DNA of 45,062 nucleotides, taken from positions 1 to 45,062 of the forward strand of contig JAGXIO010000210.1 of NCBI GenBank assembly GCA_024635555.1. The letters are read 5' to 3'. Under the pieces are notes generated by a model. It had not been told where the DNA came from, made no database searches, and was given only the letters and a program-made list of their open reading frames with translations. Each line of letters starts with the position of its first letter. The first letter of the stretch is position 1. The translations under genes were made by a program, and so were the position numbers. The stretch is from Saccharicrinis sp. (GTDB lineage: Bacteria; Bacteroidota; Bacteroidia; Bacteroidales; Marinilabiliaceae). Below are positions 1 to 45,062 of the stretch, one piece after another.

Positions 1-346
1 TTCGCTGTAATTGCGTAAACGCATCTCCCTTAGTACTTGAGTACGTAATGTTTTTTTTTCATGACTTAATGTATTTATGAATAATACCTTAAGTTACGAA
101 TTTTAAAGTTAGCTCCGAATGGAGCTTTCGTTCAACTTTTCGATAACCTCATATGTATTGTCGTTATTTCCAATATGTTTGAAGCTATTTGTTTGCTAAA
201 ATAGTATTTTTTTAGATTGACAGATCATCTAATGGCTTTTTATTTTACTTAAATATTTATTACTTACACGTGTGTAAGTTTAGTAGTCTTGGATGATTCG
301 TGTTCTCTATGTAGATGGGGTCGCTGAATTGATATTGGAGAAAACG
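1..346. other. Intergenic region, no gene seen
   Basis: No convincing reading frame is visible on either strand. Two small dyads can be seen: a 6-bp hairpin at 111-126 (AGCTCC, loop GAAT, GGAGCT), followed by a short T-rich stretch, and an 8-bp palindrome at 262-279 (ACTTACAC, spacer GT, GTGTAAGT) that could be a protein-binding site. The half-site ACTTACAC also occurs in the large hairpin near 17800, but two occurrences may be chance. Confidence 0.4.
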
Positions 347-384
347 AAAAAAGCGCCTAAAACCTTAGTTTTAAGCGCTTTTAA
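347..384 (-). terminator. Hairpin terminator after fucP
   Basis: Arms at 349-362 (AAAAGCGCCTAAAA) and 369-382 (TTTTAAGCGCTTTT) pair over 14 positions with one mismatch around a 6-nt loop. On the minus strand the hairpin is followed by a run of T, so it ends transcription coming from fucP about 115 bases away. The A/T flanks are symmetrical, so it could also work in the other direction. Confidence 0.65.
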
Positions 385-496
385 CTAATTACATGAATGA
401 ATCCAACTTATGGTTAACGTAGATATGCTATTTTCTATAATTTGTACATCGTAGCAAATAACTTAGCCAATTGGAAACAAAATTACCTATGATTAA

Positions 497-1792
497 TTAT
501 TTCACTATTTGGGAGTGATATGATCTGTAGCCATATACAGCAACTACGATAAAGCATATAAAAGGCAGCACAAAGGAAAAATTTTCTGCAGGCAAAAAGC
601 CTACCTCACCCAAATCGATAATCGCGCCCTGCAATGGAGGCATTAAAGCTCCTCCCACAATTGCCATCACCAATCCGGCAGCACCAAGCGTGGCATCCTC
701 GCCTATACCCTCTAATGCAATACCGTATATGGTAGGAAACATGAGTGACATAAATGCAGAAGTGGAAACCAGACAATATAAACCAAACATACCTTCGCTT
801 AATATAACACCGGAAATGGTGACCGTGCCGCCCATGGCAAACAACATCAGCAGTTTCCTGGAGTTAACGTACTTCATTAAAAAGGTACTTATAAAGCGAC
901 TCGCCAAAAAGATACCCATGGCGGCAATATTGTACATCTGTGCTGTGGCCTTATCTATCCCCAAATTTTCGGCATACTGAATAATAAAAGTCCAACACAT
1001 GATTTGAGCTGCCACATAAAACACCTGAGCAATAACCCCTTCGCGATAATTTTTACTTTTGATTAAACGTTTAAACGATTGCACTGGATGAACACGATGT
1101 GCATGCCCTATTTTAGGCATCTTTGACATAGCAATGACCACAATCATGATTATAACTACTAATCCTAAAACCACGTAAGGGTTACGTATAATCATCAGGT
1201 CGTTGGTTTTGATCGCTACTTTGGTAGCTTCATCGAGAGATGAGAAAATCAATTCGCCCGCAGCATTTCGTTGTTTATCGGACTCCAATGCCGCCAACAC
1301 AAGTTTTGAAGCTACAAACATACCCAACAAAGAACCCAAGGGATTAAATGCCTGAGCCAGATTAAGCCGTCTGGTGGAAGTTTCCACACTACCCATTGAC
1401 AAAATATATGGATTTGCGGTGGTTTCTAAAAATGCCAGGCCAAATGTTAGTATATACAACGAAACCAAGAAAAAGCCGAAAGCTTCGTATTGGGCTGCTG
1501 GCCAAAATAACAATGCCCCGATGGCATAAAGCACCAATCCCATCAATATCCCTTTTTTGTACGAGAACCTTTGTACAAAAAGTGCTGCCGGGATGGCCAT
1601 AGTGGCATAACCGCCATAAAATGCAAATTGTATTAGTGAGGCCTTGGCGTTGGATATTTCCATCACCGTTTTAAAGGCTGCTACCATTGGGTTGGTAATA
1701 TCATTGGCAAATCCCCACAAAGCAAAAAGACTTGTGATAAGGATAAAGGGCACGAGATATTTTTTTTCTACAACTTTAGTTGATTTATTCAC
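497..1792 (-). CDS. fucP: L-fucose:H+ symporter (MFS permease)
   Basis: A 431-residue major facilitator superfamily transporter that imports L-fucose with protons across the inner membrane. The chain is a series of hydrophobic helices with charged N- and C-terminal ends, as expected for 12 membrane segments. Family marks seen: WGFAND at 26-31 in the first helix, the loop FSYKKG at 76-81, and GLAFLETTANPY at 118-129 with Glu123, which lines up with the fucose-contacting Glu135 of the E. coli protein. RLNLAQAFNPLG follows. The position of E. coli Asp46 seems to be Asn34 here, with Asp31 three residues earlier, so proton coupling may use a shifted acid; this is inference from alignment by eye. 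It is the last gene of the cluster, 11 bp after fucU, with a terminator downstream. A related hexose permease of the same subfamily is the main alternative, but context favours fucose. Confidence 0.88.
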   Translation of the reverse strand: MNKSTKVVEKKYLVPFILITSLFALWGFANDITNPMVAAFKTVMEISNAKASLIQFAFYGGYATMAIPAALFVQRFSYKKGILMGLVLYAIGALLFWPAAQYEAFGFFLVSLYILTFGLAFLETTANPYILSMGSVETSTRRLNLAQAFNPLGSLLGMFVASKLVLAALESDKQRNAAGELIFSSLDEATKVAIKTNDLMIIRNPYVVLGLVVIIMIVVIAMSKMPKIGHAHRVHPVQSFKRLIKSKNYREGVIAQVFYVAAQIMCWTFIIQYAENLGIDKATAQMYNIAAMGIFLASRFISTFLMKYVNSRKLLMLFAMGGTVTISGVILSEGMFGLYCLVSTSAFMSLMFPTIYGIALEGIGEDATLGAAGLVMAIVGGALMPPLQGAIIDLGEVGFLPAENFSFVLPFICFIVVAVYGYRSYHSQIVK

Positions 1793-1803
1793 GACACGCG
1801 ATT

Positions 1804-2244
1804 TTAAAAGTTTGTACTTGGTGTTACTCCTTTTTTAAGGATAATATTTCCATACTTGGCTGTTTCGCCTGTTACAACAACAGCAAAAGCTTTTTTAGAA
1901 CGCTCATAAAAAGCAAAACGCTCTATCCTGTCAATGGACGGTGCATTCGGATTTGATAAATGGATGCTTTTTAAATACCTTAATTCTACATTGGGATCAA
2001 GCATATCCCCTTCAACTGCGTCCATCATTATTAATGGATGATCAGTATATTGATCCAGTTCAAATAATGGTAATATAGCTGCTAATAAATCCGGTATTTT
2101 AATACCGTCCGCTCTTAAAACATTAGCATTACAACTATAAGCAGGGAAGTGTGCATCGGCTAATATAATTTCATCGCCATGTCCCATTTTACAAAGTGCA
2201 CTTAGAAACTCGGGACTTATAATAGGTGATATTCCTTTAAGCAT
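1804..2244 (-). CDS. fucU: L-fucose mutarotase (RbsD/FucU family)
   Basis: Interconverts the alpha and beta anomers of L-fucose in the cytoplasm, so that the incoming sugar matches the isomerase. At 146 residues it has the usual family length. The N-terminal signature is clear: [14 protein letters not shown], then [18 protein letters not shown] at 19-36, with the family's conserved histidine at 22 and Asp30. The C-terminal half contains [20 protein letters not shown], where the family's conserved tyrosines lie. It sits 4 bp downstream of fucK and 11 bp upstream of fucP, so it is certainly co-transcribed with both. RbsD (ribose pyranase) is the other branch of this family, but the neighbours decide for fucose. 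Confidence 0.88.
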
Positions 2245-2248
2245 AAAT

Positions 2249-3727
2249 TTATTTATTATGTTTTCTAAAATGAAGATAATTGCGATATAGCTGATGGTAA
2301 ACCTGGCGGTTAGCAGAAGGCATCACCAATTGAGGATTGTAGGTGATTTTTTGCCGAGCTTCATTTGCCGAACTATAGATTCCCGCCCCGGCAAAAACGA
2401 ACATCGATGCTCCCAATACTGTTGTTTCCTTTTGATCGATAAGTTGAATGGGTCTGTCACAAACGTCTGCACGCAATTGGTTCCACAGTCGGTTTTTGGA
2501 TCCACCGCCAACACAAATAATACGTTCTGCTTTAAAATTACCTGCCGATTCCAGTGCCTCCAGACCTTCACGCAATCGATAGGCAAGACTTTCGAGTAAG
2601 GCTCGATACACTTGGCTTCTTCTTGTAGCTATGGTCAACCCAGCAATAGTTCCTGCATTTACGCTTGAGCCATCGTTGTAAAAGGCAGGATCTACACTAA
2701 CCCCATTTGCACCCGGCATTTCTAACTCCGCTTCACTTATCATGGTTTCATAAAGCGCATCGCCAGATAAGCCATGGTAAAAGTTTTTTGAAAACCACTC
2801 CAAAACTCCTGAACCTAGCCAGTTTTGACCAATATTATAAATTCCCGAAATAGGATCCAGCTCTGTTGTCAGGTTTTGATCAAGTTCCACTTTCGATGCC
2901 TTAAAAGCTTGACTCCTGCTCATCAATACTTCCCATGTTCCAGAACTTAACACGGGTTGATTTAATTGGGCTCCGGAACCAAACATGGCAAACTGCGTAT
3001 CGTGACCGGTTAAAAACACCGGTGTTCCTTCGGGTATTCCTGTAAGTTTTGAGGCTTCGGTGTTTATCTGACCTGCTTGTTCACCGGGTTCACCAATAGT
3101 GCCAAAGAGGTTTTTGTCCACTCCGATGGCATTTAATATCATATCCGAAAACTCCCTTTTTTGAAGATCGGCCATCATAGCAGTTCCCATCATGGTGGCA
3201 TCATTTGTTAATGCACCCGAAAGTTTGTTAATTAGCAAGGATGGAATAAACAAAAAACGGTGCGCATTTTCAATAATGTCTGGCCGATTTTCCTTAAACC
3301 ATATCATCTTGTTGATCGTATTAAAAGCGTAAGGATATACGCCACTTATTTTATAAAGGGTGCTGAGGGGAATGTATTTCTTTATGCCATTCATAATGGC
3401 CGAGGTTCGTCCGCATTGCCATGAAATAACGGGGTAAAGCAATTTCCCCTTTTCATCGGTAAACGCACCGTCCACCCCAAAAGTAGTAACCGTTACACCG
3501 GCTATATTCGATACATTAATTTCATCGGAGACTATTTTTGCCGCCTTGCACAATTTACCCCATAATTTTTCAAGATCCCATATTCTCCCATCCGAAAAGT
3601 TAGGGTCTTCATCGGTTTGGTTAGGCATAGCATGCGAAGCCAATATTTTCCCTGACTTGTCGATGGCAATCACTCTTACATTAGTGGCGCCACAGTCAAA
3701 AACTATAGCTATATCTTTTTCCTTCAT
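2249..3727 (-). CDS. fucK: L-fuculokinase (FGGY family carbohydrate kinase)
   Basis: Phosphorylates L-fuculose to L-fuculose-1-phosphate with ATP in the cytoplasm. The 492-residue chain has the two-domain FGGY layout. The N-terminal phosphate loop reads [16 protein letters not shown] at 11-26. [19 protein letters not shown] (81-99) is the substrate-domain strand with the conserved Asp. In the C-terminal domain, [16 protein letters not shown] and [10 protein letters not shown] form the ATP-binding signature. The rhamnulokinase branch is close in sequence and cannot be told apart by eye, so the fuculokinase call rests partly on fucI, fucU and fucP alongside. The gene starts 231 bp after the end of fucI, a gap that holds a REP-like repeat, so it could have its own transcript or be read through from fucI. 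Confidence 0.82.
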
Positions 3728-3805
3728 ATTTGTATTGCTTAATAAGGACTTCCTAAGAAAGTCCTTGTATAGTCACTATGGGAAATGGCAACAATTCTCT
3801 TTTAA

Positions 3806-3881
3806 AAACCCTCTAACTCCCTAAAGGGAGAACCAGAACTCCCCGGAGAGAGCTAATTCCCCTTTAGGGGCTAGGGGTAAT
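3806..3881. repeat. REP-like inverted pair between fucI and fucK
   Basis: Two similar palindromic units face each other. The left one contains CTCCCTAAAGGGAG at 3817-3830; the right one contains CCCCTTTAGGGG at 3859-3870. With flanks, the reverse complement of the right unit (3857-3880) matches the left unit (3807-3833) closely, so the whole can fold as one long imperfect hairpin. Short elements built on CCCTAAAGGG cores are common between genes in Bacteroidota genomes (general knowledge). In an mRNA it could stabilise the fucI end or weaken read-through into fucK. Confidence 0.6.
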
Positions 3882-3958
3882 AGACTAAGGAGAATTTACA
3901 AAATAGTGAGTTTTCTTAAAGCCCTTATTTTCTTCCCAAAAAATCTATGGCTAGGGAA

Positions 3959-5746
3959 TTATTTTTTTCCGTACAAGGGGCCATAAGCGGCGCATGCCCT
4001 ATAGTCGGATCCTTCTTTGCCTCCGCCAAAAGAAGACCATGCGCTTGGGCGGTAAATCTTGTCTTCGCCTACATTGTGCATGCTAACAGGGATTCGCAAC
4101 ATCGAGGCCAAGGTAATTAAGTCGGCACCTATGTGTCCATAACTTATCGCACCATGGTTAGCGCCCCAATTGGCCATCACAGAATACACGTCCTTGAACG
4201 CACCCTCACCGTTGGTTCTGGGCACAAACCAAGTTGTAGGCCAGGTTGGATTAGTTCTTTCATCCAACACACTGTGAATGTCCTCGGGCAACTCAACCGT
4301 CCAGCCTTCTGCAATTTGAAGAACAGGCCCTAAACCTTTCACCATATTTAAGCGGCACATCGTAACTGGCATTTCTCCCTGGGTTTTAAATAGAGATGAA
4401 AAACCTCCTCCACGGAAATAACCTCTGTCAGCCTGAGGCCAAAGGGTATTATCTAAACATTTTTGAGCTTCTTCTTCCGTAATTTCCCAATACGGCTTCA
4501 TAGCAGGATTGCCCTCCGCATCGCTTTGCTGTGCTGTAGCATCTAATGTAGTGGAACCTGAGTTGATAAGGTGTATAACTCCACCTTCTGCCAAACCGCT
4601 TAACGCTTTTCCCGTTACCCGTTTTACAGCATCGGGGCTCCAGTAGGTTCGTACGTCCGAAAATATCTGAGCCGTGTTCGTCAATAAATGTCCGAACAGC
4701 ATGGACACACCATTTAAGCTATCGTTTTCAGTAGCGAAAACAAAAGACTGACGAATACCATTCCAATCAAAGGAGGAGTTCAATATAGCTTCGGTGAAAT
4801 CGGCATTTGGCTTATAGTCAGTCCATTGACGTTGTCCCTGAAAACCTCCTAAGATAGCATTCCTTCCAAGTCCTTCTTCTCTAAACCCTTTGTCAATTAC
4901 ATTTTGATTACCAATCATCATATCACGGCAAATCAAGGTCATTTTGACAACCGTTTCCCATTCTGTTTCTTTACGAGTCGCATCAATCCTGTCTTCCGGC
5001 TTATTCCTATCTTCCCCTTCTTTGCAATTTTCTTTGGTCCAAGCCAGTGCTTTTTGATATTCTTCCTCATCATAAATCCTTTCGTCAATACGTCTAAGTA
5101 TCTCGACAGATTCAACGAACTCTGTGCGGAGACCCAAATAATCCTGAAAAAAGCTTGAATCTACCATGGAACCCGCGATGCCCATGGAGCTGTACCCAAT
5201 TGACAAATACGATTTTCCATTCATCTGGGCAACTGCCAGGGCTGATTTTACGAAGCGCAATAATTTTTCCTGCACATCAGCAGGTATTCTGGTATCTCCT
5301 GCGTCTTGCACATCGCGCCCGTAAATACCAAAAGTGGGCAATCCTTTTTGTGTATATCCGGCCAAAGCAGCTGCCAGATAAACGGCACCGGGACGTTCGG
5401 TTCCGTTAAACCCCCATACCGCCTTGGGCAAAAGTGGATCTGTATCCATTACCTCGGTTCCATAACACCAACAAGGGGTCACAGTTAATGATACGCTAAC
5501 ACCTTCTTTCTTGAATTTATTGGCACACATAGCTGCTTCTGCAACTCCACCAATACAGGTGTCAGCAATTACACACTCCACCTTCTCTCCACTTGGAAAG
5601 CGTAAGTTGTCTTCAATAAATTTTGCAGCAGCTTTTGCAAGAGCCATTACTTGAGTTTCTAGCGATTCTCTTACGCCATTTTCCCGACCGTCGATGACCG
5701 GTCTGATTCCTACCTTTGGTAAATCTCCAATTAATCTGTTTGCCAT
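3959..5746 (-). CDS. fucI: L-fucose isomerase
   Basis: Mn2+-dependent aldose-ketose isomerase that turns L-fucose into L-fuculose in the cytoplasm. At 595 residues it is almost exactly the length of the E. coli enzyme. The metal ligands are visible by alignment: Glu340 in [12 protein letters not shown], Asp364 in FSDVRTYW and His531 in [10 protein letters not shown], each three positions beyond the E. coli residues as I recall them (Glu337, Asp361, His528). The C-terminal block [15 protein letters not shown] followed by [12 protein letters not shown] is typical of FucI. The start ATG is preceded by an AT-rich leader. It is the first gene of the catabolic cluster and is divergent from the AraC-type regulator. 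D-arabinose is a known side substrate of such enzymes. Confidence 0.93.
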
Positions 5747-5813
5747 TGTATATTATTTTTAGTTGTGACTATTTTTTAAAAATTACTATGCAATATTACC
5801 CTCATTTGATAGA

Positions 5814-5842
5814 TTTTAAAATGTTCAATTTCTCTATATTTG
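5814..5842 (+). promoter_or_regulatory. Bacteroidota-type promoter of the AraC regulator gene
   Basis: TATATTTG at 5835-5842 is a full match to the TAnnTTTG -7 box of the Bacteroidota primary sigma factor. A weak -33 element (TTTT, 5814-5817) lies 17 bp upstream; a perfect TTTG at 5805-5808 is 26 bp away, longer than usual. A start site near 5849 would leave a leader of about 18 bases. The same 120-bp gap must also hold the fucI promoter, which I could not place with confidence. Confidence 0.5.
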
Positions 5843-5866
5843 TATCTGTTTTAAACATTCTTTATA

Positions 5867-6775
5867 ATGACTGTACTTCTTAAAGTGCCGGACAGAGGTG
5901 ACCCTTCCGATATATTACAACAATTCCCCAACTACAATCTGCAATTACATTGTTGCCGTTATTGGTGGCTTCAGCAATGGGAATTTAAAGAGCTGTCATT
6001 TCCGTATTGGCGCATCTACAACAATAGTTATCAGGGCGCGGTGATATTATATAACGGTAAAGAATATGCTTTAACACCGGATAAAATTGTTATGATTGCA
6101 CCTAATACCTCCTATGCTACCCGCTTGTACGATCATGTAATCCCCGAAACCGGATATTCTTTAAAAGGTGGCAGGATAAACGCATCTGTATCGGAGCAAC
6201 AATTAATCGCAGACCGTTGTATATTACATTTGTTCATTCATTTTAATATTGGACTGCCTTATGACAATATATCGCCCGGGGTATTTACGTATGAATTAAG
6301 CGATCATCTGAAAGAAAAATTACAGGTCATAAAACGACATCTCAATTATGAGCATACACGATTCAGCTTTTACTCGAACCTAGCAATTCAGTCTTTGATA
6401 GGTGATTTATTATCAGGATTACCTGAGGAGAGTTGGAATTTAACCACAAAAAATTATCGAATTCTAGAAGTGTTGAACTATGTTGAAAACAATATCGGCG
6501 ATGAACTCACCAACACCGTATTGGCACAACAAGCGAAAATGGCTACCAATGCTTTCACCCATCTTTTTACAAAAGAAATGGGCATGACCCCGCAAAAGCA
6601 TGTGAAGAAAAAAAGAATTGACAAGGCATGTATTTTATTGCACCACTCCAATTGGTCTATAGATAAGATCGCTGCTCAAACCGGATTTGCCGATCGGTAT
6701 CATTTCTCCAGGGTATTTAAGCAGGTCATAGATGCTTCCCCTGCAAAGTATAAAAAGGAGTTTGGGATGAAGTGA
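5867..6775 (+). CDS. AraC-family transcriptional regulator, probably of the fucose genes
   Basis: A 302-residue cytoplasmic regulator. The N-terminal half (about 1-190) looks like an AraC-type cupin sugar-sensing domain, with the run YNGKEYALTPDKIVMIAPNT near 60-80. The C-terminal 100 residues are a classical double helix-turn-helix: LAQQAKMATNAFTHLFTKEM for the first, and IDKAAQTGFADRYHF-type sequence (IDKIAAQTGFADRYHFSRVF) then SPAKYKKEFG for the second. It is divergent from fucI with a 120-bp shared promoter region, which suggests it controls the fuc cluster and perhaps the fucosidase operon downstream. In Bacteroides thetaiotaomicron the fucose regulator FucR is of the GntR type, so this would be a different solution. 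Its effector is not shown by the sequence. Confidence 0.85.
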   Translation: MTVLLKVPDRGDPSDILQQFPNYNLQLHCCRYWWLQQWEFKELSFPYWRIYNNSYQGAVILYNGKEYALTPDKIVMIAPNTSYATRLYDHVIPETGYSLKGGRINASVSEQQLIADRCILHLFIHFNIGLPYDNISPGVFTYELSDHLKEKLQVIKRHLNYEHTRFSFYSNLAIQSLIGDLLSGLPEESWNLTTKNYRILEVLNYVENNIGDELTNTVLAQQAKMATNAFTHLFTKEMGMTPQKHVKKKRIDKACILLHHSNWSIDKIAAQTGFADRYHFSRVFKQVIDASPAKYKKEFGMK

Positions 6776-6830
6776 AGTGCGATGAATCTAGGTTTATTTT
6801 TTAAGATTAATAATTATTACTACAAAAGAT

Positions 6831-6873
6831 TGCAAGGTTCATGAATTAACAACATAGCCTTGCATTTTTTTTG
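6831..6873 (+). terminator. Probable terminator of the AraC regulator gene
   Basis: TGCAAGG at 6831-6837 pairs with CCTTGCA at 6858-6864, with a 20-nt loop, and is followed directly by eight T residues (6865-6872). The stem is short and the loop long, but placement 55 bases after the stop codon fits. Confidence 0.5.
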
Positions 6874-7294
6874 ACAGCTGGGTGTATGTTACATGCATCG
6901 CCTATTTTGGAACAGAATTATCCATTGCGTTTTTATAGGGCTGTTATATTTGTAAGTGTATAAAATGCTCAACAAATCCATAATTTGTAAAGTCATTTTA
7001 TTCAAGGTGTTTTCTGGGAGTGTTTTAAGTGAGATGATACACGTTTAATACGGAATCCATGCAGCCCTATGTTGTTTATCAGGTTTTTTCAATTGATAAT
7101 GAGTTGATTCAGATGATGCGTCTCAATCTTCATCAGATTACCGCTCGAGAGTAGTTTTTTGCAGGTAAATTATAGGTTAAGCGTTTATATTGTGTGTGAT
7201 GAGCGTAAAAAAAAATGGGGTTGTTTTTCTTTTATAGCTCAAGGCGAGGGATAGGGAAACTTTGAAAAATTAAAATAAAGTAAATATTATTCAT
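6874..7294. other. Intergenic region with one candidate promoter
   Basis: No gene is seen. A perfect -7 box, TATATTTG at 6955-6962, has TTTT at 6931-6934 as a possible -33 element 20 bp upstream. If real, the GH42 operon would begin with an untranslated leader of about 320 bases, long enough to hold regulation. No hairpin of note was seen in that leader. Confidence 0.35.
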
Positions 7295-9421
7295 ATGAAG
7301 CATAAAATATTTCTATTTGCCGTTATTCTCGGAATGCTAGGTCTTAATTCCATTGTTACTGGTCAATCTAATACACGGTCTAGTGTTGCGGGCAGTCTGG
7401 GTAAAGATGAAATGCCCATAGGGGCTTATTATTATCCCGAACAATGGAGTGCTAATCAGTGGGAACGAGATTTGAAACATATGTCCAGCCTTGGATTTCA
7501 ATTTACTCATTTGGCTGAATTTGCCTGGTCGAAGATGGAACCTGAAGAAGGTCACTTTGACTTTGAATGGCTAGATAAAATATTGTCTATTGCTCAAAAA
7601 AATGGATTAAAGGTAATTATGTGTACCCCTACACCGACACCTCCAGCTTGGCTAACCAATAAGTATCCTGAAATATTGTCGGTGAATAGTGATTTAATAC
7701 GACAGGAACATGGTTCAAGACTTCATGTGATTTATGATCATCCAGTCTATCTCAACTACACACGTAAAATAGTGACCGAATTGGCCAAACGATATGGAAA
7801 CCATGAGGCAGTGGCTGGTTGGCAGCTGGATAATGAGCCCCATTTTGGCCCAATTTACGATTATTCACAGTTTGCTGAGAAGCAATTCCCGGTATGGTTA
7901 AAGGAACAATATCTAACTATTGATTCGCTCAATCAAAGTTGGGGTACTTCATTTTGGTCGCAAACATACAACAGTTTCGAACAAATTAAGCTGCCTAACG
8001 CTGCTAGAGCTGCTCAAGGGGTCAACCCTCATGCCATGCTTTCTTTTCAGCGTTTTATGTCGGATCGTCTGGCCAGCGCTCTTCGATTTCAGGCAGAATT
8101 ATTAAGAGAAATAATTTCTCTAAAACAATGGGTAACCACGAACTATGCTTACTTTAAGTTTCTGCCACTTACGGATCCTTTCAAAAATAGGGCAGACCTG
8201 GATTATGCTTCTCATACCATGTATTTGACGTCCGGATTTTTAAACAGCGAAGGCGGTTTATTATCTCATCGATTAGGAAGCGGATTAGAGCTTTCCTTTT
8301 CGGCCGAATTAGCAGCATCTGTGAATGGTTTTACAGGTATAATGGAATTGCAACCCGGCCAAATAAACTGGGGGGCGATTAATCCACAGCCTCTGCCGGG
8401 TGCAGTGCGCATGTGGATATGGCATGCCTATGCTTTGGGGGATGCTTTTGTATGTGCGTATCGATTCAGACAACCCCTATTTGGCAGCGAACAGACACAC
8501 AAGGGAATTATTGATACCGATGGCGTTACTGTGGCTCGTGGTGGGAAGGAATATGTGCAAGCCATTAAAGAAATAAAACAAATTAAGCCGAATTCATCAA
8601 AAACAAACTCAGCACTGGACAATCGACGAAAAACAGCATTTTTATGGGATTATGACAATATCAATGACATTGAAAATCACCGCCATCATCAGGATTTTGA
8701 TCCTTGGCAACATGCCTATGATTATTACGCTGCCCTGAAATCGATGGGTTGCCCCGTAACATTTTTGCAAAGAGATGATGCTTTTGATCCTTCTATTTAT
8801 CCTTTTTTGGTTGTGCCCGCCTTTCAGTTAGCAAGTCCTGAATTAATACAAAAATGGCAGGATTACGTCCAGAATGGTGGTCATTTAATACTATCCTGCC
8901 GAACTGCTAAAAAGGATATGAACGGGCATCTTTGGGAAGCACCCAACCAGTACCCCATTTACGATTTAATAGGCGCTTCCGTAAGCGAATTTGACCATTT
9001 ACCTGCCAATTTCCCGGGAAAAGTTGTTTTCAATAACGAGCAATTTTTATGGTATCGTTGGGGCGACTGGATCAAACCAAGACCAATGACAGAGGTTTTG
9101 GCTACTTATGGCGATCAGTTTTATGCCAATACACCTGCTGTAGTGCATAGGCAACAAGGCAAAGGAACGGTTACCTACATCGGAGTCTGGAGCAATGGTG
9201 GTAAACTTGAGAAAGCTGTTTTAAACGAAGTATTTCAGAAAGCCGGAGTGGAGGTGTTTGATCTGCCGGAGTATGTGTTTACCGGATGGCGAAACGGACA
9301 CCGCGTATTTGTTAATTATTCATCTCAGTCCTTTTCTTTACTCTTAAAACCACAAGATAAGATCATTCTGGGGGATGTGCTTCTAAAGCCCGGAGGAGTA
9401 ACTGTTGTAGAAATGGACTAA
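7295..9421 (+). CDS. Secreted GH42 beta-galactosidase-like glycoside hydrolase
   Basis: A retaining GH42 enzyme expected to cleave terminal beta-galactose or a related sugar, here exported by a signal peptide (about residues 1-24). Length is 708, usual for the family. The TIM barrel begins at GAYYYPEQW (43-51). The acid/base Glu181 lies in GWQLDNEPH, and the nucleophile is probably Glu351 in GIMELQPGQINW. A trimerisation-like alpha/beta domain (about 440-640) and a small C-terminal beta domain follow. GH42 members also include beta-arabinosidase and fucosidase side activities, so the true substrate is open. It is the first gene of an operon with a GH29 fucosidase 41 bp downstream, which suggests both act on one fucosylated galactan-like structure. 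The second GH42 of the window (33523-35622) shares the layout but differs widely in sequence. Confidence 0.88.
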   Translation: MKHKIFLFAVILGMLGLNSIVTGQSNTRSSVAGSLGKDEMPIGAYYYPEQWSANQWERDLKHMSSLGFQFTHLAEFAWSKMEPEEGHFDFEWLDKILSIAQKNGLKVIMCTPTPTPPAWLTNKYPEILSVNSDLIRQEHGSRLHVIYDHPVYLNYTRKIVTELAKRYGNHEAVAGWQLDNEPHFGPIYDYSQFAEKQFPVWLKEQYLTIDSLNQSWGTSFWSQTYNSFEQIKLPNAARAAQGVNPHAMLSFQRFMSDRLASALRFQAELLREIISLKQWVTTNYAYFKFLPLTDPFKNRADLDYASHTMYLTSGFLNSEGGLLSHRLGSGLELSFSAELAASVNGFTGIMELQPGQINWGAINPQPLPGAVRMWIWHAYALGDAFVCAYRFRQPLFGSEQTHKGIIDTDGVTVARGGKEYVQAIKEIKQIKPNSSKTNSALDNRRKTAFLWDYDNINDIENHRHHQDFDPWQHAYDYYAALKSMGCPVTFLQRDDAFDPSIYPFLVVPAFQLASPELIQKWQDYVQNGGHLILSCRTAKKDMNGHLWEAPNQYPIYDLIGASVSEFDHLPANFPGKVVFNNEQFLWYRWGDWIKPRPMTEVLATYGDQFYANTPAVVHRQQGKGTVTYIGVWSNGGKLEKAVLNEVFQKAGVEVFDLPEYVFTGWRNGHRVFVNYSSQSFSLLLKPQDKIILGDVLLKPGGVTVVEMD

Positions 9422-9462
9422 GAAAGTAAACGTGAGACTGACTATTTTAATGATAATACACT

Positions 9463-10599
9463 ATGATTAACAGGAGACAGTTTATTAAAAATACAGCCAT
9501 GGCGGGAGCTTTGGCATCCGTTGTGCCTAGCTATACCGAAGCTTCATCTCGTGCAATAGGAATAGCACCTCAAAAAGAAGAAAATGCAACTCCAAATACC
9601 TATCAGAAGGATTGGATGAAACTGAAATTTGGGATGTTTGTTCACTTTGGCATCAATACCTATTACGATAAGGAATGGAGTGATGGAACGCTGGATCCGA
9701 TTCGGTTTAATCCGGTTAACATTGATACCGATCAGTGGTGTCGCGTAGCAAAAGCTGCCGGAATGAAGTATATTGTGATTACAACCAAACATCACGATGG
9801 ATTTGCTTTGTGGCCATCGAAATATTCGGAATATACGGTTGCTGCCTCGCCATTTAAAAAGGATGTTGTTGGGATGTTGGCAAAATCTGCTCAAAAATTC
9901 GGTTTAAAGTTGGGCTTGTACTATTCTATCTGGGATGAGCATGATGTCAGGTTTAAAACCGACTGGTGGGCATATATGGATTTTATGTATAATCAGGTTG
10001 AAGAGTTACTAACCCGTTATGGGGATGTGGTGGAGTTGTGGTTGGATGGTTTTTGGAAGAAACAAAAAAGCGGATGGTCGGGTAAAGTAAAAAATATTGA
10101 TGGCGAAGCTGGATTTCAGAAGAAGAGCTTTGAGCGAGATCTTAATTTTATTCAATCTTGGCGTAATGAAGGCGCTTATTGGTGGCAAATGGATCATTTT
10201 TATCAGTTTGTAAAATCCCTACAGCCCGGTTGCCAGGTAATGAATAATTCAACTACAGCCTACCCAGGAGTGCCATTACATCCGGTGGACATCCGCAGTG
10301 GAGAAAAATATTCCGAAGTAGTAAACGATCAGAAAGTGTGGAACTGGCTGGGCGAGGATAAATATTTCCCCCTACAGATTGAGACCACCATGTCCGTAAA
10401 GGGAGATGAGAAGTTTCCTTCAGGTAACTGGTTCTGGCACGAATGGGATCATAGTGTTAGGCCTGTTGATGAGATTAAGAAAATTCTGAATGATGCTTCC
10501 TCTATGCAGGCAAACCTTTTGCTGAATGTGGGAATCACCAATGAAGGCTTACTGAGGCCTGAAGACGAAAATCAGTTACTAAGGCTTCGACAAGTGTAA
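9463..10599 (+). CDS. GH29 alpha-L-fucosidase with twin-arginine-like leader
   Basis: Releases L-fucose from glycan ends with retention. The leader reads MINRRQFIKNTAMAGALASV, with an RRQFIK motif like those of the Tat pathway, so the enzyme is probably exported folded. The barrel core has KFGMFVHFG at 55-63, TTKHHDGFALWPSKYSEYT at 107-125, GLYYSIW at 151-157, and the nucleophile Asp195 in ELWLDGFWK. At 378 residues it stops soon after the barrel (LLLNVGITNEG near the end), shorter than most GH29 enzymes, so the usual C-terminal beta-sandwich is missing. It lies between the GH42 gene and the lipoprotein gene at 10622 with short gaps. Its sequence closely matches the GH29 fossil at 18630-19020. 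Confidence 0.92.
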   Translation: MINRRQFIKNTAMAGALASVVPSYTEASSRAIGIAPQKEENATPNTYQKDWMKLKFGMFVHFGINTYYDKEWSDGTLDPIRFNPVNIDTDQWCRVAKAAGMKYIVITTKHHDGFALWPSKYSEYTVAASPFKKDVVGMLAKSAQKFGLKLGLYYSIWDEHDVRFKTDWWAYMDFMYNQVEELLTRYGDVVELWLDGFWKKQKSGWSGKVKNIDGEAGFQKKSFERDLNFIQSWRNEGAYWWQMDHFYQFVKSLQPGCQVMNNSTTAYPGVPLHPVDIRSGEKYSEVVNDQKVWNWLGEDKYFPLQIETTMSVKGDEKFPSGNWFWHEWDHSVRPVDEIKKILNDASSMQANLLLNVGITNEGLLRPEDENQLLRLRQV

Positions 10600-10621
10600 T
10601 TAGCGGTTAATATAAAGTTGT

Positions 10622-11839
10622 ATGAATGAATTTATGATGAATATTCTATGTATGAAGTTTTTTACTTCGATAGCGACATTAAATGTTAAGAAGGCAGGAT
10701 ACTTTTTGATGCCTGCGATATTGATATGGGCATTGACTGCCACAGGATGCGAATCTGCTACGGTGGCAGATGATTTGAATAAAAAAGTGGTGACCATTGA
10801 GAATAAGCAGATACAGCTAGAGATAACCCTGGCAGGCGGCATGTTTACCGGTTTTGTGATAAAGGAGAATCCGGTAAATCCCTTTGCTTGGGCATTGACC
10901 ACTGAACAAATGCCGGAAAATAACAAACCCTTTGTTTTTAAAGGCCATTTTTTATGTGCCGGAAGGTGGGGTGCACCTACGCAAGGTGAAATAGAAGCCG
11001 GTATTCCACATAACGGCGAAGTAAATTCGGTAGTATGGGATATTACCGAAAACCAGGTTTTGCCCGACGGAAGTCATCAACTTGTGATGGCGTGTAAAAC
11101 TTCACTTGAAAAACTAGACGTGAAAAGGACAATCACAATGCCTGATGAAGGTTCCTGGTTTTATGTTGAGGAAACATTTATGAATCATCTACCAATAGGG
11201 CGTCCTGTTAATTTTGTGCAGCATGTGACCGTGAGCTCCCCATTTTTAACTTCCGATATGCTGGTAAATACCAATGCTAGCTATGGATTTGATCAGGAAA
11301 CCGGATGGGGGAAGTATGAAGATTCCTATTTCTCCTGGCCAGCAGGCAGGCTGGTTTCAGGTGAAGAGGTTGATTTGCAAAGGGTAGATACTCAAACCGG
11401 CTTTGTTACCAGTCACATCTTCCCAGAAACCGACTCCCTTGGCTGGATTACCGCCTGGAATCCCGATCACAAACTGCTGTTGGGCTATATTTTCAGAACT
11501 AAGGACTATCCATGGTTGAATTACTGGAACCATTGGAACGAAGGAAAACCTTATGTTAGAGGATTGGAATTTGGTACTACAGGAGCGGGCGAACCCTATG
11601 GGCAGCTATTAAAAGATAACAATCATTTTTTTGGCGTTCCCTACTTTGAGTATCTTGATGCAGGAGAATACAGCAATAAATCGTGGTTATCTTTTCAGGT
11701 TGGCGGAGACATGGATATAGCAGGTGTGAAAAACATTAGCGTTGTTGGAGACCAACTACTATTAGAGGTGCTCAAAACAGATGGAACACATGAGGATATT
11801 AAGCTGCCGGGTGCGGGTGTTTATTTTAGATCTGAATAG
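10622..11839 (+). CDS. Lipoprotein with possible galactose-mutarotase-like fold
   Basis: I do not recognise the exact family. The frame gives 405 residues; a likelier start is Met11 (base 10652), giving a normal signal with lipobox LTATGC and acylated Cys43. After the lipid anchor the protein is rich in beta strands, with GGMFTGFVIKENPVNPFAW near the start, RTITMPDEGSWFYVEETF (three charged pairs) in the middle and WNHWNEGKPYVRGLEFGTTG near 310-328. The RGLEFGTT block and strand pattern recall aldose-epimerase or mutarotase-like beta-sandwich proteins. It is the third gene of the GH42-GH29 operon (22 bp gap), so a role in handling the released galactose or fucose, or in binding the glycan at the cell surface, is plausible. 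No catalytic residues can be assigned. Confidence 0.6.
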   Translation: MNEFMMNILCMKFFTSIATLNVKKAGYFLMPAILIWALTATGCESATVADDLNKKVVTIENKQIQLEITLAGGMFTGFVIKENPVNPFAWALTTEQMPENNKPFVFKGHFLCAGRWGAPTQGEIEAGIPHNGEVNSVVWDITENQVLPDGSHQLVMACKTSLEKLDVKRTITMPDEGSWFYVEETFMNHLPIGRPVNFVQHVTVSSPFLTSDMLVNTNASYGFDQETGWGKYEDSYFSWPAGRLVSGEEVDLQRVDTQTGFVTSHIFPETDSLGWITAWNPDHKLLLGYIFRTKDYPWLNYWNHWNEGKPYVRGLEFGTTGAGEPYGQLLKDNNHFFGVPYFEYLDAGEYSNKSWLSFQVGGDMDIAGVKNISVVGDQLLLEVLKTDGTHEDIKLPGAGVYFRSE

Positions 11840-12166
11840 ACTTACATCAACACCTTTGATACGAGATAAATATGGGGAACAGAAAATCCATTCGGAGATG
11901 GAGTGATTTAACTCTTGATTCGCATTGTTTATATTTGGCTACAAGAAATCTAAAAACCAACTGCCAAGCGAAACCCTTACGTTTCTAAGTGTGCCGACAA
12001 GCAACGAACGGCAAAAACATATCCTTGCATGCTGTAATTGAGATGCTGGAAGTTAAAAACGTGTAGCCTAAACACCGGTCGTCTTGCAGAGCCTGTCCCG
12101 GTTTATCGGCAAGGGGGCATCAAGTATTATCCCCCGACAAGGTTGTGCCATTCAATTGCATTCCTG
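11840..12166. other. Intergenic region, perfect -7 box without a gene
   Basis: No coding sequence is seen. TATATTTG at 11930-11937 on the plus strand is a full -7 match, but no reading frame follows. A GGGGG/CCCCC hairpin (12113-12117 with 12131-12135) lies 180 bases downstream. A small RNA is possible but not supported further. Confidence 0.3.
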
Positions 12167-12496
12167 TCATTGTAAGTAACAATTGTTGGTTCTGTAAATA
12201 ATCGGATTTTTGTAATAAGATGGCTGTTCGAAGTATTTCAACTTTGCCTTCTGCTCTATACTAATAAGCAATACGGAATATTCATCCTAGTCGAAACCAA
12301 AAGCTCCAGTATGAATCCCACGTTTTCCACTAAAGAAATTCAACGAAAAGCGACTTCCCATAAGCGAATTTAAAATCCCCAACTGCTAATCGCCGTTGAT
12401 GGTAATCACGGGCATATTTTTGTCTAAGGGCAGTTGATAAGCGGATACAAAAAATACGCAAACTAAAATGAGCAATAAAAGAATATTAAGCTTCAT
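12167..12496 (-). pseudogene. Remnant of a small secreted protein gene
   Basis: From ATG at 12494-12496 a frame reads 36 residues with a typical signal peptide (MKLNILLLLILVCVFFVSA) and a short tail ending in TAG (12386-12388). The same frame continues past this stop and one more in-frame stop for about 70 further codons to TGA at 12167-12169. This looks like a secreted protein gene broken by point mutations, although a true 36-residue peptide cannot be excluded. It follows susD in the same direction but behind a strong terminator. In many Sus-type loci this position holds a surface glycan-binding protein, so loss of such a gene is a possible reading. Confidence 0.4.
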
Positions 12497-12513
12497 CACA
12501 AGTTGGTATTTAT

Positions 12514-12548
12514 TAAAAAATCAAGCCTTAATTTGTATTAAGGCTTGA
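12514..12548 (-). terminator. Strong terminator of the susCD operon
   Basis: A perfect 11-bp stem, TCAAGCCTTAA at 12521-12531 with TTAAGGCTTGA at 12538-12548, encloses a 6-nt loop. On the minus strand it is followed by TTTTTT (plus-strand A run at 12515-12520). It lies 17 bases after the susD stop codon. Confidence 0.85.
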
Positions 12549-12565
12549 TTCATTTTTCTTTTATT

Positions 12566-14332
12566 TTATCTGTTTTGGAAATCTATCTCTCCTTGCGGAA
12601 TACAATTCTTCCAGTACTGATCAGTGTATGGTGCTGTTATGTTTAGTGTATTGTCAAGAGCAACTCTATCTCCCTGTCCAATTTCCAGCCCAAGTGCCTC
12701 GCAGAAAGCAATATACCAAATGTCTTCGCCAGCAAGTTCTTTCCAGCGTTCAACCAAAATCATACGTTCAGTAACTTCTCCATCGGTTTTATCAACATAA
12801 GGTGCTCCCGCTAGCGTAGCATTCCATGCACGTTTAGCTACCAAATTATAATCGGCAGCCCAACCGCCAATACCCGCTTTTTTCTTAATCATGGCACGGT
12901 TCAGATAAAGTTCAGCCAAGCGAATCAACGGTATGTTTTGTAAGCGTCCGTCGGTAGTTCTAAAATATTTATTAACTAAGACAACCGGTTCTTCATTTTC
13001 AATTAAACCTGCGTACTTTACGTTCACAATGTATTTCCCATCGTCAGATGCAGATGTTCGTCGTCCCAATTGTTTGATGCCTTTAGCCATCCTATAAGAA
13101 GATGTATCGGCATAGGCACCTTCGAAGCGATAAAATAAACCATATTGATTAACATAGGCAGAGCTCGTTCCAGGATTATTATATCGTTTATCCCATTTAG
13201 CTGTGTTCGGTTCGGAACCATCAGCATTCATCCAGCCCATTTCAACTAATGCATTATTGGCTAATGTAAGCTGAATCCAGCTTTGGAAATTACTCCATTT
13301 AGGACTTGAACCTGTACTGGTATTTCCATTTCCACCATTCCTGGCATCGCGACCGCATTTGTTAAAGTGTGTGTAACGAAGAGCACTGTGAATAGTAGGT
13401 GATAATATATCATCGGCAAAAAATGCCCAAAAAATCACCTCTTTATTGTTTGCTTTTTTAATTAAAACATCTTGATTGTTGAAATTCGTAAATGGATCGG
13501 CTTCTAAGGAATAACCTCCATTGCTAATTACATCGTCCAATTCGGTCAAAGCACTTTCAGCACCAGTGAATTTTTGCATGGTAAAATATACCTGAGCTAA
13601 AAATGCAGAAGCTGCCCATTTGTTGGCTCGTGAACGCGAATCGTAAGTAATATGCATACCTTCAGTATAATCTTCAGGCAACAAGGATTTTGCTTCTTTT
13701 AAGTCGGATACAATCAAATCATATATTTCGCCAGTGGATACAGGCTCATTGTCTAATGCCTCAGTGCTCGAAAAAGTTGCTTTAACACGTTTTACTAAAA
13801 CTTTAGTATCATTATTACTCCCATAACCATAGACAGGGCAGAAATTAACTGCTAGATGATAATAAGCATAAGCACGCATAAATAACAATTCGCCTTTGAT
13901 GCGATCTACGTTTTTTTGTTTATCATCGTCAGAAGCAAAAGGAAATGGGCTGTCGTCAGTTGTTCGATAGGCTTCTAATCCAATATTTGCCAAACCAATA
14001 ACTGTGTAAAGTTTACCATACAAAGCTTCTACATCAGCCACTTTATCCTGAAACCTACGTTTGTAAACTTGATCGGTAGCATATCCTTCCACATTACCAA
14101 AAAAGCGGAAATAATCGGACATAATTACCTGATTCAATACATGGTTCGATTGAACAGCTCCCCAACCTCCTTGCATCATAGCCTGATAAGGTGCAACTGC
14201 TGCAAATTCCAAGTCTTCTACCGAATTCCAAGGACTTTCAGGCGCACGTTGCAATTCAAAAAATTTCTCGTTATCGCAAGCCGTAAAAAAAACGGTAAGC
14301 AATACTAGAATTGTATATTTTATCTTTTTCAT
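12566..14332 (-). CDS. susD: SusD/RagB-type glycan-binding lipoprotein
   Basis: Outer-membrane surface lipoprotein that binds oligosaccharides and acts as the lid of the SusC transporter. The leader ends in the lipobox FFTAC (Cys19 of a 588-residue chain). The next segment, NEKFFELQRAPESPWNSVED, and the long helical region with RIKGELLFMRAYAYYHLA (TPR-like) are typical of the SusD fold. RLAELYLNRAMIKKKAG and RMILVERWKELAGED near the C-terminus are also family marks. The gene follows susC by 53 bp and ends just before a strong terminator, so the operon carries only these two intact genes. The ligand is inferred from the neighbours to be a fucosylated, possibly sulfated glycan. SusD-type proteins are too diverse to read specificity from sequence. 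Confidence 0.93.
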   Translation of the reverse strand: MKKIKYTILVLLTVFFTACDNEKFFELQRAPESPWNSVEDLEFAAVAPYQAMMQGGWGAVQSNHVLNQVIMSDYFRFFGNVEGYATDQVYKRRFQDKVADVEALYGKLYTVIGLANIGLEAYRTTDDSPFPFASDDDKQKNVDRIKGELLFMRAYAYYHLAVNFCPVYGYGSNNDTKVLVKRVKATFSSTEALDNEPVSTGEIYDLIVSDLKEAKSLLPEDYTEGMHITYDSRSRANKWAASAFLAQVYFTMQKFTGAESALTELDDVISNGGYSLEADPFTNFNNQDVLIKKANNKEVIFWAFFADDILSPTIHSALRYTHFNKCGRDARNGGNGNTSTGSSPKWSNFQSWIQLTLANNALVEMGWMNADGSEPNTAKWDKRYNNPGTSSAYVNQYGLFYRFEGAYADTSSYRMAKGIKQLGRRTSASDDGKYIVNVKYAGLIENEEPVVLVNKYFRTTDGRLQNIPLIRLAELYLNRAMIKKKAGIGGWAADYNLVAKRAWNATLAGAPYVDKTDGEVTERMILVERWKELAGEDIWYIAFCEALGLEIGQGDRVALDNTLNITAPYTDQYWKNCIPQGEIDFQNR

Positions 14333-14385
14333 ATCGTTCTTTTGTTATTATAATCGTTATTTTTCTCGAATTTCGAATTATTCAA

Positions 14386-17300
14386 TTACAACTTGGCTGA
14401 TATACCAAAACTGATGGTCCGTGTATTTGGAATTCCAGCAGCATCTACCCAAGTTGCTCCTTCTGGATCATAACCCGGATATTGCGTAAAGGTAACTAAA
14501 TTTGATACTTGTGCAGAAATATGAAGATTCTCTATAGCGAGTTTCGAAATAACTTTTTTAGGAAATGAATAGCCAATCGACAGGTTTTTCAAACGAATAA
14601 AATCACCTTTGTAAAGAAACTTCGAATGATTGTGTTGTTCTAAATTATAGTTTGGATCGCCAGCACCGGTAGGTGCCCACCAACCTTTTCCATTTCCGGC
14701 TTCAAAATTTGGATCATCGGCTGTGCTTTCCCATGCTGCATTAGGATAATTGCTCCCCCAAGATTGATAAGGATATTTGGCATCAGTTTTACCTGGTTCC
14801 CAAGTATTACCTACCATATCTGCTAACAATACTGTTTGTCCGTTATGTACATACGAATCTCTTTTCATGTTATAGTTATAAATGTAGTTTCCACCAGAGA
14901 ATGTGAAAAATAAATTTACATCAACATTGTGAAATTTAAAACTATTGTTCAAACCACCAAAATAACTAGGGATAATGGTTTTATCCTTAAACAAGTAATT
15001 ATTCAGTGTTACATTAGCTTGTGTAGCAGGAATTTTTCTTCCTGTTTTAATCGTTTTACCAGTTGCATTGTACTCGGTTTGGTCAATTTCCCAAATCATT
15101 TCCACGCCTTTGTCGGGGTCGATACCTGCATAATCGGCCATAAAGAATGCCCCCATTTTATTGCCAGTTACGTTTCTTGTTCCTGAATTGTATCCTACAC
15201 CCTTACCACCTTTATTTACTTCGGGAGTCAAACTTAATACCTTATTATCATTTGAAGAAATATTAAGGGTCGTTGTCCATTTAAAATTCTTTTTATCAAT
15301 ATTGATGCTGGTTACATTGAAATCGACACCATAATTAGCCATATCACCAATATTATCCCATATTTTATTATCTCCTATACCTGTTGAGATGGGTAATCTA
15401 ACCTCTAGTAACATGTCGGATATTTTCTTGTAATAATATTCTAAAGAACCGGAGATACGATTGTTTAATAATCCAAAATCTATACCTGCATCATAATTGA
15501 TGGTCGTTTCCCAAGTCAAATCTCTATTTCCAAGATTAGATACCTCTGTACCAGAACTTATATACTGAACGTCGCCATAACGTAATGAACTTTTATTGGT
15601 ATAATTAGTAGAGAATTTATTACTACCTATAGAATTATTACCGGTTTGACCAAAACTTCCTTTGAGTTTCAATTGATTGATGGTATGGCGCATTGAACTG
15701 AAAAAATTCTCCTCTGATATCAACCAAGCACCAGAAAGTGCGGCAAATTGACCCCATTTATCAGCTCCATAAAACTTGGAAGAACCATCCAATCGATAGC
15801 TTACAGCCACAACGTATTTGTCAAGTAAACGGTAATCAGCACGGAAGAAATAGGAACGTAAATAATCCTCATTCGACCATCTTGAGCTCATCGAAAGCAG
15901 TGTTCCCGGAAGCTCTCCTAATTGCGGATAATTTCCTTTCAAATCTTTTGCTTCCATCTTACGTTCCCAGCCCATCATTCGCATCGACTCTGTACCTAAT
16001 ACAGAATTGAATGAATGTATGCCAACAGAATTGTTGTATTTTAAATATGCATTGTAATTAATTACACGGCGTGTACTGTTTTGGTCCATAGCGAAACTTT
16101 TGCTATCTTCTGTCACCAATTCACTTTGCCAATCAACCGACGAATTATTGATATAATCCACCCCGAACTCGGTACGTGCCGACAAACCTTTTACTGCAAC
16201 CACTTTAAACTCAGCAAAAGAATTACCTATAATACGGTACTGATCTACATAATTCTGCAAAAATCTACGGTCGTTGTTGGCAGCTAAGTTGCCCGAACGG
16301 GCACTCCAATAACCTGTGGGATTTTCTTTATCGTAAATAGGCATCCATGGCATGGCATTGCGGTTCGCTGCTTCAAAAGCACCGGTTCTTCCGCCACCAC
16401 CTCCTATGGAACCTGTATAACCAGTTTTAACGCGGTTATTGTGCGAGTACGAAAACGCCATATTTGTTCCTACCGTAAAATTTTTCATGGCTTCAAATTC
16501 ACCATTCATACGACCTGTTATACGATCCATATCGTTGTTTTTTAACACGCCTTTGTCTGTACGATAATTAAATGAAGTATATACGGAACCACCTTCAAAA
16601 CCTTTGGACATGTTCATGTTGACATCATGATACTGACCAGTTCGCACTACCTGATCGAACCAATTAGAGTTAGTAGCCAATGCCTCTTCGCGGGATAAAG
16701 GCGAGAAAGGTACTTTGCCTGGATCTAAAGTTTGCGAAGGTTGAAAAAAAGCACCAGGTATGCCCGATTGATTTTGAATGGCATTGTCGGCCAGAGCTAT
16801 CCATTGTTCTGTGCTGGTAAATCCAACCTGAGACGGCGTACGGGTTAAATCACTGAATCCAGTATTATAATCCACATTGATATCTCCTTTTTTAGCTGAT
16901 TTTTTACCTGATTTGGTGGTGATGATAATTACCCCATTCGAACCACGCGAACCGTAAATAGCAGTAGCAGCTGCATCTTTCAGCACTTCCATGGTCTCAA
17001 TATCATTGGGATTAATCATAGACATGGGGTCTTGTGACACCGTGTTCGAACTTGCTTCCAATCCGCTACCTGAATATATAGGTACTCCATCGATAATCCA
17101 CAAGGGAGAAGTTCCTGCATTGATAGAGTTAATTCCACGTATATTGATTTTTGTAGGCGCACCAAGCATACCAGACTCAGTACTCACATACACTCCGGTG
17201 GCTCTTCCCTGCAAACCCTTAGTGGGAGATATGCTTTTCAGCGCAGTAAGGTCTTCCGATTTCACAGAGGATACCGAACCGGTAAAACTTCGTTTGTTTA

Positions 17301-17670
17301 CCGTTCCATAACCAACCACTACTACTTCCTCTAAGTTTAGTGCATTTATTGTGAGGGGTACTTCAAAAAAGTTATTAGTACTCACTTTTATTTCCTCTGT
17401 ATTGTAACCGATATAGGAAACAACAAGTATATCATCGGGCACTACATACAAACTGAAATTACCGTTAACATCAGTTATTGTCCCGGTTGTTTTACCTTTT
17501 ACCCCAACGTTTGCTCCGATAATGGTTTCACCCTTTTCGTCGTAAACAATTCCGGTAATGGTTTTGGATTGCGAATAAGCACTCGTTGCAAATACACTGC
17601 ATAAAAATAGTACTGAAAGCAGCACTCTCCAGGTTTGATGCATTTTTTTTATTTTTTCTTTAAGATTCAT
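14386..17670 (-). CDS. susC: SusC/RagA-type TonB-dependent outer-membrane transporter
   Basis: Imports glycan fragments through the outer membrane using TonB energy. The 1094-residue chain begins with a signal peptide (cleavage after about residue 34, ending SAYSQ). A carboxypeptidase-D-regulatory-like domain follows (ITGIVYDEKGETIIGANV to FEVPLTI), then the SusC signature VVVVGYGTVNKRSFTGSV. The plug domain holds GSRGSNGVIIITTKSGK, and a long beta-barrel ends in the aromatic-rich strand ISFGISAKL. No extra N-terminal STN signalling domain is seen, so control by an anti-sigma factor contact is unlikely for this member. It starts the susCD operon. A promoter candidate and an odd hairpin array lie upstream. 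Confidence 0.95.
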   Translation of the reverse strand: MNLKEKIKKMHQTWRVLLSVLFLCSVFATSAYSQSKTITGIVYDEKGETIIGANVGVKGKTTGTITDVNGNFSLYVVPDDILVVSYIGYNTEEIKVSTNNFFEVPLTINALNLEEVVVVGYGTVNKRSFTGSVSSVKSEDLTALKSISPTKGLQGRATGVYVSTESGMLGAPTKINIRGINSINAGTSPLWIIDGVPIYSGSGLEASSNTVSQDPMSMINPNDIETMEVLKDAAATAIYGSRGSNGVIIITTKSGKKSAKKGDINVDYNTGFSDLTRTPSQVGFTSTEQWIALADNAIQNQSGIPGAFFQPSQTLDPGKVPFSPLSREEALATNSNWFDQVVRTGQYHDVNMNMSKGFEGGSVYTSFNYRTDKGVLKNNDMDRITGRMNGEFEAMKNFTVGTNMAFSYSHNNRVKTGYTGSIGGGGGRTGAFEAANRNAMPWMPIYDKENPTGYWSARSGNLAANNDRRFLQNYVDQYRIIGNSFAEFKVVAVKGLSARTEFGVDYINNSSVDWQSELVTEDSKSFAMDQNSTRRVINYNAYLKYNNSVGIHSFNSVLGTESMRMMGWERKMEAKDLKGNYPQLGELPGTLLSMSSRWSNEDYLRSYFFRADYRLLDKYVVAVSYRLDGSSKFYGADKWGQFAALSGAWLISEENFFSSMRHTINQLKLKGSFGQTGNNSIGSNKFSTNYTNKSSLRYGDVQYISSGTEVSNLGNRDLTWETTINYDAGIDFGLLNNRISGSLEYYYKKISDMLLEVRLPISTGIGDNKIWDNIGDMANYGVDFNVTSINIDKKNFKWTTTLNISSNDNKVLSLTPEVNKGGKGVGYNSGTRNVTGNKMGAFFMADYAGIDPDKGVEMIWEIDQTEYNATGKTIKTGRKIPATQANVTLNNYLFKDKTIIPSYFGGLNNSFKFHNVDVNLFFTFSGGNYIYNYNMKRDSYVHNGQTVLLADMVGNTWEPGKTDAKYPYQSWGSNYPNAAWESTADDPNFEAGNGKGWWAPTGAGDPNYNLEQHNHSKFLYKGDFIRLKNLSIGYSFPKKVISKLAIENLHISAQVSNLVTFTQYPGYDPEGATWVDAAGIPNTRTISFGISAKL

Positions 17671-17766
17671 AAAATTGATACTTTAATTGTTTACTGAATT
17701 ATAGATTTATTGAGAGTAATGGTTAACGATAGTTGTTTGAATTACATTTGAAATCAACTGTACGAC

Positions 17767-17795
17767 GAAAATTAGATTTAATTGCCTTAATCAAA
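17767..17795 (-). promoter_or_regulatory. Candidate susC promoter
   Basis: Read on the minus strand, TTTG (17792-17795) is followed after 17 bp by TAATTTTC (17767-17774), which differs from TAnnTTTG only in the last base. The start site would fall near 17760, giving a leader of about 90 bases before susC. If this is right, the hairpin array at 17797-17993 lies upstream of the promoter and is not part of the mRNA. Confidence 0.45.
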
Positions 17796-17796
17796 A

Positions 17797-17993
17797 TTAA
17801 AACTTACACAAAAGATTTTATCTTTTGTGTAAGTTTTAACCTGCCCTATTCATAAATTTTATGAATAGGGCACCAAAGGCCGATTCTGCCTAAGCAGAAT
17901 CGAGGGTTAACCCTCGAAAAAGTCTACTTGAACTTTTTCGGCTTTCCGCCTATGATAGCGGAAAGTGAAAAATACATGCATTTTTCAGGTTAA
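17797..17993. repeat. Array of seven adjoining, unrelated hairpins
   Basis: Seven inverted repeats follow one another almost without spacers. (1) 20-bp perfect arms, 17797-17816 with 17820-17839, loop TTT. (2) 14-bp arms, 17842-17855 with 17859-17872, loop ATT. (3) 9-bp arms, 17881-17889 with 17894-17902. (4) CGAGGGTTAACCCTCG, a perfect palindrome at 17901-17916. (5) 9-bp arms, 17915-17923 with 17932-17940. (6) 8-bp arms, 17942-17949 with 17958-17965. (7) 8-bp arms, 17966-17973 with 17980-17987. Hairpins 3-4 and 4-5 share a CG pair at their edges. TTAACCTG (17836-17843) and CAGGTTAA (17986-17993) can close hairpins 2-7 into one multi-branched fold. The arms are unrelated to each other, so this is not a tandem repeat. 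Its nature is unknown: structured RNA, single-stranded-DNA mobile element or recombination site. Confidence 0.8.
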
Positions 17994-18189
17994 TAAGGAA
18001 TATCAATACAGTAATTTGTTTAAAATTGGCAGTATACAACATATATACACTAAATTGAAAATTAAAATCGTCACGCAATCAAATTTCTCTAATAATGCTT
18101 ATAAGAAGGATTTAAAAATACTGTTAACCAGGAGCTAATGATTTGATGTATTAATTGAAAGATGTAAAGTAATGTTCTTTTCAGATAAA
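17994..18189. other. Intergenic, nothing recognised
   Basis: A/T-rich sequence with no reading frame or clear hairpin. It separates the hairpin array from the IS4-type transposase fossil and may contain the decayed end of that element, but no terminal inverted repeat was identified. Confidence 0.3.
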
Positions 18190-18562
18190 AATTTCACAGC
18201 CGAACGAAAGTTTTCAAAAAAGTTGATGTTTGCAAATAAATCGTCTATATTTCTGACAATATAACTAAACGCTGTTTTATTTTTGCAATATACCCTACGA
18301 ATTAGCTCCAAAGGTAGATTACCTTATTCTCATCTTCTTTGTATACGGTTACCAACCTAAATATCTTACCTACCAGTCCAGCTTTCTTTGCATCTTTGTT
18401 TGTGAATTTTAACCCGCTTTTAGCTGTTCGGAACTATGCCTAATCAAAAAAGCTCAAACACAAGTTCACAGTAGAGCTATCCATCAGTTTTATAGTTTCA
18501 TTTTTAACCTCTTCAATTACATTTCTATCTCGGCGGTCAGTTAAAGTACGTTTGTAATAATT
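18190..18562 (-). pseudogene. Fossil of an IS4-family DDE transposase
   Basis: Reading the minus strand from about 18560 gives YYKRTLTDRRDRNVIEEV, then IKLMDSSTVNLCLSFFD, stop, A, stop, FRTAKSGLKF. This matches the IS4-type block in which the first catalytic Asp sits in a (V/M)DSST motif followed by LCLxLFxWAKFR and K-G-x-K. After an internal deletion the frame goes on with GKIFRLVTVYKEDENKVIYLW, the usual strand block before the last catalytic residue, and then fades. Several in-frame stops (including at the WAKFR motif) show that it is dead. Ends of the element were not found. Confidence 0.75.
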
Positions 18563-18629
18563 AATAAACTGATAATCTATAACTTATGCTTAAATAACTT
18601 TAGGTAGACAAAAGAAATATCTATATCTA

Positions 18630-19020
18630 TTTTTTATTGGCAACAACACTTTTTATGATAAAAAAATGGAGCGATGGAACATTGGATATCAAAGCGTTTA
18701 ATCCAAACGATTTAGATACGGACCAATGGTGTTGGGCTGCCCAAGCAGCAGGAATTTAATATATAGTCATTGTTACCAAACATCACGATGGTTTTTGTAT
18801 ATGGCCTTCAAAATACACAGATTACAAAGTTAAAAAATACACAATTCTGTAATGATTTGCTAAAAAAAATTGTAACTTCCGTTCATAAACAGAGTTTGAA
18901 AGTGGGCTTGTATTATTCCCTGTATTATTCATTATAGGATAGACATCTTAAAATACATGATACCAATGAAAGGGCTTATGTTGAATTTCTGAAAAATCAT
19001 AATAAACCAATGAGTTTAAA
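18630..19020 (+). pseudogene. Fossil of a GH29 alpha-L-fucosidase gene
   Basis: The reading IGNNTFYDKK, then after a one-base slip in the A7 run at 18661-18667 WSDGTLDIKAFNPNDLDTDQ, then WCWAAQAAGI, stop (TAA 18757-18759), YIVIVTKHHDGFCIWPSKY, matches the intact GH29 at 9463 (WSDGTLDPIRFNP, TDQWC, TKHHDGFALWPSKY) nearly word for word. After more stops it resumes as VTSVHKQSLKVGLYYSL and ends near AYVEFLKN. The start of the gene and everything after the first third, including the nucleophile region, are gone. It is a related but not recent copy, judging by the many substitutions. Confidence 0.85.
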
Positions 19021-19100
19021 AACATTTCAGGTAAAATCGAATACAAAACATATAACTATAAACTTTCAATCACTATTAACAATTTAAATTAAAATGTATT

Positions 19101-20438
19101 ATGAAAAAACTTACTATTCTAAGTGTGCTCTTTTTAATGAGTTTAACTCTCTGTTTTTCTCAGTGGCAAAAAATGAATTTGACGAGTAGTGTCGGTGGCG
19201 ATATTGATAAGAATATGTATCAAATGGCATTGGATAACAGTAAATTATATGTTGCTACAAATGATGGAATCTGGGAATCAGCTAGTGCAAATGGTGGCGA
19301 TTGGACAGCTTATGGACTTCAAGGTAAACGGGTGTTTTTGATGAATTTAGGTGTTCTAAAACTGGCTGTTACAGTTGAAACAGCTTCGGACGATGCAACA
19401 AAGAAAACACTTCAGCTTTACAAATACAATGGCACTGCTTGGGTTAATACAAATTTTAATCCTACGAAACTGGCTATATTTGGTTCAGTACTGGACAATC
19501 TTATTAATTTTGCTCAAATTCAGAATGATGGGGAAACCGTAATTGTTATGCCAACATGGGGAAATGGCATTTGGAGATCACCAGATGGAGGCGATACATG
19601 GACAGTATCTGCCTATGAAACTTGCACATCTTGTCCTAATAATACCAGTATACTATACAAAAAAATTTCCGGTATTTATACATTTCCAGGTGATACTAAA
19701 ATTTACGGAACAGATAAGGCGGATTTTAATATGCAATTTTTGATTTATTCAGAAGATTATGGTCTCACGTGGAATAATAAACCTGTAGCCAATTTTTTTA
19801 ATCCATGGGCATTGCACAAACGAAGTGTGGATGGAATGCCGTATCTCTATTGGGCAGGTGGTACTGGAAACCTGGGAGCAGTTTGGTTTTCGGATGACGC
19901 AGGCACAAATTGGGGAGCTTCTATAAGTTCTGGCGAAAATTTTTGGAATAATCGTCGGATTATCGGTGAAGATGATGGACCACTTTACATCATGTGTAGT
20001 GCCCATAATGTATATGTATCCAACGATAACGGTGACACCTTTGAGCCTGTAGGAACAGGCATTGTGATACCATCGTCAGTGCCTAGACCTGCAAATGAAC
20101 CATTTTTCTTAAGTCATTTGGTGAAATCATCAACAAAATTATATGTTTCTACTACAACTGATGGATTATATAGTTTTGATTTAACTACATCGGCTGTGCA
20201 AAATCAGAAAACGAATAAGCTAATGTTAATTGTTTCTGCTGATAAATCAAAATTGGAATTAACAACTGAGATAGGATCAAAAATTACAATCTTTAATACA
20301 GAAGGTAAAGTTATGAAAATAAGTCAAGCACAAAATATTAATATATCTATCGATATTCAGGATTTAAAATCGGCAATGTATTTCGTTCAAATTGAAAATG
20401 TGCAGGGGAAAAGCTTTACAGGGAAATTCGTAAAGTAA
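19101..20438 (+). CDS. T9SS-secreted Asp-box (BNR-like) protein, copy 1
   Basis: A 445-residue exported protein of unknown function. A signal peptide covers residues 1-20 (MKKLTILSVLFLMSLTLCFS). The body has Asp-box motifs of the S-x-D-x-G-x-T-W type at about 160-168 (SPDGGDTWT), 216-223 (SEDYGLTW), 263-270 (SDDAGTNW) and 306-313 (SNDNGDTF), plus a degenerate one near 60-68. This spacing fits a beta-propeller such as those of sialidases, Vps10 domains and many glycan-active proteins. Residues from about 370 form a T9SS type A sorting domain (ITIFNTEGKVM, then MYFVQIENVQGKSFTGKFVK), which targets it to the cell surface. No catalytic set is visible, so a binding role is as likely as an enzymatic one. 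It is the first of three tandem paralogs. Confidence 0.82.
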   Translation: MKKLTILSVLFLMSLTLCFSQWQKMNLTSSVGGDIDKNMYQMALDNSKLYVATNDGIWESASANGGDWTAYGLQGKRVFLMNLGVLKLAVTVETASDDATKKTLQLYKYNGTAWVNTNFNPTKLAIFGSVLDNLINFAQIQNDGETVIVMPTWGNGIWRSPDGGDTWTVSAYETCTSCPNNTSILYKKISGIYTFPGDTKIYGTDKADFNMQFLIYSEDYGLTWNNKPVANFFNPWALHKRSVDGMPYLYWAGGTGNLGAVWFSDDAGTNWGASISSGENFWNNRRIIGEDDGPLYIMCSAHNVYVSNDNGDTFEPVGTGIVIPSSVPRPANEPFFLSHLVKSSTKLYVSTTTDGLYSFDLTTSAVQNQKTNKLMLIVSADKSKLELTTEIGSKITIFNTEGKVMKISQAQNINISIDIQDLKSAMYFVQIENVQGKSFTGKFVK

Positions 20439-20628
20439 CATAATATTTCAATATTGTAATACCTTTACTCGAAATTGAGTCTGCTCCGAATAAGATGAGA
20501 ATTACTTTAGAGAGTCAATTAATTTCTTTTTGCAATACAAATTTAATCTTAAACTTTTAGGGTAATTCTTTCTTATTTCGTCTAACATTATATATCTAAT
20601 TATTTCTAACGTTAAATATTAAATTATC

Positions 20629-21957
20629 ATGAAAAAAATTACCATGAAAAAAATTACTTTTTCGGTATTGTTCTTTATTGTAAGCACAATACTTGCATTT
20701 TCCGCCGAAACTTGGCAAAAATTAAATCTCGCCAAAACTGCTGGTGGAACTATCAGTACCGATATTTACAATATGTGTATTGATGGTGGGAAACTCTATG
20801 TTGCTACTGATGATGGTATATGGTATTCTCCTTCAGCCAATGGTGGCGATTTCGAACCTTTCGGACTACAAGGAATTAAAGTTACACATTTAAGTTTTAA
20901 AGTTGCAAAATTAGCTTTTGTAAGTGTTGTAGCTAGTGATGATGTTACCAAAAATTGCGGTAAGCTCTATAAGTTGGATGGTGCAAATTGGGTAATAACT
21001 AACTACAACCCACAATCATTATCTTCTTTGGGTGTTCCGTCTGCAAATTTTGACCAAATTCAAGATGGAGCTAATAATACAGTTATTTTGGTTCCAATCT
21101 GGGGCAATGGTATCTGGCGTTCTACGGATGGCGGCGATAATTTTACACAATATCCATATGCCACTAATGACGACGGTGATGTTTATAAAGTAGTTACTGG
21201 TATTTGGGCCTTCGGAGATATGCTTTATGGCCTGGACAAAACAAAATACAATGCACAGTATTTACTTACTTCTACCGATTTTGGAGCGACTTGGTCAAAT
21301 ACATTAGCTGGTAATTATTCTAGTCCACGTGCATTTCATAAACGCAAATTTGAAGATGTTGATTACACCTATATCGCTGGTGATTTCGAGAATGGGGGTA
21401 TTGGTAGTTTGAATTATTCAGATGACAATTTTGAAAATTGGAATGGATCATATTCTATTGGTGCCGATTACTGGTACGTAAACGGAATTATTGGTGATGA
21501 TAATGGTCCATTGTATATTGCGTGCAGTAAAAACAATGTAATGGTATCAAATGATAATGGTGACACTTTTGCTCCATTAGCAACTGGCATTGATATCATT
21601 GCCAGCCCTCCAAGAAACTATTTAAACGATTTGGACAAAACTGATACAAAACTTTATGTTTCAACCAGATCAGTAAATGGTATTTACTACTACGACTTAA
21701 CAAGTACTGGTGTAAATCAAACTCCCGAACAGGCTAAAATTTGTTATCCAACCATAACTAGTACAGAAATAATCGTTAATGCAGCAGTTGGTTCGGAAAT
21801 TTCTATTTTGACTTTGGATGGCAAAACTGTGAAATCGTTAGTTGCACAATCCGAAAAAACTTCCATCAATGTTCAGTCATTGAATTCTTCTATCTACATT
21901 GTAAGAACCCAAAATTTAAATGGGAGACCAGTAGTAGATAAATTTATTAAAAATTAG
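20629..21957 (+). CDS. T9SS-secreted Asp-box (BNR-like) protein, copy 2
   Basis: A 442-residue paralog of the gene just upstream. The two share the order of motifs, for example DGIW near residue 65, WGNGIWRSTDGGD, a HKR strand, IIGDDNGPLYIACSKNN and SNDNGDTFAP. Asp-boxes: STDGGDNF, STDFGATW and SNDNGDTF, with one decayed (SDDNFENW). The last 70 residues are again a T9SS sorting domain (ISILTLDGKTVKSL, then IYIVRTQNLNG). The start is ambiguous: ATGAAAAAAATTAC is repeated 15 bases apart, so either Met1 or Met6 may be used; both give a good signal peptide. It is followed by a strong hairpin terminator. The 190-bp gap to copy 1 holds nothing recognisable. Confidence 0.82.
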   Translation: MKKITMKKITFSVLFFIVSTILAFSAETWQKLNLAKTAGGTISTDIYNMCIDGGKLYVATDDGIWYSPSANGGDFEPFGLQGIKVTHLSFKVAKLAFVSVVASDDVTKNCGKLYKLDGANWVITNYNPQSLSSLGVPSANFDQIQDGANNTVILVPIWGNGIWRSTDGGDNFTQYPYATNDDGDVYKVVTGIWAFGDMLYGLDKTKYNAQYLLTSTDFGATWSNTLAGNYSSPRAFHKRKFEDVDYTYIAGDFENGGIGSLNYSDDNFENWNGSYSIGADYWYVNGIIGDDNGPLYIACSKNNVMVSNDNGDTFAPLATGIDIIASPPRNYLNDLDKTDTKLYVSTRSVNGIYYYDLTSTGVNQTPEQAKICYPTITSTEIIVNAAVGSEISILTLDGKTVKSLVAQSEKTSINVQSLNSSIYIVRTQNLNGRPVVDKFIKN

Positions 21958-21969
21958 TGATTAAACGAA

Positions 21970-22005
21970 TGAAGCTTTCACACTTTTCGTGAAAGCTTCA
22001 TTTTA
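21970..22005 (+). terminator. Hairpin terminator after Asp-box gene 2
   Basis: TGAAGCTTTCAC (21970-21981) pairs perfectly with GTGAAAGCTTCA (21989-22000) around a 7-nt loop, followed by TTTTATT. It lies 13 bases after the stop codon and only 58 bases before copy 3, which therefore needs its own promoter or partial read-through. Confidence 0.85.
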
Positions 22006-22058
22006 TTCTCACAAATGAGTTCTCAAATAAATCAATTAATAATTTAAAAAAAAATGTT

Positions 22059-23408
22059 ATGAAAAAAGTAAAACTCAGCTTGTTATTAGTATTAATAATT
22101 GGAATGAATGTTTTCTCAATCCAAAAAGCGAATGCGCTTGAATTAGAAATCAAAGTTAATGCTCTTACAATTAAAAACGACTCATTATTCGCTGCAACCA
22201 GCGATGGCGTATGGGTATCACCTTCAAAACAAGGAAATGATTGGGTTGCTTTCGGGCTACAAGGCCAAGAAGTGAAATTGTTGAATTTTAAAGTTAAACG
22301 CTTAGCAATTGTAGCAACTACTGATAACTATCGACCATTGTATGAATATGTTGGTGGTACTTGGGTACAAAATCTAAATTTACCCAGTAGTGTTCCAATT
22401 TATGGAGGTTATAATTTCGAGCAAATAGAATATAGCGACCCCAATTCTTTGTCCATTGTAATTCCAACAGGGAATATTTCATCCACTAGCGGAATATTGT
22501 ATAAAAGTTTGGATGGCGGTGCAACCTTTTCAACTGTCACTGTCGGTAAAATTGCAATGGGAATTAATGCATTCGATGGTGATGATCAATTTTATTTTCC
22601 AAACTCAAATCAGATACTTTATTCTCCAACTATGGATATGAATCAATCTTCTTTCTATTATTCCTCAAATAAAGGAGATACTTTTGCCCGATTTGCAAAC
22701 TCTTACTCAATTGCTACAGGCACGCCTGCAAATTTTATTTTTAAACTTGTAAGTGTTAACAATCCAGGTCATACCTATCATTTTTTAGGTGGAATTAAAG
22801 ACATCGTACGTTTAGATTCATTGGGCTTCGCAAAAACTACTTCAAGCGTGATTCCTTGGAACAATCTTGAAAATTGGAAGAGTTTTTTAACTCGACCTCT
22901 TCCTATGACCGATCAGGCTACATCATTAACAGCCTTTAAAAATAGTAATTTCAAAAAAATGATGCAAACCATTGATAATAAATTATATTTATTAGCTGAC
23001 ACCGCTGTATATGTTTCAAATGATGAAGGAGAAACATATAGTCAGATTTTAGCTGTAGAAAGTGACACAGTGCTTTCGTCTTTTGTAGTTGTTGGAGACA
23101 TGATGAAAATTGGTCATACTTATGGTATTATAAATTATGATCTTGATCCAACCTCAAGCATAATTAAGCAATTCGAAACAGCAGATGTAAAAGCAGATGT
23201 AAAAGTATTTGCTTCAAATAATGGAATCAATGTTTCGTGCAAGGGTAAATTCTCTGTTTCGGTGTATAGTGTAACAGGACAATTATTAACTACGGTGCAA
23301 AATTTAGAAGAGAATGCGTTTATTCCTTATAAATCAGCTCACAAACTTCTTATTATAAAGGTTGAAAACGAGAACTTTACAAAAGTTATAAAGGTATCTA
23401 ATATCTAA
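22059..23408 (+). CDS. T9SS-secreted Asp-box (BNR-like) protein, copy 3
   Basis: A 449-residue, more diverged paralog. It has a signal peptide (MKKVKLSLLLVLIIGMNVFS, cleavage near residue 27). The N-terminal segment DGVWVSPSKQGNDWVAFGLQ lines up with DGIWYSPSANGGDFEPFGLQ of copy 2, which proves common descent. Asp-boxes: KSLDGGATFS, SSNKGDTFAR and SNDEGETYSQ. The middle of the protein is reworked, and the WGNGIWR block of copies 1 and 2 is absent. A T9SS sorting domain closes the chain (FSVSVYSVTGQLL, then FTKVIKVSNI). Divergence of this copy suggests a shifted ligand or relaxed selection. Downstream begins the transposase fossil zone. Confidence 0.8.
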   Translation: MKKVKLSLLLVLIIGMNVFSIQKANALELEIKVNALTIKNDSLFAATSDGVWVSPSKQGNDWVAFGLQGQEVKLLNFKVKRLAIVATTDNYRPLYEYVGGTWVQNLNLPSSVPIYGGYNFEQIEYSDPNSLSIVIPTGNISSTSGILYKSLDGGATFSTVTVGKIAMGINAFDGDDQFYFPNSNQILYSPTMDMNQSSFYYSSNKGDTFARFANSYSIATGTPANFIFKLVSVNNPGHTYHFLGGIKDIVRLDSLGFAKTTSSVIPWNNLENWKSFLTRPLPMTDQATSLTAFKNSNFKKMMQTIDNKLYLLADTAVYVSNDEGETYSQILAVESDTVLSSFVVVGDMMKIGHTYGIINYDLDPTSSIIKQFETADVKADVKVFASNNGINVSCKGKFSVSVYSVTGQLLTTVQNLEENAFIPYKSAHKLLIIKVENENFTKVIKVSNI

Positions 23409-23455
23409 GCATATTCAAATTTTTAGATATTGCAACTGAATAGAGTTTATATAAA

Positions 23456-23690
23456 TTAGATTGTTATAGCGTTAGTATTCAAAGAATTTATATAGTTGTG
23501 TAAGCCGCTGGCAATAAGCACTACCTTGTGGTTAAAACCAAACTTACAGCAACTATATACTTCTTTGAATACTTTCCATTTTTTCGATCCGCCAATTGCG
23601 TGTTCAACGCCCGTGCGGATTGAATTTTTTTTTGTTTAGATTTTTTCTTCTTCGGGGAGTTATTGGATCAGATGCAAAACATGGGTGTAA
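23456..23690 (-). pseudogene. Fossil C-terminus of an IS5-like (DDE_Tnp_4 type) transposase
   Basis: On the minus strand one frame reads RTGVEHAIGGSKKWKVFKEV, then NHKVVLIASGLHNYINSL up to a stop at 23456-23458. This is the C-terminal block of IS5-like transposases, VEHAI(G/S)G-K-(R/W), holding the last catalytic Glu, followed by (A/C)-x-GLHN. A second frame upstream reads ITPRRRKNLNKKK, as expected before a frameshift. Only about 75 codons remain. Confidence 0.65.
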
Positions 23691-23706
23691 ATGTTGTTTT
23701 TTATTT

Positions 23707-23828
23707 TCATGCAAAAAATTTTGTTAGTCTGAACAGAAAGAACTTTACATCCACACACCCCTAAACTGATGTCTAAATTCCTTGATTTTGGCATTGAAGG
23801 ATTCCGCGGCTACGTTGATTGACAATTC
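23707..23828 (-). pseudogene. Fossil C-terminus of an ISL3/ISAon1-type transposase
   Basis: The minus strand reads INVAAESFNAKIKEFRHQFR, GV and, after a one-base slip in GTGTGTGG, VDVKFFLFRLTKFFA and a stop (TGA at 23707-23709). The block N-x-x-AESFN-x-KIK-x-FR-x-x-x-RGV and F-x-FRL at the very end is the usual C-terminus of ISL3-like transposases. The natural end of the protein is kept, and everything before it is lost. Confidence 0.65.
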
Positions 23829-23856
23829 TCCTAAACAAACAACCACAATGTGCTTG

Positions 23857-24024
23857 AATATGGATATGATCTTCCACACCACCAATTTGGTATAAATGAC
23901 ATTTTTTATTGTTCAAAATGCTCCAAATGTGTTTGTAAAGCGTATCCCTATTTTTAGTTAAGGTTTGCTCTCGGTCTTTAGTGGAGAAAACTATTTGATA
24001 TAAAATTTGAGTGTAGGTAATAAC
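23857..24024 (-). pseudogene. Fragment of a Y1 (IS200-like) HUH transposase
   Basis: The minus strand reads YTQILYQIVFSTKDREQTL, then RDTLYKHIWSILNNKKC and IGGVEDHIHIQ. This is the N-terminal half of a Y1 tyrosine transposase, the class that includes IS200/IS605 and REP-associated enzymes. The HUH metal motif is HIH, and the catalytic tyrosine part is lost where the sequence runs into the ISL3-type fragment. The start codon side is fused to the IS21-type fragment. Confidence 0.7.
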
Positions 24025-24138
24025 TTCTGCTTTACCCCGATAAAATCGACATATAGCTTGTCGCCCGCCTTGTGTGTGTTCCATGTGCATCCCCTACTTT
24101 CTTCTTCTTGGCCCATTGTTGATAATGGAAACAAAATT
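24024..24138 (-). pseudogene. Fragment of an IS21 IstA transposase
   Basis: The minus strand reads FHYQQWAKKKKVG and, after small shifts, MHMEH and HKAGDKLYVDFIGVKQK. The pattern HYQQWAK, MH-x-EHKAGDK-(L/M)-(Y/F)-VDF-G is the entry to the catalytic core of IS21-family IstA, with the first catalytic Asp in VDF. Two frameshifts are needed, and only about 38 codons remain. Confidence 0.65.
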
Positions 24139-24513
24139 GGGGCTCGACGACAAGACAGATTGCGTGATATACACAAACATAGGGAACAATAAAGTTGCGG
24201 ATGCGAGGCTCAGAGCTGCCGGCGGCGGCAGGCTTTTTGAGGCAAGCGCGATCATACAACTGTCGCACAGCAGGGGAGCCGACGAATTCCGGAAAATAAT
24301 TACCCTAATAAATTAAGCCTGGTTTTATTCCTTTAGATAACGAAAAAAAAACATGTAATAGAAGTTGGTTTTATGTTTGGTTTCAACCTTGTAGAATGAT
24401 AATGTACATTGAAATTGAATTAGTTTTACTCCATAGGTAACAAGGGATGTAACCACAATCTCACTATTTCGTTACTTAATTCCTCCAGATTCTCCAAGGG
24501 AGCAAGTACATTT
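24139..24513. other. Intergenic, includes a GC-rich island of unknown origin
   Basis: Bases 24185-24295 are much richer in G and C than the surroundings. An open plus-strand frame ends at a TAA at 24314-24316 and reads VADARLRAAGGGRLFEASAI near its end. It has no recognised similarity and no start of its own outside the IS21-type fragment, so it is probably imported debris. From 24317 to 24513 I see nothing but A/T-rich sequence leading to the sigma factor gene. Confidence 0.35.
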
Positions 24514-25206
24514 GTGTATCATCAAAAAATAAAAATGTACAAAAATGTATTTCTTTCTGTACTGTTGTTTTTGATTGTTAATTTTCAAATAATTGCGTCG
24601 GAAGTGACGATAACAAAAAATGAGTGCTTTATCACACAATTTGATATAAAGGGAATGACAAATATTTACACTACGGATTTATGGAGGCAAATTCAAGAAA
24701 AGGATGATATGAATGCGTTTGAAGCGCTTCATACTTTATACTATGGCAAATTATGTGATTTTGTTTTTTCATATCTTAAAGAAAAGGAGTCATGCGAAGA
24801 GGTAGTTTCTGGTGTTTTTGTCTCAATATGGCAAAAAAGAAAGGATCTTCAAAGTATTCGTAATATTCAATCATACCTGTACTCCTGTTCTAAAAATAAA
24901 TCAATTGATTTAATCCGAAAAAATGCCATTCGAATTCAATCGGATACAAATTGCTTCAAAATTGATATTGTAGATATTGATACAAATCTATTAACTTCTT
25001 TAGAAATGAAGGAATTTAGAGAATATTTACAAAAAGCTATAAACGAATTACCTCCTCAATGCCAAATAATTTTCAAAATGTTGGTTAACGATCAATTATC
25101 CTATAAAGAAATTGCCGAAATAATGAACTTGTCTCGCAAAACAGTGGAAGCACAAGTTTCTATCGCTTATAAAAAACTAACAGCTATATTAAAAAAAATA
25201 TACTAA
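24514..25206 (+). CDS. ECF-type sigma-70 factor with a signal-like N-terminal extension
   Basis: Directs RNA polymerase to a small set of promoters. The sigma-2 region runs from about residue 60 (FEALHTLYYGKLCDFVFSYL, then EEVVSGVFVSIWQKR and YLYSCSKNKSIDLIRK), and sigma-4 from about 175 (LPPQCQIIFKMLVNDQLSYK, EIAEIMNLSRKTVEAQV). The frame begins with MYHQKIKMYKNVFLSVLLFL, a hydrophobic stretch like a signal peptide, which is odd for a cytoplasmic factor. Met48 (base 24655), preceded by AAAGGGA, gives a normal 183-residue ECF factor and is my preferred start. Bacteroidota ECF factors are usually next to a FecR-type anti-sigma and a SusC pair; neither is adjacent here, so this copy is orphaned. 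It may still act on the susCD operon 7 kb away. Confidence 0.78.
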   Translation: MYHQKIKMYKNVFLSVLLFLIVNFQIIASEVTITKNECFITQFDIKGMTNIYTTDLWRQIQEKDDMNAFEALHTLYYGKLCDFVFSYLKEKESCEEVVSGVFVSIWQKRKDLQSIRNIQSYLYSCSKNKSIDLIRKNAIRIQSDTNCFKIDIVDIDTNLLTSLEMKEFREYLQKAINELPPQCQIIFKMLVNDQLSYKEIAEIMNLSRKTVEAQVSIAYKKLTAILKKIY

Positions 25207-25299
25207 AGATTATTTTGAATTAATTTATTATATAGTTGTTTATCAACAATATTCATTTATATTTTTCCTTAGTTATTCCTATTTTAAAGCAGAATGGGA

Positions 25300-25575
25300 C
25301 GAGTAAAATAACCATTTTACTTTTACAGGAAAAATACTCTAAAGAACTAAAACTGGAGGCCAATACACTGGCAATCACCAGGAATAATGAATCCTTTATC
25401 ACCAACATGTTTCGGCCCATCAAATTGGCATCGAAAGCAGGAGCCGCTTCCCGCCAATTAGAACCATTATCGTGGGTAACCCAAACTTCTTATGCTTCGG
25501 AATTCAGTCCCTGGGTTGGGAGAGTTTGCCAGGTTAGGCCATAAAAGCTACCAAAACAAATCATGTGTAACAATA
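25300..25575 (-). pseudogene. Fossil of another Asp-box (BNR-like) gene
   Basis: On the minus strand one frame reads GSFYGLTWQTLPTQGLNSEA, stop, EVWVTHDNGSNWREAAPAFD and LMGRNMLVIKDSLFLV. YGLTW and THDNGSNW are Asp-box-like, and the order (box, short loop, VWVT box) matches the neighbouring paralogs. It lies on the opposite strand to them. The start, the end and most blades are missing. The evidence is two motifs only, so this is a moderate call. Confidence 0.45.
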
Positions 25576-25634
25576 TAAATCACACCATACTCTCCCGCTC
25601 CGCTTATTAAACGGGAGCACGGTTCGGCAATTTT

Positions 25635-27266
25635 TTACAGCTTCACAAATTTTGAGATCATCTGAACCTTTTTGCGCCCGTCCATAATTTTAAGGATGTA
25701 AACGCCAGCCCCCAGATGCCCGAGCTTAATGACATCGCCACAATTGAATAAACCGCTAATGACCGGCCGCCCTGCCAAATCATACACCCCAAAAAATGCC
25801 GCCTTGCTTTGCTGGCAATCAATGGTAAGGAAATGCACAACGGGCGATGGGTAAATCTGATAGACAGAAGCTTCCGGCGCATTTAGTTCTGTGGTTAGCA
25901 CTGCTCCAGAGGCAACGCTGATGGAGCCTTCGGAATAAAGTTTTGAGGTGTCCCAGGTAATGGCTCCATTAAAATCATTTAACTCGATGGCCGAAAAAGT
26001 GCCCGACCCACTCCCCGTCTGAAATAATTGAAAGGTATCGCCCATAAAAAGCATGAGTCCGGACGGGATTTCGACCTTTAGGGTGCCGTTAAAGTCGACT
26101 TCAGAGGCGGTCATCTTGGCAAGAAGGCCAATACGCAGCAAAGAAGCGTCGGACAAACCCAAACCTTGAACACGCGACAGCGGAGTGTTAAAATAAACTT
26201 CGGCGCCATTTTGCACTTCCACATACAAATTGGGCGTGGTAATCAAGGAACTCTTATAATTGATAGCATATCCGGCATTGTCGCTATTGGTAAAGGGATC
26301 GGAACGATACTCCAAGACTCCTTGTTGTACCACATGACGGGTATTCAAATCGTAACCGTGATCGCCCGAGAGTACGAGTCGCCCAGCTCCCAGCTTGGTC
26401 ATCACCGTTGATGGCTTCATCATTACCCCGCCCCAATTTGTATAGGAGCCTCCCTGCGAAAAATCACTAATGGTTCGGACACCGGAGACTTCCAAATCGG
26501 TTTCGGTTTCGATGGACATAGAGACATCCATCCAAACCCCTCCGGCATATTTCTGAGCATTGGTTTTAGTGGTCCAAACAGAACCGGGGGTCTCTTCAAA
26601 AACAAAGTGAGAGTTCACTACCGCGATGCCTGTTTGGGAATTGGGTCGAAAACCCATGGGTAAACTTTCGGATGAATGCGTGACTACGTTGCAATGATTA
26701 AAGCGAAAGGAACCTACTCCTTTTGGGGTGGTGCCATTGAGCGTTCGGTCGGCCACAAACCCCTCTTCCAATTCAAACACCCCGGTTCCATCACTCCAAA
26801 CCCAAAGCTGCCGGGTAAAATACCCTGAATTGATAACATCGATAAAAGCGTCGCGTCCAACAATAAAACGTCCACCATCCCACAACAAAACGGAGGTAAT
26901 AGACTCACTGTTCTCTGCCTGAAAATAGCCATTTATTTTACACACTGTTCCGGCTCCTTCAACCGACATCACAGGTGAAGAATACATAGAGATACTGCCA
27001 CCACTTTGGTCACTTACAACGTCATTGCCAATCACATTCACCAAGTTGTTGCGAAAGGAAAGACCTTTGGTTTTCAACAAATCCTGATAACGAGGCAGCT
27101 TAGTGGAACTTCTAAATATCAGGTCTTGATTATCCTCAAACGGCTGACCAGGCTCATAAATAACATGGTCGTAATTTGCGGCGGAAACATTGATGATCCG
27201 TTGCGCATTTAACAAAGTGGTAGAGACCACTATCAAACTTAAAAAAGCGACTAAAACTTTATGCAT
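25635..27266 (-). CDS. T9SS-secreted protein with autotransporter-type strand repeat
   Basis: A 543-residue exported protein, function unknown. Signal peptide 1-21 (ending LLNAQ). The body is rich in Gly, Ser, Val and Asn with repeated short strands, as in right-handed beta-helix proteins. One clear motif, TKLGAGRLVLSGDHGY, is of the passenger-associated repeat type (T-K-x-GAG-x-L-x-LSG), followed by VQQGVLEY. The last 75 residues form a T9SS type A sorting domain (VYQIYPSPVVHFLTID, FGVYDLAGRPV, LGAGVYILKIMDGRKKVQ). A polysaccharide lyase or carbohydrate-binding beta-helix on the surface is a reasonable guess, but no catalytic residues can be named. It is the last gene of a three-gene run of secreted proteins. 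Confidence 0.75.
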   Translation of the reverse strand: MHKVLVAFLSLIVVSTTLLNAQRIINVSAANYDHVIYEPGQPFEDNQDLIFRSSTKLPRYQDLLKTKGLSFRNNLVNVIGNDVVSDQSGGSISMYSSPVMSVEGAGTVCKINGYFQAENSESITSVLLWDGGRFIVGRDAFIDVINSGYFTRQLWVWSDGTGVFELEEGFVADRTLNGTTPKGVGSFRFNHCNVVTHSSESLPMGFRPNSQTGIAVVNSHFVFEETPGSVWTTKTNAQKYAGGVWMDVSMSIETETDLEVSGVRTISDFSQGGSYTNWGGVMMKPSTVMTKLGAGRLVLSGDHGYDLNTRHVVQQGVLEYRSDPFTNSDNAGYAINYKSSLITTPNLYVEVQNGAEVYFNTPLSRVQGLGLSDASLLRIGLLAKMTASEVDFNGTLKVEIPSGLMLFMGDTFQLFQTGSGSGTFSAIELNDFNGAITWDTSKLYSEGSISVASGAVLTTELNAPEASVYQIYPSPVVHFLTIDCQQSKAAFFGVYDLAGRPVISGLFNCGDVIKLGHLGAGVYILKIMDGRKKVQMISKFVKL

Positions 27267-27271
27267 AACAA

Positions 27272-27691
27272 TTAAATTAGCAAAAAAACACTAAATATCT
27301 GGCCCCAATAAATCATTGCTGTTCCCGGCAACTCACGAATATCACGGGTAACATTGTGTCTGGCCATGGCAATACCGAAGGATCCCACAAAATTACCCAT
27401 CGGATAATACATATAACCAAGCCCTTCGGGCATCCACTCTCGTGTTGAGGCGTTGGCAGTAACGTTGGTATTGATATAATTCACTACCCGGTTATAAGCC
27501 CAGGAAAGTTTGGCGCCATCTATCACATGGTTGGCACCCGTTTTTTCCACCGAGAAATTCACGATGCGTTCTGCCATACCGGCAGCATTCTCATTAAAAT
27601 TGTTACAGTAAACCTGTGCTTGCAGGCTGGCAGAAAGGCTCAAAACAAGACCTAAAGTCATCCACAAAGCAGTTAAAAATATTGTTTTCAT
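27272..27691 (-). CDS. Short secreted protein of unknown function, possibly truncated
   Basis: A 139-residue protein with a clear signal peptide (about 1-26, ending SLQAQ). The mature part starts VYCNNFNENAAGMAERIVNF and has no family that I recognise. It resembles the first part of a larger beta-sandwich protein, and the end YWGQIFSVFLLI is abruptly hydrophobic, as when a frameshift replaces the true C-terminus. No sorting domain is present, unlike both neighbours. The next gene starts only 5 bp after its stop, so translation is probably coupled. It may be the broken front part of a larger surface protein. Confidence 0.5.
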   Translation of the reverse strand: MKTIFLTALWMTLGLVLSLSASLQAQVYCNNFNENAAGMAERIVNFSVEKTGANHVIDGAKLSWAYNRVVNYINTNVTANASTREWMPEGLGYMYYPMGNFVGSFGIAMARHNVTRDIRELPGTAMIYWGQIFSVFLLI

Positions 27692-27760
27692 ACGAAAATA
27701 ATTTGTTTTTTATTATTTCTATTTAAGATTTGGATGAAGGTACCGAGGGTAACTTCAACA

Positions 27761-29017
27761 CTACTTTTTCAGTATTTTAAAATGCTGCACCTCACCGGTT
27801 ATCACATCGCTCAATTTAACCAGATACATGCCGGGCATCAGATGAGACAATTCTAACTGGCCATCGTCAACTAACTGAGAGACTTCTGTTTTTCCGTTTA
27901 GTGAGAGAATATTACAGCGCATTTGGCGACCTGTCGTACGGATATTTAACACATCCTGCACAAGCGTGGGAAAAACCCCTACCTCATCCCATATGGATTG
28001 TTCTTGAACAACACCTTGCATATTGGTAGTATTGTCAGTTGTGCTGATACGAACATTTGCCACGTAGCCGTTCTGAATAGAACGAAAATAGAAGCGCAGC
28101 CCCACAAACCCATCGAACCAATTATAGAGTGTGGGTAATTGGTCGACAAAAAGCCCGTGAAAAAGAGACAGTTTCGACAAGACATCATTCACCGGTTGAT
28201 CGATGAAGGGGATGGACATCGACATGAGCAACTGGTTTTTAGTGGATTCCGTGCCACTCTGCCGACGATACACCTCCATTTTTTCGGGATAAATCATCCA
28301 TGTATAACGTGTCCATTCCGAAGCCGAGACGGTACTTTCATTGCAAATTTTAACTGGGCCTCTGGGGTAATCGTCCTGGCTACCAGGGGAAACGCCTCCG
28401 GGATCTGAAATAAACCCGGGTAACCATATCTGGTTGCCAGTACGTTCAAACTCACCAGCAACATCATTCCCTCCACCATAAAAAAGATAAGCCTGTTTGG
28501 CGGTTCTCGTGCCGTTAAGCAACCGCAAATTATAGGCGGGACGTGCAAAAGGTGCCTCATCTTCCTTATTATACACATCGCCAAACTGAGGACCTTGCTC
28601 GGGATAATCATAAAGCAACGCGATGCCTAAACGACCACTCTCGCCATTGCCTGAAAGCTGTTCCGACATGTAATCAAACTCCACGCTCACGACTTCCGAC
28701 TGATGCGACAACGATTCAAACATCATATCAAAAGCTGTGGAAGTATATGCGGAACCACTGGTATAGCCGCCCATCCCAATGGCTTGGGGGGTTAAAAAGA
28801 TACTTTGGTATTCAAGATTTTGGTTATCTGATTTCGGTCCGGTGGCAAAGGCAGACACTACATCCGTATTGCCTCCCCAAAAGAGGAGTTCAGAAAGATC
28901 GATAATTCCATTTTTATTTTGAAACGCTTCAGTGCGTACCTCCCTAAACTGGGCTGGCAATTGCCATGATATCAGCAAGAAGCCGACATAGAAAATATTT
29001 TTATAGCTCATAATCAC
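27761..29017 (-). CDS. T9SS-secreted protein of unknown function
   Basis: A 418-residue exported protein with a signal peptide (about 1-23, ending QLPAQ). The mature part (FREVRTEAFQNKNGIIDLSE onward) is rich in aromatic residues and beta strands, and SVEFDYMSEQLSGNGESGRL and NWFDGFVGLRFYFRSIQNGY suggest a concanavalin- or jelly-roll-like domain of the carbohydrate-binding kind. This is a guess from composition. The last 70 residues are a T9SS type A sorting domain (VQDVLNIRTTG, CNILSLNGKTEV, LMPGMYLVKL, HFKILKK). It is the first gene of the run of three secreted proteins. No close family is recognised. Confidence 0.7.
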   Translation of the reverse strand: MIMSYKNIFYVGFLLISWQLPAQFREVRTEAFQNKNGIIDLSELLFWGGNTDVVSAFATGPKSDNQNLEYQSIFLTPQAIGMGGYTSGSAYTSTAFDMMFESLSHQSEVVSVEFDYMSEQLSGNGESGRLGIALLYDYPEQGPQFGDVYNKEDEAPFARPAYNLRLLNGTRTAKQAYLFYGGGNDVAGEFERTGNQIWLPGFISDPGGVSPGSQDDYPRGPVKICNESTVSASEWTRYTWMIYPEKMEVYRRQSGTESTKNQLLMSMSIPFIDQPVNDVLSKLSLFHGLFVDQLPTLYNWFDGFVGLRFYFRSIQNGYVANVRISTTDNTTNMQGVVQEQSIWDEVGVFPTLVQDVLNIRTTGRQMRCNILSLNGKTEVSQLVDDGQLELSHLMPGMYLVKLSDVITGEVQHFKILKK

Positions 29018-29107
29018 ATCGTATATACAAAATGGTCAAAATATTCACAAACACAGACTTAAAACTTAAAAAGCAATTTAGTAGTCAACGCCACCGAACC
29101 AGATGAC
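29018..29107. other. Short leader region of the secreted-protein run
   Basis: A/T-rich sequence upstream of the gene that starts at 29017; it should contain its promoter, but no full -33/-7 pair is visible. Confidence 0.3.
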
Positions 29108-29260
29108 TTAAAGCGATGCGGTTGCGAATGAGGGGCCATAATTATAGCTTCCAAAGCCTTCCAACTCCCAACAAGATGCTACCCCTATTTGACTCCAGAC
29201 ACCGCTCTGCCGACCCTCACTACAATGAAAATCCCACAGCACTTTATCCGAATCGCCCTT
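29108..29260 (-). pseudogene. Fossil of a GH2-type glycoside hydrolase N-terminus
   Basis: The minus strand reads KGDSDKVLWDFHCSEGRQSG, VWSQIGVASCWELEGFGSYN, YG and, after ten more codons, a stop (29108-29110). W-x-F, G-x-x-SG-x-W, then I-x-V-(P/A)-SCWEL-x-GFGSYNYG is the usual opening of the sugar-binding domain of many GH2 beta-galactosidase-like enzymes in this phylum. Only about 50 codons survive and there is no start. The rest of the 200-bp gap up to 29460 shows nothing recognisable. Confidence 0.6.
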
Positions 29261-29460
29261 AATTCTTTTTTAAATTATTTAAACTACAAACATAATTTTT
29301 CTAAGCCAATAACATACGTAATTATGTGTCAAACTACACGTAAAAACGTACCAGAGTAACTTTTCAGCCATCGTCAATTCCACTAAAACAGTTGAAAATA
29401 CAATTCTTACAATAACAATGCGATAAAAATAAAAGCGGGATAGATAGATTATGCCTTTTA

Positions 29461-30072
29461 TCAAAGGCTCAACGCGCTATTCAATCCGGTATTAATTAAG
29501 GAGTTACAACTGTTTACAGTTGGTGCAGAACCATCCAGCGTGTAATAAATGGTCTGTCCAGCTGAAGATGCCAGGGTAAGCTCTATGGATTCTGACAGCA
29601 CTCCACCATCTGGAGTTATAGTTACGGGCGTAACGGCTATGGGATTAAAACTTAATTCAATACCACAATCCCTATTTAACTCTTTGGTCTCGAACCATAC
29701 TTCATGAGCGGCCTTTGTTCCTGAAACCAGCGCGAAAGAGATTTCATTCTCACCGGCAAGTATGGCAGAATTGACTGCCTCAACTAAGCGGAAGTCTGAC
29801 ACTTCCCACCATTGCGTTTGGTTAGTATTAACATTAATTGTTGCGAGTAATTTTCCTGAGGGTTGATGCGCCCCCAATTAATCCGGCCGGGTTGCAAGTC
29901 CATGATCTTTCGAATTAAGCATATCGGTAGTTGAAAACACATGCCAATCTCTCATTGAAAAAGTAGTGGCGGTATCTTCATTGTGTGAAGGGTTAACAAA
30001 CAAGGGGTCGTTAAATTATCGAGCAAAAGGGTTGGCCGCCAACAAATGCCGGACAAAGAAATCCTGAGCCCC
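29461..30072 (-). pseudogene. Collapsed GH43-type enzyme with CBM and chitobiase-C-like domains
   Basis: Three pieces of one secreted enzyme lie in one direction. (a) Reading from about 30072: QDFFVRHLLAANPFAR, stop (30015-30017), FNDPLFVNPSHNEDTATTFS, MRDWHVFSTTDMLNSKDHG, which is the start of a GH43 beta-propeller (NP, DP, YPSHD, WHV-S-TDM-NW-DHG). (b) After a stop (29878-29880) and loss of the rest of the propeller comes a CBM6-like piece (PSGKLLATINVNTNQTQWWE, then LAGENEISFALVSG). (c) A chitobiase C-terminal-like domain follows (ITPDGGVLSESIELTL, IYYTLDGSAPT). The last open stretch begins with TTG and no ATG. A large internal deletion and two stops make it non-functional. Confidence 0.7.
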
Positions 30073-30205
30073 TATTGAAGCACACAGAAACCACAAAAAA
30101 TAGGCTTAAAAAAAAATGATACACATAACTAAGCTACATTTAAGCAATAGAATTAATTACTCAAATACAATTTCCACAATCCGTTACCGATAAACCCTCT
30201 CAGCA

Positions 30206-31543
30206 TCAATCGACCCAATCCAAATAGCTACCATCAGGGTTCTTAATTCTCACTTCATTGTCCTTAAACGTAATTTTCAGAACAGTGGCATAAGGCTCTA
30301 TCAAGGATTTTGGCAGGGCAATGAATCTCCAGCCTTTTCGGTTGTGATCGCTGTGATAATCGTCCATATTGCGCCACTTAAGTTGTTTGCCCGTTTTTAA
30401 ATGAGTGATAGACTCAATGTCGCCTTCGATATATTTTAATACCAATTCGGGTGCCGTTTCGAAAGCAAAGAGATAAATTGTAGACCCTTTTCGAGTGGAA
30501 GCTCCGCTGAATAATCCTAAAGGCAAACCTCTTTCTGTGTTATATATTGCCTCGGAGTGGTCGTTCACCCATTGACCTAACTTTTCCATTTTTGAAATTT
30601 GTTGATTAGATATAACACCTGAGTAATCAGGACTCACATTGAGCAAAAGATTCCCTCCTTGTGATATCACATCACTCAGAATACGTACTGTTTCCGAAGG
30701 GTCCTTAAGCCCCATTTCGCTTTGAGGCCCATCCCAATTGTAACCCAAAGTAGTGCACAGCTCCCACCAATCATTTTTGCCTTCCACGGGCACAACCATT
30801 TCAGGAGTTCCGTAGTCGCCAACTTTTTCACTGCGCAATCGGTTATTCAGAACAGCCCATGGCTGATATTTATTGATGGTGTCCGCAATGGCTTCACTGC
30901 GCCACAAGGCAGCACTCCGTTCCCAATCACCATCGAACCAAAAAAGATCTATTCTACCATAATTTTTACACAAATGCGCTATCTCGTTCAGCATATTATC
31001 AGAAAAACGTTTCCAAGCCACAAGGTCACTTTCGTACCAAACTAGTTCTTTGCCATTGTTCTTCATCTCTAAAGTGGGATAATCTTTGTGAAACCAATCG
31101 GGTAAACTGAAGTAAAGCCCAACTTTTAGCCCCTCGTCTCTCATGGCATCGCAATAGTCATTTAGCAAATCGCGTTTTGCAGGCGATGATTTTAAAGCCG
31201 TAAACGTATTGTATGGGGAGTCGTACAAGGAAAAGCCCAAATGATGTTTGGTGGTGAGCACCGCATATTTTGCCCCCCAAGACTTAAACATCTTGGCCCA
31301 CACAACAGGATCGTAGTCCTTAGCCGTAAATTTGCCCGCTTCAGCCAAACATTTGGTTTGAAAATCGGCATAAGAAAGTTGCTTACGTTCATTGTGCGAC
31401 ATATAAAGTTTCCAATGCACGAAAATGCCAAACTTAGCATCAGGAAACCACAATTTTTCGGGGTTAATATTACTTTTGGGTGTTTGAGCAAAAATTGGAA
31501 CTAGCAAAAAAAAAGCAATGATCGACAAAAATATTTTTTTCAT
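30206..31543 (-). CDS. GH29 alpha-L-fucosidase (divergent)
   Basis: A 445-residue secreted fucosidase with a signal peptide 1-19 (MKKIFLSIIAFFLLVPIFA). GH29 marks: WFPDAKFGIFVHWKLY at 32-47, TTKHHLGFSLYDSPYNT at 97-113, GLYFSLPDW at 142-150, and the probable nucleophile Asp204 in IDLFWFDGDW. It keeps the C-terminal beta domain, unlike the GH29 at 9463, and ends in a typical FKDNEVRIKNPDG strand. The loop normally read as HHDGF is HHLGF, and HWG at the start is HWK; both are unusual at positions that shape the fucose pocket, so substrate choice may be altered. A candidate -7 box lies 60 bases upstream. The general acid cannot be named by eye. Confidence 0.88.
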   Translation of the reverse strand: MKKIFLSIIAFFLLVPIFAQTPKSNINPEKLWFPDAKFGIFVHWKLYMSHNERKQLSYADFQTKCLAEAGKFTAKDYDPVVWAKMFKSWGAKYAVLTTKHHLGFSLYDSPYNTFTALKSSPAKRDLLNDYCDAMRDEGLKVGLYFSLPDWFHKDYPTLEMKNNGKELVWYESDLVAWKRFSDNMLNEIAHLCKNYGRIDLFWFDGDWERSAALWRSEAIADTINKYQPWAVLNNRLRSEKVGDYGTPEMVVPVEGKNDWWELCTTLGYNWDGPQSEMGLKDPSETVRILSDVISQGGNLLLNVSPDYSGVISNQQISKMEKLGQWVNDHSEAIYNTERGLPLGLFSGASTRKGSTIYLFAFETAPELVLKYIEGDIESITHLKTGKQLKWRNMDDYHSDHNRKGWRFIALPKSLIEPYATVLKITFKDNEVRIKNPDGSYLDWVD

Positions 31544-31604
31544 ATCTGCAATGTGTTTTAATTTTCATGGAGTTGTGAAACCAATCTCTGCAACTATATC
31601 CTCA

Positions 31605-31612
31605 CAAAGATA
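31605..31612 (-). promoter_or_regulatory. Candidate -7 box for the divergent GH29 gene
   Basis: Read on the minus strand the bases are TATCTTTG, a full match to TAnnTTTG. A start near 31598 would leave a leader of about 55 bases. No good -33 element is seen at the usual distance, so the call rests on one box. Confidence 0.35.
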
Positions 31613-31875
31613 ATATAATGCGGGTTCAATTAAGTAGTTAGTCGTATAACTGATCAACATGGATAAACCGATATTCATCGTATGTTTGTGCGTTTGCTAA
31701 ACGTATGAATGTTTGATTAAAAAACCAAGCAGATTCTCTAAAAAATCAATGGATCTCCAATCGCTTATTTCTATTTTATCCGCTCAGCCAGTTGATCTTT
31801 AACCAAACGAATACCAGACAGCAGAACAAGGTTTTTCCAATCCATAATACTAGATTAAACCGATTATCAAGGTAT
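31613..31875. other. Intergenic between sulfatase and GH29 genes
   Basis: A/T-rich. A minus-strand ATG near 31844 opens 24 codons beginning MDWKNLVLLSGIRLVKDQLA before a stop; it follows the sulfatase gene but resembles nothing that I know. No terminator hairpin is obvious. Confidence 0.3.
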
Positions 31876-33492
31876 CTATTTTTTTATCACTCCCACTTCA
31901 TCAGCCCAATGATAGTAGGCTTTAAGCATTTCCATTTTGGTTTCCGGGTTCGTTTCAGAAAGGTCATTCAATTCGGTTCTGTCTTCTTCTAGATTATATA
32001 GTTCCCATTTTTCACCGCTTTTGGAAACCAGTTTCCAGTCTTCTTTTTGGACAGCAGCATTGCCCTCGTGTTTCCAAAATAACATATCGTGTTGCTTTCT
32101 TTCTATTCCTTCAAAAAACGGAACCAGACTTTTCCCCTGCATCGGTATTATTTCCTGATTTTTATAAAATTTAGGATATTCTACATTTGCCACATTACAA
32201 CAAGTGGTCATAATGTCTATAATATGCCCGCGTTGATGGGTAATACCTCCGGTTTCTTTTATTCCTTTTGGCCAGCGGACAATCAGAGGCGTTGAAATAC
32301 CACCTTCGTGTACCCAATGTTTAAACATCCGGAACGGTGTATTACTCAGGTTTGCCCATGATCTGCCGTAATTGTGGTATGAGTCACCTGAACCAGGACG
32401 TGCGGTTCCATCCCAAAAGTTCCCCCAGAAATCTTCCCCTTGAGGACCGCCCTCATGGCAACCGCCATTATCCGACAAAAACAGGATTAAGGTATTATCT
32501 AATACTCCCTGTTTCTCTAATTCCTCTACTACTTGTCCAATTCCCTGGTCCATACGATAAATCTGTGCCGCATAAATCGACATCAACAAATCCATATGAT
32601 CCTTTTCCTCCTCACTTAAAGAATTCCATTCACTTACCTCAGGGTCGCGCCCACTCATGACCCACTGATCTCGAATCAACCCCATCTGCACCATCCTTTT
32701 GTATCGTTCCATTCTGAGCTGATCCCATCCCTTCCGATAGGTTCCACGAAACAAATCAATATCTTCTTGCAAAGCATGGAGTGGCCAGTGCGGCGCAGTA
32801 TAAGCCAGATATAAAAAGAAGGGCCTCTTTTGAGTACTGGCAATATCTAAAAACTTTAGGGCATTTTCGGTAATGGCATTGGTCATGTAAAAACCATCCT
32901 TAGGCGGGAGATGTTCTATACTATCGATAGCAAAGGTTCTCAACACTCCGAGCCTCTTGCTTTTGGTAATGTCGAAATAATTGGCAGCGCCACTTATAAG
33001 GCCATAGTAATTTTCAAATCCTCTGTCGGTGGGCCAGTTTGGTCGCTCTTCTCCTACATGCCACTTCCCTGAGGCGGCAGTATAATATCCTCCCGATTTT
33101 AAAACTTCAGCAATGGTAACACAGTTGCGGTTCAGATATCCCTGATAAGATCCTAGAGCTCCATTTCCACCGGTCATCCCACCCATACCGGCCTGATGCG
33201 GATACAGTCCTGTTAGCAGGGAAGCCCTGGTTGGACAACATCGGGCGGCATTATAGAAAGATGAAAATCGTAATCCTTCAGCAGCCAAACGATCAATATT
33301 TGGGGTGTTTATTTCACTGCCATAACAACCAATATCTGAGTAGCCCATATCATCAGCCAGAATAATCAGAATATTGGGTTTAGTTAATGACTTTTCCTCT
33401 TCCTTTATTTTTGGGTTGCATGCAACTAAAAGTACAAGCACCATTGGTAGAGTTACAGCTTTTAGAAATTTCCGTATAGTTAATTTCATCAT
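31876..33492 (-). CDS. S1-family sulfatase, lipoprotein
   Basis: Removes sulfate esters from the glycan, which lets the fucosidases and galactosidases act. The 538-residue chain has a lipobox LLVAC (Cys25). NILIILADDMGYSDIGCYGS at 40-59 supplies the two calcium-binding Asp residues. The sulfatase signature is NAARCCPTRASLLTG, with Cys85 to be converted to formylglycine (C-C-P-T-R pattern). HWPLHA and LFLSDNGGCHEGG give the remaining metal and sulfate-binding sites, and GKWHVG is present. Subfamily S1_4 seems likely, but that needs a database. It begins 30 bp after the GH42 gene at 33523, so the two are co-transcribed. The maturation enzyme is not in the window. Confidence 0.93.
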   Translation of the reverse strand: MMKLTIRKFLKAVTLPMVLVLLVACNPKIKEEEKSLTKPNILIILADDMGYSDIGCYGSEINTPNIDRLAAEGLRFSSFYNAARCCPTRASLLTGLYPHQAGMGGMTGGNGALGSYQGYLNRNCVTIAEVLKSGGYYTAASGKWHVGEERPNWPTDRGFENYYGLISGAANYFDITKSKRLGVLRTFAIDSIEHLPPKDGFYMTNAITENALKFLDIASTQKRPFFLYLAYTAPHWPLHALQEDIDLFRGTYRKGWDQLRMERYKRMVQMGLIRDQWVMSGRDPEVSEWNSLSEEEKDHMDLLMSIYAAQIYRMDQGIGQVVEELEKQGVLDNTLILFLSDNGGCHEGGPQGEDFWGNFWDGTARPGSGDSYHNYGRSWANLSNTPFRMFKHWVHEGGISTPLIVRWPKGIKETGGITHQRGHIIDIMTTCCNVANVEYPKFYKNQEIIPMQGKSLVPFFEGIERKQHDMLFWKHEGNAAVQKEDWKLVSKSGEKWELYNLEEDRTELNDLSETNPETKMEMLKAYYHWADEVGVIKK

Positions 33493-33522
33493 ACTCGTAT
33501 TTTCGATGAAAGTTTTATACTA

Positions 33523-35622
33523 TTAATATTTCTTGAGTAACAGCACTTCAAACGGCATAAGTGAAATAGAAGACTCTCCAACTTTCCTTCCGGTAAACAC
33601 ATCCTCGTAATCACCCTTTTCCAAATGTAGTTTTTTTGTTTTATCCTCTATGTTAATTACAAATAAAAACCGACTGCCATTTTGTGTTATTCGGGATACC
33701 ACAAGAATACCTGAGTCTCCTGAAGCAAGTGGCTGGATATCTTTCTTCCGAGCATCATCAACAACCAACTGCTGATAAGCCTTTTCCCCAGGATAAGTTC
33801 CTAAAAAGATCACTTTACCTTTACCCACCTTATTTTCAATAATTGCAGGCATATCATTATGCATGCCATTTCTGAATTTTGCCAACACATTTCCGGTATT
33901 ACTTGACAATGCCTCACTCCAGAAAGAACAAGCAGCATTCGGAAGTGATTTAAGCTGATTCTCAAAGGAGACCATTGCATAGGGTTTTCCATCTTTCTGA
34001 TAATCATCGACCGGTATTCTGGACACAATGTTAATCCCGGTCCAATCCTCAAACCAACCCAGCGCTTTATCAGTATGAGCAGCCCAGCTTGCGTTACGAT
34101 AAGCGGTCATTGGCCCTGCTATCAAGATACCGCCATTATTCACCCATTTCTCTAATTTAGCACTTAACTCACGCGACACCATAGGCATTAACGGTAAAAT
34201 GATAACATCATACCCTTCAATATCACTCCATTCATGAATCACATCGCGATGGATAAAAGCATCACTAATAGGAGAATAAAAATTTTCTGTCCAGTCGGAA
34301 TAATAACTAATCCCATTACTAGAATTTTCGATCCTAAGTCCCAAATCGTTAACATGAGAGTAAAAAAGCGCAACACGAGCCTCTTCAACAGGAGCATCCA
34401 TTAATAACTTAGAATATTTCTTAAGCTCAGCACCCATTTGTTTCAAATCATCGGCATTAGCAGCAGGTTGTCCCCAGGCCGACAGAAAAGCACCATGAGG
34501 CATCTCCTGACCTGCCGGTTGTTGTCGCCACAACCAAAACAATGCCCCCTGTCCGCCCATAGCATAGTTCATCCAGGTAACAGCTCTGAATGCGCCATCC
34601 GGTTGATGCAAAAACCAGGTTTGTCCCTCATTTCCACCACCAGAATAATTAGGAGCTGTTTCAAAAAGCCAATGCATGCCTTTACCATATCCCCTCATCC
34701 GGTCGTAATTCGTTTGCCATCGGGGATACGCCTGAAAACCATGGTAACAATTTACCGCCATAAAATCTAAATCCTCAAACAACCCGGGATAATTTTTAAT
34801 TTGTCCCGGCATTCCATCATGGGTAATTGGTAGGTTAGAATATTCTCTAATGGCCTTAATATGTATTTGCTGATAATCAATAATCTGCTGGTTGGAGAAA
34901 TTCCCCCATTCAAATCGTAAGGATGAATGGTGCCAAATATTAGATTCCGGCATAGGGATTTGATCGAAACGTTCATAACGTTGTGACCAAAGATTTGTTC
35001 TCCAGGCAAGATTCAGACTATCAATATGACCATACTTTTCATTCAACCATTGATGCCACAAATGTTTAGTTTCATCGCTATAATCATAAATTAGATTAAA
35101 CTCATTATCGGTTTGCCAACCAATCACGCCCGCTTTTTTTCCAAACTCTTTGGCCATTGCTGTACATATCTTTTCTGAAAGCTCCCTATACTTTGTGCTG
35201 GTATAACTACAATTACGACGCCCACCATGTCCTCTGCGCACGCCATTATCGTCCACCACAAAAATTTCAGGATATTTTTCAGCAGCCCAAATGGGAGGCG
35301 TTGCAGTAGGTGTTCCCAGAATTACATCTATATCCTCAGCATGTAATTTTTCAATGATTTGATGAAGCCAACCGAAATCGAAATGCCCCTCTTCGGGCTC
35401 CATGAGTGCCCATGAAAACTCAGCCATACGCACAACATTGATATTAAAAGTTTTCATTTGACGAATATCCTCATCAACCCCTTTCAGATTCCAAACCTCA
35501 GGATAATAAGCTACTCCATAATAGAGTTGGCGACTTCCAATATATCCTTTTTGCTCCAAATTTTGACCCAACACACTGAATACACCCAAGCATATCAGTA
35601 AAGTCATCACAGCCTTAATCAT
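33523..35622 (-). CDS. Secreted GH42 beta-galactosidase-like glycoside hydrolase
   Basis: A 699-residue GH42 enzyme with a signal peptide (about 1-19, ending SVLG). The barrel starts at YYGVAYYPEVW, the acid/base Glu174 is in GWQTDNEFN, and the nucleophile is probably Glu321 in HWLFETAPNYSGGG. ALFWLWRQQPAGQEMPHGA follows, as in classical family members, whereas the other GH42 of this window keeps a different motif around its nucleophile. The alpha/beta domain and the small C-terminal domain are present. A good promoter (35661-35689) lies directly upstream and the sulfatase gene follows, so this pair likely desulfates and removes galactose. Specificity beyond beta-galactoside-like sugars is open. 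Confidence 0.9.
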   Translation of the reverse strand: MIKAVMTLLICLGVFSVLGQNLEQKGYIGSRQLYYGVAYYPEVWNLKGVDEDIRQMKTFNINVVRMAEFSWALMEPEEGHFDFGWLHQIIEKLHAEDIDVILGTPTATPPIWAAEKYPEIFVVDDNGVRRGHGGRRNCSYTSTKYRELSEKICTAMAKEFGKKAGVIGWQTDNEFNLIYDYSDETKHLWHQWLNEKYGHIDSLNLAWRTNLWSQRYERFDQIPMPESNIWHHSSLRFEWGNFSNQQIIDYQQIHIKAIREYSNLPITHDGMPGQIKNYPGLFEDLDFMAVNCYHGFQAYPRWQTNYDRMRGYGKGMHWLFETAPNYSGGGNEGQTWFLHQPDGAFRAVTWMNYAMGGQGALFWLWRQQPAGQEMPHGAFLSAWGQPAANADDLKQMGAELKKYSKLLMDAPVEEARVALFYSHVNDLGLRIENSSNGISYYSDWTENFYSPISDAFIHRDVIHEWSDIEGYDVIILPLMPMVSRELSAKLEKWVNNGGILIAGPMTAYRNASWAAHTDKALGWFEDWTGINIVSRIPVDDYQKDGKPYAMVSFENQLKSLPNAACSFWSEALSSNTGNVLAKFRNGMHNDMPAIIENKVGKGKVIFLGTYPGEKAYQQLVVDDARKKDIQPLASGDSGILVVSRITQNGSRFLFVINIEDKTKKLHLEKGDYEDVFTGRKVGESSISLMPFEVLLLKKY

Positions 35623-35660
35623 AACTAATTTCTTAAAAAATATATTTTTTAACTAATTTC

Positions 35661-35689
35661 CAAAACTAAATAAATAATACCACAACAAA
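35661..35689 (-). promoter_or_regulatory. Promoter of the GH42-sulfatase operon
   Basis: On the minus strand TTTG (35686-35689) is followed after 17 bp by TAGTTTTG (35661-35668), a full match to both Bacteroidota boxes. The start site near 35655 leaves a leader of about 33 bases. The 17-bp spacing is the same as in the candidate susC promoter. Confidence 0.6.
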
Positions 35690-36056
35690 GGAGAAGCAGG
35701 TTACCAAAGTGTATGATTTGGAAACATCGGTCGGATATTTGATCCAAATTCCATAGAAGAGGCTATCAAAATGCGTTAAAGCTATTGATGGCATCCCATT
35801 TTAAAAAAAATCGTACTTCCTTATCAATCATCCACTTGCAGTCAGACACCATCGTATTGCGGAAATTTAAAGCACAATGAAACAATCCTTGTAATACACC
35901 GCTCCATGGTTATCGATAAACCAACACAGAACACAACAGAATCAATACATTGTTTTTCTCACATGCAAAGCTCTTAAGTTATTATTTTGCATTGTTCGTT
36001 TTTTTTCAATATTGACCGGATAGCACCGACGATTCTCCTCCATTTACAGTTTTTAT
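35690..36056. other. Intergenic, nothing recognised
   Basis: No reading frame of note. A loose dyad (ATGCAAA with TTTGCAT, about 35964-35993) lies downstream of the GH28 gene and could end its transcript, but its loop is long and the call is weak. Confidence 0.3.
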
Positions 36057-37628
36057 TCACTGATGAACATCTTGCAGATAATTATTATCCGTTACCACCG
36101 ATGCATTACCGGAACCATTGAGTTGCAAAAAGACACCTGTACCCTTATTGAGCCAGCATCTCTCAATCAGGGCATCCTTTACATCTTCCAGTTCAATAAA
36201 AGCACCCTTTCCTGAAGGCGGAAGGTTTCCCTGCAGACCATCCAGATGCAGGCGATTCACCTGATTAAACGAAAAAGCATTGCGCCAGGCCGGCTCCGGC
36301 TCGCCATTCCAGGTAACATACACATCCTGTAAGCTCAGAAGATTTACATCGGAAGCATAAAAGGCGTCATCGGCACGCTTATCGGGGAAATCCTCGGGAT
36401 ACATGTGAATCTGTACATTATCCAGGCGGATATTCTCAAGCGGATACCCAGGATATCCTTCCAGCTTACTGGTTCCCTGGCCATGTGCAATGATGTTGCT
36501 GAAGGTGACATGCCTGATGGTTCCAATTTTTGAATCGGGGAACCGCTTTTTCACCACCAGCCAGATGGGGTCGCCATTGCCCCACCAGTTGAAGTGTTTC
36601 CGGTCGGTTTCCAGAGTGATATCCGAAAAGGTGACATTTTCAACCGTTCCCCCATCGCGCACCACGATGCTCAAACCACGGTTGGAATTCCGGATTACAC
36701 AATTATTAAAAGTAATGTACCTAAAATCACCATAACTCTCAGTGCCAATTTTCAAGGCCGTTGAAGTGGAGGTCAACACACAATTTGTCACCGTAACATT
36801 TTCACAGTTTCTGTAATCAGGATACGTCATGGTTGATTTGAGTACGATGGCATCGTCACCGGTTGAAATAATCGAGTTACTTACAACAACGTCCATGCAA
36901 CCATCAATATCAATCCCATCGGCATTAACCCCTGCAGTCAGGCTCGATTCCACATAAATACGATCGACATACACTTTGTTACACCATTTAAAATGGAGAG
37001 TCCAGTCGGTTGACTCAATCAAGGACACATCCCGGATAGTAACCTGCTCACAACTCTCAAGGAAAATCATGCACACAAAAGGGGGCACCTTATAATACAT
37101 TTTCATTTCCACCCCTGCTATCTTGGCCTTTTGGGTCTCCTCTTCAATAAAGCCATCAACCTTTTTTAGATTTTCATAGGTGCGTAAAGCCTGTCCGTGA
37201 ATGGTTCCTTTTCCCTGAATCCCAATATTCCGGGCTCCTTTTGCATAAATAAAGACTGGGGTTTCTCCTGCCCCCAATTTTCCGGAGTCATCGCTTTTAA
37301 TTACCACAAAATCGTTTTTATAATCATTGGTATCCTGACTGGCATAAAGGGTTGCCCCGGCCTCCAGATACAAGGTCACGTTATCTTTCAAAACCAACGT
37401 TCCCGAAAGATATTCCCCAGGTGGAAAATACACTCGCCCGCCACCATTTCCATAGCATTGATCAATGGCTTTTTGTAGTTGTTTTGTAACCTTTTGATTC
37501 TTCTCCCCGCCAGCCCCAAAAGTCCTAACATTCACCACAGATTCTGCAGAATCTTTGCAGGACATAATCAATAAGAGGAGAAAAAACATCCCCCCTCCTT
37601 TTAGCCAAAATTTCGGTGTACTCTTCAT
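36057..37628 (-). CDS. GH28-family glycoside hydrolase, lipoprotein
   Basis: A right-handed beta-helix enzyme of the polygalacturonase family. The open frame extends back to 37769, but the ATG at 37626-37628 is the likelier start: it gives MKSTPKFWLKGG, a hydrophobic stretch and lipobox LIMSC, while the longer form overlaps other coding debris and lacks a signal at its front. Family marks: FGAGGEKNQKVTKQLQKAID, GGGRVYFPPGEY, then the catalytic strand turns NADGIDIDG and STGDDAIVLKS (three Asp). The third and fourth classical motifs, GHG and RIK, are replaced by TSTALKIGTES and RGLSIVVRDGG. Exo-acting and non-galacturonan members of GH28 often differ there. It probably cuts a uronic-acid-containing linkage in the target glycan. 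Confidence 0.8.
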   Translation of the reverse strand: MKSTPKFWLKGGGMFFLLLLIMSCKDSAESVVNVRTFGAGGEKNQKVTKQLQKAIDQCYGNGGGRVYFPPGEYLSGTLVLKDNVTLYLEAGATLYASQDTNDYKNDFVVIKSDDSGKLGAGETPVFIYAKGARNIGIQGKGTIHGQALRTYENLKKVDGFIEEETQKAKIAGVEMKMYYKVPPFVCMIFLESCEQVTIRDVSLIESTDWTLHFKWCNKVYVDRIYVESSLTAGVNADGIDIDGCMDVVVSNSIISTGDDAIVLKSTMTYPDYRNCENVTVTNCVLTSTSTALKIGTESYGDFRYITFNNCVIRNSNRGLSIVVRDGGTVENVTFSDITLETDRKHFNWWGNGDPIWLVVKKRFPDSKIGTIRHVTFSNIIAHGQGTSKLEGYPGYPLENIRLDNVQIHMYPEDFPDKRADDAFYASDVNLLSLQDVYVTWNGEPEPAWRNAFSFNQVNRLHLDGLQGNLPPSGKGAFIELEDVKDALIERCWLNKGTGVFLQLNGSGNASVVTDNNYLQDVHQ

Positions 37629-37762
37629 CGTATGTTTTTTTTTAAAACCATTATTGTCAACTCTATGATGTCTTTTCATTCCATAAACTAATCGTATCAT
37701 TCGTATAGATATTAAATCAAGTACGTTTTTCAATTTGCTTCTGATGCTTAAAACATGTAATT

Positions 37763-37999
37763 TTAGCATTTAGAAGGTAAAGCAGCTATATAGCCAACCG
37801 AGTAACCATGGTTCCGCAAACAGGGTTGCATCCCACAAATATCATATCCCAGGTACGGTTCGGAAGCAACCAAAACCTCCACATCTGCAATGACATTAAG
37901 GCTACTCTTTACCTGATCGATTAAAATTTGAGTGCTCCCTAACTCCTGAATAGCAGAAAATAAATACATACTGGCAAGTGTAAATCCGGTAGTTGCAAC
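37763..37999 (-). pseudogene. C-terminal fragment of an unknown enzyme, perhaps a flavin oxidoreductase
   Basis: The minus strand from about 37999 reads TSVATTGFTLASMYLFSAIQ, ELGSTQILIDQVKSSLN and, near the end, CGMQPCLRNHGYSVGYIAAL, then a stop. The QP-x-LRNxGYxxGYxAA pattern recalls the last part of certain FAD-dependent oxidoreductases found near glycan loci, but this is a weak memory-based match. There is a stop just before the readable stretch and no start or signal peptide fits. It directly precedes the GH28 gene. Confidence 0.35.
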
Positions 38000-38071
38000 G
38001 GAAGTATACTATAAAAAATTACCACGTTTCGTTTCATCATTAACTATTTAGAGTACTTCATTAAATATTAA

Positions 38072-39961
38072 TCATAGTTTTAATGAAGGAATCTTTAAAC
38101 GATAATCGCCAACTTTAATGATTCTGGATTGCTGACCACCAATAACACTAGGATGCGTAATATCTGCCTCCTGCATAGTCATAACCACCAAAACATCGCC
38201 CTCAACCTGAATATCGATCAAAAGGTTATCATACCAGGCTTCCCCATTATAAATGAGTCCCGGGTTATTTCTTTGGGTTTCCCCTCCGTATCGAACTTTT
38301 CTCAGCTGAATATTTGGCTTTACAATCCCCGGAACCGTAATCTTCATGGAACTGCCATTGGGAGCAATCACCAGTGCACCATCGCTGGTAAGTTCAACCC
38401 TGTTAAACCCTGGTGTATGCACCCGCCAAACCTTGCCATTCTCTGAAATATCTTTAATAATAAAAACTGCCTTTGCTCCACTCCGGCCAGAATAGTCTGC
38501 CATCATCAACCGCCGGTGCTCATTTACCCCCAGGCAACTACCGGAGCCAATAGCATACCCCGAGCCATCACTACCCTCAAACCCATAATGATCCAGATGC
38601 CCCTCGACCCAACTCTTACCACGCAGGATTTGCTCCTGTGACGGGAACAGGTTCGTTTGACCGTTGGGATCGTCAGTTCGGCCACCTCCTAAGACCCAGA
38701 TATTACTCAATCCAGTAATCCGAAACGTTAGATTGTCCGGTCCAGCATGGCCCCCATATCTTTTTGAAGAAGTATTAAAAGTGGCCACAATGTCTGTTGA
38801 ATCCATAAATTGGTTTCTAAACATGACTACTCCTTGCTCTGGTTCACAGTAATTGAGATACCCCTCTGAAGCAGGATTATAATCTTTTGGTGGTGAATCA
38901 GCATATAAGATTGAATAAAACAAATCGGTCGATTTATTTTTGAAAGCCTGAGGTTTGAGCAGATATTGATGCATCCAGCGCACCGCATTTAAGTCCTCTT
39001 CACTTAGTAGCCTTTGCCAGAAGGCCCAACCTTGAAAGCCAGCCATAGGATTATCATCTGCCAGATCTGCTTTAATCCCCATTCCTTTTCCTGTATTAAT
39101 GGCTACCGTTCCGGTTACATTTTGCCGGTAACCCTCGAGTAATTCTGGAACGAAACTTTTAAAATCCACCAACTCAGGAGAAAGAGAATTCTGAAAGGCA
39201 ATTAAAGCCGGCCATACGAAAGAACCATCGTAAAACTGATAGCCCATGCTTTCCACAAACCACCCCCGAGAGGTATAGCTGGCCCGAACATGATCCTTCA
39301 AACGCTCTTTAACATCCCAGGTATAAGCATTCAATATTTTCTTACGCCCCAGTGAGGCATTCAGCTCATCGTTCAAAACAATGGACGCAAACATTACACT
39401 GCCATAACGCACACCCATCCAATTGCTTTCCAGCCTGTTATTGGACTGAGGCCCCATGTTGGCATTCACCGTTTGCATCAGCTCAAAAACCATATTCGCA
39501 ACAAAAATCCGTTGATTCTCCGACCATCCATCATAACAAAAATCATAGGCTTGTGACACACTCCGCAGAATGGTAGCACGTGTTAAGCCAAACGACATCG
39601 GGTTTTTAACAAACAGAGTATCTTTTGAAAGTTCCTCTATGGCATTAAAACAGCCACTTCCCCACCCTTCATCTGACGTTAATAAATACAGATAAGACCG
39701 CAGGCGGATTAAGGTTTCCTGATCGTAAACAGAGGTCAAATTATTACTCAATAAATTTTCGTCAGTTCGCATAAGCTCGAGCACCTTATCATACGGCGAG
39801 GACAAAATCTTTTGCCTAACTTCCTGCAACTTATCGGCCTTGATAAGGCCCACTGGGTGCTCCTGACTTAATAATGTTATCAAAAAACAAGAAGAGAATA
39901 TTGTAAGCCAAATGGCAAATAATATAATCTTATGACTCAAGTGTTTAAAAAAAGTAATCAT
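38072..39961 (-). CDS. Heparinase-II/III-like polysaccharide lyase
   Basis: A 629-residue exported enzyme with an N-terminal alpha/alpha toroid and a C-terminal beta-sandwich, the layout of alginate and heparin lyases. The signal segment IILFAIWLTIFSSC may hold a lipobox. In the toroid, NNRLESNWMGVRYGSVMFAS and SYTSRGWFVESMGYQFYDGS supply likely Asn, Glu and Tyr active-site residues. In the sheet domain RYGGHAGPDNLTFRITG matches the conserved GH-H-x-D-x-L-x-F turn. It would cut a uronic acid linkage by beta-elimination, leaving an unsaturated end that the GH88 enzyme upstream removes. The PL family number cannot be told by eye (PL17, PL33 and PL39 look alike here). It has its own promoter. 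Confidence 0.72.
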   Translation of the reverse strand: MITFFKHLSHKIILFAIWLTIFSSCFLITLLSQEHPVGLIKADKLQEVRQKILSSPYDKVLELMRTDENLLSNNLTSVYDQETLIRLRSYLYLLTSDEGWGSGCFNAIEELSKDTLFVKNPMSFGLTRATILRSVSQAYDFCYDGWSENQRIFVANMVFELMQTVNANMGPQSNNRLESNWMGVRYGSVMFASIVLNDELNASLGRKKILNAYTWDVKERLKDHVRASYTSRGWFVESMGYQFYDGSFVWPALIAFQNSLSPELVDFKSFVPELLEGYRQNVTGTVAINTGKGMGIKADLADDNPMAGFQGWAFWQRLLSEEDLNAVRWMHQYLLKPQAFKNKSTDLFYSILYADSPPKDYNPASEGYLNYCEPEQGVVMFRNQFMDSTDIVATFNTSSKRYGGHAGPDNLTFRITGLSNIWVLGGGRTDDPNGQTNLFPSQEQILRGKSWVEGHLDHYGFEGSDGSGYAIGSGSCLGVNEHRRLMMADYSGRSGAKAVFIIKDISENGKVWRVHTPGFNRVELTSDGALVIAPNGSSMKITVPGIVKPNIQLRKVRYGGETQRNNPGLIYNGEAWYDNLLIDIQVEGDVLVVMTMQEADITHPSVIGGQQSRIIKVGDYRLKIPSLKL

Positions 39962-40010
39962 ACGACTTCAGATTAAAAAAAGAAAGCAAATAATTCAACT
40001 CAAATGGATA

Positions 40011-40039
40011 CAAACTTACCAACAGTAATTCCTTTCAAT
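40011..40039 (-). promoter_or_regulatory. Promoter of the lyase gene
   Basis: On the minus strand ATTG (40036-40039) precedes TAAGTTTG (40011-40018) by 17 bp. The -7 box is a full match, and the -33 box misses one base. It lies in the 97-bp gap between the GH88 and lyase genes, so the lyase can be expressed alone. Confidence 0.5.
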
Positions 40040-40058
40040 AATAAAACTTTCAAAAGGC

Positions 40059-41249
40059 TTAATCGCTTTGACGTTCCAACTGCAACATTCTCGTCAGAGC
40101 TTCAACATAATAATAATCGGCATATATAATTGGAACATCAATTTCACTATCATGAGGTTTGCTTCCCACACTGTGATCAAGAATAGCCATGGTGTTATGC
40201 GAAATGTAACCATCTGAGGAGAGGGATGCCAAGATCTCACCAGCTGCACAGAGGTACTTTGATTTTAGTTTCGGATCCTCCAAATGCTTCACCAGATCGA
40301 TCAACCCGGAAGCGGCAATCGCTGCGGCTGAAGCATCTCTCTCTTCACCATTCACATCCGGCAATTTAAAATCCCAATATGGTACATAATCATCTGGCAG
40401 GTGAGTCAAAAAATAGTCGGCCATACCAATGGCGGCATCACGAAACTCGGTCAAACCAGTTTCGCGGTAACACATGGCAAAACCATAAATAGCCCAAGCT
40501 TGCCCACGCGACCAGACCGATTCATCGGCAAAACCCTGGTCTGTTATCTTCTGCAACACTTGTCCCGTCTTGTCATCGTACACCACCAAGTGATAAGAAC
40601 TATTGTCGGGTCTAAAATGATTCTTCAACGTCGTTTGGGCATGCGACACAGCCATATCATAATAATCGGGGTTTCCTCCGTTTTTGGAAGCCCAGAACAG
40701 CAACTCCAAATTGAGCATATTATCAATAATGGTGTTATGAGGCCATCCCTTCCGCTTTTTCATCCAAGGCCACGACAAAGTGGTTCCCACTTTGGGATTG
40801 AAAAGCAAAGCCAAGGAGTCCGCTGTTTGAAGCAACCATTCCTTATATTCCGGTTTCCCTGTAACCCGAAACCCATTTCCAACACCACAATACATCATAA
40901 AACCAAGGTCGTGGGTATTCCATGCAAGCTTGCGAATCGGTTCCAAACGGGCAGTATAACATTGTGCTTTCTCCAGCAGAACTGTGTCGCCTGAATACTC
41001 ATACAAATACCAGAGTAAGCCGGGATAAAAACCCGATGTCCATCCACCAACACCAGTGGTCGCCCAAGCGGATTCACCTTTTTTCACGGTGCGAGGGAAG
41101 CCTTCATTAACATCCATCTTGTCTAGTGAATCTATCACTTTCGATTTGCTGTAATCCAATTGACAAACCACATCATTGTGGTTAAAATCATTTTTAGCCA
41201 TTTTACACCCTGCTAAAAAACAAAGAAGTACAAAAAACAAATTTTTCAT
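40059..41249 (-). CDS. GH88 unsaturated glucuronyl hydrolase, lipoprotein
   Basis: Removes the unsaturated uronic acid that lyases leave at the non-reducing end, by hydration of its double bond. The frame is open to 41285, but Met13 (ATG at 41247-41249) is the better start because it gives MKNLFFVLLCFLAGC, a compact lipoprotein signal. The double-helix barrel shows WTSGFYPGLLWYLYEYSGD, the catalytic Asp in NTHDLGFM (Asp126 of the long form), NTIIDNMLNLELLFW with the second Asp188, and DESVWSRGQAWAIYGFAM, all typical of GH88. SEIDVPIIYADYYYVEAL closes the barrel. GH105 is related but usually lacks this pattern. It is exported, so it acts in the periplasm or at the surface together with the lyase 97 bp downstream. 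Confidence 0.9.
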   Translation of the reverse strand: MKNLFFVLLCFLAGCKMAKNDFNHNDVVCQLDYSKSKVIDSLDKMDVNEGFPRTVKKGESAWATTGVGGWTSGFYPGLLWYLYEYSGDTVLLEKAQCYTARLEPIRKLAWNTHDLGFMMYCGVGNGFRVTGKPEYKEWLLQTADSLALLFNPKVGTTLSWPWMKKRKGWPHNTIIDNMLNLELLFWASKNGGNPDYYDMAVSHAQTTLKNHFRPDNSSYHLVVYDDKTGQVLQKITDQGFADESVWSRGQAWAIYGFAMCYRETGLTEFRDAAIGMADYFLTHLPDDYVPYWDFKLPDVNGEERDASAAAIAASGLIDLVKHLEDPKLKSKYLCAAGEILASLSSDGYISHNTMAILDHSVGSKPHDSEIDVPIIYADYYYVEALTRMLQLERQSD

Positions 41250-41285
41250 TTTTTTCGAATTAAATTCACCTATTAAACCATTCAA

Positions 41286-41751
41286 TGCTAAAACCCACCA
41301 ACATTTTAAAAAAGAATGAGATTAACGAAACATTTCGAGAGTATCGTATCAAGATTAAAATCTACCAAACATTCACGCCAAAGTCATCACTTCAAAAACG
41401 CACCGCTCAAAACTATCCAAAAACCTTCAGTTAGCAGAGGAATCCGGTTACAAATAGGAGTAACGAGGATTCACATCAAGCTGATTGACAAATAGCATTG
41501 TGTTAGCAATTGGTAATTCCACACAGAAAATTATGTTTTTTAGAAAAAACCTCCTGTTATCTAGCGTTAAACTAAATTAAGGTCAGTGGGTAAATACATC
41601 TATTTTCAGCCACTAGAATCGGTGTTTACAGCCTAACAATTGGAAGGGAAAAAGCTTTTCTAGAATAGTTAACAACTGCATAAGTTTCGCAAAACAACTA
41701 TCGATTGGAAGCAATGGATTAGGAAAAATACCTACTGGGAAATAGGAAACA
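41286..41751. other. Intergenic with one isolated -7 box
   Basis: No gene seen. TAGTTTTG on the minus strand at 41408-41415 is a full -7 match but has no -33 partner at 17-19 bp. It could start the GH88 transcript with a leader of about 150 bases. Confidence 0.35.
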
Positions 41752-41790
41752 AAAGGAGGCTGTCCAACTAAATGTTTGAACAGCCTCAAA
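41752..41790 (-). terminator. Terminator of the oxidoreductase-DUF1080-isomerase operon
   Basis: GAGGCTGTCCAA (41756-41767) pairs with TTGAACAGCCTC (41776-41787) over 12 positions with one G-U or mismatch, loop 8 nt. On the minus strand it is followed by CCTTTTGTTT. It lies 20 bases after the last stop codon of the operon. Confidence 0.75.
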
Positions 41791-41806
41791 AAGATTTACA
41801 ATAAGA

Positions 41807-42661
41807 CTATTTACTTACAAAGTCGGCATTCATAAGGTATTCATAACTTTTTTGCACACTTACAAGCGGTTCGAAAGTATACTTTTCCACTTCCACAATA
41901 AAGTGTTTCATTCCGGAAACCTTTCTATTGGCAAACAGGGATGCAAAATCCATAGTACCACTTTCTCCCAGTTCTTTTTCGTCTTTTAGATGCCATAACT
42001 CAAAGCGTCCGGGGTACTTATTAAAATAATCCACAGCATTTTGGCCACCCTTCATAATCCAAAACACGTCCATTTGAAACATGACTTTTTCAGGATTGGT
42101 ATTTTGAAGCATGAAATCATAACGAATAATGCTATCCACCTCTTGAAACTCTCTATCATGATTGTGGTATCCGAATCGAATGCCTTTAGCATTGCATTTT
42201 TCACCCACAGCATTAAAATAGTCGCAGTATTTTTTAAGATCCTCCAATGATCCATACCCCTTTTTATCCATAAAGGGTTGAACAATATATTTCACACCTG
42301 CTACTGCATGTGCATTAATACATGTATCCCACCAGGCCATTGTTGATTCCCATTCTGCAGAATCAGGCAATGCCTTACCTGTATGAGAGGAAAGGAATTC
42401 AATACCATTATTATTTAGCAGTGTTTTAAATTCTAGTGGAAGCATGCCATAGAACTGACCATTATTGTATCCGGCGGCCTCAATGAACGAATAGCCCATA
42501 TCACCAATTTTTTTAATAGTAGTAAAAGCATCGGATTTCATGTCGTCACGAACCGACCACAACTGCAAACCAATTTCTTTTTTTACTGGTTGTGCACAGG
42601 CTGAAATTACCATACAAATACCAACAAAAGCAATAGTTTTTGCGATTATATTTTTTTTCAT
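41807..42661 (-). CDS. Periplasmic xylose-isomerase-like TIM-barrel protein (lipoprotein)
   Basis: A 284-residue sugar phosphate isomerase/epimerase-like protein with a lipobox ISAC (Cys22), so it acts outside the cytoplasm, which is unusual for that fold. Metal-site residues of the AP endonuclease 2 type barrel are visible: Glu61 in FIEAAGY, His166 and His168 in GYHNHDREF, Asp198 in FQMDVFW, His224 in ELWHLKD and a Glu in FIVEVE near 258. The start codon overlaps the stop of the DUF1080 gene by four bases (ATGA type), so translation is coupled. In Bacteroides, homologous exported barrels take part in a pathway that oxidises glycosides to 3-keto forms and then cleaves them; a role as keto-sugar epimerase or lyase here is inferred from that. 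Confidence 0.8.
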   Translation of the reverse strand: MKKNIIAKTIAFVGICMVISACAQPVKKEIGLQLWSVRDDMKSDAFTTIKKIGDMGYSFIEAAGYNNGQFYGMLPLEFKTLLNNNGIEFLSSHTGKALPDSAEWESTMAWWDTCINAHAVAGVKYIVQPFMDKKGYGSLEDLKKYCDYFNAVGEKCNAKGIRFGYHNHDREFQEVDSIIRYDFMLQNTNPEKVMFQMDVFWIMKGGQNAVDYFNKYPGRFELWHLKDEKELGESGTMDFASLFANRKVSGMKHFIVEVEKYTFEPLVSVQKSYEYLMNADFVSK

Positions 42662-43419
42662 AATTCTTTAATTTTGATATTTCTGAACCATACATCATCA
42701 CCATGGTCTTGTAAACCAATATATCCTTCGGAAGCTACACTCGCCCAGTTTTCGTTTAATGTTGGGAATTTGCTGCCTGCTACTAATTCATTCCATTCAG
42801 GAGTCCATAAATGGTATTCCAAAACGGTTTCTCCATTCATTATGTGAACGACGGTTCCTTTAAAACAAATAATTTCAACAGAGTTCCATTCCCCGGCAGG
42901 TTTAGCATTTTGAGGTTTTGCAGGAATTAAATCATACAAGGAACCGGCTTTTCGGTTTCCTTCATTTCCCAGAAAGGAGTCGGGGTGTTTTTTATTGTCC
43001 AGAACCTGCATTTCAGGGGCTGTCTTCCAGATAAAGTCGAAGTCAGGAGATTCTTGTCCCAGATAAAATATTCCTGAGTTACCACCTTCTGATATCTTCC
43101 AGTCTAACTTAAGATGAAAATTGGAGAAAGGTTTTTTATAAATGATATCTCCGCCTTCAGTTGCTCCTGCTTCTCCACGTCCGGATCCCATACAGGAAAG
43201 TGTGCCATCCTGAACTACCCAGCCGGTAGGAAAAGATTCTTTTCCATAACTTCGCCAGCCGTTGGATGTTTGACCATCGAAAATAAGTTGCCAACCATCT
43301 GACTTTTCCTTATTCGTTAATTGATTGAATCCGGTTGGTTGCTGTGCACAGGATAGCACCAATAGAAAGGCTGGAACAATTGTGAGAAATAATAAATGTT
43401 TCATTTTGCGGTTATTCAT
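42658..43419 (-). CDS. DUF1080-family lipoprotein, probable 3-keto-glycoside hydrolase
   Basis: A 253-residue lipoprotein (lipobox VLSC, Cys24) with a concanavalin-like beta-sandwich. DUF1080 marks: LIFDGQTSNGWRSYGKESFP, TGWVVQDGTLSC, DIIYKKPFSNFHLKLDWKIS, GGNSGIFYLGQ, PEMQVLDN and EWNSVEIICFKGTVVHIMNG to GYIGLQDHGDDVWFRNIKIK. Members of this family have been reported to hydrolyse 3-keto-glycosides. Its neighbours are a Gfo/Idh/MocA oxidoreductase 22 bp upstream and a TIM barrel overlapping downstream, the set expected for that chemistry. Met6 is another possible start. The enzyme class is inferred from family knowledge, not from visible catalytic residues. Confidence 0.82.
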   Translation of the reverse strand: MNNRKMKHLLFLTIVPAFLLVLSCAQQPTGFNQLTNKEKSDGWQLIFDGQTSNGWRSYGKESFPTGWVVQDGTLSCMGSGRGEAGATEGGDIIYKKPFSNFHLKLDWKISEGGNSGIFYLGQESPDFDFIWKTAPEMQVLDNKKHPDSFLGNEGNRKAGSLYDLIPAKPQNAKPAGEWNSVEIICFKGTVVHIMNGETVLEYHLWTPEWNELVAGSKFPTLNENWASVASEGYIGLQDHGDDVWFRNIKIKEL

Positions 43420-43441
43420 GATTTTTAGGCATATAAATTAG

Positions 43442-44926
43442 TTATAAAGGCATGTCGGGTAATGACCATCCATTACGATAAGTGTGTTTAATTAACTCCG
43501 CTGCAAATTGACGGGCATTGATTGGCTGCGTCCAGTCCTTATTGAAGGTTGGATGTCCATCATGAATCTTGAAGCCATCTTTTATAACAGTTTTGATGGT
43601 TTCATCATCATTAATGTTTGTAAAGCGCATATTAGAACCGTCCCATTCCAATTCTTTATTTAAGGCCTGAAGTCTTACAGCTAATACACCCATGACCACC
43701 ATTTCGTTGAAGGGTCCGGCTTGGCTGAATGGAGACAAGGTTTCTACGCGGTTTTTAGCAGTTTCCTTACAAGCACGTACCCAATCCATTTCATGACTTA
43801 TTGAAATGCGCGGTAGGGTTTTGGGTACGTTGGGTGTTCTACCCGAAAGTAACCATGGATCTTTTCCATAGCAACCGGAAATCAAAGTATCTTTGGTACC
43901 ATGAAATAGTACACCACCACCACTGTTGTTCATATCGCGACCTGCAGGCCAGCCTTTAGGTTTTAGGGGTTGTAATCCACCATCGTACCAATGAACTTCT
44001 ACTTCAGGCATTTTTACTTTACCAGCTTTAGCACGTTCGGGAAAAACCAGTTTTACACGTTGAGCAACAGGTGCCGCATCGGTTAATAGAAGCGTTGAAC
44101 TGCCTTGTGCTTTGGTTGGATAGCTTAAATTCAGCCCTTTGAATACCGGATGTAAAATATGGCAGGCCATATCACCTAAAGCACCGGTACCAAAATCCCA
44201 CCATCCTCTAAAGTTCCATGGCGTATAAATGGCATTGTAAGGTCTCATTTTTGCTGGTCCGACAAACAGATCCCAATTTAAAGTATCCGGTACTGGCTGC
44301 ACTTCCTCAGGTCGGTTTAGACCTTGCGGCCAGATGGGACGATCCGTAAAAGCTTCTACTTTTGTTACTTCCCCAATTTCTCCATTCTGAATCCATTCTG
44401 TTGAAAGAGCTACACCTTCGCCTGAAGCACCCTGATTACCCATTTGCGTAGCAACCTGGTATTTTGAAGCCAGCTTAGTTAGCAACCTTGATTCGTAAAC
44501 AGTGTGAGTCAAAGGTTTTTCTACGTAAACATGTTTACCAAGTGTAATGGCATGTGCAGCAATAATGGCATGTGCATGATCAGCGGTAGCAACCACTACA
44601 GCATCAATGGAGTCTTTCATCTCGTCAAACATCACTCGCCAATCCCAATACTTTTTTGCATTTCGAAAATAGTCAAAGCAGCCCTTGGCATATTTCCAGT
44701 CTACATCACATAAAGCCACAATATTTTCGCTTTCCATGGCTTTAAGTACACCAAAGCCCCGTCCACCAACACCTACCGCGGCAATATTAAGCTTATCGCT
44801 CGGTGCCCTATGACCTATGCCACTAATAACGGAGCTTGGTAATAAGGTAAATCCTGCGGCAGCAAGTGCTGAATTACCCAGGAAACGTCTTCGGCTAATA
44901 CCTTCTTTACTATTGTTTTTTTTCAT
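43442..44926 (-). CDS. Gfo/Idh/MocA-family oxidoreductase with Tat leader
   Basis: NAD(P)-dependent sugar oxidoreductase, probably making or reducing 3-keto sugars in the periplasm. The frame is open to 44995, but Met24 (ATG at 44924-44926) is the likely start because the Tat motif SRRRFLGNSALAAAGFTLL then lies at the usual place. The Rossmann domain shows NIAAVGVGGRGFGVL, then VALCDVDW, ATADHAHAIIAAHAITLGKH and VYVEKPLTH, where the EKP lysine is the usual catalytic residue. The C-terminal domain has WDLFVGPA, WNFRGWWDFGTGALGDMACH and GWSLPDMP. Tat export suggests that the protein carries its bound nucleotide folded through the membrane. It starts a three-gene operon, with only about 130 bases of upstream sequence left in the window and no clear promoter. 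Confidence 0.87.
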   Translation of the reverse strand: MKKNNSKEGISRRRFLGNSALAAAGFTLLPSSVISGIGHRAPSDKLNIAAVGVGGRGFGVLKAMESENIVALCDVDWKYAKGCFDYFRNAKKYWDWRVMFDEMKDSIDAVVVATADHAHAIIAAHAITLGKHVYVEKPLTHTVYESRLLTKLASKYQVATQMGNQGASGEGVALSTEWIQNGEIGEVTKVEAFTDRPIWPQGLNRPEEVQPVPDTLNWDLFVGPAKMRPYNAIYTPWNFRGWWDFGTGALGDMACHILHPVFKGLNLSYPTKAQGSSTLLLTDAAPVAQRVKLVFPERAKAGKVKMPEVEVHWYDGGLQPLKPKGWPAGRDMNNSGGGVLFHGTKDTLISGCYGKDPWLLSGRTPNVPKTLPRISISHEMDWVRACKETAKNRVETLSPFSQAGPFNEMVVMGVLAVRLQALNKELEWDGSNMRFTNINDDETIKTVIKDGFKIHDGHPTFNKDWTQPINARQFAAELIKHTYRNGWSLPDMPL

Positions 44927-45062
44927 GTGTCTATAATTGATTTTTTTTGCCACATGGAACTCGCCATTACAATCATTCTCCTTTGTGAGAGACAACTCTC
45001 ATGGCTCGTTTCATATCTGAGAAAATTATTTATTTGTTACGCTATAAGAATTATACAACGAA

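Follow-up and report, generated by a model that had tools for sequence, protein, structure and literature searches.

The hairpin array and its surroundings

The window, a stretch of 45,062 nucleotides from a draft genome of Saccharicrinis sp. (contig JAGXIO010000210.1), contains a SusC/RagA gene (14386-17670, TIGR04056) followed by a SusD-like gene, and a dense run of hairpins lies upstream of the SusC/RagA gene, the mobile unit within it at a distance of about 165 nt (Table 1). No ORF of 80 aa was called over the long region from these hairpins to the gene at 19101 (18000-19100); a piece of it, at about 18660-18790, may resemble a glycoside hydrolase fragment.

All seven inverted repeats with differing arms that the original prediction had described were located at 17797-17993. 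Both strands were folded, as had been proposed there, and the region folded far more stably than shuffled sequence: the RNA folds of 17780-18010 reached -93.7 kcal/mol on the plus strand and -99.9 kcal/mol on the minus strand (means of 200 shuffles, -40.2 and -44.7; z scores, -12.5 and -13.5 respectively), and none of the 200 shuffles folded as well. The plus strand of the 45 kb was also folded in 898 segments of 200 nt (step 50; mean -38.7, sd 9.3), and the segment starting at 17801 had the lowest energy of all (-89.6). A CRISPR had been discounted from the outset, and six two-copy direct-repeat families were found in 17600-18200, none of them regularly spaced.

Table 1. Features of the hairpin array in the window. 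Positions are those of the window; bp, base pairs.
Feature	Position	Strand	Description
Hairpin 1	17797-17839	-	20-bp arms, 3-nt loop; 43-nt palindrome adjoining the insertion
Left target-site duplication	17836-17839		TTAA; direct-repeat test on 22 copies
Mobile unit MITE-1, IS1380 type	17840-17989	+	CCTG...CAGG, 150 nt, hairpins 2-7
Left terminal repeat	17840-17856	+	CCTGCCCTATTCATAAA
Hairpin 2	17842-17872	+	15-bp arms; the terminal repeat, then an inverted copy of it
Hairpin 3	17881-17902	+	9-bp arms
Hairpin 4	17900-17917	+	Palindrome centred on TTAA
Hairpin 5	17915-17940	+	9-bp arms in the window, 11 pairs in the consensus of the copies from this genome; loop CT
Hairpin 6	17942-17965	+	8-bp arms
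Hairpin 7	17966-17987	+	Lengthened in copy L028, where a 22-bp palindrome extends into the flanking DNA
Right terminal repeat	17973-17989	-	CCTGAAAAATGCATGTA (inward reading)
Right target-site duplication	17990-17993		TTAA; direct-repeat test on 22 copies

A mobile unit and its copies in the genome

Hairpins 2 to 7 formed a unit of their own (MITE-1), and no ORF of at least 80 aa in the ORF list overlapped it. The original prediction had held that the lack of any second copy, along with no covariation and with dyads vanishing in close relatives, would point to a chance local structure; MITE-1 was found at 35 or more places in its own genome (5.33 Mb, 259 contigs). These 35 distinct places came from 63 match rows, after exclusion of self-complementary arm matches and of one place of a second family, and are a lower bound, as 40 of the 76 initial candidates were scored. 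Full-length copies numbered 22 including that of the window, to which the other 21 were 91-97% identical. The remaining places were partial or diverged: L026 and L029 end at contig ends, L032 is diverged and has no matching right end, L030 has an internal deletion, L033 is a left part, and L031 and L034 to L040 are eight right parts. Hairpin 1 occurred once in the genome and is terminator-like on the minus strand; since the sequence common to the other copies starts with the TTAA at 17836, this hairpin is outside the mobile unit, a separate terminator-like palindrome edging the insertion site.

The tetramers before CCTG and after CAGG agreed as direct repeats in 20 of the 22 full copies (p 0.0002, shuffling of the right tetramers). 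Agreement extended to flanks other than TTAA: ATAA/ATAA (L014), CTAA/CTAA (L024) and TTAG/TTAG (L025), and none of these non-TTAA cases agreed when the flanks were read as inverted complements. Two full copies had unequal flanks, L016b (TTAA/TTTA) and L022 (TTAA/TTAG), and those of L049, a copy from a relative, also appeared unequal. The original prediction had let TTAACCTG and CAGGTTAA close hairpins 2-7 into one multi-branched structure. This closure was ruled out: the flanking TTAA is a direct target-site duplication that mimics pairing only since TTAA reads the same on both strands, and the apparent stem is therefore a 4-bp inverted repeat (CCTG/CAGG) plus the palindromic duplicated target. 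The terminal inverted repeats were perfect over CCTG/CAGG only, and the 17-nt ends were alike at 10 of 17 positions, which is weak for a MITE.

A clean two-sided empty site was not found when L049, L015 and the flanks of the window copy were compared with relatives. Homologues of the left neighbour of L049 lacked the element in three genomes (G000, G005 and G007), where no alignment of the right side was obtained; the spacer of L015 diverges too far from the relatives for such a comparison, and no relative aligned across the insertion with the flanks of the window copy.

None of the 22 full copies was inside a called ORF of at least 90 aa (mechanically called ORFs), save for contacts with a stop codon. 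Thirteen occupied spacers between genes of the same direction, four divergent and one convergent spacers, and four lacked a neighbour on one side. Two copies of this genome (L010 and L017) and two of relatives (L048 and L049) were inserted exactly at the TAA stop of the ORF preceding them; this TAA is part of the duplicated target, so that the end of the ORF is preserved. A short repeat of about 40-70 nt was shared by the flanks of L009 (right), L027 (left), L031 and L053.

Distribution in other genomes

Six of 100 genomes, the one under study included, gave a match at E <= 0.001 (at most eight candidates scored per genome): its own, G005, G006, G020, G050 and G088. Among these, real copies of MITE-1 outside its own genome were restricted to G005 and G006, both of the same genus; G005 corresponds to Saccharicrinis sp. 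LH_M89, as 700 nt of its locus L056 recur without a difference in L085. The matches in G020, G050 and G088 were short, and those in G020 and G050 resembled IS1380-type left ends. The other six of the eight congeners gave no match at E <= 0.001. The original prediction had also considered a chromosome-organising site; presence in two of the eight speaks against an essential site.

A scan of species genomes with TTAACCTGCNNTATTCATAAA yielded at least 107 stretches. Among the matches listed, the end motif was present in Saccharicrinis, Anaerophaga, Geofilum, Marinilabilia, Candidatus Aminicenantes, KSB1 and Calditrichaeota; single motif matches, for example in Wolbachia and Neobacillus, may be due to chance. 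The motif (up to 3 mismatches) formed an inverted pair spanning 73-196 nt at 16 of the 107 loci listed, and at two more spanning 371 and 2203 nt. Fourteen inverted-pair loci were folded and mostly gave one dominant long hairpin; among the folds inspected, the chain of six hairpins was confined to the genus of the window, and L160 had a few consecutive hairpins. Similar motif-bearing stretches were clustered in Anaerophaga (18 stretches, L075-L118) and in Candidatus Aminicenantes Zod_Metabat.480 (16 stretches, L086-L146), over several records, and these clusters are probably multi-copy IS1380-type MITEs.

IS1380-type ends and a putative helper transposase

The original prediction knew of no named family that fitted the array; the ends of the unit turned out to be IS1380-type terminal repeats. 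Within the GTDB family, 71 genomes were searched for PF13701; 30 gave a match, 17 of them above the cut-off, and 13 IS1380-type loci were inspected for their ends. Four of them (L193, L222, L223 and L224; 1602-1704 bp) had both ends, of the CCTG...TATTCATAAA-like type, and a duplication of 4 bp, the same length as in MITE-1: CTAG in L193 (ends CCTGAATAATTCATAAA and CCTGAACTATTCATAAA, gene uninterrupted), CTAA in L222, CTAT in L223 (right end CCTGCATTATTCATAAA) and CTAG in L224 (CCTGAATTATTCATAAA at both ends), the gene being interrupted by stops in the last three. The transposase of L193 belongs to IS1380 (363.6 bits with the NCBIfam model, cut-off 180; 480 bits with PF13701). Three others (L194, L229 and L230) were consistent with a 5-bp duplication, with CCTAAATTGAGCGATT-type ends in L229 and L230. 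The remaining six, among them the broken copy of the genome under study, gave no convincing end pair by script; for L070 and L193 the true ends were identified by reading, and for L193 alone also by script.

The broken IS1380 of the same genome (contig C245) had the ends CCTGAAATATGCATAAA and CCTGCTTAATTCATAAA and unequal flanks (ATAG/TTAG), as read by eye. The left end of MITE-1 matched the right end of this broken IS1380 at 14 of 17 positions, and that of L193 and of L223 at 15 of 17. The right end of MITE-1 matched the left end of the broken IS1380, CCTGAAATATGCATAAA, at 14 of 17, and the ends of the relatives' insertion sequences at 10-13 of 17. The CCTGNNNTATTCATAAA pattern had 34 matches in the genome and its reversed control none.

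An intact IS1380 transposase gene was not found in the draft genome, and the helper transposase is accordingly a proposed one. One of the 34 matches, on contig C117 (L275, 125-141), is an L193-like IS1380 left end at a TTAA that is interrupted by the contig end; a less damaged IS1380 may therefore lie hidden by the assembly. An autonomous element with a shared gene between paired ends was also considered for the named loci, and was rejected: 290 ORFs lying up to 2.6 kb from the motif on its inner side were clustered, and no common transposase emerged.

The IS1380-like ends, the 4-bp duplications of the relatives' insertion sequences and the IS remnants of this genome together place MITE-1 with the MITEs of IS1380 type. 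Judged from these sequences, hairpins 2-7 are very probably a non-autonomous MITE, most likely moved in trans by an IS1380 transposase that acts at the CCTG ends, with insertion into TTAA-like sites and a duplication of 4 bp; the transposition itself we infer. The transposase would recognise both CCTG-type ends, the unit would be inserted at TTAA-like tetranucleotides with duplication of the 4 bp, and the six hairpins, which occupy nearly the whole unit, have been carried through its amplification. Template switching between arms would lengthen, correct and invert hairpins in place, and would best account for part of the perfection of the arms.

A second family and partial copies

A second family (MITE-2, CCTGAACTATTCATAAA...TTATTTGGG) was present in the same genome with eight longer places and several fragments (L287-L294, for example L267 from 1501), and its left end was like that of MITE-1. 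Of the 9 copies counted, all but L041 had agreeing flanks, and in four of these 8 the tetramer was other than TTAA (CTAA, CTTA, TTAT and TTAG); the count of nine leaves aside L296 (TTAA/TTAA) and also L295, L297 and L299-L301, whose ends are unclear. Inside copies of MITE-2 is a junction reading AGG-TTAA-CCCC, and one very small complete unit, of 41 nt (L260/L303), reads TTAG|CCTG...GGG|TTAG.

Right-part copies of MITE-1 also pointed to internal TTAA sequences. Four of them (L034, L036, L037 and L035) begin at the TTAA of hairpin 4 and a fifth (L031) within 4 nt of that TTAA, which suggests that the internal TTAACC can act as a surrogate left end in these five. Their flanks matched in only two of the five cases, and differed in L037 (TTAA/ATAA) and in L035 and L031 (both CTAA/TTAA). 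A 5' truncation of the kind seen in retrotransposition, conceivable from the right end common to all eight right parts, was set aside, a surrogate left end being simpler for five of them; the other three (q101, q118 and q126) look like decay.

The arm sequence GTTCGGCGCAGCCAAT was observed in hairpins of MITE-1, of MITE-2 and of another palindromic repeat: L055 in G006, L293 in the genome under study (C81:280-295) and, with one mismatch, L315 in G006. It behaves as if it were a separate hairpin module inserting into hairpins.

Covariation and template switching

In an alignment of 31 copies, 93.3% of the cells paired. This alignment leaves aside the 12 partial copies of the genome under study, L053, L055, L056 and L058 (G005/G006) and the short G006 places. 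Both sides had changed in 20 cells, distributed over 11 pairs (shuffle means, 5.2 and 4.0), and none of 500 shuffles reached these values. The test for compensatory changes called for in the original prediction gave a mixed outcome: the copies exceeded the shuffles on all five measures and exceeded slid structures in cells (20 vs. 9-13) and score (0.067 vs. 0.026-0.038), but not in pairs (11 vs. 6-13). Among the 22 copies of this genome and L043, double changes in stems were compensating in 2 cases and non-compensating in none, which accords with template switching; 36 single changes in stems stand against it.

Constraint on the stems was also examined in 34 copies of the same genome (22 full and 12 partial, without the diverged L032). 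Copy-specific changes showed no significant depletion in stems relative to unpaired positions (25/3205 vs. 14/1102, p 0.14), which tells against template switching. When all changes were counted the contrast was strong (47/3205 vs. 52/1102, p 7e-9), owing to loop polymorphisms common to copies; without these it fell to 37/3179 vs. 18/891 (p 0.07), and the contrast was set aside.

Several copies had altered hairpins. In L028 the inner arm of hairpin 7 is complementary to the right end together with the target duplication and 6 nt of chromosomal flank, giving a perfect palindrome of 22 bp, which may be an assembly error as a contig end is only about 230 nt away. A match of the same kind, of 14 bp, was present in L016b, and the remaining aligned rows had no extension. 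The loop of hairpin 5 was changed from CT to its reverse complement, AG, in L024, L025 and L030, possibly through one inherited event, and larger hairpins stood in place of smaller ones in L055, L285 and L293. Two studies, in their available portions, name the homogenisation of arms, the extension of stems and the inversion of loops as marks of template switching (PMC8794818; PMC8604942). The flank-copying arm of L028, as read from its bases, bears such marks of template switching during replication, and the inverted loops suggest the same for other copies; as a general cause of perfect arms, template switching would be an extrapolation from them.

A further proposal, tentative but worth stating, is that MITE-1 may be a “palindrome-breeding” element, in which inserted hairpins are rewritten by template switching (arm repair, loop inversion, copying in of host flank), larger hairpins replacing smaller ones. 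If true, MITE families would diverge by gain and exchange of hairpins, strong covariation would arise without RNA function, and the copies would be a natural multi-copy system for measuring the rewriting of palindromes by template switching.

Alternative explanations for the hairpins

The hairpins might instead belong to a structured RNA (for example a multi-hairpin mRNA leader, a 3' UTR or a terminator/insulator) whose hairpins are selected on the transcript and which spreads as a mobile unit. The excess of cells changed on both sides over the shuffles favours it, as does the orientation of the copies, since 11 of the 13 full copies in same-direction spacers lie antisense to the genes on either side (one spacer contains two of these copies). 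The count of changed pairs, however, lies within the range of the slid controls, several old copies in G006 are without some of the pairs, and the copies occupy divergent and convergent spacers as well as tandem ones. The window had no Rfam match at the gathering score; the 13 matches at a relaxed threshold (mostly miRNA precursors, with Aar and OxyS) were far below it. Moreover, template switching can produce covariation without function, as stated in the available part of PMC8794818, and it accounts for part of the covariation seen here. Because template switching in a transposon can in part yield dense perfect hairpins with covariation, covariation alone need not imply a functional RNA, and we consider selection on a transcript improbable.

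The original prediction had also listed a single-stranded-DNA mobile or recombination element. A mobile element it is, to judge by the copies and their flanks, but the single-stranded kind was not sustained, and the evidence points to a DDE transposase of the IS1380 family with a 4-bp duplication. Hairpins recognised by an HUH enzyme or a tyrosine recombinase (as in IS200/IS605-like, REP/RAYT or integron attC-like systems) would agree with the position of hairpins immediately inside both ends, and with the TTAA loop of hairpin 4 as the start of several truncated copies. The 4-bp target duplication on both sides and the match of the ends to IS1380 terminal repeats make such an element extremely unlikely; IS200/IS605, REP/RAYT and integron attC-like systems are not known to make a target-site duplication. 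The array may instead have been built by nested insertion, successive small palindromic MITEs flanked by TTAA, like the 41-nt unit, landing beside or inside each other, and this origin would be compatible with a MITE of IS1380 type. It would explain the TTAA at the centre of hairpin 4, the internal junction of MITE-2, the existence of a tiny full unit and the start of right parts at the internal TTAA. The left parts L053, L058 and L033, however, extend 5-11 nt beyond the internal TTAA, the differing flanks of three of the five right parts mean that there is no clean duplication, and the perfection of all the arms would be left unexplained, so that nested insertion appears rather doubtful as the origin of the chain. 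A MITE moved by an IS1380 transposase is the reading retained, and the striking pattern of hairpins is accounted for as that of a mobile element.

Comparison with known systems

A published description of MITE-1 was not found in the open literature (subscription journals and ISfinder were outside the scope of the search). Other dispersed palindromes of bacteria offer partial parallels. REPs, described in the available text of PMC3733652 as 20-40 bp long and many of them with a GTAG or CGTC tag, are likewise dispersed extragenic palindromes; MITE-1 differs from them in its length (150 nt), its target duplication and its IS1380-type ends. BrickBuilt of Porphyromonas gingivalis is an intergenic MITE of Bacteroidota with predicted stem loops (PMC4596501, available portion). 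According to the same portion, its terminal inverted repeats were compared with those of the IS5 family, and it has 23-nt tandem repeats and long stems formed from direct repeats; MITE-1, in contrast, is a chain of different hairpins.

A close likeness is to the IS1380 family itself (PF13701, NF033539), in which the subgroup of L193, L222, L223 and L224 shares CCTGnnnTATTCATAAA-like terminal repeats and the 4-bp duplication; the element of the window differs in being 150 nt long, with six hairpins and without a transposase gene. Another subgroup (L229 and L230) has a 5-bp duplication and CCTAAATTGAGCGATT-type ends, and a 5-bp repeat is listed for IS1247 of Paracoccus in the accessible part of PMC3281130. 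The eukaryotic piggyBac elements, to which IS1380 transposases are described as distantly related, have a TTAA target duplication and short terminal inverted repeats (PMC10140906, in the part available); the bacterial elements described here also use CTAG, CTAA, CTAT, TTAG and ATAA.

Template-switch mutation is a process and not an element; here a bacterial MITE bears its marks in several copies, the copying of flanking DNA among them. The dozens of copies in this one genome would permit direct measurement of arm correction and loop inversion. Most of the features by which an IS1380-derived MITE was tested are present in MITE-1, although the two ends are weakly alike; an all-hairpin body is unusual. 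A TTAA-like tetramer followed by CCTGnnnTATTCATAAA offers a simple diagnostic for MITEs of IS1380 type.
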